A stretch of DNA of 64,000 bases, from NCBI RefSeq assembly GCF_000527695.1, contig NZ_ATSX01000001.1:1240001-1304000 (forward strand), given 5' to 3'. The DNA is from Commensalibacter papalotli (ex Servin-Garciduenas et al. 2014) (GTDB lineage: Bacteria > Pseudomonadota > Alphaproteobacteria > Acetobacterales > Acetobacteraceae). Under the pieces are notes generated by a model. It saw only the letters and a list, made by a program, of their open reading frames with translations. It made no database searches and was not told the DNA's origin. A program made the position numbers and the translations under genes. Shown here one piece after another: positions 1 through 64,000 of the stretch; positions within the stretch are counted from its first letter, which is position 1; each line of letters starts with the position of its first letter.

Positions 1-714
1 CGATACAATCATTGGATGGGATATTGCTTATCCAAAGCATATTTAGCCAATCAATATACACCTAAACACATGAAAATAGTTATTCCTGAATATCGTGAAA
101 ATACTTCAATACCTAATCCTATCTCTAAAGAAGTATATGATAAATCTTTGATCGAAACAGGATTAGAACAACGTGTAACAAAATTAAAAAATGGTATTTA
201 TAAAGCAAAAAAACTCTCATATTTTTGGCCTAACAACTATTTACCACATTCTTACTTTAATTTTAACGATGCTAAAGCATCCTTTTCTCATTTAAATAAA
301 AATATCAAATATAATAAAGACTTGCCTGCACGCTTCTTTATCAATCAAGATCAAAATATGATGCCAATCTTAGAAGATAAAGATACAGCTTTGATTCAAC
401 AGGCATTGAAAGATCTAGATATTCCATCTGTTGATCTGAGCACAATGGATTGGGATAGTCAAATCTCTCTTTTCTCACAAGCAGAATTAATCATTTCTCC
501 GCATAGGCCAGAACTAATCAACCTTCTATTCTGTCAAAATGACACAGAGATTATTGAATTTACACGTTCTTTAAACAGAACGAACTATTTGCCAGCTTGG
601 CCATATTTAATCGCATCTTCTAATCGACTTCAATATAGTTTTTTTGATCTTGATTGGGTTACATTAAATGTCGATATGATTAAAAATGCAGTTTCAAAGC
701 TTGATTCAATTTAG
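1..714 (+). CDS. Glycosyltransferase family 61 (DUF563)-like protein, 5' end outside window
   Basis: The frame is open from the first base, so the N-terminus is outside the window; the ATG at 16 is probably internal. The visible start (YNHWMGY) resembles the NYxHWL region of GT61/DUF563 glycosyltransferases. The C-terminal part carries the family pattern: an R-x-F-I-N stretch, then QISLFSQAELII and INLLFCQNDTEIIEF, matching the usual Q-i-x-l-f-x-x-A ... LtNLlF ... viE. The usual G-x-H-G-A-G before LtN is replaced by SPHRPEL, so the active-site loop is divergent. It probably adds sugars to a surface polysaccharide, which fits the polysaccharide-export type ATPase gene 20 bp downstream. The family call is from motif resemblance only. 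Confidence 0.6.
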   Translation, partial: RYNHWMGYCLSKAYLANQYTPKHMKIVIPEYRENTSIPNPISKEVYDKSLIETGLEQRVTKLKNGIYKAKKLSYFWPNNYLPHSYFNFNDAKASFSHLNKNIKYNKDLPARFFINQDQNMMPILEDKDTALIQQALKDLDIPSVDLSTMDWDSQISLFSQAELIISPHRPELINLLFCQNDTEIIEFTRSLNRTNYLPAWPYLIASSNRLQYSFFDLDWVTLNVDMIKNAVSKLDSI

Positions 715-734
715 GGTTTTACCAAGTTTACATA

Positions 735-1556
735 ATGAATGAATTTAACCCAGCCAGTTTTATAAAGTTAGAGCATCTTTCTATTGATTTTCCTTTATTT
801 CAATTAGAAAGTCGCTCTCTTAAAAAAGCCTTATTCTCTAAAGCAGGCAAAATAATATCTGGACAACAAAAACAACACCAACGCACAGGTGCTGAAATTG
901 CAACTACTGGTAATAATGATATCGTTATTCAGGCATTACGCGATATTAATCTCTCTATTCAATCAGGAGAAAGAGTTGGATTAATTGGGCATAATGGTGC
1001 AGGGAAATCAACATTATTACGTGCAATCACAGGAATTTATGAACCTAATTCTGGTCACATTTCCAGCCGTGGTTCAATAGAAGCCTTACTCAGCACCAAT
1101 GCTGGGATGAACCCATTACTTTCAGGTAGAGAGAATATTTACCTTAGAGGTAAAAGAATGGGGTTATCCAATAAACAAATTCAAACACTTGAAAAAGATG
1201 TTGAAGAATTTGCTGAACTTAACGAGTTTATGGAGCTCCCTATCAAGATTTACTCTTCAGGTATGACCATGCGCCTTGGCTTTGGTCTTTCTACCTCTGT
1301 CATTCCAAATATTTTGTTAATGGATGAATGGTTTATGGCAGGGGACAGTAACTTTCAAGAAAAAGCAAAAAAAAGATTAGTTAGTATAGTAAATAAAGCT
1401 GAGATTGTTGTTTTAACTACCCATTCTTTGCCTATTTTGAAGGAATGGTGCAATCGAATTATCTGGTTAAAAGCTGGTCAAATTATTGCTGATGGACCAA
1501 CAGAAGAAATCTTAAATGAATACAAACATACAATGGAAACAGACTCTTTATCTTGA
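735..1556 (+). CDS. ABC transporter ATP-binding protein, polysaccharide export type (Wzt/KpsT/TagH-like)
   Basis: A 273-residue nucleotide-binding subunit. Walker A GHNGAGKS lies near residues 85-92, the signature SSGM near 173-176, Walker B ILLMDE near 193-198, and the switch His is in TTHS near 230. The MDEWFMAGD stretch after Walker B matches the LLIDEvlavGD pattern of the Wzt/KpsT/TagH group, and the ~70-residue N-terminal lead also fits. It would power export of a lipid-linked polysaccharide through the inner membrane with a permease that is not in the window, probably upstream. It follows the GT61-like gene with a 20-bp gap, so they may be co-transcribed. Confidence 0.85.
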   Translation: MNEFNPASFIKLEHLSIDFPLFQLESRSLKKALFSKAGKIISGQQKQHQRTGAEIATTGNNDIVIQALRDINLSIQSGERVGLIGHNGAGKSTLLRAITGIYEPNSGHISSRGSIEALLSTNAGMNPLLSGRENIYLRGKRMGLSNKQIQTLEKDVEEFAELNEFMELPIKIYSSGMTMRLGFGLSTSVIPNILLMDEWFMAGDSNFQEKAKKRLVSIVNKAEIVVLTTHSLPILKEWCNRIIWLKAGQIIADGPTEEILNEYKHTMETDSLS

Positions 1557-1666
1557 TCACTATTATTCCCCTATTGTATTATCTTTATAATCACTGCATG
1601 ATAGAACAAAACAACTTATTTATTCATAATTATTTTTAAAAAATTGAATTGCAAATGCTTCCCATA

Positions 1667-2731
1667 ATGTCCACTCCAACTGAACCAACGCAACAAGAAA
1701 GATTTTTTTCTTTAATCCAGAATGTAGTCATTGCTGCGGTTGCGATTCTTGCTATTTGGCTAATTGGTGATTTATTAATGATTGTCTTTGCGGCGACATT
1801 GATGGCAATCATCTTAAAAGGTTTGGCAACTATTTTACGTAAATATACACGAATACCATATTGGGTTGCTTTAACTATTGTTATTATTGCAATCATTAGT
1901 GCTTTTGTGGCGTTAATGTTAACAAGTGGCCCTCAAATCAGCGAACAAATTATTAAATTAAGACATGCTATTACGACACAAGTTGGCAGTTTACGCGATC
2001 AATTACATACAAGTCCACTTGGTAATATGATTATGGATTACTTACCAAACTCTGTTGGTGGACATCGTTCGTCTGGTGCTTCGCTGAGTTCAAGAATAGC
2101 AGGATCAATGACTGGTTTTATAACCTCTGTCTTTGGGGTAATAGGAACTGTCTTTGTTATCTTTATTGCTGGGCTATATTTTGCAGCCTCTCCTACGTTA
2201 TATGGAAACGGGTTGCTACGCCTTTTTCCCAGCCAACAACGCCCTAAAATGCGTAAATTATTATTAATTGGCGGGCATACATTATGGTCATGGACGGCAG
2301 GACAATCTATTGTTATGTTGGTTGTTGGTACATGTTCTTTTATAGGTCTTAGTATTATTGGTGTACCTTTGGCTTTGGCATTAGGGGTTGTTGCAGGGCT
2401 TGCTAATTTTATCCCTTATATTGGAGCAATCATCGGAGCTGTTCCAGCTGTATTAATTGGATTATCCCAAGGAAGACAAGAAGCTGTTCTTGTGTTAATT
2501 CTTTATTGTGTTATTCAGTTTTTAGAAGGAAATTTTATCTCTCCTTTAGTGCAGAATCACGCTGTGCGTATGCCTCCAGGAATTACTATTCTTTCTCAAA
2601 CAGTCTTTGGCACCATTCTTGGTATGCCAGGATTAATTTTAGCCTCTCCATTAACAGCTGCTATCTTAGCAATTATGGATGCCAGCACCCCTAAGTTAAA
2701 AGATGAAGAAAAGCTTCCTCCTTTAGATTAG
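1667..2731 (+). CDS. AI-2E family transporter (PerM-like)
   Basis: Hydrophobic protein of about 354 residues with the AI-2E/PerM layout: two N-terminal membrane helices, a soluble segment (about residues 75-140), then a cluster of helices including GLANFIPYIGAIIGAVPA, a hallmark of the family, and a C-terminal SPLVQNHAVRMPPG-type loop. Family members move small molecules or ions across the inner membrane; the substrate here is unknown. In-frame starts also exist at 1649 (TTG) and 1655 (ATG). 1667 is preferred because MSTPTEP is a typical soluble beginning, but no clear Shine-Dalgarno separates them. It seems to be transcribed alone. Confidence 0.85.
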   Translation: MSTPTEPTQQERFFSLIQNVVIAAVAILAIWLIGDLLMIVFAATLMAIILKGLATILRKYTRIPYWVALTIVIIAIISAFVALMLTSGPQISEQIIKLRHAITTQVGSLRDQLHTSPLGNMIMDYLPNSVGGHRSSGASLSSRIAGSMTGFITSVFGVIGTVFVIFIAGLYFAASPTLYGNGLLRLFPSQQRPKMRKLLLIGGHTLWSWTAGQSIVMLVVGTCSFIGLSIIGVPLALALGVVAGLANFIPYIGAIIGAVPAVLIGLSQGRQEAVLVLILYCVIQFLEGNFISPLVQNHAVRMPPGITILSQTVFGTILGMPGLILASPLTAAILAIMDASTPKLKDEEKLPPLD

Positions 2732-2800
2732 CAATGACTCGTTGCATAAATAATACTCAACTGAATAAAACACTTTCTTTATACAAATAAATGCTTTCAC

Positions 2801-2812
2801 TTTTTTTTTTTT
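2801..2812. repeat. Homopolymer tract T12
   Basis: Twelve consecutive T on the + strand lie about 65 bp before the fucP-like start codon. Tracts of this length slip readily; here it could change promoter spacing. There is no evidence that it does. Confidence 0.6.
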
Positions 2813-2828
2813 GATTAGTATAGAAACA

Positions 2829-2847
2829 AGGCTTTAATACAAAGCCT
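2829..2847 (+). promoter_or_regulatory. Leader hairpin upstream of the FucP-like gene
   Basis: Perfect 7-bp inverted repeat (AGGCTTT / AAAGCCT, 5-nt loop) ending 31 bp before the start codon. It may be a small leader hairpin or an operator; the run of T after it is weak (CTATAATTTT), so it is not a convincing terminator. Confidence 0.35.
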
Positions 2848-2877
2848 CTATAATTTTATCATTATAAAGGAAGTGTC

Positions 2878-4197
2878 ATGACTACAAAATCATCTGTTGA
2901 ACAACTTCCAGACGGTTATTTAAACAAAACTCCAATTTTTCAATTTATTTTGCTTTCTTGTTTATTTGCCTTATGGGGCGTTCCAGTTAGTCTAAATGAT
3001 ATTCTGATTACACAATTTAAAACCATTTTTAATTTAAGCGACTTTGCGAGTGCTTTGGTTCAAAGTGCATTTTATGGTGGCTATTTTTTAATTGCTATTC
3101 CTGCATCGTTAATTATTAAAAAAACCAATTACAAAGCTGGTATTATTATTGGACTAGCCGTTTATGTTATTGGTTGTTCTTTATTTTTTCCTGCCTCAAC
3201 TATGGCAACCTATACGATGTTTCTAGCCGCTATTTTAGCGATGGCTTTTGGTCTTAGTTTCCTTGAAACGGCTTCAAATACATATAGTTCAATGTTAGGC
3301 CCAAAAAAATATGCAACGTTAAGATTAAATATCAGCCAAAATTTCCAACCTTTTGGTGCAATTACCGGTGTCTTAATGGGAAAATATCTTATTTTCCAAG
3401 AAGGCGCCAGCCTACACTCGCAAGCTAGCAAACTTTCAGGTGATCAACTCAGAGCTTTTCAATTAGAACATTTACAATATACTCTGCTTCCTTATAAATA
3501 TATTATTATCGTTCTAGCTATTGTCTTAGTATTGTTTATTCTTACCCCTTATCCCAGATGTAAACCAGTTAGTACTGAGAATAACACGGTTGAAAAAGTT
3601 TCTTTCGGTGAAACACTCTCTTATTTAATTAGAAATAAAAGCTTTAGAAACGGTATTATTGCTCAATTTGTCTATGTAGGAATGCAAACTGCTGTTTGGT
3701 CTTTTACCATTCGTCTAGCTCTGGTATTAGGAGCAGAAAACGAAAGGGCTGCAACCAACTTTATGCTTTATAGTTTTGCTTGTTTCTTTATTGGTAAATT
3801 CGTCGCAAACATCTTTATGACGAAATTTAATCCAAAAATAGTCTTATTTATTTATTCTATTATTGGTACGATTTTGCTAGTCTATGTCTCATTCTCAACC
3901 AATTTTTCTGCGGTTTATGCAGCCATCATAACCAGTGCATTAATGGGACCTTGTTGGCCTACTATTTTTGCTAACAACCTAGAAGTTGTTGATAAAAAAT
4001 ACATCGAGATCGCTGGTGCTATTACGGTAATGTCAATTGTTGGTGGTGCTGTTGTCCCTGCTATTCAAGGATTTGTTTCTGACCATTTACATTCCATGCA
4101 ACATGCCTTTATGGTTTCTGCTATTTGTTTTGCAATTGTCGGCTTGCATTTTTTAAGAGAATATTTAAAAAAAGATAATACTACTCAATTAAACTAA
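2878..4197 (+). CDS. fucP: MFS sugar:H+ symporter, FucP (FHS) family
   Basis: A 439-residue protein with about 12 predicted membrane helices. The N-terminal half has the FHS signature: LFALWGVPVSLNDIL, then AFYGGYFLIAIPASLI and FLETASNTY, closely following E. coli FucP (FALWG, YFGYF, FLExxxN). The C-terminal half has GPCWPTIFANNLE, the family's MfPTIFal equivalent. It should import L-fucose, or glucose/galactose as in FHS homologues; substrate choice cannot be read from sequence. A good ribosome site (AAAGGAAG) precedes the ATG by 5-6 nt. No fucose catabolic gene is adjacent, which favours a more general hexose role. Confidence 0.8.
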   Translation: MTTKSSVEQLPDGYLNKTPIFQFILLSCLFALWGVPVSLNDILITQFKTIFNLSDFASALVQSAFYGGYFLIAIPASLIIKKTNYKAGIIIGLAVYVIGCSLFFPASTMATYTMFLAAILAMAFGLSFLETASNTYSSMLGPKKYATLRLNISQNFQPFGAITGVLMGKYLIFQEGASLHSQASKLSGDQLRAFQLEHLQYTLLPYKYIIIVLAIVLVLFILTPYPRCKPVSTENNTVEKVSFGETLSYLIRNKSFRNGIIAQFVYVGMQTAVWSFTIRLALVLGAENERAATNFMLYSFACFFIGKFVANIFMTKFNPKIVLFIYSIIGTILLVYVSFSTNFSAVYAAIITSALMGPCWPTIFANNLEVVDKKYIEIAGAITVMSIVGGAVVPAIQGFVSDHLHSMQHAFMVSAICFAIVGLHFLREYLKKDNTTQLN

Positions 4198-4220
4198 TAA
4201 TCACTTAAAATAATAATCAC

Positions 4221-4266
4221 TTATGATCCTTATGAAAATAATTCTATTAAGGATCATAATATTTTT
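4221..4266 (+). terminator. Intrinsic terminator after the FucP-like gene
   Basis: A 12-bp perfect inverted repeat (TTATGATCCTTA at 4221-4232, TAAGGATCATAA at 4248-4259) followed by ATATTTTT. It starts 24 bp after the stop codon. Confidence 0.7.
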
Positions 4267-4842
4267 AAGCTATCCCAAATATTTTACAAATTTGGTAAAA
4301 TGAATACCGAAGGTCAATGGGGGCAATATCTGTGGTCTTATATTTATCGCCAGAAATGTGCTTTCTAATTGCTTTCGTAAGTTGCTTTATTGTTACCTTT
4401 TCTATTACCAAATCAATAGGTAATAATATATTTGCATACATATCATTTCTTGCTCTTTTTCAACTTTGTAATAGCAGAATTATTCAAATAACCTGTAACA
4501 TCATCAGTTGATTTATTAGTATCTATACCAACAATTTTATCTCATATAAATGAGACTATAAACCGTTCTTCTTATTGTCCATATTCATTTACTAATATCT
4601 CCTCCCTTAATTTTTACAATTTGATGGGGTTGCGCTTAATATGGGTTATCGTTAACATATTCATGTTAAGTATTGCGATAATAACCTTTTTGAAAAAATT
4701 TAAAATTTTAGATCTAAAAATAATTTTCTTATAATGTTTAAATATAATCATAATATTATTATGTACTTAAATAATAATGCTTGGTATACGGATTGGAAAT
4801 TATAACAAGCTAATAGTTATATTCTTATTTCAAGGAGATACT
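4267..4842. other. Long intergenic region without a convincing gene
   Basis: About 575 bp between the fucP-like terminator and the aldo/keto reductase. A 64-codon hydrophobic frame (4317-4511, +) has no ribosome site and no recognisable family, so it is not called. The main feature is the long imperfect hairpin at 4644-4690. The region could hold a decayed gene or the 5' leader of the reductase. Confidence 0.5.
4644..4690 (+). promoter_or_regulatory. Long imperfect hairpin with T tail (operator, terminator or small RNA end)
   Basis: Nested arms: TTATCG (4646-4651) pairs with CGATAA (4676-4681), and TTAACAT (4652-4658) pairs with ATGTTAA (4663-4669), leaving a one-sided bulge GTATTG. CCTTTT follows. 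With no gene before it, it could end an unannotated small RNA or act as an operator for the downstream reductase. Confidence 0.4.
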
Positions 4843-5844
4843 ATGTCTAAAAATTCAAAAGATACTCTTAAAATTTCAGGGATTGATACATCTGTATTAC
4901 GTATTGCTTTAGGAACGTGGGCAATCGGTGGGTGGCAATGGGGTGGCCCAGATGATGGAAATGCTATTAAAACCATACATAAAGCAATTGATAACGGTAT
5001 TAATTTAATTGATACAGCCCCTATTTATGGTTTTGGTCATTCTGAAGAAATCGTGGGCCAGGCTTTAAAAGGAAAACGAGAAAAAATCGTCATTGCCACA
5101 AAAGCTGCTTTGAATTGGACTGACGATAAAGAAAAAATTTTTCGTGATGCAAGGCCAGAGCGAATTCGTAAAGAGATTGAAGATTCCCTCCGCCGTTTAA
5201 AAACAGATTATATTGACCTTTATCAAATCCATTGGCCTGATGATAAAACATCAATTGAAGAGACCGCCATGGAACTTGAAAAACTTCGTCAAGAAGGTAA
5301 AATCAAAGCGGTGGGTGTTAGTAATTTTTCTGTAGAACAAATGAAATCTATTCAACATTTTACCCAACTATCTGCTATTCAACCTCCCTATAATCTTTTT
5401 GAAAGAGAAATTGAAAATGATGTGTTGCCCTATGCCAAAGAGCATTCTTTAGCTGTGCTATGTTACGGCCCTCTTTGTCGAGGTCTCTTAAGTGGTAAAA
5501 TGATCAAAGATCGCGTCTTTCAAGGAGATGATTTGCGCAAAACTGATCCAAAATTTTCTACTTCTGTTTTTGACAATTATTTAGCAGCGACAGAAGAATT
5601 AACTCAATTTGCAAAAGATACGCATAATAAAACATTATTAGCTTTGGCGGTACGCTGGGTATTAGATCAATATCAAGGTAATATACCTTTATGGGGTGCT
5701 AGAAAACCAGAACAAATTGAAGGTATACGCGATGCATTAGGATGGTCTTTATCTGCTAATGATTTAAAAACAATTGATGAAATATTGGCTAAACATATCA
5801 AAAACCCTATTTCCCCTGAATTTATGGCACCTCCTAATCGTTAA
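4843..5844 (+). CDS. Aldo/keto reductase
   Basis: A 333-residue NADPH-dependent oxidoreductase with a (beta/alpha)8 barrel. The AKR catalytic tetrad is visible: Asp in LIDTAPIYG, Tyr in the same motif, Lys in IATKA, His in LYQIHWP. The NADP-binding C-terminal part includes the GARKPEQI loop. An in-frame ATG at 4777 exists, but the ATG at 4843 has a strong ribosome site (AAGGAGA, 6 nt spacing) and matches the usual family start. It resembles the IolS/YajO-type group; substrate unknown. It stands alone, with a terminator 10 bp after it. Confidence 0.88.
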   Translation: MSKNSKDTLKISGIDTSVLRIALGTWAIGGWQWGGPDDGNAIKTIHKAIDNGINLIDTAPIYGFGHSEEIVGQALKGKREKIVIATKAALNWTDDKEKIFRDARPERIRKEIEDSLRRLKTDYIDLYQIHWPDDKTSIEETAMELEKLRQEGKIKAVGVSNFSVEQMKSIQHFTQLSAIQPPYNLFEREIENDVLPYAKEHSLAVLCYGPLCRGLLSGKMIKDRVFQGDDLRKTDPKFSTSVFDNYLAATEELTQFAKDTHNKTLLALAVRWVLDQYQGNIPLWGARKPEQIEGIRDALGWSLSANDLKTIDEILAKHIKNPISPEFMAPPNR

Positions 5845-5853
5845 TATTTTTAT

Positions 5854-5878
5854 CCCCTCTTTTACAAGAGGGGTATAT
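5854..5878. terminator. Bidirectional terminator between convergent genes
   Basis: Perfect 8-bp inverted repeat CCCCTCTT (5854-5861) / AAGAGGGG (5866-5873) with TTTT on one side and TATATTA on the other. It lies between the aldo/keto reductase (+) and the SMR transporter (-), and can serve both. Confidence 0.75.
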
Positions 5879-5880
5879 TA

Positions 5881-6207
5881 TCAACTGTGTCCTGCACTTC
5901 CTATATTAACGATAACCACGCCAACAACAATTAATGCAATACCAACTATTGAAATTAAAGATAAATTTTGCTTGAATATAAGCCATGCTAATAAACAAAT
6001 ACCAACAGTTCCTATCCCCGACCATACAGCATAAGCAATCCCCACAGGTATTTCACGCAGAGCCATTGACAAACAATAGAAAGAAACACCATATCCTATC
6101 AAAGAAATAGTTGTATAAAGCCAATTGGTAAAACCATCAGAAGCTTTTAAACTGCTCGTAGCACCTATCTCAATAATGATGGCAATTATTAAATATATAT
6201 AAGACAT
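5881..6207 (-). CDS. Small multidrug resistance (SMR) family transporter
   Basis: A 108-residue protein with four membrane helices, the exact size of EmrE/SugE proteins. The essential membrane Glu is at position 13 (IIIEIGATSSLK, matching EmrE AEVIGTTLMK), and the helix-3 motif GIAYAVWSGIG with its Trp is intact. It should work as an antiparallel dimer in the inner membrane exchanging protons for cationic compounds or guanidinium-like substrates. The PVGIAYAVW context is closer to EmrE/QacE than to Gdx. It runs convergent to the reductase and divergent from the small gene at 6265. Confidence 0.9.
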   Translation of the reverse strand: MSYIYLIIAIIIEIGATSSLKASDGFTNWLYTTISLIGYGVSFYCLSMALREIPVGIAYAVWSGIGTVGICLLAWLIFKQNLSLISIVGIALIVVGVVIVNIGSAGHS

Positions 6208-6264
6208 TCACAAAACTACTATTTCTGAGTATAATAAGAGAAAATCGAAAAGGAAAAATAAATC

Positions 6265-6414
6265 ATGGGTATTTTTGGATCAATGATTATACTGACAATT
6301 TGTTCATATTTTTTTTTATTTTTATTAATGAAAATTATAGGATCAACACAAAAAGAAACCAATAAAATGAACGATGCTATTCAAAGAGACACGGATGAGT
6401 TTAATGGACTCTAA
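6265..6414 (+). CDS. Small single-pass membrane protein, 49 aa
   Basis: ATG to TAA frame of 49 codons with a clear ribosome site (AAAAGGAAAA, 7-8 nt before the ATG). The product begins MGIFGSMIIL, has one strongly hydrophobic helix (about residues 3-24) and a polar, charged C-terminal tail ending DEFNGL. No family recognised. It ends 2 bp before the convergent stop codon of the POTRA-like gene, so the space is fully used. A real gene is likely but not proven. Confidence 0.5.
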   Translation: MGIFGSMIILTICSYFFLFLLMKIIGSTQKETNKMNDAIQRDTDEFNGL

Positions 6415-6416
6415 CC

Positions 6417-6839
6417 TTATTTTTCATTCATTGGCAGTTCATGGATTTCAAATTGAATATTACGAGAGTTTATCGAAGTTTTCTCTAAAACAGGTGTAAT
6501 TGTGACTCTGATATTTTTTTCTTTGTAAAGTTGTGCAATCTTAACCATTGAATCCATAATCACATATTGATTGGCAATATCATTTTTCTTTAATGGAATT
6601 GCTTTTTGTAATATTTGAGATAAAATAATCGTATTTCCTGAAAAACTAATTTGATCAATTTTAGGAAGAGAAATAGCACCATCCTGAGTATCAGAAGAAG
6701 GATTATTATTTGTATCTAATGCCGTGTTAGAAGTAGTAGTAGATGCTTTTGGTTTAGCTTTTGCACAAACAGGCACTGAAAGTGTGCTAAATAATAATAT
6801 AGTTAATAGATAATATTTTTTATTCACAATCATTCTCAT
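6417..6839 (-). CDS. Secreted protein with a lone POTRA-like domain
   Basis: A 140-residue protein with an N-terminal signal peptide (KKYYLLTILLFSTL..., cleavage near VCA-KA), a low-complexity Ser/Thr/Asn linker (about 25-55), and a C-terminal domain reading IDQISFSGNT, then ...MVKIAQLYKEKNIRVTIT and INSRNIQFEIHE. This is the POTRA layout (i-x-f-x-GN; an lY-x-x-G helix; a final beta strand ending in E) seen before the barrels of ShlB/BamA/TamA proteins. No barrel follows here, so it would be a soluble periplasmic POTRA protein. The domain call is by eye. Confidence 0.55.
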   Translation of the reverse strand: MRMIVNKKYYLLTILLFSTLSVPVCAKAKPKASTTTSNTALDTNNNPSSDTQDGAISLPKIDQISFSGNTIILSQILQKAIPLKKNDIANQYVIMDSMVKIAQLYKEKNIRVTITPVLEKTSINSRNIQFEIHELPMNEK

Positions 6840-6902
6840 TTTTTAACATTTCAACTTAAATAAAATAATTATAGGATTTATAAACTTTTTCTATAATTTT
6901 TA

Positions 6903-7907
6903 TTAAATCCAACCTTGTATTTCTTGGTTAATTATTTTTTTTAATAACTCTAAAGCCAAAGGATGATCATTAAGACAAGGAATATAAGTAAATCCCTCTC
7001 CTCCTTCCCCGAGGAAAGTTTCACGGTATTCATGATCAATCTCTTCTTTTGTTTCAAGGCAATCGGCCATAAACCCGGGTGCGATCACCGCTATATTACG
7101 AATATTTTGTTTGGGATACTCTTTAATAACATCGGCAATATTCGGCCCTAACCATTTATCTGGCCCAAAACGCGATTGATATACCAAAGGCATATATTCT
7201 TTGCTTTTGCCCATCTTTTTTCGCAATGCAACTGCTGTTTTCTGGCATTCTTGTTCATAGGGATCACCAGCGTTGACGTAACGAATTGGCAATCCGTGAA
7301 AAGATAAAAGAATACGATCTGGTGGTGTTGATAATTTATCTAAATGGGTTTGAATCGTTTGGTGTAAGGCATGGATATAATCAGGATGATCTGCAAAGGA
7401 ATATAAAGTTCGTAATGCAGGCTGAATACGCTTTTTCATCAATACCCGAAAAGCCTCATCATTAACCGTAGCCGTTGTTGTGGCACTATATTGAGGATAT
7501 AGAGGCATTAACAGAATACGATCACAGCCCTGTTGTTGTAAAAATTCTATTTTTTGTTCAATAGAAGGCTTACCATAGCGCATTGCCCATTCGATGCATA
7601 TATTTTGCTTGTTCAAATCAATCTGCAAAGCTTCTGCTTGGCTTTGGGTAATTACCGCTAGTGGGCTTTTATTATATTTTTTATCCCAAATACGGCTATA
7701 AGAACGTCCCAAACGTCGAGGGCGAAAAGTTAAAACAAACCCTTGCAAAATAGGCTGCCATAAAAAAGAGGACAACTCTATGACGCGTTTATCCGATAAA
7801 AACTGAGATAAATATCGACGAATAGACCAATAGTCTGTGCCTTCTGGTGTTCCCAAATTAACCAACAGCACACCTATTTTAGAAGAATTACACTCAACAT
7901 TATTCAT
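6903..7907 (-). CDS. hemH: Ferrochelatase
   Basis: Last step of haem synthesis: inserts Fe2+ into protoporphyrin IX. The start region has LLVNLGTP; the metal/catalytic His is in SFHGLPIRY, followed by the family's DPYxxEC stretch; PGFMADCLETKEEID gives the conserved Glu cluster near the C-terminus. An in-frame ATG at 7955 would overlap mutY; the ATG at 7907 has an AGGA site 6-7 nt upstream and gives the usual length (334 aa). It lies 25 bp after mutY on the same strand, probably co-transcribed. Confidence 0.93.
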   Translation of the reverse strand: MNNVECNSSKIGVLLVNLGTPEGTDYWSIRRYLSQFLSDKRVIELSSFLWQPILQGFVLTFRPRRLGRSYSRIWDKKYNKSPLAVITQSQAEALQIDLNKQNICIEWAMRYGKPSIEQKIEFLQQQGCDRILLMPLYPQYSATTTATVNDEAFRVLMKKRIQPALRTLYSFADHPDYIHALHQTIQTHLDKLSTPPDRILLSFHGLPIRYVNAGDPYEQECQKTAVALRKKMGKSKEYMPLVYQSRFGPDKWLGPNIADVIKEYPKQNIRNIAVIAPGFMADCLETKEEIDHEYRETFLGEGGEGFTYIPCLNDHPLALELLKKIINQEIQGWI

Positions 7908-7932
7908 GATTTTTTCCTGCTTGCTCATCGGA

Positions 7933-8997
7933 TTAGGTTTTAACGCTATAGGCAATCATTTTTCTCATTAAAGTAGAACAAGGATAATGATGCAACTCTT
8001 TTAAATCAAGCCATATATTTTTTTGATCTTGCGTTATAAAATCAGGATGGCCAACAAGAGCATATAGTCGGATTTTTAAAGTAAAATGCGTAAAGACATG
8101 TTTAATATCCCCAAGCTTTTTATATTCTCCTTTACAATCCGTCTCAATGATCGCTTGTTCCAAAGAAGGAAATTGCTCTGACCATATCGTACTTGGCAGC
8201 TCCATTGTCCCTGCCAAAACTCCTTTTTCTGGGCGTTTGCGAAATAATAACTGTCCTTGACTATTTTGAATAAATAAAGAAACTCCAAACTTTGTTGGTT
8301 TTTCTGCTTTTTTTTGTTTTTTTGGCAAAAGATCTGCTATTTTTTCCTGATGAGCTTTACATACATCAGACAAAGGACAAATTAAACATAAGGGATTTTT
8401 AGGTTTACAGATAGTTGCTCCGATATCAAATAATCCTTGGGCAAAATCACCTGGCCTGACCAAGGCCTCTTCATGATTATTCAATGTTTTCGCTAACATT
8501 GCCAAAGCTGGTTTTGATGAAGGTAAGGGCTCTTGAACAGCAAATAATCTTGCTGTAATACGCTCTACATTCCCATCTATCGGAACATAAGGTTGATTAT
8601 AACCAATCGATAAAATCGCAGCAGAGGTATATTCTCCAATACCAGGTAAAGCCTTGAGTGCTTCTTGTGTCTTAGGAACCGCACCGCCTTGTTTTACGAT
8701 TTCTTGCACGCAACGATGCAAGTTTCTTGCTCGACTATAATACCCTAGCCCTGTCCACATGGCCATAATTTTATCTAGTGGGGCGTGTGCCATATCATTA
8801 AGCGTTGGAAAATTTTTGATAAAGTTGTTAAAGTAAGGAATAACGGTTGCAACCTGAGTTTGTTGCAACATAATTTCGCTAAGCAATACGTGATAAGGAT
8901 TTGGTATTGTTCCAGTTTTTGCTCGCCATGGCAAAATGCGTTGATGTTGGTCATACCAATGTAAAATCAAAGTGGCATATGAGTTTTGAGTCGACAT
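7933..8997 (-). CDS. mutY: A/G-specific adenine DNA glycosylase
   Basis: Removes adenine mispaired with 8-oxoguanine. The HhH-GPD core shows MLQQTQV with the catalytic Glu just before (SEIMLQQTQV), the hairpin LPGIGEYTSAAI, and the catalytic Asp in VPIDGNVERI. The [4Fe-4S] cluster spacing C-x6-C-x2-C-x5-C is intact (CKPKNPLC..CPLSDVC). A NUDIX-like C-terminal domain that recognises 8-oxoG follows. An ATG at 9087 is in frame, but the family normally starts about 12 residues before WYD, which supports 8997 (MSTQNSYAT). The start lies 23 bp or less from the divergent dciA start, so both promoters must overlap coding DNA. Confidence 0.93.
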   Translation of the reverse strand: MSTQNSYATLILHWYDQHQRILPWRAKTGTIPNPYHVLLSEIMLQQTQVATVIPYFNNFIKNFPTLNDMAHAPLDKIMAMWTGLGYYSRARNLHRCVQEIVKQGGAVPKTQEALKALPGIGEYTSAAILSIGYNQPYVPIDGNVERITARLFAVQEPLPSSKPALAMLAKTLNNHEEALVRPGDFAQGLFDIGATICKPKNPLCLICPLSDVCKAHQEKIADLLPKKQKKAEKPTKFGVSLFIQNSQGQLLFRKRPEKGVLAGTMELPSTIWSEQFPSLEQAIIETDCKGEYKKLGDIKHVFTHFTLKIRLYALVGHPDFITQDQKNIWLDLKELHHYPCSTLMRKMIAYSVKT

Positions 8998-9020
8998 ATA
9001 AGGAAATGGTGCCTTTAACC

Positions 9021-9527
9021 ATGAATGAAGAACAGAGTAGCCAGGATGAATATTATAGTACAGATTATCCTGTAAATAAATCAGCAAAACGAAGTTATGA
9101 TATGCATCAAATAGCTGGCACCATTCAACGGGTAACTCGCCCTATTTTTAAACAAAAAATAATTTCTAATACTCAATTAATGACCGATTGGAGTGATATT
9201 ATCGGTCACCATTATGGAAAATTAAGTTTTCCATATCGACTTGCCAATGGGACCTTAACTATTGCTTGTACCAGCACCACTGCCGCAGAAATGCAATATA
9301 TCACCATTAACCTTATCCAAAAAATTAATATATATTGTGGCCGTACCATAGTTAAAAATATTAAATTTTTGTCTAATCGAAATGCCTTGGCATCTCTACC
9401 CAAAAAACCCAGTTTACCTACTCGCCCCCTTGTCCCTGTTCAAATAGACAATTTTCCCAAAGGCCCTTTGCAAGAAGCTTTGGCAAAACTTGGTGGGCAA
9501 TTACAACATCAAAAAAAAGGAAAATAA
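9021..9527 (+). CDS. DUF721 / DciA-like protein
   Basis: About 168 residues. The central part (QIAGTIQRVTRPIFKQK ... LMTDWSDIIG ... LTIACTSTTAAEMQYI ... IVKNIKFL) follows the DUF721 layout: W-x-x-iVG, a short beta hairpin, an x-W/M-x-x-e-L helix, and a final v-x-x-i-r-f strand. DUF721 proteins include DciA, the ancestral loader of the replicative helicase DnaB. The start is uncertain: ATGs at 9006 and 9021 are both possible; the AAGGAA at 9000-9005 suits 9021 only with a long spacing. The gene is followed 5 bp later by the pta-like gene. Confidence 0.7.
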   Translation: MNEEQSSQDEYYSTDYPVNKSAKRSYDMHQIAGTIQRVTRPIFKQKIISNTQLMTDWSDIIGHHYGKLSFPYRLANGTLTIACTSTTAAEMQYITINLIQKINIYCGRTIVKNIKFLSNRNALASLPKKPSLPTRPLVPVQIDNFPKGPLQEALAKLGGQLQHQKKGK

Positions 9528-9532
9528 TCATT

Positions 9533-10453
9533 ATGTTTGCACATCATGAAAGACTTATTAAAAAAGCTCAAGAAAAAGAAGCTCCGAAATGTGCGGTTTG
9601 TTATCCTTGTGAAATTACAGCGATTGAGTCTGGAATACAGGCTCATAAGCTGGGGTTATTAAACCCTATTTTTGTTGGACCAAGCGATGAAATCAAAGCC
9701 ATTGCAGCTCAACATAATGTTTCTTTGGATGATTATGAAATTGTTGATGCGAGAAGTGAAACTCAAGCTGCTTTTACAAGTGTGCAGTTAATTCGTGAAG
9801 GTAAAGCGCAATTATTAATGAAAGGCAGCTTGCATACAGATGTGATGTTAAAAGCTGTCGTCAATAAAGAAAATGGGTTAAGAACTGGAAAACGCATTAC
9901 TCATGCATTTTTAATGGATGGCCAAGATTGGGAAACACCATATATTATCTCTGATGCTGCGATAAATATCTTCCCTGACCTTGTTACCAAAATGCATATT
10001 GTGCAAAATGCTATTGATTTGCATCATGCATTAGGTTATGGCGTGCCACGCGTTGCCCTTTTATCTGCTGTGGAAATGGTTAACCCTGACATTCCATCAA
10101 CATTGGAGGCTGCTGCCCTTTGCAAAATGGCAGACCGTGGACAAATTACAAACGGGATCTTAGATGGTCCCTTGGCTTTGGATAATGCGGTCAGTCTCAA
10201 AGCTGCCGAGATGAAAAAGCTGGATACGCCAGTAACTGGTAAAGCCCAAATCCTTATTCCGCCCAATCTTGAAGCTGGTAACATTTTATTTAAAGCGCTT
10301 TGCTTTATTGGTGATAAGCCTGCTCATGCTGACAGTGCTGGGATTGTCCTTGGTGCCAAAGCGCCAATTATTTTAACCAGCCGTGCCAGTGGTCTTGATA
10401 GCCGTCTGGTTTCTTGCGCAATGGCGAAATTGACTTACTATCATAGCGTTTAA
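9533..10453 (+). CDS. Phosphate acetyl/butyryltransferase family protein
   Basis: A 306-residue single-domain PTA_PTB protein. Conserved regions are visible: LMKGSLHTDVMLKAV (substrate loop, matching LMKG-x-x-x-t), DAAINIFPDL, LSAVEMVNPDIPST, GILDGPLALDNAVS, ILIPPNLEAGN and the C-terminal VLGAKAPIILTSRA. It transfers acyl groups between CoA and phosphate, giving acetyl- or butyryl-phosphate. It lacks the DRTGG domain of long Pta. No acetate kinase gene is adjacent. Short Pta-like proteins in acetic acid bacteria link to acetate handling, but acetyl versus butyryl specificity cannot be read. Confidence 0.82.
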   Translation: MFAHHERLIKKAQEKEAPKCAVCYPCEITAIESGIQAHKLGLLNPIFVGPSDEIKAIAAQHNVSLDDYEIVDARSETQAAFTSVQLIREGKAQLLMKGSLHTDVMLKAVVNKENGLRTGKRITHAFLMDGQDWETPYIISDAAINIFPDLVTKMHIVQNAIDLHHALGYGVPRVALLSAVEMVNPDIPSTLEAAALCKMADRGQITNGILDGPLALDNAVSLKAAEMKKLDTPVTGKAQILIPPNLEAGNILFKALCFIGDKPAHADSAGIVLGAKAPIILTSRASGLDSRLVSCAMAKLTYYHSV

Positions 10454-10460
10454 TAATATG

Positions 10461-10492
10461 AAAAGAGTGTCTATAACAGGCACTCTTTTTTC
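10461..10492. terminator. Bidirectional terminator
   Basis: AAAAGAGTG (10461-10469) pairs with CACTCTTTT (10481-10489); T tail on + and A/T on -. It ends the pta-like gene and, on the other strand, the Sel1 gene that stops at 10501. Confidence 0.8.
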
Positions 10493-10500
10493 TGTTTTAT

Positions 10501-11481
10501 CTAAAATTCACCAGGCATTATCTTCTTGAACACAGACATACAATATGGATCTGCCCCGCTACAACTTTGCATTGATGCTGTTTTTAACTTCATACAAGCT
10601 AGTTGGTCTTTAAAACATACTTTATTATAATATTTCATATAATTATCAGTATCTTTATCATTAAGAAAAATAATAGCTAATCTATTTGCAGCATTTATAT
10701 ATCCATTATCAGCAGCCTGTTCATATAACTTTATCGCTTGCTGTTTATCTTTGGTAGCACCAAGTCCATTCTCATAACAATTTGCTAAATAGAATAAACC
10801 CTCATTATTTCCTTTATCAGCCAGTTTTTGAAGTATTGCTTTTGCTTTATTATAATTTTTATCAACTCCATTAACACCTCTTAAATACCATTGACCAAGC
10901 TTACTCATTGCTTCATCTAAACCTTGATCAGCTGCTTTTACCATCCATGGGCCTGCTTTTTCACTTATTTTATCATCATCAGAATTTGAGGCATAATACA
11001 TAGCCAACTCATATTGTATCTTAGTATCACCTTTATTCACTAGACTCAACAGTAGATTTTCTAGTTTTTTCTTCGTTTCAGATACTATTTTTCTTGCATT
11101 TTCACTATAATTATAATCATTACTTGATATTATTTTTTTATAATATGCTATAAGTTCTTGCTGCGCATTAACATTACCTTGATGAGCTGCTTTTCCAAAC
11201 CATTCTTGTAATTTAAGCTCTGAATAACTGTCTGATGTGTACGAATATGGATCAGCTTTACCTTTATAAAACATTCCCAAATCATATTGAGCCTGTGCAT
11301 CGCCAGCATTTGCTTTTTTACTTAGATCTTGAAATTTATCCAACTCTTTCTGAGCTTCTGTATTTCCAATTGATGCCTCTTTCTTTAGCCCAGCAACATA
11401 TTCATCTGTTGTTTCTGCATACACAGAACTGATTGGCAACAACAAAGCCGTAGCCATTAATAACAATTTTAATTTCACCAA
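10501..11481 (-). CDS. Secreted Sel1-repeat protein
   Basis: A 326-residue protein with a clear signal peptide (KLKLLLMATALLLPISSVYA). Several Sel1-like repeats follow, for example AQYDLGMFYKGKA, AAHQGNVNAQQELIAYY, AADQGLDEAMSKLGQWYLRG and LAEK-type units ending ANCYENGLG..QAIKLYEQAAD. The C-terminus is Cys-rich (CFKDQLACMK, SCSGADPYC), which suggests disulphides in the periplasm. Sel1 proteins are adaptor or scaffold proteins; a precise role cannot be given. Two related, damaged Sel1 sequences follow at 12671 and 13536 on the other strand. Confidence 0.85.
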   Translation of the reverse strand: MVKLKLLLMATALLLPISSVYAETTDEYVAGLKKEASIGNTEAQKELDKFQDLSKKANAGDAQAQYDLGMFYKGKADPYSYTSDSYSELKLQEWFGKAAHQGNVNAQQELIAYYKKIISSNDYNYSENARKIVSETKKKLENLLLSLVNKGDTKIQYELAMYYASNSDDDKISEKAGPWMVKAADQGLDEAMSKLGQWYLRGVNGVDKNYNKAKAILQKLADKGNNEGLFYLANCYENGLGATKDKQQAIKLYEQAADNGYINAANRLAIIFLNDKDTDNYMKYYNKVCFKDQLACMKLKTASMQSCSGADPYCMSVFKKIMPGEF

Positions 11482-11600
11482 TATTCTCCTTAATTAATTC
11501 TTTATTAATTAATACATAACACTAATAAAAATATCATATCATACCCTTAATGACATAAAATATTAATAGTTTGATCTTCATCCATTCTCTATGATATTAA

Positions 11601-11651
11601 TCTTATTCTTATTCTTATTCTTATTCTTATTCTTATTCTTATTCTTATTCT
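11601..11651. repeat. Hexanucleotide tandem repeat (TCTTAT)8.5 before the EamA gene
   Basis: Fifty-one bp of perfect TCTTAT units, ending 17 bp before the ATG at 11669. A TGA at 11651-11653 stops the matching reading frame, so the repeat is not an N-terminal coding extension. Perfect short repeats this close to a start codon often vary in copy number and alter promoter or ribosome-site spacing. Confidence 0.9.
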
Positions 11652-11668
11652 GATCATAAGTTCATCTC

Positions 11669-12571
11669 ATGCCTCGAAATAATCAATTCTTGGGCATTAT
11701 TGCCGTTATTATTGCAGCTGTTTTATGGGGAACCACAGGGGTCAGTGCGTCTTTTGCACCAGAGGTCAGTCCGATTGCTATTGGCTCTATGGCTATGGGT
11801 GTTGGCGGGTTATTACAAACAGTTATTGCGATAAAATCTATTCATATATATCGCTTTAATTTATATAAAAATTGGCAATATGTGCTGTGTGGCGGCCTAT
11901 CTGTTGCTATTTATCCTTTGGCTTTTTATGCATCTATGCGTATGGCTGGGGTGACTATTGGCACAGTGATTTCTATTGGATCTGCCCCTTTATTATCCGC
12001 AATTATCGAAGCAATTATGGAAAAGGCAAGATTTTCAATTAAATGGATCATAGGAGCCAGTTTAGGAATTTTAGGTATTGCTTTATTATCCTTTGCTGGG
12101 CAAGGACATCACACAGTTAACACAGAACATACTAATATAACCATAGGAATAGGTCTTGCCCTTCTTGCGGGATTAACTTATGCACTTTACTCTTGGATTG
12201 CTCGGTACCTAATGATGCAGCACATTCAGTCCAAGGCCGCTATGGGGTCTATTTTTGGACTTGGAGGACTATTATTAATGCCTGTTTTATTTTTAACAGG
12301 CTCTGCATTTCTTAACTCGTGGAATAATGCCGCTGTAGGAGTTTATATGGCTTTAATCCCTATGTTTTTAGGCTATATTTGCTTTGGCTTCGGACTAGCC
12401 AGGATTGCCACTAGCACAGCTATTATTATTACTTTGTTTGAGCCAATTGTCGCTGCTCTATTAGCGGTTACAATTATTAATGAAAATTTATCAGGACTTG
12501 GATGGTTAGGTGTTATTCTGATCTTTTTATGTTTAGTCTGTGTCATTACGCCTACCCGAAAAAAAACTTAG
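11669..12571 (+). CDS. EamA-family (DMT) transporter
   Basis: A 300-residue protein with ten predicted membrane helices in two EamA halves. The first half begins VIIAAVLWGTTGVSA, the typical AallWGtn pattern. The second starts GLALLAGLTYALYSW and ends FEPIVAALLAVTIINENLSG, the PvxaallaxliLgE motif. Such proteins export amino acids or metabolites; substrate unknown. No Shine-Dalgarno is visible; instead the leader is the TCTTAT repeat tract, which may tune expression. The stop is not followed by a clear terminator. Confidence 0.85.
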   Translation: MPRNNQFLGIIAVIIAAVLWGTTGVSASFAPEVSPIAIGSMAMGVGGLLQTVIAIKSIHIYRFNLYKNWQYVLCGGLSVAIYPLAFYASMRMAGVTIGTVISIGSAPLLSAIIEAIMEKARFSIKWIIGASLGILGIALLSFAGQGHHTVNTEHTNITIGIGLALLAGLTYALYSWIARYLMMQHIQSKAAMGSIFGLGGLLLMPVLFLTGSAFLNSWNNAAVGVYMALIPMFLGYICFGFGLARIATSTAIIITLFEPIVAALLAVTIINENLSGLGWLGVILIFLCLVCVITPTRKKT

Positions 12572-12670
12572 TATAATTAAAATAATCTCATTTTCTAAAA
12601 GAGTCATATATCCGCTTGAAAATCATATGATAGAGTATTTTACCTGAACTTTATTCAAATAGGATAAATT

Positions 12671-13162
12671 ATGTCTTTTAAACTCTCTTCTTATCTCCTT
12701 TGTGGTATGTTTCTTTGTTCAATAATATCCTTATCAGCACATTCGAAAGATATTTAATCTATCGAAAAATTGGCTAATCAAGGAGATGCCAAAGCTCAGT
12801 ATGAATGGGGGATTCTTCTTGTAGATGGTAACAAAGTAAAACAAGATACCATTACAGGCAGAAAATGGATCGAAAAAGCCGCCAAACAAGGGTATACAGA
12901 TGCTCAAACAAATATAGGCAGTATGTATTATTTTGGGGTGAAGCCTATGACACAGGATTATAACCAAGCAAAAACATGGTTTGAAAAGGCTGCTGCTCAA
13001 GAAAATATGACTGCAAAAAATTATCTTGCAGATATTTCTTGCTTTGGTCAAGGCGTCCCTATGGATACCAATAAAGCTAAATCATTATATAAAACGCTTT
13101 GTGACGAAGGCCAAGAAACAGCTTGCAATACCTATAAAGACATTGAACAAAATAGGAAATAA
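12671..13162 (+). pseudogene. Sel1-repeat protein gene interrupted by an in-frame TAA
   Basis: The reading frame from ATG 12671 encodes a signal peptide (MSFKLSSYLLCGMFLCSIIS, then LSAHSKDI), meets TAA at 12755-12757, and continues in the same frame as a good Sel1 protein: SIEKLANQGDAKAQYEWG, then WIEKAAKQGYTDAQTNIGSMYYFG and WFEKAAAQENMTAKNYLAD, with the C-terminal Cys of the neighbouring Sel1 family. A TTG at 12770 could restart translation, but without a signal peptide and without a clear ribosome site. A single substitution in a Glu/Lys/Gln codon explains the stop. It may be a true nonsense mutation, or a sequencing error. Confidence 0.75.
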
Positions 13163-13229
13163 TTTCCCTAACCATGAGATATCAAACACACTATAAATAC
13201 CTCATGTTTTTATTTTGAAAGCCTGACTG

Positions 13230-13481
13230 ATGCTCCAAATTATTCTCATTATTGTTGGTGTCTTAATTATAATAGCCAGTTTTATATTTTATAGTTTTCT
13301 TGTAGAATTTGCCCACGGAATGGCGAGTACAGGCTGTGGGCAATATTGTTCTATTCGATGGAGTGATTTTGATTTCACCAACAGTGATGCACTAATCTTT
13401 TATATTCCTGCTGCCTTTGGGTTAATATTAATGATACTGGGTATCTATATATATTACCGTCGGAAAAATAAGCATCATTAA
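13230..13481 (+). CDS. Small two-helix membrane protein, 83 aa
   Basis: Residues 2-27 (LQIILIIVGVLIIIASFIF) and about 55-77 (ALIFYIPAAFGLILMILGIY) are strongly hydrophobic. The connecting loop has a C-x3-C (GCGQYC) that would face the periplasm, and the tail is basic (YYRRKNKHH). No family recognised and no clear ribosome site. A hairpin (13498-13522) follows. It lies between two damaged Sel1 genes, so its own expression is uncertain. Confidence 0.5.
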   Translation: MLQIILIIVGVLIIIASFIFYSFLVEFAHGMASTGCGQYCSIRWSDFDFTNSDALIFYIPAAFGLILMILGIYIYYRRKNKHH

Positions 13482-13497
13482 ACGAAGACTGCTGATT

Positions 13498-13522
13498 TCA
13501 ATCCTAGTAAAAAAAGGATTGA
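13498..13522 (+). terminator. Weak terminator-like hairpin
   Basis: TCAATCCT (13498-13505) and AGGATTGA (13515-13522) form a perfect 8-bp stem with an A-rich loop, 17 bp after the 83-aa gene. No T run follows, so termination is doubtful. Confidence 0.35.
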
Positions 13523-13535
13523 TAGTGTCTATATT

Positions 13536-13778
13536 GTGAAAAGAGATGTAAAAAATACATTGAATTTTGCACCGATGAAACGAAAAAATAGTAGTATTTC
13601 ATCTACGCAATATAATCTTGGATTAAAGTATAAAATAGGCGACGGCATTAAGAAAGATTACTTTGAAGCCGTCAAATGCTCTACAAAAGCTGCAAATCAA
13701 TGCTATACAGTGGGTAATTATAATATTGGTGTTATTTACACAAACATCAAATATCTTGTGAAGCTTATGTTAAATTAA
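13536..13778 (+). pseudogene. Sel1-repeat gene fragment
   Basis: A GTG-initiated frame of 80 codons holds one recognisable Sel1 repeat (TQYNLGLKYKIGDGIKKDYF, then EAVKCSTKAANQ) and the beginning of a second (GNYNIGVIYTN) before it stops. No signal peptide and no ribosome site. It looks like the remnant of a longer Sel1 gene related to those at 10501 and 12671. Confidence 0.5.
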
Positions 13779-13822
13779 ACAAGAAATAACATTTGTTAAG
13801 TATATTTTATTTATAACAATAT

Positions 13823-14770
13823 TTATCTACCCGTCTGCACTGCATAGTCTGATATAGGATATTCATGATGCATGACATTTTTACTTACCATAAAATTAAT
13901 AAATTTCTGAGTTTTAGGTTGGTCTATCTTTCCTGGCTCTTTACTGTTCAAAGGTAAAGTTGCTTGCCATGCTGCTTTGTTTAATGATGTATTGAGTTCA
14001 GGATGATCCTTGATTGCTTTGTTTAATATTTCATCAGGATGAACCTGTAAATACTCGTTTCCTTCTTTCAAAGCCTGCATAAATCTGCCAATTTTAGGTT
14101 CTTTGGTTTTATCTGGACGAGCTACAAAAATAAGCTCATCATATGTCGGCACACCGTAATCTTCAGGATAAAAATACGAAACAGGCACGTTTCGCTGTTG
14201 TAAATCAAACAATTCATAGTTCCGTCCTGCTCCGATCACAGCATCCACAGCCCCTGTCATCAAAGCCTGTTCTAATTGAAAATTAACAGTAACCAGCTGT
14301 ACATCCGACAAAGATAATCCTGCACTGGTCAGCATCGTTCCTAATACAACTTGTTGATCTCCTGCAATAGCAACGCCTATTTTTTTCCCTTTAAGCTCTT
14401 TAATAGACTTAATATCACCTTTGGTAATCAACACATCCAAAGGTTGATTTAACAATGATCCTACTTGCACCAAAGGGATGTGTTTATCCACCATCATTCC
14501 CAACTGAATAGGATAAGAAATCGCCAAATCCGCCTGACCTGCTGCAACCAACCGAGGAGGTGTTCCAGGATCAGCGGGTGCAATTAACTCCACATCCAAC
14601 CCATGCCTTGCAAACGCCCCACTATATTGTGCAGCCAAAAGCGATTGATGCCCCGCATTTAAAAACCAATCCAAAATCACAGTCACTTTGTCATTAGCAT
14701 TGGCAAAGCTACCAAACACACACCCAAAACATACTATAAAAGTAATTAAGAAACATTGTATTTTATTCAT
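13823..14770 (-). CDS. NMT1/THI5-like (ThiY-type) substrate-binding protein
   Basis: A 315-residue periplasmic binding protein with signal peptide (CFLITFIVCFGCVFGSFANA). The mature start VTVILDWFLNAGHQSLLAAQ is the classic NMT1/ThiY opening (vxLdWxpNxxHxgxyvA), followed by GTPPRLVAAGQADLAIS and QPLDVLI. Relatives bind pyrimidine precursors of thiamin (HMP, FAMP) for an ABC importer. No ATPase or permease gene is adjacent. The TPP riboswitch-controlled TonB receptor lies two genes upstream on the same strand, which supports a thiamin-related substrate. Confidence 0.8.
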   Translation of the reverse strand: MNKIQCFLITFIVCFGCVFGSFANANDKVTVILDWFLNAGHQSLLAAQYSGAFARHGLDVELIAPADPGTPPRLVAAGQADLAISYPIQLGMMVDKHIPLVQVGSLLNQPLDVLITKGDIKSIKELKGKKIGVAIAGDQQVVLGTMLTSAGLSLSDVQLVTVNFQLEQALMTGAVDAVIGAGRNYELFDLQQRNVPVSYFYPEDYGVPTYDELIFVARPDKTKEPKIGRFMQALKEGNEYLQVHPDEILNKAIKDHPELNTSLNKAAWQATLPLNSKEPGKIDQPKTQKFINFMVSKNVMHHEYPISDYAVQTGR

Positions 14771-14823
14771 CTTTTCTCGTATTTTATTTATTTTTATTGA
14801 TAATTATAAAACTAGAAATTTAG

Positions 14824-15915
14824 TTATTTATCACCTCTAACATTACTTTGCTGAGGTATATATTGTCCCAAGAGGTATGCCACCATAATAACAATACCAA
14901 CATACAATAAGCTTAAATCCCGCACCTCACCAGCATAACAAAACAAAAAATATAAAGGGATATTAATAATCAAAGCCAAACGAATATGATTTTTTATAAA
15001 ATTAGGAATTGTCTGCCACGTACTTATAAAAAGCATTACAAAGAATATCATAGATAAAACAAGTTCAGAACCACGGGACAAGTTTGGGATACCATAAGTC
15101 AAATCATGCTGACGATATATTGTAAAATGCGTTAACAAATCCCAATTATCATATAGATGAAATTCAAAAACACCACCGGGACTTGATAAATACATATATT
15201 TTAAAATAACATTAAAAATTCCAGATAAGATAACCAAACCTGAAATTCCAAACAATGCCTTTTTCATCGTAAGCTTATGTTTCATTATTGGAAATAAAAC
15301 TATAATAAAAAAGAAATACGTCTCTTTATTTAAAGTTGCTAATATTGTGATAACAACTAATAAACTATATTTTTCTTTAATTGTGCATAAAAAAGCTGCT
15401 GCCATAAATAGAATTTCTGGATAATCATAATAATGCCCGCCGTTAGTTTGAAAATAAGGGAAAAATAATGCCATGATAGTCGGAGCAAAAATAGCAATAA
15501 TATTATTACATCCCAAATTTATCAAAGTTAATCTTAGAATATACAAACTGAAGAAAATACAAAAGAAACTAACAATATACATCAACAAATATGCAAATTT
15601 ATGCAGTGTTTGATTCATCTTTTGCGATGCAACATAATAATCAGCAGGATTAAATCTCTTTAAAATAACTTGTTGCAATGTTGCAGGTATAACATTTTCA
15701 ATGTGTACAGCAATTTGAGGGACTAACTGTCTATAAATAAACGGTTTATGTGCTGTATTATTAAAAATTGCATCTGGAGTAAATCTGTCATCATTCTCTC
15801 CCAAACCCCATTTAGAAATAGATCCTGAAAAGCTTGCAGATGCAATTACCCAAAAAATAATAAACAAATATATTATATTTGAAATTGATTTAAATTTAGT
15901 ATTCATACAATTCAC
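14824..15915 (-). CDS. Polytopic membrane protein, possible GT-C type
   Basis: A 363-residue protein with about eight to ten hydrophobic helices. After the first helix comes a periplasmic-type loop with KPFIYRQLVPQ, resembling the PFvYRvLvP motif of bacterial GT-C-like membrane proteins; NGGHYYDYPEILFM and LATLNKETYFF are further features of that group. Function unknown. It sits between the TPP-controlled receptor (53 bp upstream) and the ThiY-like gene (53 bp downstream), so it may share their transcript, but nothing in the protein points to thiamin. An ATG at 15906 is an alternative start. Confidence 0.6.
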   Translation of the reverse strand: MNCMNTKFKSISNIIYLFIIFWVIASASFSGSISKWGLGENDDRFTPDAIFNNTAHKPFIYRQLVPQIAVHIENVIPATLQQVILKRFNPADYYVASQKMNQTLHKFAYLLMYIVSFFCIFFSLYILRLTLINLGCNNIIAIFAPTIMALFFPYFQTNGGHYYDYPEILFMAAAFLCTIKEKYSLLVVITILATLNKETYFFFIIVLFPIMKHKLTMKKALFGISGLVILSGIFNVILKYMYLSSPGGVFEFHLYDNWDLLTHFTIYRQHDLTYGIPNLSRGSELVLSMIFFVMLFISTWQTIPNFIKNHIRLALIINIPLYFLFCYAGEVRDLSLLYVGIVIMVAYLLGQYIPQQSNVRGDK

Positions 15916-15968
15916 AAACCCATTAAAATAAAAAGACTATATAAAACTCATCTTAAATCAAATTTCTT

Positions 15969-18344
15969 TTAAAAAGCTGTTGTCATCGTCAACATCGTTG
16001 CGAACCCACCACCGATATTATAATAAGGCGAAGAGCCAGGAATGGATGTTCCGTATTTCCCTGTGGTTGTATGGGCATTCCCCGTTGGGCTTGAAACCCC
16101 AGATAAATATTTTTGATCAGTAATATTAATAAAATTCATTCTAATTTGGGGATGCTGCATAAAGCCATAACTATCAAATCGATATCCAAATGCTAAATTT
16201 CCTGTAGCGAAAGATCCCATAGATTCATCATTCATAAAGGTAGCATATTGCTTGCCTACCATTTTAACATCCCCATTTGCAAAGAAATGACCATTATCAT
16301 AAGTCAACCCAACCGCAAATTGCCAAGGAGGACTACGCACAGCCTGCTTTCCTTTAGTAGGTAATAAATCTCCATAAGAACGCAAATCATTATCCATTCT
16401 GGTATATAAATATTCACCAGAAACATAAGGGCTGAAATGATGCCATGGTTTTAACCCAATTTCCGCATCCACTCCACGGGATGTTTGCCCACCAGCATTA
16501 ATACTGGAACCAATCCATGCTCCATTTTGACGTAAAATTGTTGAAATTATACGATTTGTATAATTATAATTAAAAAACGTAATACTGCCTAAGAACCGAG
16601 GTCCATTATATCGATATCCTAACTCTTCTTCGATAGAATATTCCGTTTTTAATTTATTCGTACCCGATTGAGCAAGATCCCCTGAGTTCGGATCATAAGT
16701 ATCAAATAATTTTGATTTATGAGGCACTGCAAAATTCGTATTTACACTGGCAAAAATTTGATGCTCTTTGGTAAATTGATACCGCATTCCAATTCTGGGC
16801 AAAGGTTTGGAAACATTCTGTCCTGTACGATATTGTGGGCCTGGTAATTGATTCCAACCCGTGCGGTTTAATAAAACCTGCTTAAACCCAGCATCAATAA
16901 ACAATTTATTATCCATAAAATTCATATGATCACCCAAGAAAATTGCATTGGTTTGCGTAATCGTATGATCATTTTCGGCCGCTAATTGTTGACCGTCTGG
17001 TAAATGAATATTATTTTTAGAGCCACTCCATAAATCCCAAGGCCTCCCATTCGAAGAAACTGCAGTAAAAGGTTGTGTTACGACATCATCAACATAATCG
17101 TACCAATATCCTAATAAGAGTTGATGATGCTTTAAAGTATAAGTAAGTGTCGGTGTAAATCCCGAACGATACGTACGTTGAAACCACCCCCCCATTGCCA
17201 ATGCAGAGCCATCGACTGCCCCAGGAATAGTCACCTTGCCATCGACAGGTTGATTTCCTTGCCATAATCCATTTTCATTTAAGATGGAGCCATAAGGCGA
17301 ATTGCCATATCCATATTGAAAATAAGGGGTTACTTTGAATTGTAATTTATCCATCAATGTAAATTGAGATGGTGCTGCAACATAAACCTGTTGAAAAGTT
17401 TGCTGATATAATTTCCAATAATTTGTATTCTCAAGGCGATCTTTATACCATGTTCCTGAATAATTATTGCCATTCCCTGCCCCTTCTGTAATCCATTCAG
17501 ATTTGGTTGGCGTGTAATAACTGCTCGTCAGAGCATGATTCCAGTCTCCAAGCAACGAAATATGATTATCATTCCCCCACTCTTTAATAAACTTGAAATC
17601 AATATGGTTTCTGTGGTCATATCCAGGTCCACGCCAATTGCTCGCACCTGTATAAGAATAAGAAATAAATCCCTTAATCCCTGTTTTTCCGATTTCCCCT
17701 GTATCAATACGCATAAAGGCACGCTTTGTATTATGTGACCCATATGATAGTTCCGTCATCCCGCCAAATTTATCCGCAGGGTCTCGTAATTTTAAATTAA
17801 CAACACCACCGGCCGCATTATAAACTGGGCTATCCAAATCAGGAGAACCTTGAGCCAAAGAAATATTTTGTAAATTCTCACTATCTACAAATTGATTTAA
17901 ATATCCAAATCCATCGGATGCGTCATTGAGCGGCATCCCTTCCATCACATACCCAATTGAATTTCCCGTCATCCCACGCACAGTAATATCATTTTGTGAA
18001 GATATTCCATAAGGGTCAGAATTAGAAACATTTGCCCCAGGCAACATGCTTAAAAGGTTAAAAACATTGGATGTTGGAGCCTGCATTTGAATAAAATTTT
18101 GGGAAATATTACTAACCGCTTTATTTGCAGTTTCAGGTTTCATCAACCCACCCCCAGCTTGATCCCCAGCAAAGCCATAAGCCGTATGATACCTTGGGAT
18201 TTTCCCTGTAACTGTAATATGCTCACCATCATTTTCTGTTTGCTCTACAGAGGTTGACTCGATGGACAATCCTTTATCTATCAGGGAACAAAAAATAGTG
18301 ATAGTAAACGATACACGTAATAATAAAGAGACTTTAAACGTCAT
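15969..18344 (-). CDS. TonB-dependent outer membrane receptor, TPP-riboswitch controlled
   Basis: A 791-residue receptor. A signal-like N-terminus (MTFKVSLLLRVSF...) is followed by a TonB-box-like EHITVTG, a plug domain (NDITVRGMTGNSIGYVMEGM, AAGGVVNLKL) and a 22-strand-type barrel ending in Phe (MLTMTTAF), the usual outer membrane signal. The TPP riboswitch overlaps the leader: the apparent longer start at 18368 lies inside the aptamer, while ATG 18344 follows a strong ribosome site (GGGAGAGG). It should import thiamin, TPP or a thiamin precursor using the TonB system encoded at 34669-37326. Confidence 0.9.
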   Translation of the reverse strand: MTFKVSLLLRVSFTITIFCSLIDKGLSIESTSVEQTENDGEHITVTGKIPRYHTAYGFAGDQAGGGLMKPETANKAVSNISQNFIQMQAPTSNVFNLLSMLPGANVSNSDPYGISSQNDITVRGMTGNSIGYVMEGMPLNDASDGFGYLNQFVDSENLQNISLAQGSPDLDSPVYNAAGGVVNLKLRDPADKFGGMTELSYGSHNTKRAFMRIDTGEIGKTGIKGFISYSYTGASNWRGPGYDHRNHIDFKFIKEWGNDNHISLLGDWNHALTSSYYTPTKSEWITEGAGNGNNYSGTWYKDRLENTNYWKLYQQTFQQVYVAAPSQFTLMDKLQFKVTPYFQYGYGNSPYGSILNENGLWQGNQPVDGKVTIPGAVDGSALAMGGWFQRTYRSGFTPTLTYTLKHHQLLLGYWYDYVDDVVTQPFTAVSSNGRPWDLWSGSKNNIHLPDGQQLAAENDHTITQTNAIFLGDHMNFMDNKLFIDAGFKQVLLNRTGWNQLPGPQYRTGQNVSKPLPRIGMRYQFTKEHQIFASVNTNFAVPHKSKLFDTYDPNSGDLAQSGTNKLKTEYSIEEELGYRYNGPRFLGSITFFNYNYTNRIISTILRQNGAWIGSSINAGGQTSRGVDAEIGLKPWHHFSPYVSGEYLYTRMDNDLRSYGDLLPTKGKQAVRSPPWQFAVGLTYDNGHFFANGDVKMVGKQYATFMNDESMGSFATGNLAFGYRFDSYGFMQHPQIRMNFINITDQKYLSGVSSPTGNAHTTTGKYGTSIPGSSPYYNIGGGFATMLTMTTAF

Positions 18345-18351
18345 TTTTTCC

Positions 18352-18427
18352 TCTCCCTTCGCTGGCATGATCCAGATCAGGTTCTACGGGTGTATTCTCA
18401 GCCCCCATAAAAGAGGACACCCCGGTT
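18352..18427 (-). promoter_or_regulatory. TPP (THI-box) riboswitch
   Basis: On the - strand the conserved THI-box order is intact: GGGGTGTCC, GGGCTGAGAATACACCC, then GAACCTGATCTGGATCATGC and CAGCGAAGGGA. The 3' end of the aptamer runs directly into GGGAGAGG, the ribosome site of the TonB receptor, so control is probably at translation: TPP binding would hide the site. No separate terminator hairpin is seen between aptamer and start codon. Confidence 0.95.
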
Positions 18428-18451
18428 AAATAAATTATATAATTTTCATAT

Positions 18452-18493
18452 ACTGAATTTTAATAAATTTAAACTGAATTTTAATAAATTTAA
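18452..18493. repeat. 21-bp perfect tandem duplication
   Basis: Two identical AT-rich units at 18452-18472 and 18473-18493, each beginning ACTGAATTTTAA. They lie between the stop codon of the first FUSC gene and the TPP aptamer, where the promoter of the receptor should be. Confidence 0.85.
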
Positions 18494-18501
18494 ATATTTT
18501 T

Positions 18502-20682
18502 TTAATCCCATTTTTCATTCAATAAAAAATAATGGTTAACATCAAGAAATGATGCATTTTTTTCGAGTGAATCCGCAATTATTGTTAAGCACGAAATTGC
18601 TGCAATCATTTCCATTCTAACTGCTAAATTTTTCTCGGTCTTTTCTCTTTTACGTAAACGCCGAATAACATTGTGCGCCATAACAACCGTGCGCCCATAA
18701 GAACCATGCATATTAAATCTTGTAATACGTCTTAATACAATTTTCAAAAGTATTTTAATATCATCTGTGACAATATCCTGTGCTATCATGGATCTTAAAC
18801 GTAATATATTTAATCCAATCATCATCACGGCCAGCGCACCAAAATGATAAGCCTGCACAACTTTTGTATTTTGAGTTGTATTGAGTTGTCGCATCATAGT
18901 TACTAACAGCTCGGTTGTTTGAAACAACCAAATACGTGGATTACGTTTTAATGCCGTCGGTAGCGAGCGCAATCGTTTTAATAAAGTTTGGCGCATATGT
19001 AATCTTGTTTTCAAAGGACTATAAGGATAAAAAATTTTAAAAGAAACTATAGAAAAAATAATTCCCATAAATAAGGATAGGGAGTTATTAAAGAATGAAA
19101 TTTCATCCAACCGCACACCATTGTCCAATCCTATCATATAAGGCAAATAAGATGCATAAGAGGCTGATACGCCCAAAGTTTTAGGATAAGCAATACCCAA
19201 ACCCCCAATCATTGTTGGAATAAATAATACTGCGCAAAGCATTTCAATACTCGTAACTGATGGAATAAAATAAAATGTTAAAGTCCATCCAACAAATAAT
19301 GCCCATAATGATCCCTTAAGCCATCCCCATGTTACCGCAGAAGGGTTTTCGAATAAACAAAAGCGCGCGCACCCCATTCCTACCAAAGCAACAGTCGTAC
19401 CACCCTTATCCCATCCAGTAATATACCACATAATACAGGCTGCCAGCATAGCCATCAGCGTACGAATCCCGTTTTTCCAAGCCAAGTCATAATTCAAGGG
19501 TGGATTTACATGAAATTTAAAGTGATCATTTGATATTGGATGTGTACTTTTGTAATATTCATCCAAAGTAACTTGAAGCTCTCCTAAGAGCTCGCTAAGA
19601 GTTCGAAATAAAATACGATCATTAAAAATCGCTTCTTTATATTTTTCATAATCCTCTATAGATCCCGAATATTTCTTTTCATAAAAACTATCAGTAATAT
19701 ATTGTCTGCACTCCCAACGTAATTTATTAAGCCGCCTTTGCTCATGCTTAAAATCTTGTTCTTGTTCAATACGATTAATTAATTTATCTAGTCGATCTTG
19801 AACAAAAGGAATAAATTTTTCAAAATCATGTGTAAGGTTTTTAAAATGAGACATTTGCGTTGCAAGCCCCATTCCTCTGGACAGCACGGCTGTGACAGAA
19901 AATAAAGCCGCATGAGCGTGATCCCCTGTATGGTCATGCCCATTCATTTCAATTTGTCTGAATTCGATCAAGTTGTTAAAATTAACAATAGAAGTAAATA
20001 GCTCTTGAGAAGAAACAATGGCTTTTTCATCCCCTGAAATCATTTTTGAAATAGAATGAAGCGTTCCTTTGATAGCAAAGAGCAAATTATCATTAAGCTC
20101 TTTCCTGGCATTACTATCAAGATTAAAATCAAAGATACGCCCTACAAAACTATCTGCAAATACCCCCAATAAAATATAAGTCCCTCTGGACATAGCCAGC
20201 ATAAATATACCATCTGGATTATTCACAGAACCAAAGGCAATAATAGCACATGTATAGCCTGCCAATACCATGGCATAAGCCTTAAAACTTTGCATACAAG
20301 TGCCAAACCATACACAAATTGCAACAAACAAAGAAACAGTTAAATCAAATAACCATGCTTGTTGAGGAAAAACTGCTACAAAAAAAATCGCAGCTATCAC
20401 ACCAAAAACCGTTCCAACCGCTCGCCAATAAGCTTTAGAAATCGTTTCACCACGCGAGGTATTGCGCGCACAAACCCAAACCGTCATTGGTGCCCATTTA
20501 GGGCTGTCCATTTGCAACCACAATGCTATCGCCAAAGCTAAAAAAGAAGCTATGGTCGTCCGAAGTGCAAAGAGAAAAGCAGAACTTGAAGGTGCATAAA
20601 TCCACTCAAAAGATTTAATAAAATCTTTACGTAAAAGAAGATGCTTTTCCATCCAAGACGTGACAGGTTGAAAACTGGCCAC
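18502..20682 (-). CDS. FUSC-family membrane protein, copy 1
   Basis: A 726-residue protein of the fusaric acid resistance/AaeB type: an N-terminal helix cluster (FALRTTIASFLALAIALWL, then WAPMTVWVCARNTSRGETISKA), a soluble middle of about 230 residues, a second helix cluster (RTLMAMLAACIMWYITGWD ...) and a cytoplasmic C-terminus. Relatives export aromatic acids or related toxic compounds from the inner membrane, usually with a periplasmic adaptor that is absent here. First of four adjacent homologues (reading along the + strand), each separated by about 50-460 bp. It differs more from copies 2 and 3 than they do from each other. Confidence 0.88.
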   Translation of the reverse strand: MASFQPVTSWMEKHLLLRKDFIKSFEWIYAPSSSAFLFALRTTIASFLALAIALWLQMDSPKWAPMTVWVCARNTSRGETISKAYWRAVGTVFGVIAAIFFVAVFPQQAWLFDLTVSLFVAICVWFGTCMQSFKAYAMVLAGYTCAIIAFGSVNNPDGIFMLAMSRGTYILLGVFADSFVGRIFDFNLDSNARKELNDNLLFAIKGTLHSISKMISGDEKAIVSSQELFTSIVNFNNLIEFRQIEMNGHDHTGDHAHAALFSVTAVLSRGMGLATQMSHFKNLTHDFEKFIPFVQDRLDKLINRIEQEQDFKHEQRRLNKLRWECRQYITDSFYEKKYSGSIEDYEKYKEAIFNDRILFRTLSELLGELQVTLDEYYKSTHPISNDHFKFHVNPPLNYDLAWKNGIRTLMAMLAACIMWYITGWDKGGTTVALVGMGCARFCLFENPSAVTWGWLKGSLWALFVGWTLTFYFIPSVTSIEMLCAVLFIPTMIGGLGIAYPKTLGVSASYASYLPYMIGLDNGVRLDEISFFNNSLSLFMGIIFSIVSFKIFYPYSPLKTRLHMRQTLLKRLRSLPTALKRNPRIWLFQTTELLVTMMRQLNTTQNTKVVQAYHFGALAVMMIGLNILRLRSMIAQDIVTDDIKILLKIVLRRITRFNMHGSYGRTVVMAHNVIRRLRKREKTEKNLAVRMEMIAAISCLTIIADSLEKNASFLDVNHYFLLNEKWD

Positions 20683-20790
20683 AAGAAACCTTATGAAATT
20701 AAAAAAAGGAATTTTTTAAAAATAATTATAATAAAACGGCGTTAATTTATTCCTTTTTTTTGCAATCTTCAAACATTAAATCAGTTTATT

Positions 20791-22962
20791 TTAATAAAAT
20801 AACATATTATGAGATTTCACCCTTAAAAATGGAGCATTTTTATCCAGAGCATAAGTCATTAATATTAAGGCAGAAATTGCAACACTAATTTCCATACGCA
20901 CAGCAAGGTTTTTTTCTGTGGTTTCTCTTTGCCTAAACCTTGCAATAGCACGATGTGCAATCATAACTGTGCGCGCATGCTGTCCGTATTTAGCTTTTTG
21001 ACCTTGAAATTTAGCAACCCTTCTTAATACTACTCGTAAAATATTACGAATATCCTCGGTAATAATATCATGCTCAATCATTGCACGCAGACGAATAATA
21101 TTAATCCCAATTAACATCACCGCCATACTACCATGACGATAATTACTGGCCATCCCACTATTTTTACTGATTCCCAATTGATTCATTAAAATTGAAAACG
21201 TTCCAGAAACAAAATTAATCCATTCTCTGGGCAATGGAGATTTCCGAGTATTTGCAAGATTATGCAATCCATGTAAAAGCTTTTGGCGCATCTGACGTTT
21301 TAACTTACGCTGATGATAAGGAAATACAATTTGATAAGCAATTAACGCAACAAGACCACTAAGGAATAACGCCAATGAATCATTAAAAAATGAAATCTCA
21401 TCAACCCTGCCACTATTTGAAAATCCTAGTAAATAGCAAAAAAAGAACATATATCCCCCAGCAATCGGTGCATATTTAGGTGTACACATTGCCAATGCAC
21501 CAATTCCCAAAGGAACTATTAAAACCATACAAAGCACTTCATAAACTGTAATCCAGGGCATAATGATCATATTAAAGAAAAAAGCTGACAGAATAGCAAT
21601 ACAAATCCCTTTAAACCAACCTATGCAAGCAACACTGATATTATCAAAAACACAAAAACGCGAACAACCCATACATAAAAAAGCAAGAAACACGCTCGCA
21701 TTATGCCATCCTGTTATTTCCCAAAGAAGGCAACCTACTGTAATGGTTACAAAAGCCCTAATAGCATTTCGAGCAGCACGTTTATAATCGGGGGGAAATT
21801 TTACTGCGAATTTGAAATTATCTTGTTTTTTTATATCCTGACTTTTGCTTAATTCCAGCAAAGTCGTTTCAAGCTCTGCCAAAATCTCTCGCAGACTTTG
21901 ATATAAAATCCGATCATTTAACGCTCTTTGCGTATATTGATTATCAATAACTTTAATATTCCCTGCACACTTATAAAAACTGTCAGAAACTTTTTGCCGA
22001 CACTCCCACCGCAAAGCATTGATAGAAAGCAGTAAATCTTTGGGGTTATTTCCCTCTTTCAAGCCCATCAAAACACTAGATATAAGACTTTTTGTATGTG
22101 GTAAAATTTGATAAAATTGTAATGTTTTCCCTTTCATTTCCCTTAAATGAATTGAAAAACCCATAGCCTTGACTAATAACGCAGAAATCGAAGAAAGCGT
22201 TGCACGAGCATGATCACCTGTATGCCCAGTCCCTTTTAACTCTATTTCTCTGAATTCCACATTATGGTTTAAAGCAATAATAGAGGTTAAAATTTGATCA
22301 GACTGTGCTACTTCCCAATTTTTTCCTTCTATAATATGGATAATAGATGCCAATGCACCTTCCACGGCGGTTCTTAGATCCTTGTTAAGTTTTTGGTGAG
22401 CATAATGATGTAAATTAACCTCGAATAAACGGGCGATAAGATTTTCAACAAATATCCCTAAAATAAAATAAGAGCCTCTGGACATTGCCATCATAAAAGT
22501 TGTGTTTGGATCATTAACAGAGGCAAATAAAACAATAGCACAACTGAAACCCGCCATCGACCAACCAAAAGACAAAAAATGTCTAGTGCAACTGGCAAAC
22601 CAACAACACAGTGCAACCCATAAAGCAACGATAACTTCAAACAGTAAAGATTGTTGAGGAAAACTGGCCATAATCGCAAACACAGCTATGATACCGACAA
22701 TATTGCCTAAAATAACCCAATAGGCTTTGGATAAAATTTCTCCACGAGAAGAATTCTGCGCGACAACCCATACAGACATAATTGCCCATCTGGGACTATC
22801 CATTTCCATCCATAAAGCAATTGCCAGCGCGATATAAGAAGCCAGGATTGTTCGAAAAGCAAAAATTAGTGCGGTTTTAGAGGGGCAAAATAACCAGCGC
22901 CAATTTTCAAAAGAAAAATAGCTTAAAGAAAGAGTTTTGCCAGATTTCACCCCAAAAAACAC
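20791..22962 (-). CDS. FUSC-family membrane protein, copy 2
   Basis: A 723-residue homologue with the same two helix clusters: FAFRTILASYIALAIALWM and WAIMSVWVVAQNSSRGEILS at the N-terminus, then RNAIRAFVTITVGCLLWEIT in the second half. The C-terminal cytoplasmic helices keep the copy-wide pattern VLRRVAKF ... RTVMIAHRAIARFRQRETTE. It is clearly the sister of copy 3. Probable inner-membrane efflux of aromatic or amphipathic acids; the substrate is unknown. It lies 108 bp from copy 1 and probably shares its direction of transcription with all four. Confidence 0.88.
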   Translation of the reverse strand: MFFGVKSGKTLSLSYFSFENWRWLFCPSKTALIFAFRTILASYIALAIALWMEMDSPRWAIMSVWVVAQNSSRGEILSKAYWVILGNIVGIIAVFAIMASFPQQSLLFEVIVALWVALCCWFASCTRHFLSFGWSMAGFSCAIVLFASVNDPNTTFMMAMSRGSYFILGIFVENLIARLFEVNLHHYAHQKLNKDLRTAVEGALASIIHIIEGKNWEVAQSDQILTSIIALNHNVEFREIELKGTGHTGDHARATLSSISALLVKAMGFSIHLREMKGKTLQFYQILPHTKSLISSVLMGLKEGNNPKDLLLSINALRWECRQKVSDSFYKCAGNIKVIDNQYTQRALNDRILYQSLREILAELETTLLELSKSQDIKKQDNFKFAVKFPPDYKRAARNAIRAFVTITVGCLLWEITGWHNASVFLAFLCMGCSRFCVFDNISVACIGWFKGICIAILSAFFFNMIIMPWITVYEVLCMVLIVPLGIGALAMCTPKYAPIAGGYMFFFCYLLGFSNSGRVDEISFFNDSLALFLSGLVALIAYQIVFPYHQRKLKRQMRQKLLHGLHNLANTRKSPLPREWINFVSGTFSILMNQLGISKNSGMASNYRHGSMAVMLIGINIIRLRAMIEHDIITEDIRNILRVVLRRVAKFQGQKAKYGQHARTVMIAHRAIARFRQRETTEKNLAVRMEISVAISALILMTYALDKNAPFLRVKSHNMLFY

Positions 22963-23424
22963 CTTATCGATTATCGGCCAGAAAAACGTATATTACGAAT
23001 GCAACGAAATAAATCAATTTTTTTCTATAATAAAAAATTCTCATAAGAGAAAAATATGAATGAACGCTACCTGGTTAAATCAGGGATTATTCCTCTTTTT
23101 TTTGAAAAGATTAACGTTCATTCGATAATTTTTTATACATATCACAACCATCTTGTGATTGATTTAAACAAGCTCGTTTAAAATATTTTTATACTTTAAT
23201 TTAGTCTTGAATCATACCTACACAGTGATAATAAACACCTCCAAAACTATACTGGCGTCAGCATTTTCTTGACTATTGTTCTTACCTGACAAGATATTTC
23301 GTCGTTACAAAGATTTTTTGGAATAACTAGGATACATCCCTTCTATTAATCTCAGCAAAATGAACATAATAATATTCAAAATCTTCACTTTAGAGTCATT
23401 TTATAAAACGGCTTAACCATTTTT
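22963..23424. other. Long intergenic region inside the FUSC cluster
   Basis: About 460 bp, far more than the other gaps in the cluster. No coding frame with a ribosome site is visible on either strand. It holds the inverted repeat at 23058-23123. It may contain the promoter for copies 2 and 1 or a small RNA; otherwise nothing can be assigned. Confidence 0.5.
23058..23123. repeat. Inverted repeat flanking a T-rich segment
   Basis: GAATGAACG (23058-23066) and CGTTCATTC (23115-23123) are perfect 9-bp arms around 48 bp that include a T-rich run and CTGGTTAAATCAGG, itself a small hairpin. It could be a folded small RNA or a decayed mobile element end. Confidence 0.4.
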
Positions 23425-25569
23425 TTATTTTTTTACTCTTAAAAAAGAAGCATTTTTATCTAAAGCATAAGAGATCAGTATCAACGATGAAATCGCCGCA
23501 CTCACTTCAATCCTTACAGCCAAATTTTTTTCTGAGAATTCACGTTGCCTAAAACGTGCAATCGCACGATGAGCAACCATCACTGTTCTAGCGTGAGGTG
23601 CATACCCCGCTTTACGCCCATCAAACATCGAAATACGCCTTAAAACTACCCTAAGGATATCTTTAATATCTTCGGTCATAATATCATGGTCAACCATATG
23701 ACGAAGACGAATAATATTAATCCCAATCAACATCACAGCCATATTTCCATGACGATAACTTTTAACCAAACTTGTGTTACGATCCTCGTTTAATTGGCGC
23801 ATTAACACAACAAATGCCTCTGAAACAAAGCCCACCCATTCTCTGGCCAAAGGCAAAGATGAGGACGAAGACTGTGCCAAATGATGCAGACCTTGTAATA
23901 ATTTCATCCTCATTTGTCGCCTTAATCGTCGAGAACGATAAGGAAAAAATAGTCGATAAGAGGCCAATGCAAAAACACCACTCATAAATACAGCCAAGGC
24001 ATTATTTAAAAATGATATTTCATCAACACGTCCCTCATTGGCAAAACCCAACATATAACAAAAGAAAAAAGCATATGTCGAAGCAATAGAAGCAAGCCTG
24101 GGCACACACATCGCCAAAGCTCCTATGCCCAAAGGAACAATCATTAATATAAACAACAAATTAAGATTACTGACGGCGGGCATAATAAGGAAGTTATAAA
24201 AACCTCCAACGATAATTGCGATACATGCGCCTTTAAACCACCCCCAACAAGCCAAAGTCGCATTTTCAAATAAACAAAAACGCGCACATCCCATACATAA
24301 AAAAGCTAAGAATAACGGTCCACGATCCCATCCCGTAATTTCCCATGCCAGACACCCTAAAGTAATGGCAAAAAAGGCACGAATTGCATTTCTCCACGCT
24401 CTTCTGAAATCAAAACTGGGTTTAATATCAAACTTAAATTTATCATATAAATTAAAGTCTCGACTTTTACTTAATTCACGCAAAGTAACGTCTAACTCAG
24501 CTAATATCTCTCGTAAGCTTTGATATAAGATACGATCATTCAAACTTTTTCGAGTATAATCCTCATTCGTTGCTTGGGGGCTGCCTAAATTTTTATAAAA
24601 ACTATCCGCAATTCTTTGACGACATTCCCAACGTAACGCATTCAAAGCTATCAATGTTTCGGATAAAGGAGACCCCTTATTCAGTTGATCTAATAATTGT
24701 AATAAGTAACTTTTGGTTAGTGGCACAATATAGTGAAAATTAAGCACGTCTTTTTGAATTTGCTTGAGATGAATGGAAAAACCTGTGGCCTTTACCAATA
24801 ATCCAGAAACTGAGGCCAACACAGCACGGGCATGAGCCCCTGTATGCCCAGTGCCTTTCATTTCTCGTTCTCTAAATTCAATATTATTATTTAATCCTAT
24901 AATCGAAGATAACAATTGATCTGACTGCGCCACAGCCCAATCGTCCCCATCAAGCATCTTAGAAACAGATTTAATGCCCTCTTCAACCGCTTTTTGCAAA
25001 TCATCATTGAGTTTTTTATGAGCTTGGTGGTGCAAGTTAAGGTCGAATAAGCGGGCTGTAAAATTTTCTGCTAGAACCCCCAGCATAAAATAACTGCCTC
25101 GTGACATTGCCATCATAAAAGTTTCATTAGGATTTCCAACAGAAGAGAACAAAACAATAGCACAACTATAGCCCGCCATAACCATACCCAAAGCACGAAA
25201 GTTACGCGTACAACTGCTCACCCAGCAACATAACGCAACCCACAAAGCAACCGTAACTTCGAATAATATAGGCTGTTGAGGAAAGCTTGCCATAATCCAT
25301 AATGAAACGATAATACCTGTAATATTACCAACAATAATCCAGTATGCTTTGGATAATACTTCACCACGAGAAGAATTCTGTGCCACAATCCACACAGCCA
25401 TAATCGCCCAACGTGGGCTGTCCATCTCCATCCACAGTGCTATAACAAGAACAACATAAGAGGCGATTAGCGTACGAAAAGCAAAAATAATTGCTGTTTT
25501 TTGTGGTGCATATAACCACTGAAACGATTTTAACGTAGTTTGACCAAAGGCCATGTGTTTTGCCCACAT
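23425..25569 (-). CDS. FUSC-family membrane protein, copy 3
   Basis: A 714-residue homologue very close to copy 2: shared stretches include MDSPRWAIMAVWIVAQNSSR near the N-terminus, VALWVALCCW, FMMAMSRGSYFMLG and MKGTGHTGAHARA in the soluble middle. The second helix cluster begins RNAIRAFFAITLGCLAWEIT. Same predicted inner-membrane efflux role. The start may be the ATG at 25569 or the one at 25554; neither has a strong ribosome site. It is preceded by 95 bp after copy 4. Confidence 0.88.
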   Translation of the reverse strand: MWAKHMAFGQTTLKSFQWLYAPQKTAIIFAFRTLIASYVVLVIALWMEMDSPRWAIMAVWIVAQNSSRGEVLSKAYWIIVGNITGIIVSLWIMASFPQQPILFEVTVALWVALCCWVSSCTRNFRALGMVMAGYSCAIVLFSSVGNPNETFMMAMSRGSYFMLGVLAENFTARLFDLNLHHQAHKKLNDDLQKAVEEGIKSVSKMLDGDDWAVAQSDQLLSSIIGLNNNIEFREREMKGTGHTGAHARAVLASVSGLLVKATGFSIHLKQIQKDVLNFHYIVPLTKSYLLQLLDQLNKGSPLSETLIALNALRWECRQRIADSFYKNLGSPQATNEDYTRKSLNDRILYQSLREILAELDVTLRELSKSRDFNLYDKFKFDIKPSFDFRRAWRNAIRAFFAITLGCLAWEITGWDRGPLFLAFLCMGCARFCLFENATLACWGWFKGACIAIIVGGFYNFLIMPAVSNLNLLFILMIVPLGIGALAMCVPRLASIASTYAFFFCYMLGFANEGRVDEISFLNNALAVFMSGVFALASYRLFFPYRSRRLRRQMRMKLLQGLHHLAQSSSSSLPLAREWVGFVSEAFVVLMRQLNEDRNTSLVKSYRHGNMAVMLIGINIIRLRHMVDHDIMTEDIKDILRVVLRRISMFDGRKAGYAPHARTVMVAHRAIARFRQREFSEKNLAVRIEVSAAISSLILISYALDKNASFLRVKK

Positions 25570-25663
25570 TTATTACGATAAAGATACTTATCTAGTAATT
25601 ATTGCTATAAATATCTCAAGCATTTTATTCATTAAAATAATCATTTAAACAAAAAAATATTTA

Positions 25664-27811
25664 TTAATCTAATTTATATAAACGATAAGAAGGATTTAAA
25701 AAAGACGCATTTTTTTCTAAGGCGTAATAAATTAATATTAAACAAGCAATTGCCGCACTTATCTCCAAACGCACTGCAATATTTTGCTCTTTCTTTTCAC
25801 GCGCACGCAGCCTTCTAATTGCACTTTTTGCAATCAATACCGTTCGTCCATACCGCCCCCCTTTAAAATGAGAAATACGACGCATCACTACACGCAGCTG
25901 ATTTTTAATATCTTCAGGTAAAATATCATGATCAATCATCGCGCGTATTTCGATAATATTTATTCCAATACACATAACAGCCAAAGCACCATGATTATAC
26001 TTTTTAATTAATGCTGTTTCTGTTGCAGAATCGAATTGACGCATTAATGAAATAAACCAATCCATTGTCGAGGTCAACCATCTGCGTGGACGTGGTATCG
26101 GCGTTACTAGGGGTAAAGTTTGAACATTACGTAGCATACGTTTGCGAATTTCTTTTCTAACCTTTTGAGGAGAATAAGGCGCAATAAACCGAAACGCAAA
26201 AGCTGCTAATCCAACACCAAAAAAAACAGCCAAAGCGCTATTGAGGAAAAACATCTCATCCATACGTTGTTGATTACCGAGAATAATCATAAAAGGGAAA
26301 AAGACAGTAAAACTCATTCCTATTCCTCGCGTTGGCAAATTATAAATTGCTAAACCACCACAAAATAAAGGAATAAAAGTCGCTAAATAAACCATCTCTA
26401 TGGAATTCGCCAAAGGCATTATAGTTACATTCAAAATAGCTGTAACAGTAACTGTTATAAGGGTTCCTATGAAAAAACCTTGGCACATTTTATAACCATT
26501 TTCAAACAAGCATAAACGACCACAAGCAACAGCTAACAACCCAATTGCCGCTGGAAATTCATTCCATGCAGTAATTTCCCATAAAAAACATGCACCTAAT
26601 ATTGAAATAACTGCACGAAAAGCATTTCCCCAAGCCAATTTGAAATTATAAATAGGAGGTAAATTAAATCTGAAATTATCTTTCTTTTTTGGAGTTTTAA
26701 CATGATGATATTCAGTTAAAATGACTTCAATTTCTCCTAGAAGCTCGCTTAAAGAACGATATAAAATTCTTTGGTCTAGTAAGGTTTGATCTTCAAAACC
26801 CAACGTGTTCTTTGCTGTATTCGTATCCTTATAAATACATTCTACAATAATTTGACGACATTCCCAACGAAGTTTACTCAACGCATCTAAATGTTTATTA
26901 AAGTCAATATTCTTTTCCAAAGCATGTATAAGATTCTCTAAATAAACATGAATCTTAACGCAGATATCACGAAATGTTTCCTCCTTTTGAAAATGACGCA
27001 TATACACTGCTAAGTTAATTAAACGTGTTAAAACAACGCTGATGGAAAAGAGTGTCGCATGTACGTGATCAGTTGTATGATCATCGTTTAGCATCTCAAT
27101 TTTTCTGAATTCAATAGAATTTTGAAATGCTGAAATAGCTGCAAATACATTTTGAACCTCAAATGCCGCTTGATAGTCCCCTTTAATAACGTTTCTAATG
27201 ACTGTTAATGATCCAGTAATCGCTTTTAATAAGTTATTATGCAATGATATACGGGCATTATGATTCATATTGAACGCAAATAAACGCTCAACAAATGTCT
27301 GACATAATACACCCAAGATAATATAACTACCCCTGGCCATCGCCATCATAAACACTTCATTAGGGTTTGTAGAAGAAGACAAGGCAATTAAAGCACACGT
27401 ATATCCCGCTAAAACGAAACTATATGCACTGGAACCTCGAATTAAGCTTCCCCAAAAACAACATCCCCCAACCCATAAGGCAATGCATATATCAAAAATT
27501 AAAGGTTGTTGAGGAAAGGCCGCAACGATTGCCACAGCAACCACCACACCGACCAGTGTACCCATCACACGCCATTTAGATTTTGAAATTGTCTCTCCAG
27601 GAGAGGTCTGGGCAACAACCCATACCGTCATCATTGCCCATTTTGGGCTATCAAGCTGCATCCATAAAGCAATAGCCAATGCCAAATAAGACGCAAACAT
27701 AGTCCGAAGTGCAAAATAGATAGCTTCTTTTCGAGGGGCATATAACCATTGATAGGATTGAATTTTACCAAACGGAAAAAAACTAATGTTTCTTAACCAA
27801 CTTAAATTCAC
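25664..27811 (-). CDS. FUSC-family membrane protein, copy 4
   Basis: A 715-residue homologue with the same layout (FALRTMFASYLALAIALWM, WAMMTVWVVAQTSPGETISK; second cluster from AFRAVISILGACFLWEITAW). It keeps the shared middle motif (FRKIEMLNDDHTTDHVHATL) and the C-terminal basic helix motif (RYGRTVLIAKSAIRRLRARE). Closer to copy 1 in the SPGETISK/YGRTV region but divergent overall. Transcribed first if the four form one leftward unit; lnt lies 57 bp upstream on the same strand. Confidence 0.88.
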   Translation of the reverse strand: MNLSWLRNISFFPFGKIQSYQWLYAPRKEAIYFALRTMFASYLALAIALWMQLDSPKWAMMTVWVVAQTSPGETISKSKWRVMGTLVGVVVAVAIVAAFPQQPLIFDICIALWVGGCCFWGSLIRGSSAYSFVLAGYTCALIALSSSTNPNEVFMMAMARGSYIILGVLCQTFVERLFAFNMNHNARISLHNNLLKAITGSLTVIRNVIKGDYQAAFEVQNVFAAISAFQNSIEFRKIEMLNDDHTTDHVHATLFSISVVLTRLINLAVYMRHFQKEETFRDICVKIHVYLENLIHALEKNIDFNKHLDALSKLRWECRQIIVECIYKDTNTAKNTLGFEDQTLLDQRILYRSLSELLGEIEVILTEYHHVKTPKKKDNFRFNLPPIYNFKLAWGNAFRAVISILGACFLWEITAWNEFPAAIGLLAVACGRLCLFENGYKMCQGFFIGTLITVTVTAILNVTIMPLANSIEMVYLATFIPLFCGGLAIYNLPTRGIGMSFTVFFPFMIILGNQQRMDEMFFLNSALAVFFGVGLAAFAFRFIAPYSPQKVRKEIRKRMLRNVQTLPLVTPIPRPRRWLTSTMDWFISLMRQFDSATETALIKKYNHGALAVMCIGINIIEIRAMIDHDILPEDIKNQLRVVMRRISHFKGGRYGRTVLIAKSAIRRLRAREKKEQNIAVRLEISAAIACLILIYYALEKNASFLNPSYRLYKLD

Positions 27812-27868
27812 AAAATTTCAACCCATATATACATTATCACTCTCTTAACCACAGATACTTTATCTGCT

Positions 27869-29461
27869 TTACAGGTTATCCTTTTTATTTCTTTGACCTA
27901 TACAAAATACGATACCAAATAGAATACTGATCAAAGACATGAACAAAGGAATCCAACGACCCCCATAGGAAAATACAGTCCAAGGTAAAGAGCCTGACAA
28001 AGCAGCAACTTTGGCAGCTCTTATATCCCAACCTATACGTGATAATTCACGACCATAAGGATCAAAAACTGCCGAGATCCCAGTATTTGCTACACGAACG
28101 ATAGGCAGCCCCTCTTCAACAGCGCGCAACCTAACCGCAGCCAAATGCTGCCGAGGGCCAGCTGAATTGCCATACCACGCATCATTTGTTAAATTCAATA
28201 ACCATTTGGGTTTATTCTTAGAATCAACGACCTGACCTGAAAAAATTACTTCATAACAAATTAAGGGGCCAAAGCTACTCACCCCTGATAATTGAATAGT
28301 TTCCACCCCTTTACCTGGTGTTAATGGAGATCCTGGAACAATGTGAAAAGGAATATACCACGGTTGAGACTCACCAAAAGGAACTAATTTGGCCTTGTCA
28401 TATTCACTAATAATAGCGCCATCTTCAGGATTTAAAACAACTAAACTATTGTGAATTTGTCCCTGATCATTACGTGTAATCGCTCCCAATATACCTGCTG
28501 CTGCACCTTTGGCATTTTGCATCAAAATAGATCTGGCCATTACATCAAAAGCTATATCCCCTGGAAAAGAGCTTTCTGGCCAGGCAAATATAATGGGACG
28601 ATTTGGAATTTTTTGTTGCTTTTGTAACTTAAGCGCTTCTTGCATCCCCTGTGCAGTCAGGAATAAATAATTTTGAAAAATACGACGCGGATCGGTATTA
28701 TTAATTTTGTCGTCTTCTTCGATATTACCTTGAATCAAAGCAACAATAGGCGTGTCTTGTTGTGCCGCGGGTGCTGGGGAAAGTCTAAAGCTCCCAAAAC
28801 CAAACCAACAAACCAAACCACCTACCAGAGCAAACCAACCCTTACGCCCATAAATGGGCATTAAAACTAGGATAATGGTTAAAAAGGTCAACCCATCTAC
28901 ACCAACCCACGCTGCAGGTTGAATTAATATATTTCCAACTTTACCAGGGATTTCCCATGCACTGCCCAACGGATTCCACGGGAAACCTGTTAATATCGGA
29001 TTCCACCATGTTGGTGGCAATAAAATAGATCTGGACATATCGCATAATGTCCATAATCCAGCAAATAAAGGAATTCTTATCCATCCTCTGGGGCGTAACC
29101 AATAATAAATTGCCCCGACCGTACCAGTCCAAAAAGCTAATAAAATTGCACATAATGGGGAAACAATAGGAACCAGCCACCAAAAATCTTGAGCCCTGAT
29201 TAAAATCGCATTAATTAACCAGGACAGACCGATTGTATGTAATCCAAAACCAAACCAATAGCCTTGAGCAAAAGCACTCTTCCAGCTTTTAGCTTGTTCT
29301 ATTCTTAACAAGAGTAACGGAAAGGTAAATAATAATAAAACAAGACAGTAAGTCGGCGGGAAAGCCAATGAAGACAATCCCCCTATAGCAATCAAAAGCA
29401 AAAAAGCTTTAAATCCAGTGATATGAACTAGTTTGTCAAAAAAATTACGTGCATTCATCAT
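27869..29461 (-). CDS. lnt: Apolipoprotein N-acyltransferase
   Basis: A 530-residue inner-membrane enzyme that adds the third acyl chain to lipoproteins. N-terminal membrane helices include GLSSLAFPPTY and GYWFGFGLHTIGLSWL. The periplasmic nitrilase-fold domain shows the catalytic triad: Glu in FAWPESSFPG, Lys in YDKAKLVPFGE, Cys in GPLICYEVIF. A final helix precedes the basic tail. Length is typical of the family. The start has two adjacent ATGs. It lies 38 bp downstream of the olsB-like gene on the same strand. Confidence 0.93.
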   Translation of the reverse strand: MMNARNFFDKLVHITGFKAFLLLIAIGGLSSLAFPPTYCLVLLLFTFPLLLLRIEQAKSWKSAFAQGYWFGFGLHTIGLSWLINAILIRAQDFWWLVPIVSPLCAILLAFWTGTVGAIYYWLRPRGWIRIPLFAGLWTLCDMSRSILLPPTWWNPILTGFPWNPLGSAWEIPGKVGNILIQPAAWVGVDGLTFLTIILVLMPIYGRKGWFALVGGLVCWFGFGSFRLSPAPAAQQDTPIVALIQGNIEEDDKINNTDPRRIFQNYLFLTAQGMQEALKLQKQQKIPNRPIIFAWPESSFPGDIAFDVMARSILMQNAKGAAAGILGAITRNDQGQIHNSLVVLNPEDGAIISEYDKAKLVPFGESQPWYIPFHIVPGSPLTPGKGVETIQLSGVSSFGPLICYEVIFSGQVVDSKNKPKWLLNLTNDAWYGNSAGPRQHLAAVRLRAVEEGLPIVRVANTGISAVFDPYGRELSRIGWDIRAAKVAALSGSLPWTVFSYGGRWIPLFMSLISILFGIVFCIGQRNKKDNL

Positions 29462-29498
29462 TAAAAACTTTATTAATCACAGCATGCACTGTTCTAGG

Positions 29499-30350
29499 CT
29501 ATTCCAACGCATCAAGCAAGCGTCGTTCATAATGACGATAATATTTATCTGCTAATAATTCAGTTTTAACAATAATCGCAACATCGGTTGTATTAAATTG
29601 CTCATCCACAACAGCACCATCGCCAACATAACCGCCAAGACGTAAATAACCTTTGATTAATGGCGGTAATTTGACTAGCACACTACGGTGATTTAATTTG
29701 TGAGGATCACTATGCAGCATTTCAACACGTCTTTCTGGCACAGCAGTTACTCTTAACGCCGGTGGGGCCAAATGTGTGTGGTATAAATAGGTCAAACTTT
29801 CTTTATGGTCATCTAGAGAGGTTCCAGGTAAGCTGGCACAGCCAAATAAAATATCAATACGATGAATAAAGATATAAAGCGCAATCCCTTCCCATAAAAG
29901 CTGCATTGCTGCGCGCCCACGATATCTGGCATCAATACAAGAACGTCCTACTTCCAATAAACGCCCAGGATACTCCTTTAACGCAGAAAGATCATATTCA
30001 CCTGCACTGTAAAATGTTCCTGCTAAATCCGCTTTTTCTTGAGGGAGCAAACGATAAGTGCCAACAACTTTATCCATCACAGATTTTTGATCATGATCGA
30101 TTACTAATAAATAATCAGCAATCTCATCAAAATCGTCATAATCACGTCGTGTGAGAACGGCCTGCTCGCTGGGTTTTGCACCCATCTCTTCATAAAAAAC
30201 TCGGTATCTTAAGGCTCTGGCAGCATCGCGTTCAGCATCACTTTTGGCCAAACGAACACCCAAATTACCTGAACGAAGCTCAACATACTCATCTCGTCTC
30301 AAGTCAAGTGACAATAAAGTATTCGTGGACTTTTCTGTTACCACAACCAA
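29499..30350 (-). CDS. olsB: GNAT acyltransferase, OlsB (ornithine lipid) type
   Basis: A 283-residue protein of the hemolysin-like/OlsB acyltransferase group. Diagnostic stretches: LAKSDAERDAARALRYRVFY, then VVGTYRLLP, LEVGRSCIDARYRGR and ILFGCASLPGT, and PPLIKGYLRLGG near the C-terminus. OlsB transfers a 3-hydroxyacyl chain from ACP to the amino group of ornithine, the first step of ornithine lipid synthesis. The partner OlsA is not in the window. It lies 18 bp downstream of fur and upstream of lnt; a joint envelope-related transcript is possible. Confidence 0.82.
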   Translation of the reverse strand: MVVVTEKSTNTLLSLDLRRDEYVELRSGNLGVRLAKSDAERDAARALRYRVFYEEMGAKPSEQAVLTRRDYDDFDEIADYLLVIDHDQKSVMDKVVGTYRLLPQEKADLAGTFYSAGEYDLSALKEYPGRLLEVGRSCIDARYRGRAAMQLLWEGIALYIFIHRIDILFGCASLPGTSLDDHKESLTYLYHTHLAPPALRVTAVPERRVEMLHSDPHKLNHRSVLVKLPPLIKGYLRLGGYVGDGAVVDEQFNTTDVAIIVKTELLADKYYRHYERRLLDALE

Positions 30351-30368
30351 TTTTCCTCTTCTCTTACT

Positions 30369-30812
30369 TTATTTCTCTTGAATCCGACGGGCAAATAGTT
30401 CCAAGCGATGCTGTAACAAATTAAATCCTAATTTTTTTGCCATAATCTCAACAAGCTTTACATGCTCTGGATCTTCGAACTCTATCACTTTTCCTGTATC
30501 TACATCAATCAGATGATAATGAGTTCCCTGTTCTGTGACTTCATACCTTGCTCTGCCACCGCCAAAATCGTGCTTTTCCAGGATACCTTTTTCCTCAAGC
30601 AAACGCACAGTTCTATATACGGTTGCCACTGAGATATTATCATCTAGCTTGGAAGCCCTGCGATAGAGTTCTTCTACATCTGGATGGTCATGAGATTGAG
30701 ATAAAACGCGTGCAATGACACGACGTTGTCCTGTCATCTTCAACCCTTTTTCAATACATAAGCGCTCTATATGAGATAAAGTATCTTTTTTTTCACGTAA
30801 CATAGAAACCAT
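30369..30812 (-). CDS. fur: Fur-family transcriptional regulator
   Basis: A 147-residue metal-responsive repressor. The winged-helix domain shows KMTGQRRVIARVL and the recognition helix SVATVYRTVRLLEEKGIL. The dimerisation domain has metal-ligand residues in HDHPDVEELYRRA and THYHLIDVDTGKVIEF. The CxxC pairs of E. coli Fur are absent, as is common in alphaproteobacterial Fur/Mur proteins, so iron, manganese or haem sensing cannot be decided. No Irr haem motif is evident. Starts at 30812 and at the ATG three codons later are both possible. Confidence 0.88.
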   Translation of the reverse strand: MVSMLREKKDTLSHIERLCIEKGLKMTGQRRVIARVLSQSHDHPDVEELYRRASKLDDNISVATVYRTVRLLEEKGILEKHDFGGGRARYEVTEQGTHYHLIDVDTGKVIEFEDPEHVKLVEIMAKKLGFNLLQHRLELFARRIQEK

Positions 30813-30956
30813 TTTTAAATGAGGTAAAAACTTTTTTAAATTTGCTTATAAAATACTCATAATGCAAATTTTATTTTATAGTTTTTATCTTAAAGTGACA
30901 AAATAAACAAAAAAAACATTAAAACAACAAATAGTTTATCAATAACCTTATCAGCT

Positions 30957-31403
30957 TTATAAAGTTTTAGCCATTAACAAAGCATCAATATTATGATCAT
31001 AATATTTTAAACGCCTTCCATTAAAAAAAAAACCATATCGCTTGTATAATTTTATCGCGGATAAATTATCCTCAGCCACTTCTAAAAAAACAGTTTTAAT
31101 ATGCTTTGTTTGCATTTCTTCTAAAAAAGCAGCCATAATACCTTTACCCACACCTTTATGTTGCTCAGTTGGGTTCACACAAAAAGTAAGAATCTCTGCT
31201 TCATCTACTATAACAGAATATATCAAAAACCCTCTTATCTTATTTTCAATATTATAATCAATTAAAATATGATGAAAAGATATTTCTAATAACCCTTGAA
31301 AATCCTTTATTTTCCATCCCTGCCCCTCTGGAAAAGCCGCCATATGAAGTAAAGATAGTTCTTTTTCTATTCCGTGTATATGATTAAAGCATTGTAATGA
31401 CAT
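30957..31403 (-). CDS. rimI: Ribosomal-protein-alanine N-acetyltransferase, RimI-like
   Basis: A 148-residue GNAT protein. The acetyl-CoA loop appears as VNPTEQHKGVGKGIM (Q/R-x-x-G-x-G/A pattern), followed by FLEVAEDNLSAIKLYKRYGF, the RimI signature (EVRxSNxxAixLYxkxGF). RimI acetylates the N-terminus of ribosomal protein S18. It starts 2 bp after the tsaB stop codon; the tsaB-rimI pairing is common and supports the call. Confidence 0.87.
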   Translation of the reverse strand: MSLQCFNHIHGIEKELSLLHMAAFPEGQGWKIKDFQGLLEISFHHILIDYNIENKIRGFLIYSVIVDEAEILTFCVNPTEQHKGVGKGIMAAFLEEMQTKHIKTVFLEVAEDNLSAIKLYKRYGFFFNGRRLKYYDHNIDALLMAKTL

Positions 31404-31405
31404 TC

Positions 31406-32095
31406 CTAAATAGGTGCCTTTCTTAACCCTTTTTGAGGTAATTTTGCTTCAGGTGGATCCACATACAAAGGATAAAGAGTATTTGTAGACTTATTCTCCC
31501 TATCATATTGATCCGCAAGCTTGGCCATCATAATTGAATCAGCTTCATGGTATTGATAACAGATTTCAGCATGTTGGGGGAACTGAGACGCTATCCTTAC
31601 AGCGCCCTCTCCCATAACTACAAACGCTTTATCAGGAAATGCTATTTCCCCTTCATTATAGGCAATCACTTGTGAAGATTGATTCGTTTCAACAAACACG
31701 CGCCCTCTTCGAGCTTGAGTTACATGCCAAATTAATTGTGTCGACTTTAATGACAGAAAAGGAAATAATACTTCCCCTCTACGTAATCCAATTACAGGGC
31801 AATTTAACCCTACCTGCATACCCAAAGCAAATGCAATCGAAGCTCTCAGTCCTGTAAAAGATCCTGGCCCCACCATCACAGCAATTAAATCAATTTGATC
31901 CGCTGCAATCATGCCATTCTGAATAAAAGATTGAAAATAAATAGGAAAACGTTCTGGGCCACCCTTTAAAGTTGTTTTTTCTTCTGCCAACAGAAGGTAT
32001 TGGTCGCCTTGTTTTTCCACAAGCGCTATATAATTAGGCGCAAGCTCTGAAGAGGATGCTCCATTCATAACCAATATTATTTTACGCTCATTCAT
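31406..32095 (-). CDS. tsaB: tRNA threonylcarbamoyladenosine biosynthesis protein TsaB
   Basis: A 229-residue ASKHA-fold protein of the t6A pathway, the scaffold partner of TsaD and TsaE. The hallmark IAVMVGPGSFTGLRASIAFA is present. Downstream, RRGRVFVETN fits the RR-x-xVY-x-a pattern of TsaB. The N-terminus has an unusual insertion after MNERKIILVMNGASSSE, where most TsaB start lxiDTs. It lies 4 bp after the rutE-like gene and is followed immediately by rimI, giving an apparent nfu-rutE-tsaB-rimI operon. Confidence 0.9.
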   Translation of the reverse strand: MNERKIILVMNGASSSELAPNYIALVEKQGDQYLLLAEEKTTLKGGPERFPIYFQSFIQNGMIAADQIDLIAVMVGPGSFTGLRASIAFALGMQVGLNCPVIGLRRGEVLFPFLSLKSTQLIWHVTQARRGRVFVETNQSSQVIAYNEGEIAFPDKAFVVMGEGAVRIASQFPQHAEICYQYHEADSIMMAKLADQYDRENKSTNTLYPLYVDPPEAKLPQKGLRKAPI

Positions 32096-32099
32096 TATT

Positions 32100-32687
32100 T
32101 TACAACATCAAGCAAGCATCTTCGAATTCAAGCCGAGGCAAGCGTTCATCTTGCTGATCTTGTTTAGCATAACCCAAACACAACAAAAGATTAGAATGCC
32201 ATCCTTGTTCTTCAAAGAATAAACTATCCACCATAGAATTATCAAACCCTGACATTGGCCAGACATCTAATCCCAAGGCTCTGGCTGCCATAATAAAATA
32301 TCCACCTTGTAATGTCGAATTACGAGATGCGGTTTCTTCCGCAAAAGGAATATCTTCAGCATACCAAGAGCGCAGCTCTGCTTCTGGGTAAAGCCTTGGC
32401 AATTCTTCATAAAATAATGGATCTTGAGCAATAATCGCAATAACAGGGGCGCTAAGTGCGTTATCTACATTGCCAGTAGATAACGCAGAACGCAGTTTTT
32501 CTTTGCTGACTACGTGGGTTAAAAATGCAAAACGGCCTGGCTGACAATTACCAGAAGTCGGTGCTAATTTGACAAGATTATAAAGCTGCACCAATAAAGC
32601 AGGTTCTACTTCTTTATTCTGCCAAGCCTTTGGTGTTCTGGCATGCTCAAATAATTGTTGTATCGCTGATTCTGGCAAAGGGTTCAT
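32100..32687 (-). CDS. Nitroreductase-family protein, RutE/HadB-like
   Basis: A 195-residue FMN-dependent oxidoreductase. ARTPKAWQNKEV, LAPTSGNCQPGRFAF, STLQGGYFIMAARALGLDVW and MSGFDN match the RutE (malonic semialdehyde reductase) subgroup. In E. coli RutE reduces a toxic aldehyde from pyrimidine breakdown, but no other rut gene is here, so the true substrate is open. It starts 15 bp after the nfu stop and is tightly packed with tsaB. Confidence 0.82.
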   Translation of the reverse strand: MNPLPESAIQQLFEHARTPKAWQNKEVEPALLVQLYNLVKLAPTSGNCQPGRFAFLTHVVSKEKLRSALSTGNVDNALSAPVIAIIAQDPLFYEELPRLYPEAELRSWYAEDIPFAEETASRNSTLQGGYFIMAARALGLDVWPMSGFDNSMVDSLFFEEQGWHSNLLLCLGYAKQDQQDERLPRLEFEDACLML

Positions 32688-32702
32688 TACATTTCCCCTT
32701 TT

Positions 32703-33272
32703 CTAAAAATCAACTTTTTCTACAGAAACCAAATCAGGTAAATGACGGCGTAAAATTGTTTCTACACCATGTTTCAATGTCAATGAGGAAGATGGGCATC
32801 CTTGACATGCACCTTGCATTTTCAAGTAAACACACCCTTCTTTATAACCATGAAAAATAATATCCCCACCATCACGTGCCACTGCGGGTCTTATTTCATC
32901 ATCTAAAATATCTTTAATTTTATCAACAATTTCTTGATCTTCCGCAGATATTTCCATTGCGTTCATATCCGAAGCACCAATATCCATTTTGATCATAGTT
33001 TTTCTTGTTAATAAAAATTCCATCATTATGGAGATAACAACACCTTTTAAAGATTTCCAATCTTCAGAAATATCTTTGGTGACTACTATAAAGTCAGTAC
33101 CGAAATAAATTCTCTGAATACCTTCAATGTCAAACAAAGCCTGAGCCAAAGGAGAACATGCTGCATCTTCTCTATTAGAGAATTCTATCGCTTGATGATC
33201 TTGTAAAATTGTACGACCCAAAATAAACTTCAATGCATTTACATTAGGTGTTTCTTCAGTGTGGATCATCAT
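32703..33272 (-). CDS. NifU-family Fe-S cluster scaffold/carrier (Nfu type)
   Basis: A 189-residue two-domain protein. The N-terminal Nfu_N domain (about 10-95; NALKFILGRTIL, GIQRIYFGTDFIVVTK) is followed by a C-terminal NifU domain with the CxxC (MQGACQGCPSSSLTLKHGVE, about 150-165) that holds a [4Fe-4S] cluster between two subunits. It delivers clusters to target proteins. The ATG at 33269 has better spacing from GGAG than that at 33272. It heads the likely nfu-rutE-tsaB-rimI operon. Confidence 0.9.
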   Translation of the reverse strand: MMIHTEETPNVNALKFILGRTILQDHQAIEFSNREDAACSPLAQALFDIEGIQRIYFGTDFIVVTKDISEDWKSLKGVVISIMMEFLLTRKTMIKMDIGASDMNAMEISAEDQEIVDKIKDILDDEIRPAVARDGGDIIFHGYKEGCVYLKMQGACQGCPSSSLTLKHGVETILRRHLPDLVSVEKVDF

Positions 33273-33417
33273 TACTCCAGAGTCCTATTATCAGCAATTA
33301 TAGATTATAAAATTGTTATTTCTTTTATGCTGTTCTGCATAAATAAGCAAATATTTACTAAAAGATAATGGTAAACTTGTTAATATATATAACATAATTA
33401 ACATTTCATTATCCAAA

Positions 33418-34644
33418 TTACTTAGCTTGTAACTTCATTAACCACAAACTAGCAAGCTCGGCAGGAACATTTTTCCCGGTTATTGTTTTTAAAATTGTAA
33501 CCGCTTTATTTTTTTGCCCAAAACTTTGCTCTGTTACCGCATATTGTAATAAAGCAAGATTCCGATCTGTTAATGGTTTTGTTAATGCAGCCTGCATCAT
33601 CTTTGGCCCTTCGGTAACTTGACCATTCCAAAATTGATCATATCCTAGTGCAAATAAAGCATTACCAGAACTATCCTTTTCTGCTTGTGCCAATTTAACA
33701 GGATAATCTGCTTTTTCTTTATCAATGATTTTTCCAAGATATTCTTCAAAACGTAATATGCGTTTTTGATCACTTTTTTCAAATAAGTTTTTACTGTGGA
33801 TCTTAGCCATAGCTTGCATTGCCATATAAGGGTACCCTGATTGGATCGCAAGCTCTGCCATAGTCATATATTCATCTGCTGTGGTTAACTGACCTGTTTT
33901 TTCTCTAAAATTCCAAACTTCTAATTCAACTTGAGGGGGCATGCCCTTAGTCGCAATCAAAGAGCTTATCACATGAGACCAATATTCGGGTTTGGGGTAA
34001 TGCAGCGCAAGTTGCATATAGCTGTGTCGTAGCCCCTCTTTATCGCCTAATTTCATTTGGCAATTCACCATAAATTGCCACTGTGTTTCTGCTGGGATAG
34101 ACCCTTTTTTGAGCTCTGCATCAATTTGCTTTTGTTGTTCAGTCAAAGCAGATTTATAATCATTATTCAAAAAATAAGATTGAATTAACAAAGTCTGCAT
34201 ATGAGGATTATTTCCACCCGCTTTGAAATATTGTTCAATATATTGGGTGGCTTGAGCGTATTTTTTAGCACGATATGCCATCGTGGCTTGTGCTAAAATT
34301 GTTTGGCTACGTTGTTCTTTGGTCAGTCTGCTTGAAGATAGTAAATGACTATATCCAGCCAAAGCCTCGTCCACTTTGTTTTGCTTTACCGCAGAAGCAA
34401 TTTGCAGTTGCGTGATAATGTCACGTTCATAAGGAGTCGCATTACTGATAGATTGAGCCTCTTTAATTGCAGCATCAGCCTGAGCATACGCCCCTTGCTT
34501 CATCAACTGTTCCGCCTTCTTCAACGGCACAGCCATCTTGTTACTGACAACATCTTTGGCATGGACTGTATTCATACCAATGCTTATGCCAGAGGTTAAA
34601 AAGGTTGCTACGAGCAAACTGCGTATCCAAACTGATTTTTCCAT
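33418..34644 (-). CDS. Secreted TPR-type protein in the TonB operon
   Basis: A 408-residue protein with a signal peptide (SLLVATFLTSGISIGMNTVHA). Helical repeats follow throughout: AEQLMKQGAYAQADAAIKEA, QNKVDEALAGYSHLL, ATMAYRAKKYAQATQYIEQY, and SYFLNNDYKSALTEQQKQI. No catalytic motif. It follows exbD by 24 bp on the same strand and so is the last gene of the tonB-exbB-exbD-exbD unit. In acetic acid bacteria a TPR protein often lies here; its role in TonB energisation is not known. Confidence 0.78.
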   Translation of the reverse strand: MEKSVWIRSLLVATFLTSGISIGMNTVHAKDVVSNKMAVPLKKAEQLMKQGAYAQADAAIKEAQSISNATPYERDIITQLQIASAVKQNKVDEALAGYSHLLSSSRLTKEQRSQTILAQATMAYRAKKYAQATQYIEQYFKAGGNNPHMQTLLIQSYFLNNDYKSALTEQQKQIDAELKKGSIPAETQWQFMVNCQMKLGDKEGLRHSYMQLALHYPKPEYWSHVISSLIATKGMPPQVELEVWNFREKTGQLTTADEYMTMAELAIQSGYPYMAMQAMAKIHSKNLFEKSDQKRILRFEEYLGKIIDKEKADYPVKLAQAEKDSSGNALFALGYDQFWNGQVTEGPKMMQAALTKPLTDRNLALLQYAVTEQSFGQKNKAVTILKTITGKNVPAELASLWLMKLQAK

Positions 34645-34668
34645 TATTTTATACTCAATCCCTACCTA

Positions 34669-35109
34669 TTATTGCGCCATAATCCCGATTTTTTTTATCC
34701 CTAATCGCTGAGCATCAGCCAGAATAATCGCAACAGTTTTATAACTAGCCAACCTATTAGGTTTGATAAACAGAGTTGGCTGATCAGCAAGAGCCGCAAC
34801 CTCTTTGAATTTTTGTTGCAACGCATCCTCACCGGCAACTGTCTGACTGTCAATAGAAATCGTATTATCGAAATCAATCCCAATCGTTAAGCTAGGGGGT
34901 GGTTCAGCAGTTACGGGCTCACCTCTACCCAAAGCCAACTGTACAGATTGAGTTTGTAATGGAATCGTAATGATCAACATTACTAATAAAACCAGCATCA
35001 CGTCAATCAAAGGGGTCGTATTAATATTAACGATGACCTCTTCTTCCTCTGTGCTTTTTTGCATAGTTAGGCGGCGCATTTGTCGGGTTCTTAATGTATT
35101 ATTATTCAT
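34669..35109 (-). CDS. exbD: ExbD/TolR-family protein, second copy
   Basis: A 146-residue proton-channel subunit. After a charged N-terminus (QKSTEEEEVIVNINTTPLID) comes the single helix with the essential Asp (NTTPLIDVMLVLLVMLIIT) and a periplasmic domain ending in a TolR-type beta-alpha fold (KTVAIILADAQRLGIKKIG). It lies 19 bp after the first exbD. The two copies differ in N-terminus and periplasmic domain, so they may form mixed dimers inside one ExbB pentamer or serve different partners. Confidence 0.9.
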   Translation of the reverse strand: MNNNTLRTRQMRRLTMQKSTEEEEVIVNINTTPLIDVMLVLLVMLIITIPLQTQSVQLALGRGEPVTAEPPPSLTIGIDFDNTISIDSQTVAGEDALQQKFKEVAALADQPTLFIKPNRLASYKTVAIILADAQRLGIKKIGIMAQ

Positions 35110-35128
35110 AATTAATAATCCTTATCCC

Positions 35129-35584
35129 CTAGCCTGGCTTTGGAGGTTGCGTAATAAAGTCAACGCGAGTAATACCTGCTTGTTGACAAGCTTCAACAAC
35201 TTTCCCCACAAATTCATATCGGGCATTAATATCACCACGAATTTGAATCTGAGGTTGAGGTTTTAACGCGGCAATTTCAGCCAGTTTGGTGCTTAATACG
35301 CTGACATCTGCAAGCGGTTGCTCATTCCAATAAATTTGTCCTTCTGCATTAACAGCAAGAACAATATTTCCTTGCTTTACCATCGTAAGATGACTCATGC
35401 GCTCAGGCAAATTAACTTGAACCGAATGTGTTGCCACAGGAATAGTGATCAAGAAAATAATCAATAAAACTAACATAATATCAACCAGAGGGGTTGTATT
35501 AATTTCAGAAACGATTTCGTTTTCCGCGCCTTCCATTCCCCCATAATCCCCACCACCACGGGGGCCACCTAGGTGAATGCTCAT
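35129..35584 (-). CDS. exbD: ExbD/TolR-family protein, first copy
   Basis: A 151-residue protein with the same plan: a Gly-rich N-terminus (GGPRGGGDYGGMEGAE), SEINTTPLVDIMLVLLIIF with the essential Asp, and a periplasmic part (IQIRGDINARYEFVGKVVEA). The start codon overlaps the exbB stop (ATGA, 35581-35584), giving translational coupling. It carries the proton path that drives TonB. Confidence 0.92.
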   Translation of the reverse strand: MSIHLGGPRGGGDYGGMEGAENEIVSEINTTPLVDIMLVLLIIFLITIPVATHSVQVNLPERMSHLTMVKQGNIVLAVNAEGQIYWNEQPLADVSVLSTKLAEIAALKPQPQIQIRGDINARYEFVGKVVEACQQAGITRVDFITQPPKPG

Positions 35585-36522
35585 GAAGCGTCACTTTCCT
35601 TATTTAATGTATTTTTTTGTTGAGGATTTCCCCCAATTAATACACATTGAACATCAGCTGTAAAATTACGTGCTTGATCCATAACAACTTTGTTGCGACG
35701 GACTAAAAAGTTATATCCTAGAACTGCTGGAACCGCTGTTGCCAAACCAATTGCTGTCATAATCAATGCTTCACCCACTGGACCTGCCACTTTATCCAAA
35801 GTTGCCTGGCCGGCAATACTGATTGCAGAAAGCGCATGATGAATACCCCAAACCGTTCCAAACAATCCAACAAAAGGTGCCGTTGAACCAACTGTTCCAA
35901 GAAAAGCCAATCCACTTTGTAAACGCCCTTGAATTTGATCCAATGCACGATGCAAGCTCATTGAAACCCAGCTATATAAATCAATCGAATCTTGCAAAGC
36001 ACCTTTGTGATGTTGTACTGCCTCAATTCCATTTTCTGTAATATAACGATATGGAGATTGTGCACCAAGCACTTCAGCACTTTGTTGTAAATTTTTTTGT
36101 TGCCAGAATTTTTTACGATTCACTTCTTTGAAAGCACCAGACACACGATTTTGTGCAATGACTTTGACGACAATCATATACCAAGAACCAATAGACATAA
36201 TCGCCATAATTAATAAGGTAATCCGAGAAACAATATCGCCACTAGACCATAATGCTTTTAATCCATAAGGATTTTCCGCAGGTTGGGATATAACCGCTGG
36301 GGTTGCAGAAGCTCCTTGTTGCTCTGGTCCTGAGGCTATCGCTGATTGAGGTGCGGCAGGGGCAGGTGCCGTTGAAGGAGACGCCTGAGCAGCAGCAGGT
36401 TGTGCTGGGGCAGCATCTTTATTGGGTTGCTGTGCCATAGTTGTTTGATTAGCTGCCACAGCCATTGCCAACACAAAGGCAATAGGGGCAATACGATGAA
36501 CAAAATGATAACGCTTACTCAT
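35581..36522 (-). CDS. exbB: ExbB (MotA/TolQ/ExbB proton channel)
   Basis: A 313-residue protein. It starts with a signal-like segment, then about 60 Ala/Pro/Gln-rich residues in the periplasm, and then the ExbB core: helix 1 (ITLLIMAIMSIGSWYMIVVK), and the GTVGSTAPFVGLFGTVWGI motif and ALIMTAIGLATAVPAVLGYN that form the pore. The extended N-terminus is typical of alphaproteobacterial ExbB. It assembles as a pentamer with ExbD and energises TonB. Confidence 0.93.
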   Translation of the reverse strand: MSKRYHFVHRIAPIAFVLAMAVAANQTTMAQQPNKDAAPAQPAAAQASPSTAPAPAAPQSAIASGPEQQGASATPAVISQPAENPYGLKALWSSGDIVSRITLLIMAIMSIGSWYMIVVKVIAQNRVSGAFKEVNRKKFWQQKNLQQSAEVLGAQSPYRYITENGIEAVQHHKGALQDSIDLYSWVSMSLHRALDQIQGRLQSGLAFLGTVGSTAPFVGLFGTVWGIHHALSAISIAGQATLDKVAGPVGEALIMTAIGLATAVPAVLGYNFLVRRNKVVMDQARNFTADVQCVLIGGNPQQKNTLNKESDAS

Positions 36523-36642
36523 AATTCAAAAATATTCCTCAACAAAACAAAAGCAAATGATTCAAAGATAATTTAATCTTAATATTAATTTAGCATACAC
36601 AAAATGATTAATAGATTTCTAACAATATCAACCAACTCAACC

Positions 36643-37326
36643 TTATAACTTGAAGTTAATCGTATAACGGTGCCCTATCTCTTTAATCGGGGAGCCATTC
36701 TTAGTCGCTGGTCGATAACGTGCACTATTCACATATTTCAGAGCGGCTTGGACAAAAGATTGCCCCCCAGAAGAGCTGATTACATGGCAATTACTGGTAG
36801 AACCCGTCACCTCAACATCACAAGATACAATCACACGCCCCTCTTTTTGCGCTGCTTCCATATCAGGTGGATATTCAATCTGAGCTCCATTCAAAGGACG
36901 ACTGCCAGCACTTCGATCTGGTTTGCCAACATTAGGATTCCCTGATTGTCCCTGTCCCTCTGTTCCAGTTGGTGCACTCGGAGCGGGAGCAACGGTAGTT
37001 TTAGGAGGCGCCTTCTTAGTCGGTTTTTTCATCACAGGTGGCGGTTTTGGCTGAGGAGGCGCTTCTGTATTAATCGGCGGTGGCTCTATTTCAGGTGGAG
37101 GCGGCACAATCATCTCGGGTGCTGGCGGTTGTGCCGCAGCAGCTGCGGATTCAGAAGACGCAACGTCAACGATTTGAACCTGAACAGGTAGAGTATCAGG
37201 TTGTTGTTTTTTAGGAGCTGATAAAAATACCACCAAAAGCCAGATTACCAGAATGTGAAATAAAACAACCCCAATAAATCCAACAATATGTTCAACTGGA
37301 TGGCGTTCATTCAAAGTGACCATCAA
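36643..37326 (-). CDS. tonB: TonB energy transducer
   Basis: A 227-residue protein. The single N-terminal helix (HIVGFIGVVLFHILVIWLLV) carries the conserved His. A Pro-rich span (about 65-115; PPPPEIEPPPINTEAPPQPK) crosses the periplasm, and the C-terminal domain (QIEYPPDMEAAQKEGRVIVS ... YRPATKNGSPIKEIGHRYTI) contacts receptor TonB boxes. It starts the operon with exbB and two exbD. It should energise the TPP-controlled receptor at 15969-18344 and any other receptors of the cell. Confidence 0.92.
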   Translation of the reverse strand: MMVTLNERHPVEHIVGFIGVVLFHILVIWLLVVFLSAPKKQQPDTLPVQVQIVDVASSESAAAAAQPPAPEMIVPPPPEIEPPPINTEAPPQPKPPPVMKKPTKKAPPKTTVAPAPSAPTGTEGQGQSGNPNVGKPDRSAGSRPLNGAQIEYPPDMEAAQKEGRVIVSCDVEVTGSTSNCHVISSSGGQSFVQAALKYVNSARYRPATKNGSPIKEIGHRYTINFKL

Positions 37327-37387
37327 TCAATGCTTCCTATTCATTTGTATAAACATAACCATCCACCCTTATATAGTATAACCTTAC

Positions 37388-38519
37388 CTATGATGCCTGA
37401 GCACTCGCCTCTGAACGTGTTGCCCCAACGCGTAATGCCAAAGCCGCTGCCATAAACTCATCAAGTTCACCATCCAAGACAGCTTGAGGATTAGTTTTCT
37501 CAACTTCTGTACGCAAATCTTTAACCAATTGATAAGGTGCCAATACATATGATCGTATTTGATGTCCCCACCCAATATCTGTTTTACCTGCTTCAGTCTC
37601 AGCCGCCGCCTCTTCTCTTTTTTTCAATTCAGCCTCGTACAATCGTGCCTTTAACATTTCCATTGCTGTGGCACGATTACGATGTTGCGAACGATCTGTT
37701 TGACAGGCAACTACAATCCCTGTTGGCATATGTGTAATTCGAATGGCAGATTCTGTTTTATTAATATGCTGTCCGCCCGCACCAGAGGCTCTATACGTAT
37801 CTACCTTTAAATCAGATTCATTAATATCAATTTGAATCGAATCATCAATTACAGGATAAACCCACACCGAAGCAAACGATGTATGACGACGTTTTGCTGA
37901 ATCAAAAGGAGAGATACGTACCAACCGATGCACCCCGGCCTCTGACTTTAGCCAGCCATACGCATTCATACCACTTATTTGCAAAGTCGCTGATTTAATT
38001 CCTGCCGTTTCACCTTGCGTACTTTCCATAAATGTTACTTTATATCCACGCTGTTCAGCCCAACGCGTATACATGCGCAGCAACATTTCCGCCCAATCCT
38101 GTGCTTCTGTACCACCTGCGCCAGAATTGACCTCTAAATAACAATCATTACGATCAGCTTCACCAGATAATAGGCTTTCAATCTCTAAACGCTTAACTTC
38201 TTTTTCTATCGCTTTTAGATTTTTCAAAGCATCATCAACAATACCCTGATCCCCCTCAATCTCAGCCAATTCAATCATCTCAAGATTATCTTTGCAATCT
38301 TGTTCTAGCTTACAAACCAACGCGACTTGATTGGCAAGAAACGTTCTCTCTTGCATCATTTTTTGCGCTTTATCAGCGTCATCCCATAAATTAGGATCTT
38401 CAATCTGATGATTTAACTCAGCAAGCCTATCTTGTGCGACATCCCAGTCAAAGATGCCTCCTCAGCAGCTCTAATGACTGCTCTATCACTTGATAAATGG
38501 CTTCGCTTTCTGTGGACAT
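37388..38519 (-). CDS. prfB: Peptide chain release factor 2, with programmed +1 frameshift
   Basis: The zero frame from ATG 38519 codes 23 residues ([20 protein letters not shown]...) and meets TGA at 38450-38448. The +1 frame continues ([12 protein letters not shown] ...) to the stop at 37388, giving a 376-residue RF2. The GGQ motif ([16 protein letters not shown]) and the anticodon-like stop-recognition region ([18 protein letters not shown] then [13 protein letters not shown]) are intact. RF2 releases chains at UGA/UAA. Because the in-frame stop is UGA, the protein controls its own level. An apparent ATG at 38359 is internal. Confidence 0.95.
38447..38462 (-). promoter_or_regulatory. prfB +1 recoding site
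   Basis: Reading the - strand: AGG AGG CAT CTT TGA C. The AGGAGG acts as an internal Shine-Dalgarno 3 nt before CTT, the P-site slip codon; TGA C is the weak stop. This is the same layout as E. coli prfB (AGGGGGTATCTTTGAC). Confidence 0.95.
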
Positions 38520-38590
38520 AACCCCTCTACTTCCAATTGCAAATAATTCTTAATGTTAATAACAATAATTTTTAATTAATACAAGCCCAA

Positions 38591-41119
38591 TTAATACAAA
38601 CCACCCATACCAATATTTTCACCAGGGGCAGACGCTGGAGAGGCAGTTTTTGGTTTAATTGTGCCACCTTCATTAACATAATCCCCAGAATATCCACCTC
38701 CCATACTCTCTTCTGAATCTGGAACATTTTCAGCACCTGTATCTGCAGCGCTTAACGCACCTGTTGCTATACCTGGGCTTAGGTTAATACTGCCACCTGG
38801 GGTTTGACCATCTTTAAATGCATCAGTAACCATACCCTTGCTGGTGCTATAACTGGCCATAAAAACACCAGCAGGTTTGATAAATTCTCTTTTTGGATAG
38901 GTTGGTAGTACTTCTTTCATATAAGCATTCCAAACAGGGCCTGCAATCACACCCCCAGCCATACCTTTACCCAATGTCTTTGGAGAATCAAACCCAAACC
39001 ATACAATCGTTACAACATCAGGTGAAAACCCTGCAAACCAAGCATCATTGAAATTCTGCGAAGTTCCCGTTTTCCCTGCAATCGGGGTATCAATACCTTT
39101 GCTCGCAGAAAAACCAGTTCCTCGGCGCATCACATCTTCCATCATTGTGATAATTTGATAAGCGCTTTGTTCAGATACTGCACGCTTTCTATTATCTGTA
39201 AAAGTTGGTAATTGATTAGGATCGGTTACATTATTCGCTTGAAACGCATCAGAACGCCAAATCACTTTTCCATTTCGATCTTGGATATAATCCACCGTAG
39301 TAGGTTTCACAATTGCCCCACCCGAAGCGATGCTGGCATAAGCCCCTGCATGCCGCAAAACTGTTGTTTCAACAGCACCTAGCACAGCAGGCAGGACTTT
39401 CGGCATAGAATCTACTTCACCCAAAGCAACTGATAAATTAGCGATCGCATCCATCCCAATTTGAGCGGCTAGACGAATAGTAATAATATTTCGAGAATAA
39501 CGCAGGCCATTATGCAGCGCAGTTGGACCCCAAAAACTGTGTTCATAGTTATTAGGATGCCAATCCCCTACAGAAAACGGGGCATCCATAAAAATCTGTG
39601 ATGGTAAAATCCCTTTTTCCATCGCAGCTAGATAAGCGATTGGCTTAAACGAAGAACCTGGCTGACGCAAAGCTTGGGTAGCACGATTAAATTGAGACTC
39701 TGCAAAAGACCAACCACCAAACATAGCCAAAACACGCCCTGTTCGAACGTCCAAAGAAACCAAAGCACCTTCAACTTGAGGAATTTGGCATAACTCAACC
39801 TGATTTCCTTCTGATTGAGGCTCAATCATAACGATATCACCGTCTTTTAACGGACGACGTTTTGACCAACTCAAACTTTTTGATAAAATTGTTCCTTGAT
39901 GAGTTGTCGCATTTTTTCCGCCATCAACCCAGCCAACAGAACCCGTTTTGGCATTTAAAACAATTGCCAAACGCCAATTAGGTAACATCCCAGTAGGCAA
40001 TTTCTGTTTTTTTAGATTTTCAACCCATTGTGATATAGCATCGTCACCAAGATGAGCCACAGCCCCACGCCAACCATGATTACGATCATATTTAATTAAA
40101 GCCTGACGCATTAATTTAGTAGCTAGGGCTTGGTTTTTTAGGTCCAAACTTGTATGAACTTCTAGACCACCTTGCATTGTCTTTTCAAGACCATAACGAT
40201 CAATCAAATCACGACGAACAGCCTCGCCAAACCATTCTGTACCTGCAGTTGGCCCACGTCTGCCACTAACATTTTTAGAAGATAAAGGTTCATTTTGTGC
40301 TGCAACCTTTTCTTGTTGAGTAATCGCCCCTGTTTCAGCCATACGGCTTAATACAAAATCACGTCGTTGTTTGGCAGCATCTGGCTTACGAAATAAATCA
40401 TAATTATAAGGAGATTTCGGTAAGCCGCCTAAATAAGCAGCCTCCGCAGTAGTCAGTTGGTCTAAATTTTTATGAAAATAAATTTGCGCTGCAGCTGCAA
40501 CCCCATAAGCCCCTGCCCCAAGATAAATTTCATTAAGATAAATCTCAAGAATCTGATCTTTGCTAAGGGATTGCTCTATACGCATTGCCAAAATGGCTTC
40601 TTTGATTTTGCGTTCCAGCTTTCGATCGTTATTTAACAACATATTACGAGCGACTTGCTGAGTAATTGTTGATGCGCCAACTAAACGCTTACCATGCACA
40701 CGAAACACATCTTGAATAAGCGCCCTGGCAATTGCCATAGGATCTACACCACCATGAGTATAGAAATTTTTATCTTCTGTTGCAATGAACGCATCCCTGA
40801 CTTTTTGAGGAATAGCACCAATAGGAACAAACAACCGACGTTCGGCAGCAAGTTCTGCAACCACGTGATCATCATTAGCGTATATTCTGCTCATCACTGG
40901 AGGAGAATAATTGCGAAGCCCCTCAATCGTAGGCAACCCCTTAACCGCACTTGAATATTTTATCCATACAGCCAGCCCGCCTCCAACAAGAACAAAGAGA
41001 AATAGCCCCGTAATACTGCCAATCAACAAGCGCCAAAACCGATAACGAGGGCGAGGCTGTATTGAAACGGGACGTTTACGTTTAGAGTTGGGTGGTATAT
41101 CAGGGGTTTCAGGAGACAT
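38591..41119 (-). CDS. mrcA: Penicillin-binding protein 1A
   Basis: An 842-residue class A PBP. A cytoplasmic basic lead and one helix (FWRLLIGSITGLFLFVLVGG) precede the GT51 glycosyltransferase domain (EDKNFYTHGGVDPMAIARAL; GASTITQQVARNMLL; LEIYLNEIYLG) and the transpeptidase domain (QPGSSFKPIAYLAAM with catalytic Ser; SRN; KTGTSQNFNDAWFAGFS). It polymerises and cross-links peptidoglycan. The C-terminal tail is Gly/Ser/Pro-rich. Typical length for PBP1A. It lies 71 bp downstream of the prfB start, transcribed in the same direction, so the two are probably separate units. Confidence 0.93.
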   Translation of the reverse strand: MSPETPDIPPNSKRKRPVSIQPRPRYRFWRLLIGSITGLFLFVLVGGGLAVWIKYSSAVKGLPTIEGLRNYSPPVMSRIYANDDHVVAELAAERRLFVPIGAIPQKVRDAFIATEDKNFYTHGGVDPMAIARALIQDVFRVHGKRLVGASTITQQVARNMLLNNDRKLERKIKEAILAMRIEQSLSKDQILEIYLNEIYLGAGAYGVAAAAQIYFHKNLDQLTTAEAAYLGGLPKSPYNYDLFRKPDAAKQRRDFVLSRMAETGAITQQEKVAAQNEPLSSKNVSGRRGPTAGTEWFGEAVRRDLIDRYGLEKTMQGGLEVHTSLDLKNQALATKLMRQALIKYDRNHGWRGAVAHLGDDAISQWVENLKKQKLPTGMLPNWRLAIVLNAKTGSVGWVDGGKNATTHQGTILSKSLSWSKRRPLKDGDIVMIEPQSEGNQVELCQIPQVEGALVSLDVRTGRVLAMFGGWSFAESQFNRATQALRQPGSSFKPIAYLAAMEKGILPSQIFMDAPFSVGDWHPNNYEHSFWGPTALHNGLRYSRNIITIRLAAQIGMDAIANLSVALGEVDSMPKVLPAVLGAVETTVLRHAGAYASIASGGAIVKPTTVDYIQDRNGKVIWRSDAFQANNVTDPNQLPTFTDNRKRAVSEQSAYQIITMMEDVMRRGTGFSASKGIDTPIAGKTGTSQNFNDAWFAGFSPDVVTIVWFGFDSPKTLGKGMAGGVIAGPVWNAYMKEVLPTYPKREFIKPAGVFMASYSTSKGMVTDAFKDGQTPGGSINLSPGIATGALSAADTGAENVPDSEESMGGGYSGDYVNEGGTIKPKTASPASAPGENIGMGGLY

Positions 41120-41230
41120 ATGAATTAGGCTCTATTCTCAAAATAACGATTAAAATAATCCAGCTAATTGTCTTATATACAGATTTTCTTAAAAAATGAA
41201 AATAAGTCAAATAAAATGATCAGTGAAAAA

Positions 41231-42145
41231 TTACTCATCCTTCAAATATAATTTGACCGAATTTTTCCTTTTCCCCCATATTTCTGCCCCTTCTTGGCTT
41301 AAATACTTATACTCCGCATCAGATAAACCAATATTGGCTGCTGCAACATTTTCCTCTAAATGCATAACCTTTCCGGTTCCCGGGATAGGAATCATAAAAT
41401 CTCCACGCTTTAATAACCATGCTAATGCAACTTGACGTGCTGTTGCGTGCTTGGACTTCATAATTTCTTTTAACACATCGCCTTGTGTGAACTCCCCTTG
41501 ATCCAAGGGCGCATACGGAATAAATGCAATATTATTATCTTGGCAATATTGCACAACAGCCTCTGATTCTCTGTTAATCAGATTATATTTATTTTGTACA
41601 GATACAACTTTAAAGAATTGTTGTGCTTTTTCAATCTGTTTAATTCCCACCGCAGATAACCCAACATGACAAATTAAACCTTCTTGCTGCATTTTAGCAA
41701 TCGCTTCAAATTGCACTTCAGCTGGCGTATCTTCTGCCACACGGTGTAACTGCCAAAACCGAATTTCATTCAATTTTAATCGACGCATGCTCATTAAAAC
41801 ACACTGACGCAAATAATCAGGGCTGCCAATAGGACGCCAAATATCAGGGCCATGACGCGTATGACCACCTTTAGTGCCAATTAATAAAGAAGAAGGATAA
41901 GGATATAAAGCTTCACAAATTAAATCTTCACTGATAAAGGGGCCATAACTATCGGCTGTATCAATAAAATTTACACCTAACTCCACCGCACGTTTGAGCG
42001 TAGCAATAGCCTCATTACGATCTTCGGGTTCGCCCCAAACACCTTTACCAACAATACGCATGGCACCAAAACCCATACGATTAATTTCTATTTCGCCACC
42101 AATTTTATACGTGCCTGCTTTTGATATATCAATCGTTTGAAGCAT
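41231..42145 (-). CDS. Aldo/keto reductase
   Basis: A 304-residue AKR. Visible: FIDTADSYGPFISEDLICEA with the catalytic Asp and Tyr, Lys in IGTKGG, His in FWQLHRV, and the C-terminal cofactor loop IPIPGTGKVMHLEENV. It resembles the E. coli YdbC-type pyridoxal/aldehyde reductases. AGAGGAAAA lies about 9 nt before the start. Substrate unknown. It stands between PBP1A and the TerC-like gene on the same strand. Confidence 0.85.
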   Translation of the reverse strand: MLQTIDISKAGTYKIGGEIEINRMGFGAMRIVGKGVWGEPEDRNEAIATLKRAVELGVNFIDTADSYGPFISEDLICEALYPYPSSLLIGTKGGHTRHGPDIWRPIGSPDYLRQCVLMSMRRLKLNEIRFWQLHRVAEDTPAEVQFEAIAKMQQEGLICHVGLSAVGIKQIEKAQQFFKVVSVQNKYNLINRESEAVVQYCQDNNIAFIPYAPLDQGEFTQGDVLKEIMKSKHATARQVALAWLLKRGDFMIPIPGTGKVMHLEENVAAANIGLSDAEYKYLSQEGAEIWGKRKNSVKLYLKDE

Positions 42146-42204
42146 TTCATTTTCCTCTTTTACAATATCTTGATCATCATTAATGCGTTAAGAGTAGTAT
42201 GTTA

Positions 42205-43746
42205 CTACTCATTTTCGTTCGATGCTTGTATTTTCGTAATGCGAACTAATTCAATACGATAATCCTTCATTTCTATAACTTCAAATCGTAACCCTTGAAA
42301 TTCTATGATTTCACCGATGGTCAGAATTCTTTTATACTGTGCAAAAAGAAAACCTGCCAAAGAAACGTACTCTTCGTCATGATCAAAAAAAGCATCACAA
42401 TTCAAAGTCATCATCACTGAATGAATATCCGTAGAACCTTTAACTAGCCAACTATCCCCATCTTTGATAATTTTCGACGTTTCATCTTCATCCAAAAACT
42501 CTCCAGCAATGGCTTCTAATACATCAACAGGGGTTGCAATTCCTTGAACCGTATCGAATTCATTAGTAATAACAACTAAACGTCCTTTGGCTTTTTTCAA
42601 AATTGGCAATAAATTAATAACGTCGATCATATCGGGAACGATAATCGGAGGATGCTGTGCTGCAAATTCTACTACGTCCTCTTTATTATTTACAACCATT
42701 AATAAATCTTTGGCTCTGACTACACCGATAATATTATCCAAATCCCCTCGGCAAACTGGGAAAATATTATGGGGTGTCTCTAGAATTTGTTTTTTTATTT
42801 CCTCTGGTGAATCTTCACAATCAATCCAAGAAACTTCAATTCTAGGGGTCATAATACTGCGTAAAGAACGAGACGCTAAGGTTAAGACCCCATTAATCAT
42901 GTAACGCTCTTCTTCTGCAAAAACTTCTTGAGATGCTTTATCAGAGTTCCCTTCTTGTTGCTCTGAACGATTTGATCCAATTAAACGCAGAATTGTTTCA
43001 GCTGTACGATCACGAAATGGCCGCTTTGATTGGTTTTTAATAAAATTACGTCGTGCAATTTGGTTAAAGAATTCAATAAGCAAAGAAAAGCTAATCGCAG
43101 CATAAATATACCCTTTGGGAATATGAAACCCAAGCCCATCTGCAACCAACGTCACGCCAATCATCATCAAAAAACTAAGGCAAAGCACAACAATCGTCGG
43201 ATGTGCAATGACAAAGCGCGTCAAAGACTTTGATGCATAAATCATCACCATCATAGAAACGATAACTGCTGCAAACATAATTGGCAGCTCGTCTACCATA
43301 CCGACGGCAGTAATCACTGAATCCAACGAGAATACAGCATCCAAAATAATAATTTGAGTAATCACTACCCAAAATTTAGCATTGCCTTTACCTTGATTAT
43401 CTTGATGCTCATGCCCCTCAAGGCGTTCATGTAGCTCTGTTGTAGCTTTAAATAGCAGAAAAATACCACCAATAATCAAAATTAAATCTCGAACTGAAAG
43501 CGTAAAGCCTCCATATTCAACTAGTGGCTTGGTCAGTGTTACTATCCATGAAATAATAGAAAGCAACCCTAGCCGTGTAATCATTGCTAAAACCAAACCT
43601 AATATTCTGGCTTTGTCTCGTTGATTAGCAGGTAGTTTATCAGCAATAATTGCGACAAAGACAAGATTATCGATCCCTAGGACAATTTCTAAAACAATCA
43701 GCGTTATTAACCCAGCCCAGGCCGAAGGATCAAGTAAGAGTTCCAT
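42205..43746 (-). CDS. TerC-family membrane protein with CBS and CorC/HlyC domains
   Basis: A 513-residue protein like E. coli YoaE/YegH. The N-terminal TerC domain (about 1-235) has [20 protein letters not shown] and [20 protein letters not shown], the two acidic membrane motifs (ExvLgxDN, DxxFSxDS). A CBS pair (about 300-425; [34 protein letters not shown]) and a C-terminal CorC/HlyC transporter-associated domain follow. Roles in metal ion efflux, often manganese, are reported for TerC proteins; the exact ion here is not known. Confidence 0.9.
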
Positions 43747-43890
43747 ATATCTTTCTCATAATAGTAAAAAGGCAATTTCATTATTATTAACATAATAATA
43801 CAAAAAAATATTTATATCTCTCTATAGACCATGCCAGTATGTTAAAAATAATCAAGTTGATTTTATTTATAGAATAAAGAAGAAATTTTT

Positions 43891-44493
43891 ATGACCAATT
43901 ATCGTAAAATAGAGCATGGTTCAAAACTGGTAGTTGCCACCCACAACGCAGGAAAAGCACAAGAAATCAGAAGCCTATTGGCCCCTTTTGAAATTCAAAC
44001 CTATTCGGCTGGGGATTTAAACTTGCCAGAACCTGAGGAAACAGGATCAAGTTTTTATGAAAATGCAAAAATCAAAGCTTTGGCTGCTACGCAAAAATCA
44101 GGATTACCCAGCTTGGCTGATGATTCTGGCTTTTGCATTAATGCACTTAATGGAGATCCTGGAATTTATTCCGCGCGTTGGGCAGGCCCAAACAAGGACT
44201 ATTCAATGGCAATGCGCACCATGTATGAAAAACTAGGAAAAAGCAAAGATCGCTCTTGTTATTTTATTTCTGTACTATGCTTGGCTTTTCATGATGGTGT
44301 TACTTTTGAATTCGAAGGAAAGATTGACGGAAAATTCATTTGGCCAGCAAGAGGGCAAAATGGCCATGGTTATGATCCTATTTTTCAACCCAAAGGATAT
44401 TCTGTCACTTTTGCAGAAATGACAGAAAAAGAAAAGAACACAATCAGCCACCGTGGGTTGGCTTTTCAACAATTTATTAAAAACTGTTTCTAA
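43891..44493 (+). CDS. rdgB: Non-canonical purine NTP pyrophosphatase (RdgB/HAM1)
   Basis: A 200-residue enzyme that hydrolyses dITP/XTP and keeps damaged purines out of DNA. Motifs: LVVATHNAGKAQEI, ETGSSFYENAKIKA, LADDSGFCINALNGDPGIYS, GHGYDPIFQPKGY, NTISHRGLAFQQF. All are as expected for HAM1. The ATG at 43891 has a modest AAGAAGA upstream. It is divergent from the TerC-like gene and convergent with hpnN. Confidence 0.95.
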   Translation: MTNYRKIEHGSKLVVATHNAGKAQEIRSLLAPFEIQTYSAGDLNLPEPEETGSSFYENAKIKALAATQKSGLPSLADDSGFCINALNGDPGIYSARWAGPNKDYSMAMRTMYEKLGKSKDRSCYFISVLCLAFHDGVTFEFEGKIDGKFIWPARGQNGHGYDPIFQPKGYSVTFAEMTEKEKNTISHRGLAFQQFIKNCF

Positions 44494-44513
44494 GCCATTA
44501 ATGTTCCTGCCCT

Positions 44514-47117
44514 TTATTTCTCGTCAATATCACGTTTCGGTAATAACGCGGGAACTAACCCCAATGTCACAGCTAACGTACATCCTAACGAAATCAACAA
44601 TAGAACTCCCATACTGGCTGTTCCAGGGTGTGCAGAAGCTGCCAGTGCACCAAAAGCTGTTCCAGTTGTCAAAGCAGAAAATAAAACAGCTCTGGCAGTA
44701 GGGGACGCCAATGGCTCTTTTAATTGTTCACGCCAATTCATTACAAAATAAATATTGAAAGATACACCAACACCTAAAAATAACGGTAAAGTAATAATAT
44801 TGGCAAAATTCAAAGGTTGACCAATCACAACAATCACAATGATCGCCATTAACCCTGATAAAATCAAAGGAACCAATACTAAAATCATATCTAACACACG
44901 ACGTAATGCAATAAATAAAATAATTGCCAACGCAATAATAGCCATAATTGCCGCGATGATAAAAGAATGAACAACCGTTTGCGCACTTTCGACGATATCA
45001 ACAACGGTGCCTGCTGCTTTTGGGGCTACAGTGCGAACTTGCTTAACAAAAGCAATAATTTGATCGGTTGTTAGATCAATACCTTTAGGATAAACTTCTA
45101 CTCTTAATCTTCCATCTTTTGTTTTATATTGATCGGCAAGCTCAGCTGGAATATCTTTAGAAGTTGTCAATGTTGGTGTTAAAATCATTTGCAGTCGTTG
45201 CAATTGATAAGGCAAAAATTTTACCAAATTATCATTCATAGCAATTAATTGATCATCTGGCATTGTTTCAATTTTTTTCAAGGCAACTTGCATCCGAAGT
45301 AAAGGACTATCTTTAGGTAGATCGTTTTGAATTGAATCCAACTCTTGAACCATCTTTACAACAGATTGACGCAACTCTTGTGCTGTAGGTTTAGCCTTAG
45401 AGCTTTGTATAGACAATGTAGGTAGTAAAATAGAAGCAGCATCTTGTAGCATCAACATTTTTTGTTGTTGCTTCTCAGGAATAAACGAATCTAGCCAAAC
45501 AACACTTTTAACTGTAGGAAGTTTTTTAAGCTTTTCAGCCATTTCTTTGGCTTCCTCAGGGGTATTGACAATAATATCTGCGGTATAAGGCGATGTATTA
45601 GGATCACCCATCATCTTTTTCAAAGCCATCATTCCTTCGGAACGAGGATCTTTGGTATGAAAAGGATCTGCATCAAAAACAACTTTTTGATCAACTAATA
45701 AGAAAATACCAATTGCTCCCAAAATGGCATATACGGTAATAATTCCAAAACGATATTGACGTATTTTTTTATCTAGAGGCTTCAACCATGGGAAACCAGC
45801 ATCTTTTTGTACAACACTCGGACGTAACACTGAGAGTAACGCAGGTAAGAAAGTAACCGTGCAAACAAACGCAATGAACATCCCAATACCAGCAATCAAG
45901 CCTAGCTGCTTCACACCAATAAAGTTCGTTGGCGTAAATGCTAGGAAACCTGCCGCTGCTGCAACCGCTGCGGTAAAAATTTGATGTCCAGCCTCGTATC
46001 CTGTATGTGACAAAGCGTGGGTTAAACCATCTTTTTCATTCTTACTAATACGATCCTGCCCCCTAAAACGAACGCAAAATTGTATTCCAAAGTCAACAGC
46101 AATACTTACAAATAAGATAGCAAATGAAATTGAAATAAGATTTAACGTTCCCACCGCTATAGAGGCAAACCCCGTTGTCAGATCAAGACCAATAAACAAT
46201 AACAGCAAAATTGGAATAATTAATCGCCAAGTGCGAACAGCCATAAACAGCCATCCTGCAACCAAAACAAAAGATACAAATAATCCAATAATCATCCCAT
46301 GTAAAACGGTCGAGAACTCTTCATCATTAATCTGAGCATCTCCAGTCATGTAGACTTTGACAGCACCACTTTTAACATAAGGTAAATTATTCATTGCATT
46401 GCGCAAGATTTCAGAAGAAACCCCTGAAGGCCTAATTGAATTTAAATCCAATTTAGGTTTCGCAACAACCAATTGATATTTACCACCCAACTCTGACAAT
46501 TTTCCTGAAAGACTTCTTTCCCAAGAAAACGGCTGGATACGGCCTGAGGCGTTTTCTGTTATAACATCTGCAAATCCATTTAACGCATCATTATATTGCG
46601 CCAGATCTATTTGTTTTTCTTTTACCCCTATGGTTACCATTCCCAGAGTATCAAATAATCCACGAGCAGACGGATCTGCGGAAAGGCTGCTTAAAAATGG
46701 TTGTGCTTGAATAATATTATTCAAAGTTGTTTCAAGCAATTTAGGAGGTAAAAATAACAGCCCATTTCGAACTAAAAACGGATCATTTTGTAAAGACTCT
46801 ACGAAATCAAAATGTTTTTTATCATCTTTTAATTGTTTGACCAGCGCTTGTGCGCTTAACTCACCCTCTTCTGGTATTTTAGATTCAATTAATGCCACCA
46901 ATAAATTTTCTCGTTGGGGAAAATCTTTACTCATCTGATCAGAACGTTTTTTCCAATCCATACTGGCAGAAAACATCTTGGTTGTATCGGTAGTAATCTC
47001 TAGGTTTTTATATGCTACCAAGGCAGAGGTTATTGCAATTACAATATAAAACAAGATAACAAACCAAGCATGGCGAGAACAAAAAGCCACCACACGCCCA
47101 ATAAATGTGGACATCAT
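44514..47117 (-). CDS. hpnN: RND transporter, HpnN-type (hopanoid-associated MMPL)
   Basis: An 867-residue RND/MMPL protein with 12 predicted helices in two halves, each with a large periplasmic loop. Typical parts: FVSIAVDFGIQFCVRFR in the first sterol-sensing-like block, and LPLFLGVGVSFNIYFVMNW in the second. The N-terminus (VAFCSRHAWFVILFYIVI) and size match HpnN, which moves hopanoids to the outer membrane. Hopanoids are abundant in acetic acid bacteria. A TTG at 47123 is in frame, but the paired ATGs at 47117/47114 follow AAAGGGG at a suitable distance. No other hpn gene is in the window. Confidence 0.82.
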   Translation of the reverse strand: MMSTFIGRVVAFCSRHAWFVILFYIVIAITSALVAYKNLEITTDTTKMFSASMDWKKRSDQMSKDFPQRENLLVALIESKIPEEGELSAQALVKQLKDDKKHFDFVESLQNDPFLVRNGLLFLPPKLLETTLNNIIQAQPFLSSLSADPSARGLFDTLGMVTIGVKEKQIDLAQYNDALNGFADVITENASGRIQPFSWERSLSGKLSELGGKYQLVVAKPKLDLNSIRPSGVSSEILRNAMNNLPYVKSGAVKVYMTGDAQINDEEFSTVLHGMIIGLFVSFVLVAGWLFMAVRTWRLIIPILLLLFIGLDLTTGFASIAVGTLNLISISFAILFVSIAVDFGIQFCVRFRGQDRISKNEKDGLTHALSHTGYEAGHQIFTAAVAAAAGFLAFTPTNFIGVKQLGLIAGIGMFIAFVCTVTFLPALLSVLRPSVVQKDAGFPWLKPLDKKIRQYRFGIITVYAILGAIGIFLLVDQKVVFDADPFHTKDPRSEGMMALKKMMGDPNTSPYTADIIVNTPEEAKEMAEKLKKLPTVKSVVWLDSFIPEKQQQKMLMLQDAASILLPTLSIQSSKAKPTAQELRQSVVKMVQELDSIQNDLPKDSPLLRMQVALKKIETMPDDQLIAMNDNLVKFLPYQLQRLQMILTPTLTTSKDIPAELADQYKTKDGRLRVEVYPKGIDLTTDQIIAFVKQVRTVAPKAAGTVVDIVESAQTVVHSFIIAAIMAIIALAIILFIALRRVLDMILVLVPLILSGLMAIIVIVVIGQPLNFANIITLPLFLGVGVSFNIYFVMNWREQLKEPLASPTARAVLFSALTTGTAFGALAASAHPGTASMGVLLLISLGCTLAVTLGLVPALLPKRDIDEK

Positions 47118-47406
47118 TGGCAAAAAACCCCTTTAACCTCAATATCGATATAAAATTAATAAGCAGAAATAACCGCACAAGTTAGATATATAAAAAAACA
47201 AAAATATCCTTGTCTTATTAAATAGAAATAAAAAGAAAATAAAACAACCTTTATATCTACTCAAACACAAAAAGAACCCATTTAAAATAGAATACATAAT
47301 TGATAATGATATTATTTCATAAAAATATTGAATTTGCTTTGGCTAATCAATCTCTAATATCTTTATTATACTACCCCAATTATTCCTTTAACTGTAAAGA
47401 ACAATT

Positions 47407-48168
47407 ATGCAAACGTATTTTAAAAATAAAGTTGCCTTAATCACAGGTGGGGCTCAAGGAATAGGGTTTGATACCGCCAAAGCTTTTGCAGATCAAGGTG
47501 CAAATGTCATTATTGCGGATTATAATGAAAAACAAGCCCAGATAGCTGCCCAAGAAATTAATAAACAGGGTAACACAGCTATTGCGATCACTTGTGACGT
47601 AAGTAAAGAAGATCATGTCAAAGCAACTATCACACAAATTATTGATCAATTTGGACAATTAGACATAGCCTTTAACAATGCTGGAGTTCAAAGCCCTGTA
47701 ACAAATATTGCCGATTTAACTTCGGAAGAATATGACCGCACCCTTAATATCAACCTGAAAGGTGTCTGGTTATGTATGAAATATGAACTCTTACAGATGC
47801 GAAAACAAGGTAGTGGTGTGATTGTAAATTGCTCTTCTTTGGGAGGACTAGTTGGGGGTGTTGGACGCGCCGCCTATCATGCAACAAAACATGGGGTGCT
47901 GGGCCTAACCAAAAGTGCTGCGCTGGAATATGCCATCCAAAACATTCGTATTAATGCCATTTGCCCTGGTACTATTGATACCCCTATGGTTGAAAAAATG
48001 TTCGAAACTGGAGATTTATCCCGTGAAGATCTAGCACGCGTACAACCCATCGGGCGATTAGGCAAAGGATCAGAAATTGCAGATGCTGTTTTATGGCTAT
48101 GTAGTCCTGCATCCAGCTTTGTTATTGGTCAATCCATCTCTGTTGATGGTGGTTATATTATTCAGTAA
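47407..48168 (+). CDS. Short-chain dehydrogenase/reductase
   Basis: A 253-residue classical SDR. TGGAQGIG (about 13-20) binds NAD(P), D in ADYNEKQA suggests NAD preference, FNNAGVQ and the catalytic S-x13-YHATK set follow, and ICPGTIDTPM is the usual C-terminal strand. The C-terminus (ISVDGGYIIQ) is typical of the 2,5-diketo/glucose dehydrogenase group. Its substrate is unknown. It precedes the CMD-like gene by 46 bp, and the pair may form a unit. Confidence 0.9.
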   Translation: MQTYFKNKVALITGGAQGIGFDTAKAFADQGANVIIADYNEKQAQIAAQEINKQGNTAIAITCDVSKEDHVKATITQIIDQFGQLDIAFNNAGVQSPVTNIADLTSEEYDRTLNINLKGVWLCMKYELLQMRKQGSGVIVNCSSLGGLVGGVGRAAYHATKHGVLGLTKSAALEYAIQNIRINAICPGTIDTPMVEKMFETGDLSREDLARVQPIGRLGKGSEIADAVLWLCSPASSFVIGQSISVDGGYIIQ

Positions 48169-48214
48169 TGATGAAATTATTTATTTTTATAGTCAAATTA
48201 TATAAGGAGAACCC

Positions 48215-48832
48215 ATGACATATCTCAACACTAAACAACAAGCCATGATACCTATTGCTGCTTTTACAGCGAATGGTAAACTTGACCATCTTTCTTTAGC
48301 AATTATTAATGGTTTAGAAAATGGGCTGAGCATCAATGAAATTAAAGAAATTCAAATACAACTTTACACTTATGTTGGCTTTCCCCGCGCCATTAATGGT
48401 ATTTCTACATTAATGGCTGTTGTTAACGAGCGTAAGTCTAGCAATATTCATGATGAAGTCGGTAAAGAAGCCACTCCGATTGCAGAAAATATCGATATCC
48501 TTGCTATAGGAACTGAAGTTCAGACACAACTGGCTGGGAAAGTAGTCGAAGGGCCCTTATTTGACTTTGCTCCAACGTTAAATCAATTTTTACGTGCCCA
48601 TTTATTTGGTGATATTTTTATACGCGATGTTCTTAACCATCAAGACAGAGAAATTGCTACGATTGCAGCCTTGGCAACCATACAAGGTGCCGACGCACAG
48701 TTAAAAGCGCATTATGGAATTGCATTGAATACAGGATTAACACAAATACAATTACAAGAAATCACTCAAATTATAACTTCTAAAGTCAATGAAGATACAG
48801 GCAACTATGCTAAAAGGATTCTAAAACAGTAA
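48215..48832 (+). CDS. Carboxymuconolactone decarboxylase-like protein
   Basis: A 205-residue all-helical protein with two CMD-like halves: LSLAIINGLENGLSINEIKE, then QLYTYVGFPRAINGI in the first, and DREIATIAALATIQGADAQL then HYGIALNTGLTQIQL in the second. The redox CxxC of AhpD-type members is absent, so peroxidase activity is unlikely. A strong ribosome site (AAGGAGA, 5 nt spacing) precedes the ATG. Often paired with SDR or aldehyde-related genes; precise role unknown. Confidence 0.8.
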   Translation: MTYLNTKQQAMIPIAAFTANGKLDHLSLAIINGLENGLSINEIKEIQIQLYTYVGFPRAINGISTLMAVVNERKSSNIHDEVGKEATPIAENIDILAIGTEVQTQLAGKVVEGPLFDFAPTLNQFLRAHLFGDIFIRDVLNHQDREIATIAALATIQGADAQLKAHYGIALNTGLTQIQLQEITQIITSKVNEDTGNYAKRILKQ

Positions 48833-48849
48833 AATTTTTACCATAAACA

Positions 48850-48888
48850 AAAAAAACGGCCAAGCTCATTAAAGGCCTGACCGTTTTT
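48850..48888. terminator. Bidirectional terminator between the CMD-like gene and ribH
   Basis: AAAACGG-c-CA (near 48853-48862) pairs with TG-a-CCGTTTT (near 48878-48887) with a single C/A mismatch, with A and T runs at both sides. It serves the convergent ends at 48832 (+) and 48906 (-). Confidence 0.7.
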
Positions 48889-48905
48889 AAATAGACTGTT
48901 ATATT

Positions 48906-49385
48906 TTAGATTTTTTGAAGTAATACCAAGCTTTCAACACAAGCGGCAACGGCTTCACGACCTTTGTTTTCTTCATTGTCTTCAGAACGATCTTGCGCCT
49001 GTTCTGAAGTATAAGTTGTCAAAATACCAAAGGTTATCGGTGTTTCAGTCGCTAGGGATGCTTGCATAATACCAATCGTTGCGCCAAGACTGATAAACTC
49101 GAAATGAGCCGTATCCCCTTTAATCACACAACCTAAACAAACAACACCATCATACTTCCCACTTTTCGCCAATTTTTGTGCAATTAATGGTAACTCAAAA
49201 GCACCAGGTGCATAAAATAGATCTTCTTCTGCGTTAAAAGGGATTTGATGTTCTGCTAACCATTCCTGAGAACCTTTAGCAAGACCACCCGTAACTCTTT
49301 TATTAAAACGACTGACCACAATAGCAATACGTGGCATTGTTTTAAATTCAAAATTCGTCAAAGACTGTGGTGCTTGTTTAATCAT
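48906..49385 (-). CDS. ribH: 6,7-dimethyl-8-ribityllumazine synthase
   Basis: A 159-residue enzyme for the penultimate step of riboflavin synthesis. VVSRFNKRVTGGL binds the substrate, PGAFELPLIAQKLA and VCLGCVIKGDTAHFEFI hold the phosphate and catalytic His, and FGILTTYTSEQA is the conserved C-terminal strand. Last gene of the FMN-controlled rib operon, 27 bp after ribBA. Confidence 0.95.
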   Translation of the reverse strand: MIKQAPQSLTNFEFKTMPRIAIVVSRFNKRVTGGLAKGSQEWLAEHQIPFNAEEDLFYAPGAFELPLIAQKLAKSGKYDGVVCLGCVIKGDTAHFEFISLGATIGIMQASLATETPITFGILTTYTSEQAQDRSEDNEENKGREAVAACVESLVLLQKI

Positions 49386-49412
49386 TTCAAAAGACTTTCG
49401 ATATAATAAGAA

Positions 49413-50687
49413 TTATTGATCAATTTTTTTAGAGGTCAAAGCATGTCCCATACGATCTCTTTTGGTTTTTAAATAAGATACATTATGAGGATTAGCTTCA
49501 ATTTCAATCGCAACACGATTTCTTACAGAAAAACCTTGCTTCTCAAGCATTTCGACTTTGTCCATATTATTCGTAAGCAAATCAAGCCCTTTAATGCCTA
49601 ACTTCTCTAAGATCGCTCCAGCAACTTTCCAATCACGCATATCCGCGGCAAATCCCAAGCGATGATTAGCTTCTACTGTATCTAGACCTTGGTCTTGCAA
49701 AGCATAAGCTGAAATCTTATTAAATAAGCCAATCCCACGCCCTTCATGTCCACGTAAATATATTACAACACCTTTGTCAGACTCACCAATCATCTTCATA
49801 GCCTTGTGCAACTGAGGACCACAATCACAACGCAAAGAACCTAATACATCCCCAGTCAAACATTCTGAATGCAACCGAACCAAGGGTATTTTAGCATCAT
49901 CAGAGGAAAAATCCCCTTTCATAATGGCCAAATGTTCATTCCCTTTCAAGTCAACGAAAGACTGAACCGTAAAATCTTCCCCACCGTAATAATTCGGTAA
50001 ATTAGCAACCTCTCCTGCCCTTACAAGTGCAATTAAAGGATCAACGGGTACCGCATCATATTGTTTACGCCATTCAATAATAGCAGATACGCTCACCAAA
50101 GGAATTTGGTGCAGTTCAGCAAATTCCTTTAAATCTGCCATTCTAGCCATTGTGCCGTCTTCATTTAACACTTCACAAATAGCAGCAACAGGTTTTAACC
50201 CTGCCATTTTAATTAAATCAATTGAGCCTTCTGTATGACCATCTCTCGCTAAAACCCCATTTGGATCAGCAACCAAAGGAAACATATGACCTGGACGAAC
50301 AATATCGTTGGCTGTGACATCATCCTTCATCACGACTTCAAAAGTTTTCGCGCGATCATCAGCAGAAACACCTGTGGTAATTCCCTCTTTAGCTTCAATA
50401 GAAATCGTAAAAGCTGTTTCATGAGGTGACGTATTATGCTGTGCCATTTGATATAAATTAAGCTGTTGAGCTTTTTCAGCCAACATCGGCATGCACAAAA
50501 TCCCTCGAGCGTGGGTAATCATGAAATTAATGATTTCAGGGGTTACAAACTCACCCGCAGCAACCAAATCACCTTCATTTTCACGACCTTCATCATCAAC
50601 CATCAATACCATTTTACCTGCACGTAAGGTATCAACAGCAATTTTAAGCTCAGGACTTAACGTCTTGATCATTTCTGGACTAAACAT
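49413..50687 (-). CDS. ribBA: Bifunctional DHBP synthase / GTP cyclohydrolase II
   Basis: A 424-residue fusion. RibB domain (about 1-205): [35 protein letters not shown] and GHTEGSIDL with the metal-binding Glu/His. RibA domain (about 210-400): [20 protein letters not shown] with the zinc cysteines, [12 protein letters not shown], and [11 protein letters not shown] in place of the more usual LtNNPxK, a mild change. It makes both riboflavin precursors. It overlaps ribE by 19 bp. Confidence 0.95.
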
Positions 50688-51289
50688 AAATTCTCCACAT
50701 ACTTTGCAATAATATCTACTTCCACATTCACCATATCGCTAGGGAATAAATGCCCCAACGTCGTATGTTCCCAAGTATGGGGAATAATCATGATATGAAT
50801 AATAAACTCATCTGAACCAGCTCTATCTGCACCAATTTCACCAACACCATTTAGGGTCAAGCTAGTACCATCAATCGCAATGGAGCCTTTTTCCACAACA
50901 TATTTTCTTAAGGATGCAGGAAATGCAAAGAATACTTTATATGCATCCCCACTTTGTTCTGCTTTGATGAATCTAGCAGTCGCATCTACATGCCCTTGGA
51001 CAATATGACCCGATAAACGCGTTGAAGGAGTTACCGCACGTTCTAGGTTAACACGCTTACTTTTTTGTAACTTTTTCAAATTGGTTCGGTTTAACGTTTC
51101 AGAGCTAATAAAAAATGTCGCACGCCCTTTATCATCATATTTAATAACCGTCAAACAAACACCATTCACAGCAACGCTTTCACCCATGGAAAGATCTGTA
51201 ATACCCGTATCAACCTCAACGACTATAGCCTCAGGTTCATGCGTTACACTGTGAATCGTTCCCAATGATTCTATGATACCAGAGAACAT
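50669..51289 (-). CDS. ribE: Riboflavin synthase, alpha subunit
   Basis: A 206-residue protein with the two lumazine-binding barrels. [12 protein letters not shown] and VNGVCLTVI mark the first, [14 protein letters not shown] the linker, and [13 protein letters not shown] the second. It dismutates two dimethyl-ribityllumazines to riboflavin. Translationally coupled by overlaps at both ends (ribD, ribBA). Full length for the family. Confidence 0.95.
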
Positions 51290-52362
51290 AACTCTTCCTT
51301 TTCAAAATGAAACTGAACATCGGATAAAAGCTGACGTGTTGGGAAAGCCGTATGCTTGGAAATAATATTCACATCATCTTCACCTTGTGTTTGCTGGCGA
51401 ATAGTCAACCATTCATCCCATAATTGCCGTTGACGAAATTCTTGTAATAATAAGGGGCCAGCCTCTACCATTGCCCACATGACTTTATGTGCATATAGAA
51501 GCTCTGGCAATCTTTCCAAATCATTACAAAGCAGCAAAGAAAAACCATTTGCTTTGGCTTGCTCTATATATTGTTCAGACAAAGCATCTTCTAATTTTTC
51601 TTTGGCTTGGCTGCAAATTACCAATAAACGGGTTTTTTCTGGATGGTCAGGCACATGGCGAACGGTAAAAGATGGAATATCCATTTTAATCGTATTCACC
51701 CCTGTAATAATTGCTTCTGTCCCTCGACGCAGTTGATGTGCCAAAGTTAAAGATCTAGAAGAAGTAAAGGTTTTTTGACCTTTGGGTGGCACCATAGAGC
51801 CTGAAACGTTCAAAGCTTGTTTAACAGTAATCCAAGCTTTGTGTTCAAGCATAAATTTAGTAAATGGTGCCAACAAATCTACACATTGTTGATGCCAATA
51901 TTGCGCCATTATTGAAAGGATATCTTCAAGTAAAAAGACCTCTTTACCTCCTTCTTGTAACCTTACGTGACCTGCTCCACAAACATATGGGTTAGGATCT
52001 TTTACCCCAATCCATATTCTTTTAGCAGGGCTTTGCAATAATGCTTCAGAACAAGGAGGTGTTCGCCCAGTATGGTTACATGGCTCCAAAGTTACAATAA
52101 CATCAGAAATCCTATCCCACACTCCAAGATCTTTACATTGCTGCAAGGCCAAAGCCTCTGCATGGAGTGTGCCTGCTTGATGATGAGCTGCAACCGTTAA
52201 GAGATTCCCTTGTTCATCCAAAATAGCACAGCCTACGGGGGGATTGGGCGCAGTACGCCCTACATATTGCAAGGCTTCATTAATTGCACATTGAAACCCA
52301 TTTACAATTTTTTCAGAAAATTCAACTTTATTGAATAAAGTTGAATGAATGCGTGCTTGCAT
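51271..52362 (-). CDS. ribD: Bifunctional riboflavin deaminase/reductase
   Basis: Deaminase domain (zinc motif HAEALAL and LEPCNHTGRTPPC) followed by the reductase domain (TVKQALNVSGSM, ITGVNTIKMD). About 363 residues from 52362. The upstream ATG at 52446 lies directly against the FMN riboswitch and cannot be served by a ribosome site there; ATG 52362 is preceded by AAAGGA (long spacing) and gives the normal N-terminus. Riboswitch control sets its expression. First gene of the rib operon. Confidence 0.92.
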   Translation of the reverse strand: MQARIHSTLFNKVEFSEKIVNGFQCAINEALQYVGRTAPNPPVGCAILDEQGNLLTVAAHHQAGTLHAEALALQQCKDLGVWDRISDVIVTLEPCNHTGRTPPCSEALLQSPAKRIWIGVKDPNPYVCGAGHVRLQEGGKEVFLLEDILSIMAQYWHQQCVDLLAPFTKFMLEHKAWITVKQALNVSGSMVPPKGQKTFTSSRSLTLAHQLRRGTEAIITGVNTIKMDIPSFTVRHVPDHPEKTRLLVICSQAKEKLEDALSEQYIEQAKANGFSLLLCNDLERLPELLYAHKVMWAMVEAGPLLLQEFRQRQLWDEWLTIRQQTQGEDDVNIISKHTAFPTRQLLSDVQFHFEKEELCSLVS

Positions 52363-52446
52363 TTTAAAATCAGTCCTTTGCTCTGGACGCACGCGGGCAC
52401 ATATGCCAAAACTTGTCGCATATTTTACTATGAACAGCCTCAGCAT

Positions 52447-52597
52447 CGTTCTTTCTCATCCGGACTATGACCGTCGGCTTCGGAATTACACCGAAATCTG
52501 CTTGACCTTATGTTATTTCTAACATAAGCGCTCACGGGCTTAGAAATATTGCTATTTCATCACCGCCGGTGAGGAGTTTCACCTCGCCCCAAGAACG
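52447..52597 (-). promoter_or_regulatory. FMN riboswitch (RFN element)
   Basis: Read on the - strand it has the full RFN set: closing stem CGTTCTT / AAGAACG, GGGGCGAGGTGAAACTCCTC, ACCGGCGGTGATG, AGCCCGTGAGCG, GGTGTAATTCCGAAGCCGAC, and GGTCATAGTCCGGATGAGA. An 84-nt spacer to the ribD ATG contains a hairpin (ATATGC / GCATAT), which may be part of the expression platform. FMN binding should switch off ribD-ribE-ribBA-ribH. Confidence 0.96.
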
Positions 52598-52611
52598 TCG
52601 TATTAATTTAT

Positions 52612-52642
52612 ATAATTAAGAGTCGTCATGACTCTTAATTAT
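52612..52642. promoter_or_regulatory. 13-bp perfect inverted repeat upstream of the FMN riboswitch
   Basis: Arms ATAATTAAGAGTC (52612-52624) and GACTCTTAATTAT (52630-52642) with a 5-bp centre GTCAT. It lies 15 bp before the aptamer on the rib side. No T run follows on either strand, so it is more like an operator or transcript-start hairpin than a terminator. Confidence 0.6.
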
Positions 52643-52832
52643 TAATCTAGGTTTATTTAGCCAAATGATCAATACTTATAGCTATAATTTGATTAAAAAC
52701 GATCAAAAAAAATCGCTTCCCTCTCAATTTTACACTAAACTATAAAAAAAATTACTTTTTTATCATTTTTTACTTGTGTTCGAACATAAAATATTGCATA
52801 GAACAATCCAACAAGCGTTATAACGCTGAAAT

Positions 52833-52907
52833 GCCGGATTAGCACAGTGGTAGTGCAGCGGTTTTGTAAACCGAAGGTCGGGAGTTCAAATCTCTCATCC
52901 GGCACCA
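52833..52907 (+). tRNA. tRNA-Thr (TGT anticodon)
   Basis: A 75-nt gene with encoded CCA. Acceptor stem GCCGGAT / ATCCGGC is perfect. The anticodon arm reads GCGGT-TTTGTAA-ACCGA, giving anticodon TGT. The T arm is GGGAG-TTCAAAT-CTCTC. D arm GCACAGTGGTAGTGC lacks some usual G's but closes. The G:A at the base of the anticodon stem is slightly irregular. It faces the phage-like block, whose late genes begin 137 bp after its 3' end. Confidence 0.95.
52885..52907 (+). other. Candidate phage attachment half-site in the tRNA-Thr 3' end
   Basis: The 3' third of tRNA genes is a usual target of tyrosine integrases, and phage-type genes start immediately after this tRNA. A second copy of this segment should mark the far end of the element, which is outside the window. 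Position given is only the T-arm to CCA region; the exact core cannot be set from one copy. Confidence 0.4.
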
Positions 52908-53043
52908 TATATCCTTCCCACAACCTATATGATTATAATATCTTCAGGCTGAAGCAAATAATATACTTTAATTCTGCATAAAAAAAATATCCGAAAAAGA
53001 GTGACTTTTAAAACTATTATTAAGCTTAAGTTGAAATCAATAA

Positions 53044-54195
53044 TCAATCTGGAATATAAGTAAAATTTCTTTGGCTCTCAACATTCGCATATGTTCCCGG
53101 TGAAGTCTCAGGAAATCCTACAGGAAGTATTGCTTGAACAATACAATCTCCATCCTCGACATGAATAGGTAAATTTTTATTTCCAGAAGCACTACCAACA
53201 ACACTATTACGACCACTCCCAACAAGGGTAAAGTCAGAAATAATCGTAGATGCTGGCCATAACACTGGTGATGGATTAGGTGCAGCGCCTAATCCAGCAG
53301 GACCTTGAGTTTGGAATTTTTGATCTGTTCTCTGTCCGACAGTATCTTTTTTGAAACCAGCGTAACAACTGTTATGTTTTAAAACAGCTGTTACATACCT
53401 TACAGACCATCTTTCTTTAGAAGTAAGGGCACCAACTGATACGGAAGCATTCCCACCAACGGCGGTAATTATTCCTGGTCTAACCACTCCATTACCTCGT
53501 CCTGGGCCGCTAACAACAGGATAAACAACGTTTGCATTATATCTTGTTTTTGTATAAGTATCAAGATCAATAGTAAATTCACCATCCAGTGCAGGACGAA
53601 TTGGCAGAAGTGAATATTGAAGTTGTAAGTCTGCTTTCATAGTATAGGGTTTATTTTGAAAGTCAGTACCATCAAAATTAACCGTAACATATCCGCCTCT
53701 TTCAGTATCCAGCACAGTGTCATACTGGTTAGTGTAATCAAAATTATATACTTGTTTACCTGCTTCAGTTTGTTTAACAATACCACTAGCAAGTCCAAAA
53801 TGATTACCACTGCCATATGCACTATCTAAACTATAAATTATACCCCCGTCAGAAGGGCATTTTCCTTGGTTGGGGCATTTACTTATATCCTTAATAAAAT
53901 CTACACCAAACAAAGTTTCTGAATATGTGATCTCTTTACCATCAGCATTGAGATTTGCTTGTGTCTCTGTTGAAAATTGCCCTTTAACACCCTTTAATAC
54001 TGGAGTTCCAGGCAAATCGTCAGGAAACTTAAAAAGATAAACATTTTTAGCTGTAAAATCTTTTGTTGATTTCGTTAGTGCTGCCTTGATGTCTAATGTG
54101 CGATAATGATCTGGAAAATCAATCGCCTTTGAAGCTTTAGAGCCTAAAAAAATAGAAAAAGCGCATAGTGCGCTTGTATATAGTAATTTATTCAT
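53044..54195 (-). CDS. Secreted protein of unknown family, copy A
   Basis: A 383-residue protein with a signal peptide (LLYTSALCAFSIFLGSKASKA). It is a clear paralogue of the next gene (54291): both have FPNDLPG-type and GVKGQFST motifs near the N-terminus, FDGTDF...PYTMK..LQL in the middle, and WP..TIISDFT...LPIHVE.GDC near the end. It has several Cys pairs (CPNQGKC; C in NSCYAGFKK and EDGDC). No catalytic motif and no family recognised. Being at the distal end of the phage late block, it may be a moron (cargo) gene. A hairpin (54217-54230) and RBS AAGGA precede the start. Confidence 0.7.
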   Translation of the reverse strand: MNKLLYTSALCAFSIFLGSKASKAIDFPDHYRTLDIKAALTKSTKDFTAKNVYLFKFPDDLPGTPVLKGVKGQFSTETQANLNADGKEITYSETLFGVDFIKDISKCPNQGKCPSDGGIIYSLDSAYGSGNHFGLASGIVKQTEAGKQVYNFDYTNQYDTVLDTERGGYVTVNFDGTDFQNKPYTMKADLQLQYSLLPIRPALDGEFTIDLDTYTKTRYNANVVYPVVSGPGRGNGVVRPGIITAVGGNASVSVGALTSKERWSVRYVTAVLKHNSCYAGFKKDTVGQRTDQKFQTQGPAGLGAAPNPSPVLWPASTIISDFTLVGSGRNSVVGSASGNKNLPIHVEDGDCIVQAILPVGFPETSPGTYANVESQRNFTYIPD

Positions 54196-54216
54196 AATTT
54201 TATCCTTAAAAAAATA

Positions 54217-54230
54217 GCGTTTAATAACGC
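54217..54230 (-). terminator. Small hairpin with T tail before copy A
   Basis: GCGTT and AACGC arms with a 4-nt loop; on the - strand followed by TATTTTTTT. It comes second in a tandem pair with the stronger hairpin at 54237-54265. Confidence 0.5.
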
Positions 54231-54236
54231 ATTATA

Positions 54237-54265
54237 AAAAAAAACCACCCCGAATGGAGTGGCTT
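54237..54265 (-). terminator. Intrinsic terminator after secreted copy B
   Basis: On the - strand CCACTCC, loop ATTC, GGGGTGG (one G:T pair) and then nine T. It starts about 26 bp after the stop codon of the copy B gene and lies between the two paralogous genes. Confidence 0.8.
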
Positions 54266-54290
54266 AAAAAAAGTAGTAATTACAATTTAT

Positions 54291-55409
54291 TTAGTCTGGA
54301 ACAGTCCTTATATAAACCTGACTTTCCATATTCATGTTACTTCCTGATCCTGTTGTTCGATCTCCATAAGGAAGCGCTGCTTGCACAACACAATCCCCAT
54401 TTTCAACATGAATAGGTAACTTTTGATTTCCATTGGCTTGTGCCATTATACTATCTCTATCTTTACCTGCCGAAGTAAAGTCTGAAATAATGGTTACATC
54501 AGGCCAAAATACAGAGGATGGATTAGGATCATTACCTGTCCCTGTTTTATCATTCCAAAAAAACTTTGTAGGGCCATGTTTCTTAAATGCAATTTGACAG
54601 CTATTTTTTTTATAAACTGCAGTTATATAGCGGACAAACCAATTCCCTTTATTGTGAATAGAAACAGCAGAAGTCGCAACATTTCCATTTACAGCATAAA
54701 TAGTTCCTGGTCGTAACACACCATAACCTTTACCTGAGCCACTCTTTACAGGTAAAACGATATATGCATTTAAAGCAGGATTTTTTAGATTATAAGCACC
54801 AATAATAAACTCTCCGTCTAGGCCGTTTGTTATTGGTTCAAATGTATATTTAAGTTGTAAATCCACTTTCATCGTATACGGATAACCTGTGAAATCCGTA
54901 CCGTCAAAAACAACTATTCCACAACCTTTATCTCCAGTATTAATATGAATACCTATATCCTTAGGCAGCATATAATCTACATCAGATAGTTGTGTGCTAT
55001 TTCCTTTTGTCTGTTTAATAATATTTTGCACTAAAGAATATCGGGTATATTTATTAGCTAAATCTTGATAACTTGATACTGCCTCTCCAACTTTGGGACA
55101 GTTATTTGAAGAATAATCAACAGCGAACAGTGTTTCTGAAGAAGTTATATCTTTACCATCCTTATCAAACTTAGCCTGAGTGGTTGTCGAAAACTGACCC
55201 TTGACCCCCTTAAAAACAGGCTCTCCTGGCAAATCATTAGGGAAATTAAAAGGGAAAAGATGCTTGACTTGAAAGCTTTTCGTCTGTTTTGTTAACTCAG
55301 CCTTTACATGCAACGTTCTATAATGTTCTTTAGGATTTTCTGCATTAACAGATGTTATCGAAAACAACATTCCAAAAAAAAGACTATATATATATAACGA
55401 TTTTACCAT
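54291..55409 (-). CDS. Secreted protein of unknown family, copy B
   Basis: A 372-residue protein with signal peptide (SLYIYSLFFGMLFSITSVNA) and the full set of motifs shared with copy A at 53044: HYRTLHVKAELTKQTKSF near the mature start, FNFPNDLPGEPVFKGVKG, VVFDGTDFTGYPYTMKVDLQ, and LPIHVENGDCVVQAALP near the C-terminus. The regions between motifs differ strongly, so the duplication is old or under diversifying pressure. Role unknown; probably exported to the periplasm or outer surface. Confidence 0.7.
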   Translation of the reverse strand: MVKSLYIYSLFFGMLFSITSVNAENPKEHYRTLHVKAELTKQTKSFQVKHLFPFNFPNDLPGEPVFKGVKGQFSTTTQAKFDKDGKDITSSETLFAVDYSSNNCPKVGEAVSSYQDLANKYTRYSLVQNIIKQTKGNSTQLSDVDYMLPKDIGIHINTGDKGCGIVVFDGTDFTGYPYTMKVDLQLKYTFEPITNGLDGEFIIGAYNLKNPALNAYIVLPVKSGSGKGYGVLRPGTIYAVNGNVATSAVSIHNKGNWFVRYITAVYKKNSCQIAFKKHGPTKFFWNDKTGTGNDPNPSSVFWPDVTIISDFTSAGKDRDSIMAQANGNQKLPIHVENGDCVVQAALPYGDRTTGSGSNMNMESQVYIRTVPD

Positions 55410-55488
55410 AACGTCCTATTTCCCTTAATATTATAAGATAAATATCATGGACGAAAATTTAAAAATTAAAAAGAAATTCTTTATTTAA

Positions 55489-56007
55489 CTAGACATCAAT
55501 TGCTTGCTGAAAGCGATCGACATTATCCTGCCAAACGGCTTTCCCTAGTGCTGTATTATAATATTTTTTATGATATTGCGCCATTGCAATGGCATCATTC
55601 CCAAAAGGTAATGCTGTTGGAACCCTAAGATAAAAAACTCTACACATAGCAGCTGCAAAAAAAATGTTACCTGTCATTGTGGTTGGTTTAGGAATACCGT
55701 TTGCGTCCGTATTCCATTCACCCGCGATATTTTTGAGTAATGCTGCAAGATGGCTACGTTTAGGGCCAGCCAAAAAATTCTTCCAAATATCATTATAGGT
55801 TGCAGGTTCCATTTGCATCGCACCCACCGCAGGTCCTTTGCCAAGCTGTTTTAAATAAGTTGATCCACCAGCATATCCTTCTGCAAGGAATGTACCTGTA
55901 ACTTGGTTAATCGCTCTGACGCCACCCAAACCTAAATAATCCAAGGCTGGTTGAATAATTTCATTTTTTAAATGAGGAATATAAATCCCTCCTGTGACTT
56001 TTGCCAT
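55489..56007 (-). CDS. Phage muramidase/transglycosylase-like protein
   Basis: A 172-residue protein. VTGTFLAEGYAGG places a candidate catalytic Glu at residue 43, and KGPAVGAMQMEPATYNDIW resembles the GxxQMEPaT stretch of phage-encoded cell-wall lytic proteins (GLMQ-type lysozyme core). No signal peptide. It would degrade peptidoglycan for DNA entry or cell lysis. It lies after the neck protein gene in the late block and is preceded by a terminator-like hairpin (56033-56059). Confidence 0.65.
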   Translation of the reverse strand: MAKVTGGIYIPHLKNEIIQPALDYLGLGGVRAINQVTGTFLAEGYAGGSTYLKQLGKGPAVGAMQMEPATYNDIWKNFLAGPKRSHLAALLKNIAGEWNTDANGIPKPTTMTGNIFFAAAMCRVFYLRVPTALPFGNDAIAMAQYHKKYYNTALGKAVWQDNVDRFQQAIDV

Positions 56008-56032
56008 TGTATGTAATCCTTTTGATTTTAAT

Positions 56033-56059
56033 AAAAAAAACCACCTGTTTATTAGGTGG
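56033..56059 (-). terminator. Intrinsic terminator before the muramidase-like gene
   Basis: On the - strand CCACCT, 7-nt loop, AGGTGG, then eight T. It lies between the neck-protein stop (56150) and the muramidase-like start (56007), so read-through or a separate promoter is needed for the downstream gene. Confidence 0.8.
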
Positions 56060-56149
56060 CTTTTGAAAGTTAGTATGACTAGTAATTTACGATGTCGAAT
56101 TTAATACCTTGTAATTATATACAGGCTCTAAAATAATAAATAAAAGTTC

Positions 56150-56729
56150 TTAATCCACTATATCAACATCCATCACAACCTCTTTTGCACTTGCTGCACA
56201 AACACCAAGTTCTGGATGATATTCAAAATATGCATTAACCGAATATGCATCATCCACTTGATCTTCTGAGTTAATAATTTGACCTGCAGAGTTTACGTCA
56301 TCACTATACAATGGAAAAAGAATATCGCTATATTGTTCAAACTGTTCGCTTGCCCAAGCATCATTAAAACGCATATCAAAAGCATGCGCCATTTCCAAGG
56401 CGGGGATTTTATCTGTACCCACAAATAAGATATGAACCGAAACCTGGGATCTGCACCATATGATTTTATATTTATCTGTATAACGTGTTTCACTGGAAGA
56501 TAAGCGTTTTTTATCAGTAATTTTCAAAACTATGTAAGGGAATTTAGGCGTTGATGTGCGGTTTTGGGAGTCATTAATAATTGATAGTTTTGCCCCTTTG
56601 ACAGGAATAGCTTTGCGCATAAACTTGGCAATTAAATTATATATCTCTTGGTGACTTAGAATTTTTAATTTTGGAAAACCTTTATCCTTAGGAGCTTTCG
56701 CTGTGACTTGACTTGACTTTTTTTACCAT
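56150..56729 (-). pseudogene. gp12-like phage neck protein, frame broken near its start
   Basis: From ATG 56620 a 156-residue frame reads like phage neck gp12 proteins (FPYIVLKITDKKRLSSSETR ... LEMAHAFDMRFNDAW). No ribosome site precedes that ATG. Upstream, the same frame is open to 56722 (SQVTAKAPKDKGFPKLKILS, then HQEIYNLIAKF) but has no start codon; the only ATG (56729) is one frame off. The shift falls at an A7 run (56718-56724) followed by three AAGTC units: loss of one A or gain of one AAGTC would give a continuous protein. So it is either disrupted, variable, or read by slippage. Confidence 0.6.
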
Positions 56730-57012
56730 TTTAATACTCGCTTTGATGTTAATGGGTAAATTTATCCCTTAAACGCAATTAGGGCGTTATATTCACAAAA
56801 TGATTTTCTTTTAAAGGGGATATTGGGAAGTTACCCAAAATATTTAAAAATTTTAGGTAAAATAACGAAATGTTAATATAAAAATATTAACTTACTGTTA
56901 ATTATCTTAGCTTTTATGAATAATTATCAATATATTTTTTATAAAAACAATAATTTAGATAAAAAAAATACAACGAACATTATTTTTCTTTAAATAGAAA
57001 TATAGACTGTAA
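56730..57012. other. AT-rich gap between neck gene and secreted partner gene
   Basis: Very AT-rich, with no frame that has a ribosome site. It contains a hairpin (TTACCcAAAAT at 56831-56841 with ATTTTaGGTAA at 56850-56860). It probably holds a terminator for the gene ending at 57013 and the promoter for the neck gene, but no clear elements can be named. Confidence 0.4.
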
Positions 57013-57711
57013 CTACTTTTCCTCTAGCTCTTTTTGCCTTTCTCTTGCTCGCAAATAAGGAGCATTTTTACGTACATATTCCTTCCATTCTTGTTGTTCT
57101 TTTTTACTATTAAACATCCCTATACCTATATTCGTAGCACAATCAGGATAATCTGCTGTTATACCCATAACAAAAATCCCCCGTCCATTTGTAGTATGAA
57201 GTGCAATCGGCGCATTAGCAACAGGATGAAAAGACAGCAACTCAGGAATTATAAAACCAAATTCCTTTTTTAATAATTTAGTATTAACACATTGTTTTTG
57301 ATCTAAATCAAAACCAAAACCTACAACTTTCCAGCCAGCCTTTAATCTTATTTTAACCCCTACATCTTTTACGATTACACCATCTAATGTTCTATATGAT
57401 CCTAATATATAAGATACAGAATTTTCACTTTGTTCCACAATACGCAATTGATTATTGAATATTTTTTGAATATTTTTTAATTTTACAGGTAAAAGTTTAG
57501 GTGTTACTCTGAGTAAATCAATAAAATTATAAGGTAAAATAGGATATTGTTTTAAAAATTTTTCTGACAAAGCGTTTTTAAACAAAGGTATTACTTTAGT
57601 ATCTACTCTGGCATAAGAAGGCAAAGAAAGTGCCAAACTCAATACATAGAAAAAACAAATATTTCTATATTTTCCGGAATGCTTCAATAGCATCTCTACA
57701 ACTATTCCCAT
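57013..57711 (-). CDS. Secreted protein, possible immunity partner of the metallopeptidase
   Basis: A 232-residue protein starting at ATG 57711, with AAGGA 5-6 nt upstream. An N-terminal signal sequence (ICFFYVLSLALSLPSYA) suggests periplasmic location. The mature part has no recognised family; it contains C's in KQCVNTK and DYPDCATN and a basic/acidic helical tail (EWKEYVRKNAPYLRARERQK). It overlaps the end of the metallopeptidase gene by 47 bp, a coupling typical of toxin/immunity pairs. The immunity role is inferred only from this arrangement. Confidence 0.6.
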   Translation of the reverse strand: MGIVVEMLLKHSGKYRNICFFYVLSLALSLPSYARVDTKVIPLFKNALSEKFLKQYPILPYNFIDLLRVTPKLLPVKLKNIQKIFNNQLRIVEQSENSVSYILGSYRTLDGVIVKDVGVKIRLKAGWKVVGFGFDLDQKQCVNTKLLKKEFGFIIPELLSFHPVANAPIALHTTNGRGIFVMGITADYPDCATNIGIGMFNSKKEQQEWKEYVRKNAPYLRARERQKELEEK

Positions 57712-58381
57712 AATAATCCTTATATTTTTGTGGTGGATTGGTGTTGCTGGTATATTTTTCTGAATATAAATCAGCAATTTTTCTTTTTGCTGTTTTCATA
57801 TCATTTGTTCTTAATCCATCACGATAATATTGAATCATATCTATTCTTAGCGAATCAGGCTCTCTTGCTTCCGCAAAAATATCAATACAAGCTGTCTGTA
57901 AAATCTCTGCCCTAACAATAATCTGATTAACAATTGCATCAGCCTCTCCACCTTTACCTATCATATAGTTATCTATACAATTTTCAACAGAAGAAAAATT
58001 ATATCCCTTAAAAAAAAGAGCATGCCCCACTTCATGAGCAACAGACGACGTTGCCTGGGCGATAGTTGTAGCTTTATCTGATCTAAATTCAGAAGCTATG
58101 ATAATTTTAGCCTCTAATCTCTGATCTTTATTCGGGCGTTGCGTTGTTGTACCTTTACCTGCTGCCCCCCATACAAATTGCCAATTATCATGTTTTAATT
58201 GTGTTACTTGCCTTATTAATGTTGGTGATTGTGAAACATAACGGTCAACATCACTTCCTAATCCTGTTGTAACGATAATTTTCAACTCACTTCTTCGGCG
58301 CGCCATTTCTTGAATGGCATCGTCTGAATCAGGATTGAACAATGGAGCATGACATTTTTTAGACATGTTTGGGCTGATCAA
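57665..58381 (-). CDS. HEXXH metallopeptidase-like protein, possible effector
   Basis: A 238-residue protein with no signal peptide. HEVGH at 116-120 gives two zinc ligands and the catalytic Glu; a likely third ligand is Glu in GKGGEADA (about 146), 26 residues later. This resembles zincin-type peptidases. The start is TTG 58381, chosen because GAGGAG lies 9 nt upstream; ATG 58366 is too far from any site. Cargo or late phage gene; target unknown. It precedes an overlapping gene for a secreted protein. Confidence 0.7.
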   Translation of the reverse strand: MISPNMSKKCHAPLFNPDSDDAIQEMARRRSELKIIVTTGLGSDVDRYVSQSPTLIRQVTQLKHDNWQFVWGAAGKGTTTQRPNKDQRLEAKIIIASEFRSDKATTIAQATSSVAHEVGHALFFKGYNFSSVENCIDNYMIGKGGEADAIVNQIIVRAEILQTACIDIFAEAREPDSLRIDMIQYYRDGLRTNDMKTAKRKIADLYSEKYTSNTNPPQKYKDYYGNSCRDAIEAFRKI

Positions 58382-58420
58382 AATATCAATCTCCTCTATT
58401 AAATATATTTACTAAAATAA

Positions 58421-58579
58421 TTATTTCCCTTTCCAAATTTTTATCACCGCACAAATTGCACGAATAACAAAAGACAAAGGAATACTTATAGCAACAACAG
58501 GAATAACCCAGGGATCGTGAATTTTAATCCACTCAGCATTATTTTCCCACCACCAGCGCAGGACCTCAAAGAGATTCAT
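58421..58579 (-). CDS. Small membrane protein, 52 aa
   Basis: ATG 58579 to TAA 58421. Trp-rich start (MNLFEVLRWWWENNAEWIK), one helix (VIPVVAISIPLSFVIRAICA) and a basic end. Its start overlaps the end of the preceding 137-residue membrane protein by 14 bp, so they are translationally coupled. Size and location fit a spanin- or holin-accessory role; no family recognised. Confidence 0.55.
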   Translation of the reverse strand: MNLFEVLRWWWENNAEWIKIHDPWVIPVVAISIPLSFVIRAICAVIKIWKGK

Positions 58580-58979
58580 AGTTTTTCTCTAGCCCCCGCA
58601 AAATTCTGGAAAGCGCATAGAGATTTATTGCCGAGAATACACCCCATGCAAGCAAGCTAAAGTGCCATTGCCCATAAACTGCAATATTTAATGTTCCCCA
58701 AATTAAGAAAGAAGAAGCAAAAAATGCAGCCAAACCTCTGCCGAGTAAACTTTCACAATTCAATGCACAACATTGAAATAACCCAACGATAATAAAAAGG
58801 GATTCCCACAAATAAATTGGTATAACTTTGACAAATCCGTCAATAAAGGATTGTTGAATTACAAAATGATCTGGTGAACAAAACCCGTAAATTCCGACAG
58901 AAATTAACAGCATTGAACTCCACCATTCAGCAAACCAATGATCTCTTTTACGCAATCGTTTAACTAGACTTCCCCCCAC
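58566..58979 (-). CDS. Four-helix membrane protein, possible lysis or exclusion gene
   Basis: A 137-residue protein with about four hydrophobic helices (WSSMLLISVGIYGF, YLWESLFIIVGLFQC, GLAAFFASSFLIWGTL, LLAWGVFSAINLYAL) after a basic N-terminus. No family recognised. It overlaps the holin-like gene by 20 bp and the 52-aa gene by 14 bp, forming a tight membrane-protein trio typical of phage lysis cassettes. Confidence 0.6.
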   Translation of the reverse strand: MGGSLVKRLRKRDHWFAEWWSSMLLISVGIYGFCSPDHFVIQQSFIDGFVKVIPIYLWESLFIIVGLFQCCALNCESLLGRGLAAFFASSFLIWGTLNIAVYGQWHFSLLAWGVFSAINLYALSRILRGLEKNYESL

Positions 58980-59208
58980 TACCTTTCTCCTTCACTTCAT
59001 CTGGCTTTTTAAAAGAGGCCAATACATGAAGAAACTGCCATAATTTATGACTTTTGCGATCCTGTTCTGGCTCTTTCCAAAACCTCATAATCAATGTACA
59101 AACTGTTACTATTACAGTCACCGCAGACACAATATTTCCTGTAATATCTCCAGGAATTATCCCCATAACATATTGAAACAGTTGCATTAATAAATCTGTA
59201 TTTTCCAT
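58960..59208 (-). CDS. Holin-like small membrane protein
   Basis: An 82-residue protein from ATG 59208 (GGGA about 8 nt upstream; an ATG at 59232 lies within the terminator hairpin of the tail-fibre gene). One hydrophobic helix (GNIVSAVTVIVTVCTLIMRF) and a strongly charged C-terminus (KKPDEVKEKGSGG) fit phage holins. It starts the lysis-like trio after the tail fibre gene. Confidence 0.55.
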   Translation of the reverse strand: MENTDLLMQLFQYVMGIIPGDITGNIVSAVTVIVTVCTLIMRFWKEPEQDRKSHKLWQFLHVLASFKKPDEVKEKGSGGKSS

Positions 59209-59221
59209 GTTTTTTTCCCAT

Positions 59222-59265
59222 AAAAAAGGCATAAAAAAAGACGCTGTTGCGCCCCACTTTATGCC
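59222..59265 (-). terminator. Terminator after the tail fibre gene
   Basis: GGCATAAA and TTTATGCC arms (59228-59235, 59258-59265) with a longer inner loop; on the - strand a run of six T follows. It ends the tail fibre transcript 30 bp after its stop. Confidence 0.7.
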
Positions 59266-59294
59266 TATATTATATTATTTAACCTAACTTCTCG

Positions 59295-62200
59295 TTAAAC
59301 CCTGTTAAATGTAAATTGTAAAGTAAATGCAATTGTTGTGTCTGTTAAAAAATTAACCCTTTTTCCATTCGTTGTATCAACAATTTGAACAATCACATTT
59401 CCTTTTATTTGATCTTGCTGCCCACAGATGACCCTATATTTGAAATATTCATCTGGAGCTGTATTCGGGATAATTAAATCAATATTATAAATCAATCCAT
59501 TATAATCGTTTGCTTTATTAGTAAATAATGGAGAAGAGAGGATGACTGAATTTGTACCGTAAGAAATAGTAACATTTCCATAGCTAGGATAATTATCATT
59601 AAATCTTGGGATACTAGGTAACGTTCCAGCCACTGAAGCATTAATACCTATAACACCTGTAGCCACGATTCTACACAATGGGTTCCATACTTTGTTTGTA
59701 TCATCATATACTCTTAAACCACCTTTATCATCCTTAGCAATAGCACCATCTTGTAAAATACAATCGTTAGTTAAAGCACTAACTTTACCTGGATTTAAAG
59801 ACCCTGTCGTAATAATCGAACCATCATAATAAAAATTATTTAAATTTACATAATTATTTCTATTATAGAATTGAATCACATTATAACCAGTATATAAACC
59901 TACACTTTTTGAATCTGTGTAAGTTTTATTAGCTATTTTTTCTAATTCTGCTGCTTTCTTGGTTGCATCAGTAATTTCATTCGCTATTTCAGTTTCAATC
60001 GCTTTACGTTCATCTGCAGTTCTTGTTTTTTCAAAATATTTAATCGTAATACCATTGTTTTTTGTTCTACCACCATATTGAGCACCCCACATATTAGGAA
60101 TACCAATGCTACAATTCCAACTATCAATAAATTGAAAATTATATGCTTTTAACCAAAAAGCTACAACTTGCTCTCCTCTTTGACCATCAAAAAGAGGTTT
60201 ATCCCAACTTTTTCCATTCCACCAAACAGGTTTTTTATCTGTTTGGTTATAAGACTGAGTGCCAATCACAATATTGGATGTATCAGGCAAAGTATCTTTT
60301 TTATCAGCAGGAATATAAGGAACACCTAATGTCCTTGCCTGCGCTGTATCATCTGTATTTGTATCCCAAATAACAGGAGTAACAAAACCATCTTGTTTTG
60401 TATCATCATCAGATCTAGTAAAATAGTTTGTTGATAACCCAATCGTTCCAGATAAATAACTGTTAGTTATACCTGAAACACCTAAATTTCTATTTAATTT
60501 AATATCAGACAGTTTATTTGGATTAATTCTTAAAGTTCTTGAGCCATAGTACCAAGGTCTTTCTGGGTTTATTGAAGGCGCTCCTTGATAATTAACCGTA
60601 TCATGCCCTAACAAACCTTCAGTACCAATAATACCCAAACGCTTGTTTACAGGAGAATTGTGCGTCACTAACTCCGTTTCTGGATCATATTCTTTAGATA
60701 GATAAGCTTCAAAAAGTAAGTTTAAACTATTATTATTATTTAATTCAGGTATACTCTCACTTCTTAAAAATATTTCATATTCTAGATCTAACTCTGGGTT
60801 TTGATAGAATATTCTATTATCGAGTATTTTCCATCCATACATAGAAACATAAGGTAGTTGCTTATAAAAAATCTCACCTACTTTATAATCTGTAGTATTT
60901 GTATATACACCGCCATTTTCTGATTTAAAATGCTTTGCCTGTAAATGTCCGTCACCATCTGACTTAATTTTATCACCATCTGATGATACTGATCCAGTTA
61001 TTTTTAGATCATTAGACATGTTTACTGTAGATGCAATTATATTTAACATACCAGAACCAGCACTAGTTTCAGATGTTCTATCTTGTACCAAAAACCGCAC
61101 ATCGTAATCTAAAATATTTTTTGCATTTTGAGAATGAAAATTCATATAAGCAGATTGTTGACCATTACCTACATTATAATATTCAGCAAAAACATTATTA
61201 GCTGTTATACTTTTATTTACAGTAAGATTACCAACACCATCTGTTTTAACTAGACTTCCATCACTAGTAATAGTCTTTACGTTTAAATCAACAGTACCAT
61301 CATTATCAAAACTTGATCCTCTGGGTATCCCAACATCAATAGTTACAATATCATCAACTGTATTCGTAATAAACGTCGCATCTTGTCCAACATCTAACGT
61401 TTTTACTTTTCCTGTTTTAATAGTAGGTGTAAGGCCATCTTTACCTGGATTACCCTGAGGTCCTTGAGAACCCTGAACGCCCTGATTACCTTTTAAAAAT
61501 CCAGAATTTTGCCAATCAGAACCATTAAAAACAAATAGCTCTTGTGTTGTCGTATTGACATAACAATCATGACCTTTAAAACAAGTAGATGTTATTGGAT
61601 CTTGTTCTCCAAAAAACCATAAAGAGCCTCGCTCTCCTTGTTTTCCTTGTAAATTTGATATTTTGATCCATTGATTTTGACTGAAAGTATATAAATCGTT
61701 TTCTTCTGTATTAAAATATAAATCGCCAGTTTTATATTGATCATTATCAACAGGGTATACTTGACCACTATAAATAAAACTTCCTGCTTGGCCTTTTATT
61801 CCTTGTAACCCTTGATTCCCTTGAAGACCCTTATCGCCTTTATCACCTTTATCACCTTTATCACCTCGAGGGCCTTGTACACCTTGTGCTCCTTGTTCAC
61901 CTTTGGCCCCTTTATCACCTTGTTGCCCTTTTACGCCTTGATCACCTTTATCACCTTGTTGCCCTTTTACGCCTTGATCACCTTTATCACCTTTAATACC
62001 TGCCTCACCTTTTAAAGAAATCGACTGTTGCCAACCGCTACCATTAAAAACAAATAGCTCTTGAGTTGTCGTATTTACATAACAATCACGACATTTGTAA
62101 CATTTAGACGCTATTGGATCTCCTTGACCATAAAACCATAAAGAGCCTCTTTCTCCTTGTTTTCCATGTAAATTCGATATTTTTACCCATTGGTTTTGAC

Positions 62201-62912
62201 TAAAGGTAAACAAGTCATTACTGGATGTATTAAAATATAAATCACCATCTTTATAACTATTATTTACTACAGGATAAACTGCACCATGATAAATAAAACT
62301 CCCTGCTTTCCCTTTTAAATTACCTAATTTGTTCCAGTATAATGTATTATTTTTATTCATTACCGTTTCATATAAATTACCAGTAATATTATTTAACCAA
62401 ATGACATTTTCCTTCACATCGTTTAAATCTGGATCTCGATTAAAAACTAAAATTTGAGTTCCATTTTCCCCTGCCTTACCCCTCTCTCCTTCAATACCTT
62501 GAATGCCTTGAGAACCAACAGGACCTGTATTACCAATTATATAATCACCAACCTCACCACTTTCTAAAATACCGGCGGGTGCTATTGGTAATGTTGCATC
62601 AAACTCTTGAATTGTATCAATATTTGTCGTGACTAAAAAACGAATACCAACTTTGGTATTCATTGGACCACCACTAACCCTTATTTTAAAAGTTTGTTTA
62701 GAATATGAAATTTGATCAATAACAACCTTGGGATCAACATCAGCTGGTTGTGCAGATACTTTGGTAATAACTTCACCACTATCTAAACGATTAACCATAG
62801 AAAATTGATAATACAATACCTCGGCGGGGGATTTACTTTGCAAGTTGATTTCTTGATCACTCAACGAACCTGATGGAACAATAATGATTTGATCTCCTGA
62901 ATTACTTGTCAT
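59295..62912 (-). CDS. Large phage tail fibre with collagen-like repeats
   Basis: A 1205-residue protein. The N-terminal ~120 residues (INLQSKSPAEVLYYQFSM ... VRFLVTTN-like strands) look like a fibre-tail adaptor fold. Three Gly-X-Y collagen-like segments follow (about 128-152, 302-374 and 472-492). Between them is a duplicated ~100-residue module (FIYxGxVYP ... ELFVFNGSxWQ; about 197-300 and 372-474). The remaining ~700 residues are a beta-rich distal part. Collagen-like phage fibres trimerise and bind host surfaces. The encoded repeats include a 36-bp perfect tandem duplication, so length may vary. Confidence 0.85.
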   Translation of the reverse strand: MTSNSGDQIIIVPSGSLSDQEINLQSKSPAEVLYYQFSMVNRLDSGEVITKVSAQPADVDPKVVIDQISYSKQTFKIRVSGGPMNTKVGIRFLVTTNIDTIQEFDATLPIAPAGILESGEVGDYIIGNTGPVGSQGIQGIEGERGKAGENGTQILVFNRDPDLNDVKENVIWLNNITGNLYETVMNKNNTLYWNKLGNLKGKAGSFIYHGAVYPVVNNSYKDGDLYFNTSSNDLFTFSQNQWVKISNLHGKQGERGSLWFYGQGDPIASKCYKCRDCYVNTTTQELFVFNGSGWQQSISLKGEAGIKGDKGDQGVKGQQGDKGDQGVKGQQGDKGAKGEQGAQGVQGPRGDKGDKGDKGDKGLQGNQGLQGIKGQAGSFIYSGQVYPVDNDQYKTGDLYFNTEENDLYTFSQNQWIKISNLQGKQGERGSLWFFGEQDPITSTCFKGHDCYVNTTTQELFVFNGSDWQNSGFLKGNQGVQGSQGPQGNPGKDGLTPTIKTGKVKTLDVGQDATFITNTVDDIVTIDVGIPRGSSFDNDGTVDLNVKTITSDGSLVKTDGVGNLTVNKSITANNVFAEYYNVGNGQQSAYMNFHSQNAKNILDYDVRFLVQDRTSETSAGSGMLNIIASTVNMSNDLKITGSVSSDGDKIKSDGDGHLQAKHFKSENGGVYTNTTDYKVGEIFYKQLPYVSMYGWKILDNRIFYQNPELDLEYEIFLRSESIPELNNNNSLNLLFEAYLSKEYDPETELVTHNSPVNKRLGIIGTEGLLGHDTVNYQGAPSINPERPWYYGSRTLRINPNKLSDIKLNRNLGVSGITNSYLSGTIGLSTNYFTRSDDDTKQDGFVTPVIWDTNTDDTAQARTLGVPYIPADKKDTLPDTSNIVIGTQSYNQTDKKPVWWNGKSWDKPLFDGQRGEQVVAFWLKAYNFQFIDSWNCSIGIPNMWGAQYGGRTKNNGITIKYFEKTRTADERKAIETEIANEITDATKKAAELEKIANKTYTDSKSVGLYTGYNVIQFYNRNNYVNLNNFYYDGSIITTGSLNPGKVSALTNDCILQDGAIAKDDKGGLRVYDDTNKVWNPLCRIVATGVIGINASVAGTLPSIPRFNDNYPSYGNVTISYGTNSVILSSPLFTNKANDYNGLIYNIDLIIPNTAPDEYFKYRVICGQQDQIKGNVIVQIVDTTNGKRVNFLTDTTIAFTLQFTFNRV
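61800..61993. repeat. Collagen-coding tandem DNA repeats
   Basis: Several 9-bp units (ATCACCTTT) at 61834-61866 and a 36-bp perfect tandem duplication around 61912-61983. On the - strand these encode GDK and GDQGVKGQQ repeats inside the tail fibre gene. All units are multiples of 3, so copy change would keep the frame. Confidence 0.85.
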
Positions 62913-63115
62913 TTTTTTGATATCCTCTTTAAATACAAAAAACCGCCCAATATTTAGGACGGTTATAAAATATAGTTTATGTATTAAAATAATAATTTAT
63001 ATCTTAACTTAATTATCAGATATCGTAATTTATTTTAAAATACATTAATAAATAACTCAATTTATACATCTGATTTAGTAATATTTTTTTTCAGATATAA
63101 TTAATTTTTTTAATA
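62913..63115. other. Gap between phage genes with one terminator
   Basis: 203 bp, AT-rich. It holds the terminator at 62937-62964. No other feature with support. Confidence 0.5.
62937..62964 (-). terminator. Terminator upstream of the tail fibre gene
   Basis: On the - strand AACCGTCC, loop, GGGCGGTT (one C/A mismatch), then six T interrupted by G. It lies 25 bp before the tail fibre start codon. Confidence 0.75.
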
Positions 63116-63580
63116 TTATACACCTGAGCCTTGCATTAGTACTCCGCCATTTAACCATGGACTACCATCACCAGGATCACATGTTGGCAAATATTTAAAC
63201 ACCTCTTTTAAAGATTTTTGCAAAGCACTAGGTGCCATTGTTCCCAATAATTCTGGATCTCCAGAAGCTACACGAATAAATCCTTCATCCAACCATAGGC
63301 TTTTACCATCTGCTGGATCTGTACGGCTCATCACTTGAATTGCTTTTTCCATTATGGATAATGCAATATCAGGATCTAAATCATTAAAACTAGCTTTATA
63401 AATCTCTTGTCCGTTATTATTTACATTACGCAAAACTAAAATTTGATCTGTTGATAAAATTGTATTTGTCTTTTGCACGACTTGCGTTGCATTAGAGGAT
63501 TCTGTATCACATGAATTTTGCTCACAGAATTCAAGATTACAAACGCCACTGCAATCTTCTTTAGATTTTGTAGTTAACAT
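63116..63580 (-). CDS. Phage late protein of unknown family
   Basis: A 154-residue soluble protein. A Cys-rich N-terminus (CSGVCNLEFCEQNSC) is unusual for a phage structural protein and could bind a metal. The rest (LDPDIALSIMEKAIQVMSR ... LWLDEGFIRVASGD ... WLNGGVLMQGSG) has two repeats of a WL-x-x-G-x-x-x-x-GSG-type pattern. No family recognised. It lies 3 bp after the fibre-tail adaptor gene and before the tail fibre, so a structural or chaperone role is likely. Confidence 0.6.
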   Translation of the reverse strand: MLTTKSKEDCSGVCNLEFCEQNSCDTESSNATQVVQKTNTILSTDQILVLRNVNNNGQEIYKASFNDLDPDIALSIMEKAIQVMSRTDPADGKSLWLDEGFIRVASGDPELLGTMAPSALQKSLKEVFKYLPTCDPGDGSPWLNGGVLMQGSGV

Positions 63581-63583
63581 TGA

Positions 63584-64000
63584 TTATACCATAATATATG
63601 AATTTTTATTATAAATTAAATAACGACCATCAATAGCCAAAGCATTTAAAGGTGGCCTAGGATGTGGATTATTACTTTCTTTATCTAACGCAATAAATTG
63701 AAAATTTTGCTGAGATATATTATCAATGAAACAACCATATGTTGGTAAAATAATTTCTTGGAAAAACTCATTACCTTGATTTGTTTTGATAATAAAAGTT
63801 AAATAAAATGAACGATTTTCTTTTCCATCCGAAAGGAATACTGTTAACGAGTGCTCTTTAAAAAAAGAGGAATTAATTTGTATTCCACTATGATTACATA
63901 GAGTTTTTCCCTGTATAATAATTTCACCATCATTCATTTGGTTAGAAAAATCAACAGAGTAATCAAGATAAGAAGCAATATGTTTTGAAGGAAAAGTTGC
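63584..64000 (-). CDS. Phage fibre-tail adaptor-like protein, 5' end outside window
   Basis: The frame is open to the window edge. The visible start (PSKHIASYLDYSVDFS, then DGEIIIQG) fits the DxxLDYxiDWS/DgdtI pattern of phage fibre-tail adaptor proteins, followed by immunoglobulin-like strands (SLTVFLSDGKENRSFYLTF). An ATG at 63937 is internal to this pattern and unlikely to be the real start. It joins the tail fibre to the tail tip or baseplate. The gene shares fold features with the N-terminus of the large fibre. Confidence 0.65.
   Translation of the reverse strand, partial: ATFPSKHIASYLDYSVDFSNQMNDGEIIIQGKTLCNHSGIQINSSFFKEHSLTVFLSDGKENRSFYLTFIIKTNQGNEFFQEIILPTYGCFIDNISQQNFQFIALDKESNNPHPRPPLNALAIDGRYLIYNKNSYIMV

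Follow-up and report, generated by a model that had tools for sequence, protein, structure and literature searches.

A worked analogue of the mechanism that we propose for the locus described here is VgrG2b/PA0261 of Pseudomonas aeruginosa (Tpe/Tpi family), in which a C-terminal metallopeptidase domain is matched by a dedicated immunity protein, the sequence families being different (PMC6899460). In the parts of that paper considered here, export to the periplasm makes the toxin harmful to E. coli, whereas toxin in the cytoplasm does no harm; PA0261 binds the toxin and depends on its signal peptide to confer immunity. The evolved VgrG2 of Enterobacter bugandensis E104107, an 861-aa VgrG with a C-terminal gluzincin domain, is held distinct from VgrG2b by its authors in the sections on which we draw (PMC10763514). 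MuF polymorphic toxins of temperate phages have their immunity genes downstream and are, in the extracts used, predicted to travel in the phage head (PMC5576092, PMC3482391, PMC11699363); Bxa of Bacteroides stercoris is a MuF toxin with two immunity proteins, and a metallopeptidase domain is given for 20% of 191 putative MuF toxins (PMC5576092, PMC11699363). The X-Tfe/X-Tfi pairs of the Xanthomonadales T4SS include, in the excerpt at hand, a putative HExxH metallopeptidase, X-Tfe XAC0096 (PMC6759196). Titles, abstracts and passages of the open-licence literature that were searched held no description of the pair reported here, and the portions of PMC8867033, PMC9846239, PMC12366320 and PMC10259446 consulted held nothing that alters our reading.

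The pair lies in a stretch of 64,000 nucleotides of Commensalibacter papalotli (the window; G000:C3:1240001-1304000, in a genome of 2.33 Mb), whose genes have a G+C content of 0.30-0.41; the portion of PMC10149009 used here gives 2.35 Mbp and 36.7% for the species and several prophages per genome for Commensalibacter. An initial annotation had proposed a candidate effector/immunity pair within a phage late block, and the features on which that proposal bears are the following.

57665..58381, minus strand: candidate toxin (effector) gene, 238 aa; intact ORF with TTG start and GAGGAG upstream
58022..58036, minus strand: HEVGH zinc-binding/catalytic motif (residues 116-120); H, E and H invariant in 14 aligned rows
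57944..57946, minus strand: Glu146 of GGEADA, probable third zinc ligand; invariant in 14 rows
58268..58381, minus strand: short N-terminal toxin segment; weak likeness among three intact phage toxins (C..P..F, EM.RRR)
57013..57711, minus strand: candidate immunity gene, 232 aa; intact ORF with ATG start at 57711 and AAGGA upstream
57610..57711, minus strand: signal peptide-like leader of the immunity protein, about residues 1-34, by hydropathy
57289..57291, minus strand: Cys141 of the immunity protein, first of a conserved pair; nearly invariant column
57139..57141, minus strand: Cys191, second of the pair; nearly invariant column

The toxin gene has a possible alternative start (ATG 58366), and by eye no leader is discernible at the N-terminus of its product, as the initial annotation had stated. 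Family profile searches with the protein returned no PAAR, VgrG, MuF or XVIPCD match, and no carrier domain is present. One HExxH is seen against 0.35 expected by chance in the 55 non-overlapping ORFs (19,476 aa) of the window, so that the motif by itself proves nothing. Conservation bears out the zinc site that had been read from the single sequence: the 14 aligned rows, from which the Nocardia relative L012 (no HExxH) and the weakest matches were left out, have 10 invariant columns, among them H116, E117, H120, E146, D167, Y220 and Y224, and HExxH with a conserved downstream Glu, the mark of a zincin or gluzincin, is found in all 14. The protein is accordingly annotated here as a predicted zinc metallopeptidase, gluzincin-like in its site; a zincin fold, enzymatic activity, toxicity and binding of toxin by immunity protein are likewise predictions from sequence. 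Solved structures gave weak core matches only, the best hits of the toxin profile (A12) to the PDB being the zinc proteases 1c7k and 4hx3 (E 0.0031), reached over the HExxH core alone. The VgrG2b structure 6H56 is missing from the A12 matches at E up to 10, and the PDB copy searched may not contain it.

Neither protein is claimed by a curated family, as had been noted from the letters, and nothing better than E 0.025 was found for either in Pfam, NCBIfam, PHROGs or PADLOC. For the toxin the best weak matches are phrog_2767 (E 0.025), archaemetzincin (E 0.059) and Peptidase_M32 (E 0.11), and for the immunity protein a lipase model (E 0.15); with only these weak matches (E 0.025-0.15), a housekeeping family is ruled out, and the unrelated housekeeping match that was to count against the pair did not appear. 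Searches at E up to 1 gave no match to DUF4157, the VgrG2b family, and none to MuF in the window toxin, and PADLOC identified no defence system. Among the 14 family members, DUF6782 (PF20573), a putative metallopeptidase family whose name was not found in the open-licence literature searched, weakly matches seven (best E 2.3e-6; the whole proteins with a printed score, L024 at 20.5 and L023 at 23.4 bits, both lie below the gathering cut-off of 27 bits), M78 weakly matches five (best E 0.023) and SprT-like matches one (3.8e-4), the window protein being matched by none of the three. The suggestion of a new family needs correction, since the pair does not stand alone as a family and is placed here as a phage lineage within a broader family of polymorphic toxins.

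The immunity gene overlaps the toxin gene by 47 nt (57665-57711), as had been claimed, and its frame stays open further upstream as far as TTG 57777. Its product was proposed to be secreted, with which the hydrophobic stretch ICFFYVLSLAL (mean hydropathy 2.5) followed by PSYA/R agrees, the leader being called by a hydropathy scan and no trained predictor. The two cysteines are nearly invariant in the immunity alignment and may form a Cys141-Cys191 disulfide. The immunity proteins of the window and of the genus relative G040 are homologous (E 9.2e-13), and in one profile comparison the profile of these two matched that of eight others with E 8.2e-10 and probability 96.5. Against phage records the immunity protein gave seven Vibrio phage matches (E 0.02-0.09, 45% of the query covered), which we take as chance, and against plasmids none. 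Promoter and terminator scans gave counts at chance level, so that expression of the immunity gene in uninduced lysogens is unsupported.

Relatives of the toxin, counted at E up to 0.001 (the window's genome counts whenever the sample contained it), were found in 3 of 200 family genomes with the single sequence, in 4 of 398 phylum genomes with a nine-row profile, in 10 of 198 genomes (family of G292) and 6 of 299 order genomes with a 14-row profile, and in four of the nine genus genomes with a two-row phage toxin profile. Among plasmids, 13 records matched at E up to 0.1 (seven with E 0.07), and a contig scan with only two peptide patterns gave six loci; 50,697 phage records searched with three family members gave none at E up to 0.1. 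Three pattern-based IMG/VR scans also found nothing, which is weak evidence of absence, pattern-based scans being incomplete: the A8 scan lacked, among the matches listed, a relative that two other scans had found.

What these relatives are joined to makes the toxin role more than the guess that it had been. By Pfam, PAAR is present on L004, L023 and L024, VgrG parts on L020 and L021, and XVIPCD, the X-T4SS signal, on L017 (E 6.7e-26), so that the relatives are C-terminal toxin domains of PAAR, VgrG and X-Tfe proteins, among others. By eye, with no family search, L083 is CDI-like and L088 VirB6/TrbL-like; L010, L011 and L085 appear, also by eye, to be free toxins with a leader, and L004 adjoins a ClpV-like ORF. 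Giant LWXIA-type proteins contain the toxin domain as well, with no separate immunity seen. In L088 (G620), L061 and L062 the toxin relatives end ORFs of about 590-620 aa, that of L088 having the VirB6/TrbL-like start, and each of the three is followed by an overlapping partner ORF that has a leader; a fusion of a T4SS channel to a toxin, as in L088, would be unusual.

Set beside the described systems, as far as the cited portions of the sources go, the window pair shares with VgrG2b/PA0261 an HExxH + Glu zinc site and a small immunity protein encoded just downstream, and the window family shares with it partly conserved immunity cysteines and carriers that are VgrG, PAAR or stand-alone cargo; a periplasm-acting toxin with a periplasmic immunity protein is what that work describes for VgrG2b/PA0261 and what we propose for the window pair. 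The window pair differs in being prophage-borne in a host without VipB, and a sequence relation is not detectable. The E. bugandensis VgrG2 has the layout of the 854-aa Phytobacter relative L021 and, on that likeness of layout alone, may well be of the same family; in the passages used, which mention no immunity protein for it, it lies in a T6SS cluster and is not phage-borne, unlike the window toxin. MuF toxins resemble the pair as prophage-borne polymorphic toxins with immunity downstream, whereas the window toxin is stand-alone, lies in a tail/lysis region and has a partner with a leader. The X-Tfe/X-Tfi likeness is that of relative L017, which has XVIPCD and an adjacent lipoprotein-like ORF; the window protein, in contrast, has no XVIPCD, and its partner lies downstream rather than upstream.

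Pairing across loci was assessed with a script that accepts a neighbouring ORF of 110-330 aa if it has either a hydrophobic leader or a spaced Cys pair, applied to 22 catalogued toxin loci. A candidate immunity ORF adjoins the toxin in 21 of these, and at L011, the remaining locus, the filter missed an overlapping ORF that is present in the annotation; co-occurrence of the two genes, as the initial annotation had anticipated, is thereby upheld, and homologues mostly lacking the second protein, which would have told against it, were not what was found. A hydrophobic leader is present in 19 of the 21 script-found partners, the window's included, and a Cys pair by pattern in 15. In the candidate immunities of L004 (G040) and L023 (Bosea) a leader is not visible, nor is one found upstream of the start, and a periplasmic site is therefore not universal in the family. 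At the X-Tfe loci the lipoprotein-like partner lies upstream and was counted by adjacency rather than by homology to the window immunity. Some loci are not independent of each other: L022 is almost identical with L021, and L086 is close to L017. As a control, 105 other ORFs of the same loci (at least 250 codons, any frame) were passed through the filters: in a 19-locus comparison that leaves out L059, L061 and L062, the loose filter accepted 18 of 19 toxin loci and 34 of 105 controls, whereas the strict filter (leader and Cys pair, downstream) accepted 11 of 19 and 2 of 105, and since so many controls pass the loose form, the strict form counts more. Left out of the 22 were the duplicates L003 (of L024), L056-L058, L060, L063-L066, L069-L074 and L076-L079, and the near-duplicate L009 (of L019); L008, L013 and L014, in which the domain lies inside giant LWXIA-type proteins, only L008 being so annotated; L012 (Nocardia, no HExxH); the weak matches L018 (E 4.8e-5; a lipoprotein-like ORF adjoins), L089 and L090 (lipoprotein-like ORFs upstream), L091 (no clear partner), L067 and L068; further plasmid matches; and L075/L081, with a split toxin and an intact immunity gene downstream.

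The prophage continues into the adjoining chromosome, which was read to 1,349,999, and corresponds to IMG/VR UViG_2775507278_000002. Six of ten scanned proteins matched PHROGs and four did not; the matches are tail sheath (E 6.6e-70), virion structural protein (6e-23), baseplate wedge (2.6e-49), terminase (1.5e-96), major head protein (1.8e-63) and a replication initiation family (2.3e-12). Sheath and baseplate indicate a contractile tail, and with a neck terminator adjoining the pair the phage late block that had been recognised is confirmed. None of the genome's four tyrosine integrase matches falls in the prophage region, so the phage may be defective; the element at G000:C3:1292000-1337000, with terminase, capsid, contractile tail and a replication initiation-like gene, may instead use another integrase or be domesticated. 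Three further groups of genes were noted in passing. At the prophage edge, 53044-54195 and 54291-55409 (minus strand of the window) encode proteins of 383 and 372 aa that look alike, both having leaders and no Pfam or NCBIfam match at E up to 1. Beyond the window, inside the tail gene block and on the opposite strand, a tandem of three closely similar ORFs (156-163 aa, with leaders) lies at G000:C3:1314225-1315680 (plus strand, L030). At 18502-27811 (minus strand of the window), four consecutive large membrane proteins of 714-726 aa look by eye like paralogues of one transporter family.

The pair occupies a slot (56621-58420 in the window) between a 52-aa membrane protein and the neck terminator, with the following neighbours.

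58421..58579, minus strand: 52-aa one-helix membrane protein, upstream slot edge; listed in 7 of 10 slot regions read
58566..58979, minus strand: 137-aa membrane protein, holin-like by position only; relatives in 8 of 150 family genomes, own included
58960..59232, minus strand: 90-aa membrane protein, holin-like by position only
56150..56620, minus strand: phage neck/tail terminator gene, downstream slot edge; PF23961, E=2.4e-11
55489..56007, minus strand: phrog_3108 protein, lysin-like by eye; E=3.1e-25, 138 phage records

Three of the nine genus genomes hold the pair in this one slot without a carrier domain: the window's, G819 (L037/L082) and G816 (L080). In G819 the toxin is followed by two tandem immunity genes, and in G816 by a decayed second one; the second copies lie at L037:7275-8641 (intact, first conserved Cys missing) and L080:3778-4313. 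A second phage-type copy in G816, L081:7648-8900, lies near a tail sheath-like gene and has a toxin split in frame, the one such case among four phage-type toxin copies, with its immunity gene intact. Seven further slot regions (L093-L099), chosen by a relative of the 137-aa membrane protein and labelled by eye, show a variable cargo slot downstream of small membrane proteins across regions of the genus. The slot is empty between the 52-aa protein and the lysin-like gene in L094; elsewhere it holds a 691-aa ORF (L093), a transposase and other genes (L095), a large fibre-like ORF with remnants (L096), an AAA ATPase and a DNA methyltransferase (L097), a HAD-like protein (L098) or several small ORFs (L099). 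The 52-aa protein is listed for the window, L037/L082, L080, L093, L094, L096 and L098, and unlisted for L095, L097 and L099. Because the same slot is empty or otherwise filled elsewhere, the pair is optional cargo.

A tree of 19 rows groups the three intact phage toxins in a single clade (support 100/100) on a stem of 1.28 changes per column. The position of this clade among the other toxins has low support (44/72), and the toxins of G040, G839 and G867 are long branches. Between the window and L037, our own Nei-Gojobori script gives dN/dS of 0.46 (toxin) and 0.36 (first immunity gene) against 0.12, 0.09 and 0.11 for three phage neighbours, rough values given that synonymous sites are near saturation; the pair thus looks constrained while evolving faster than these neighbours. 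Among the ORFs of 13 loci, the first 40 residues of the window toxin match only those of L080 (E 1e-4, 16 residues) and L082 (E 0.15), and the split copy L081 differs in this segment. As a part common to other prophage proteins the segment was rejected, one match (E 0.93) being found besides the toxins.

VipB (PF05943) is absent from the three genomes that carry the pair in the slot (G000, the window's own, G816 and G819) and present in two of the nine genus genomes, G040 and G785. With no PAAR match in the window's genome either, the host is, by the VipB and PAAR searches, without sign of the commonest injection machine, and on these two markers a role as T6SS cargo of this host is rejected. 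The VipB-bearing G040 carries a homologous toxin.

Taken together, the carriers of the relatives (T6SS and X-T4SS), the zinc site and the leader-bearing partner point to a metallopeptidase that acts, and is blocked, in the periplasm. We consider it likely that the pair is a periplasm-acting effector with its immunity protein, of a polymorphic-toxin family and carried as cargo by a contractile-tail prophage. The toxin would be made in the cytoplasm and be harmless there; in the periplasm it would act as a zinc metallopeptidase, and the immunity protein, exported to that compartment, would block it by binding. By way of the phage, whether together with the particle or at lysis, the toxin might enter the periplasm of other cells, while the immunity protein would protect the lysogen and the phage-producing cell; this phage-linked step we propose tentatively, short of an even chance. 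That the stand-alone metallopeptidase is cargo of the phage particle itself, comparable to T6SS cargo effectors, with its own periplasmic immunity and with the N-terminal segment as a loading signal, is a doubtful but conceivable extension.

Other roles were weighed against this reading. The pair lies directly downstream of three small membrane proteins, a position often taken by an endolysin gene, and the metallopeptidase could leave through holin-like pores and attack the producer's envelope late in the lytic cycle, with the secreted partner delaying it. We regard this as unlikely: slots that carry the pair (window, L037, L080) and slots that lack it (L093, L094, L099) both contain the lysin-like phrog_3108 gene, so that the phage seems able to do without the pair; one related slot, in L094, is empty, and optional cargo argues against an essential lysis role; the toxin relatives are fused to interbacterial delivery parts; and a secreted inhibitor is not known as a usual component of lysis cassettes. 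Alternatively, the phage may have acquired a T6SS effector-immunity pair that is now inactive, except perhaps for immunity against T6SS-armed relatives such as G040, with its homologous toxin. Such decay would agree with the missing T6SS marker and carrier domain, the split toxin beside an intact immunity gene in L081 and the decayed second immunity gene in L080, yet it is improbable given an intact toxin with a complete zinc site in three genomes, a toxin dN/dS below one half between two of them, and a long-stemmed phage-only clade that is no recent copy of the G040 gene. Finally, some contents of related slots look defence-like by eye (the AAA ATPase and methyltransferase of L097), which would suit a pair directed at the cell envelope against incoming phages rather than against rival bacteria; the missing PADLOC match, the fusion of relatives to antibacterial-type delivery parts and the late-block position of the pair leave this very improbable.

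Effector-immunity pairs are usually studied together with a dedicated secretion machine. Here a family that is elsewhere fused to T6SS and X-T4SS carriers appears as a separate, long-branch phage lineage in genomes without a T6SS marker and in a cargo slot between membrane proteins and tail genes, which raises the possibility that contractile phages deliver or release a periplasmic toxin against non-lysogens. Should the particle-cargo reading of the effector-immunity pair prove true, it would constitute a polymorphic toxin system that phages deliver by a route other than the MuF capsid. If the phage does deliver or release the toxin, contractile machines would have in phages a further delivery route for toxins of this kind; if it does not, the locus would show weapons passing between secretion systems and phages as cargo.
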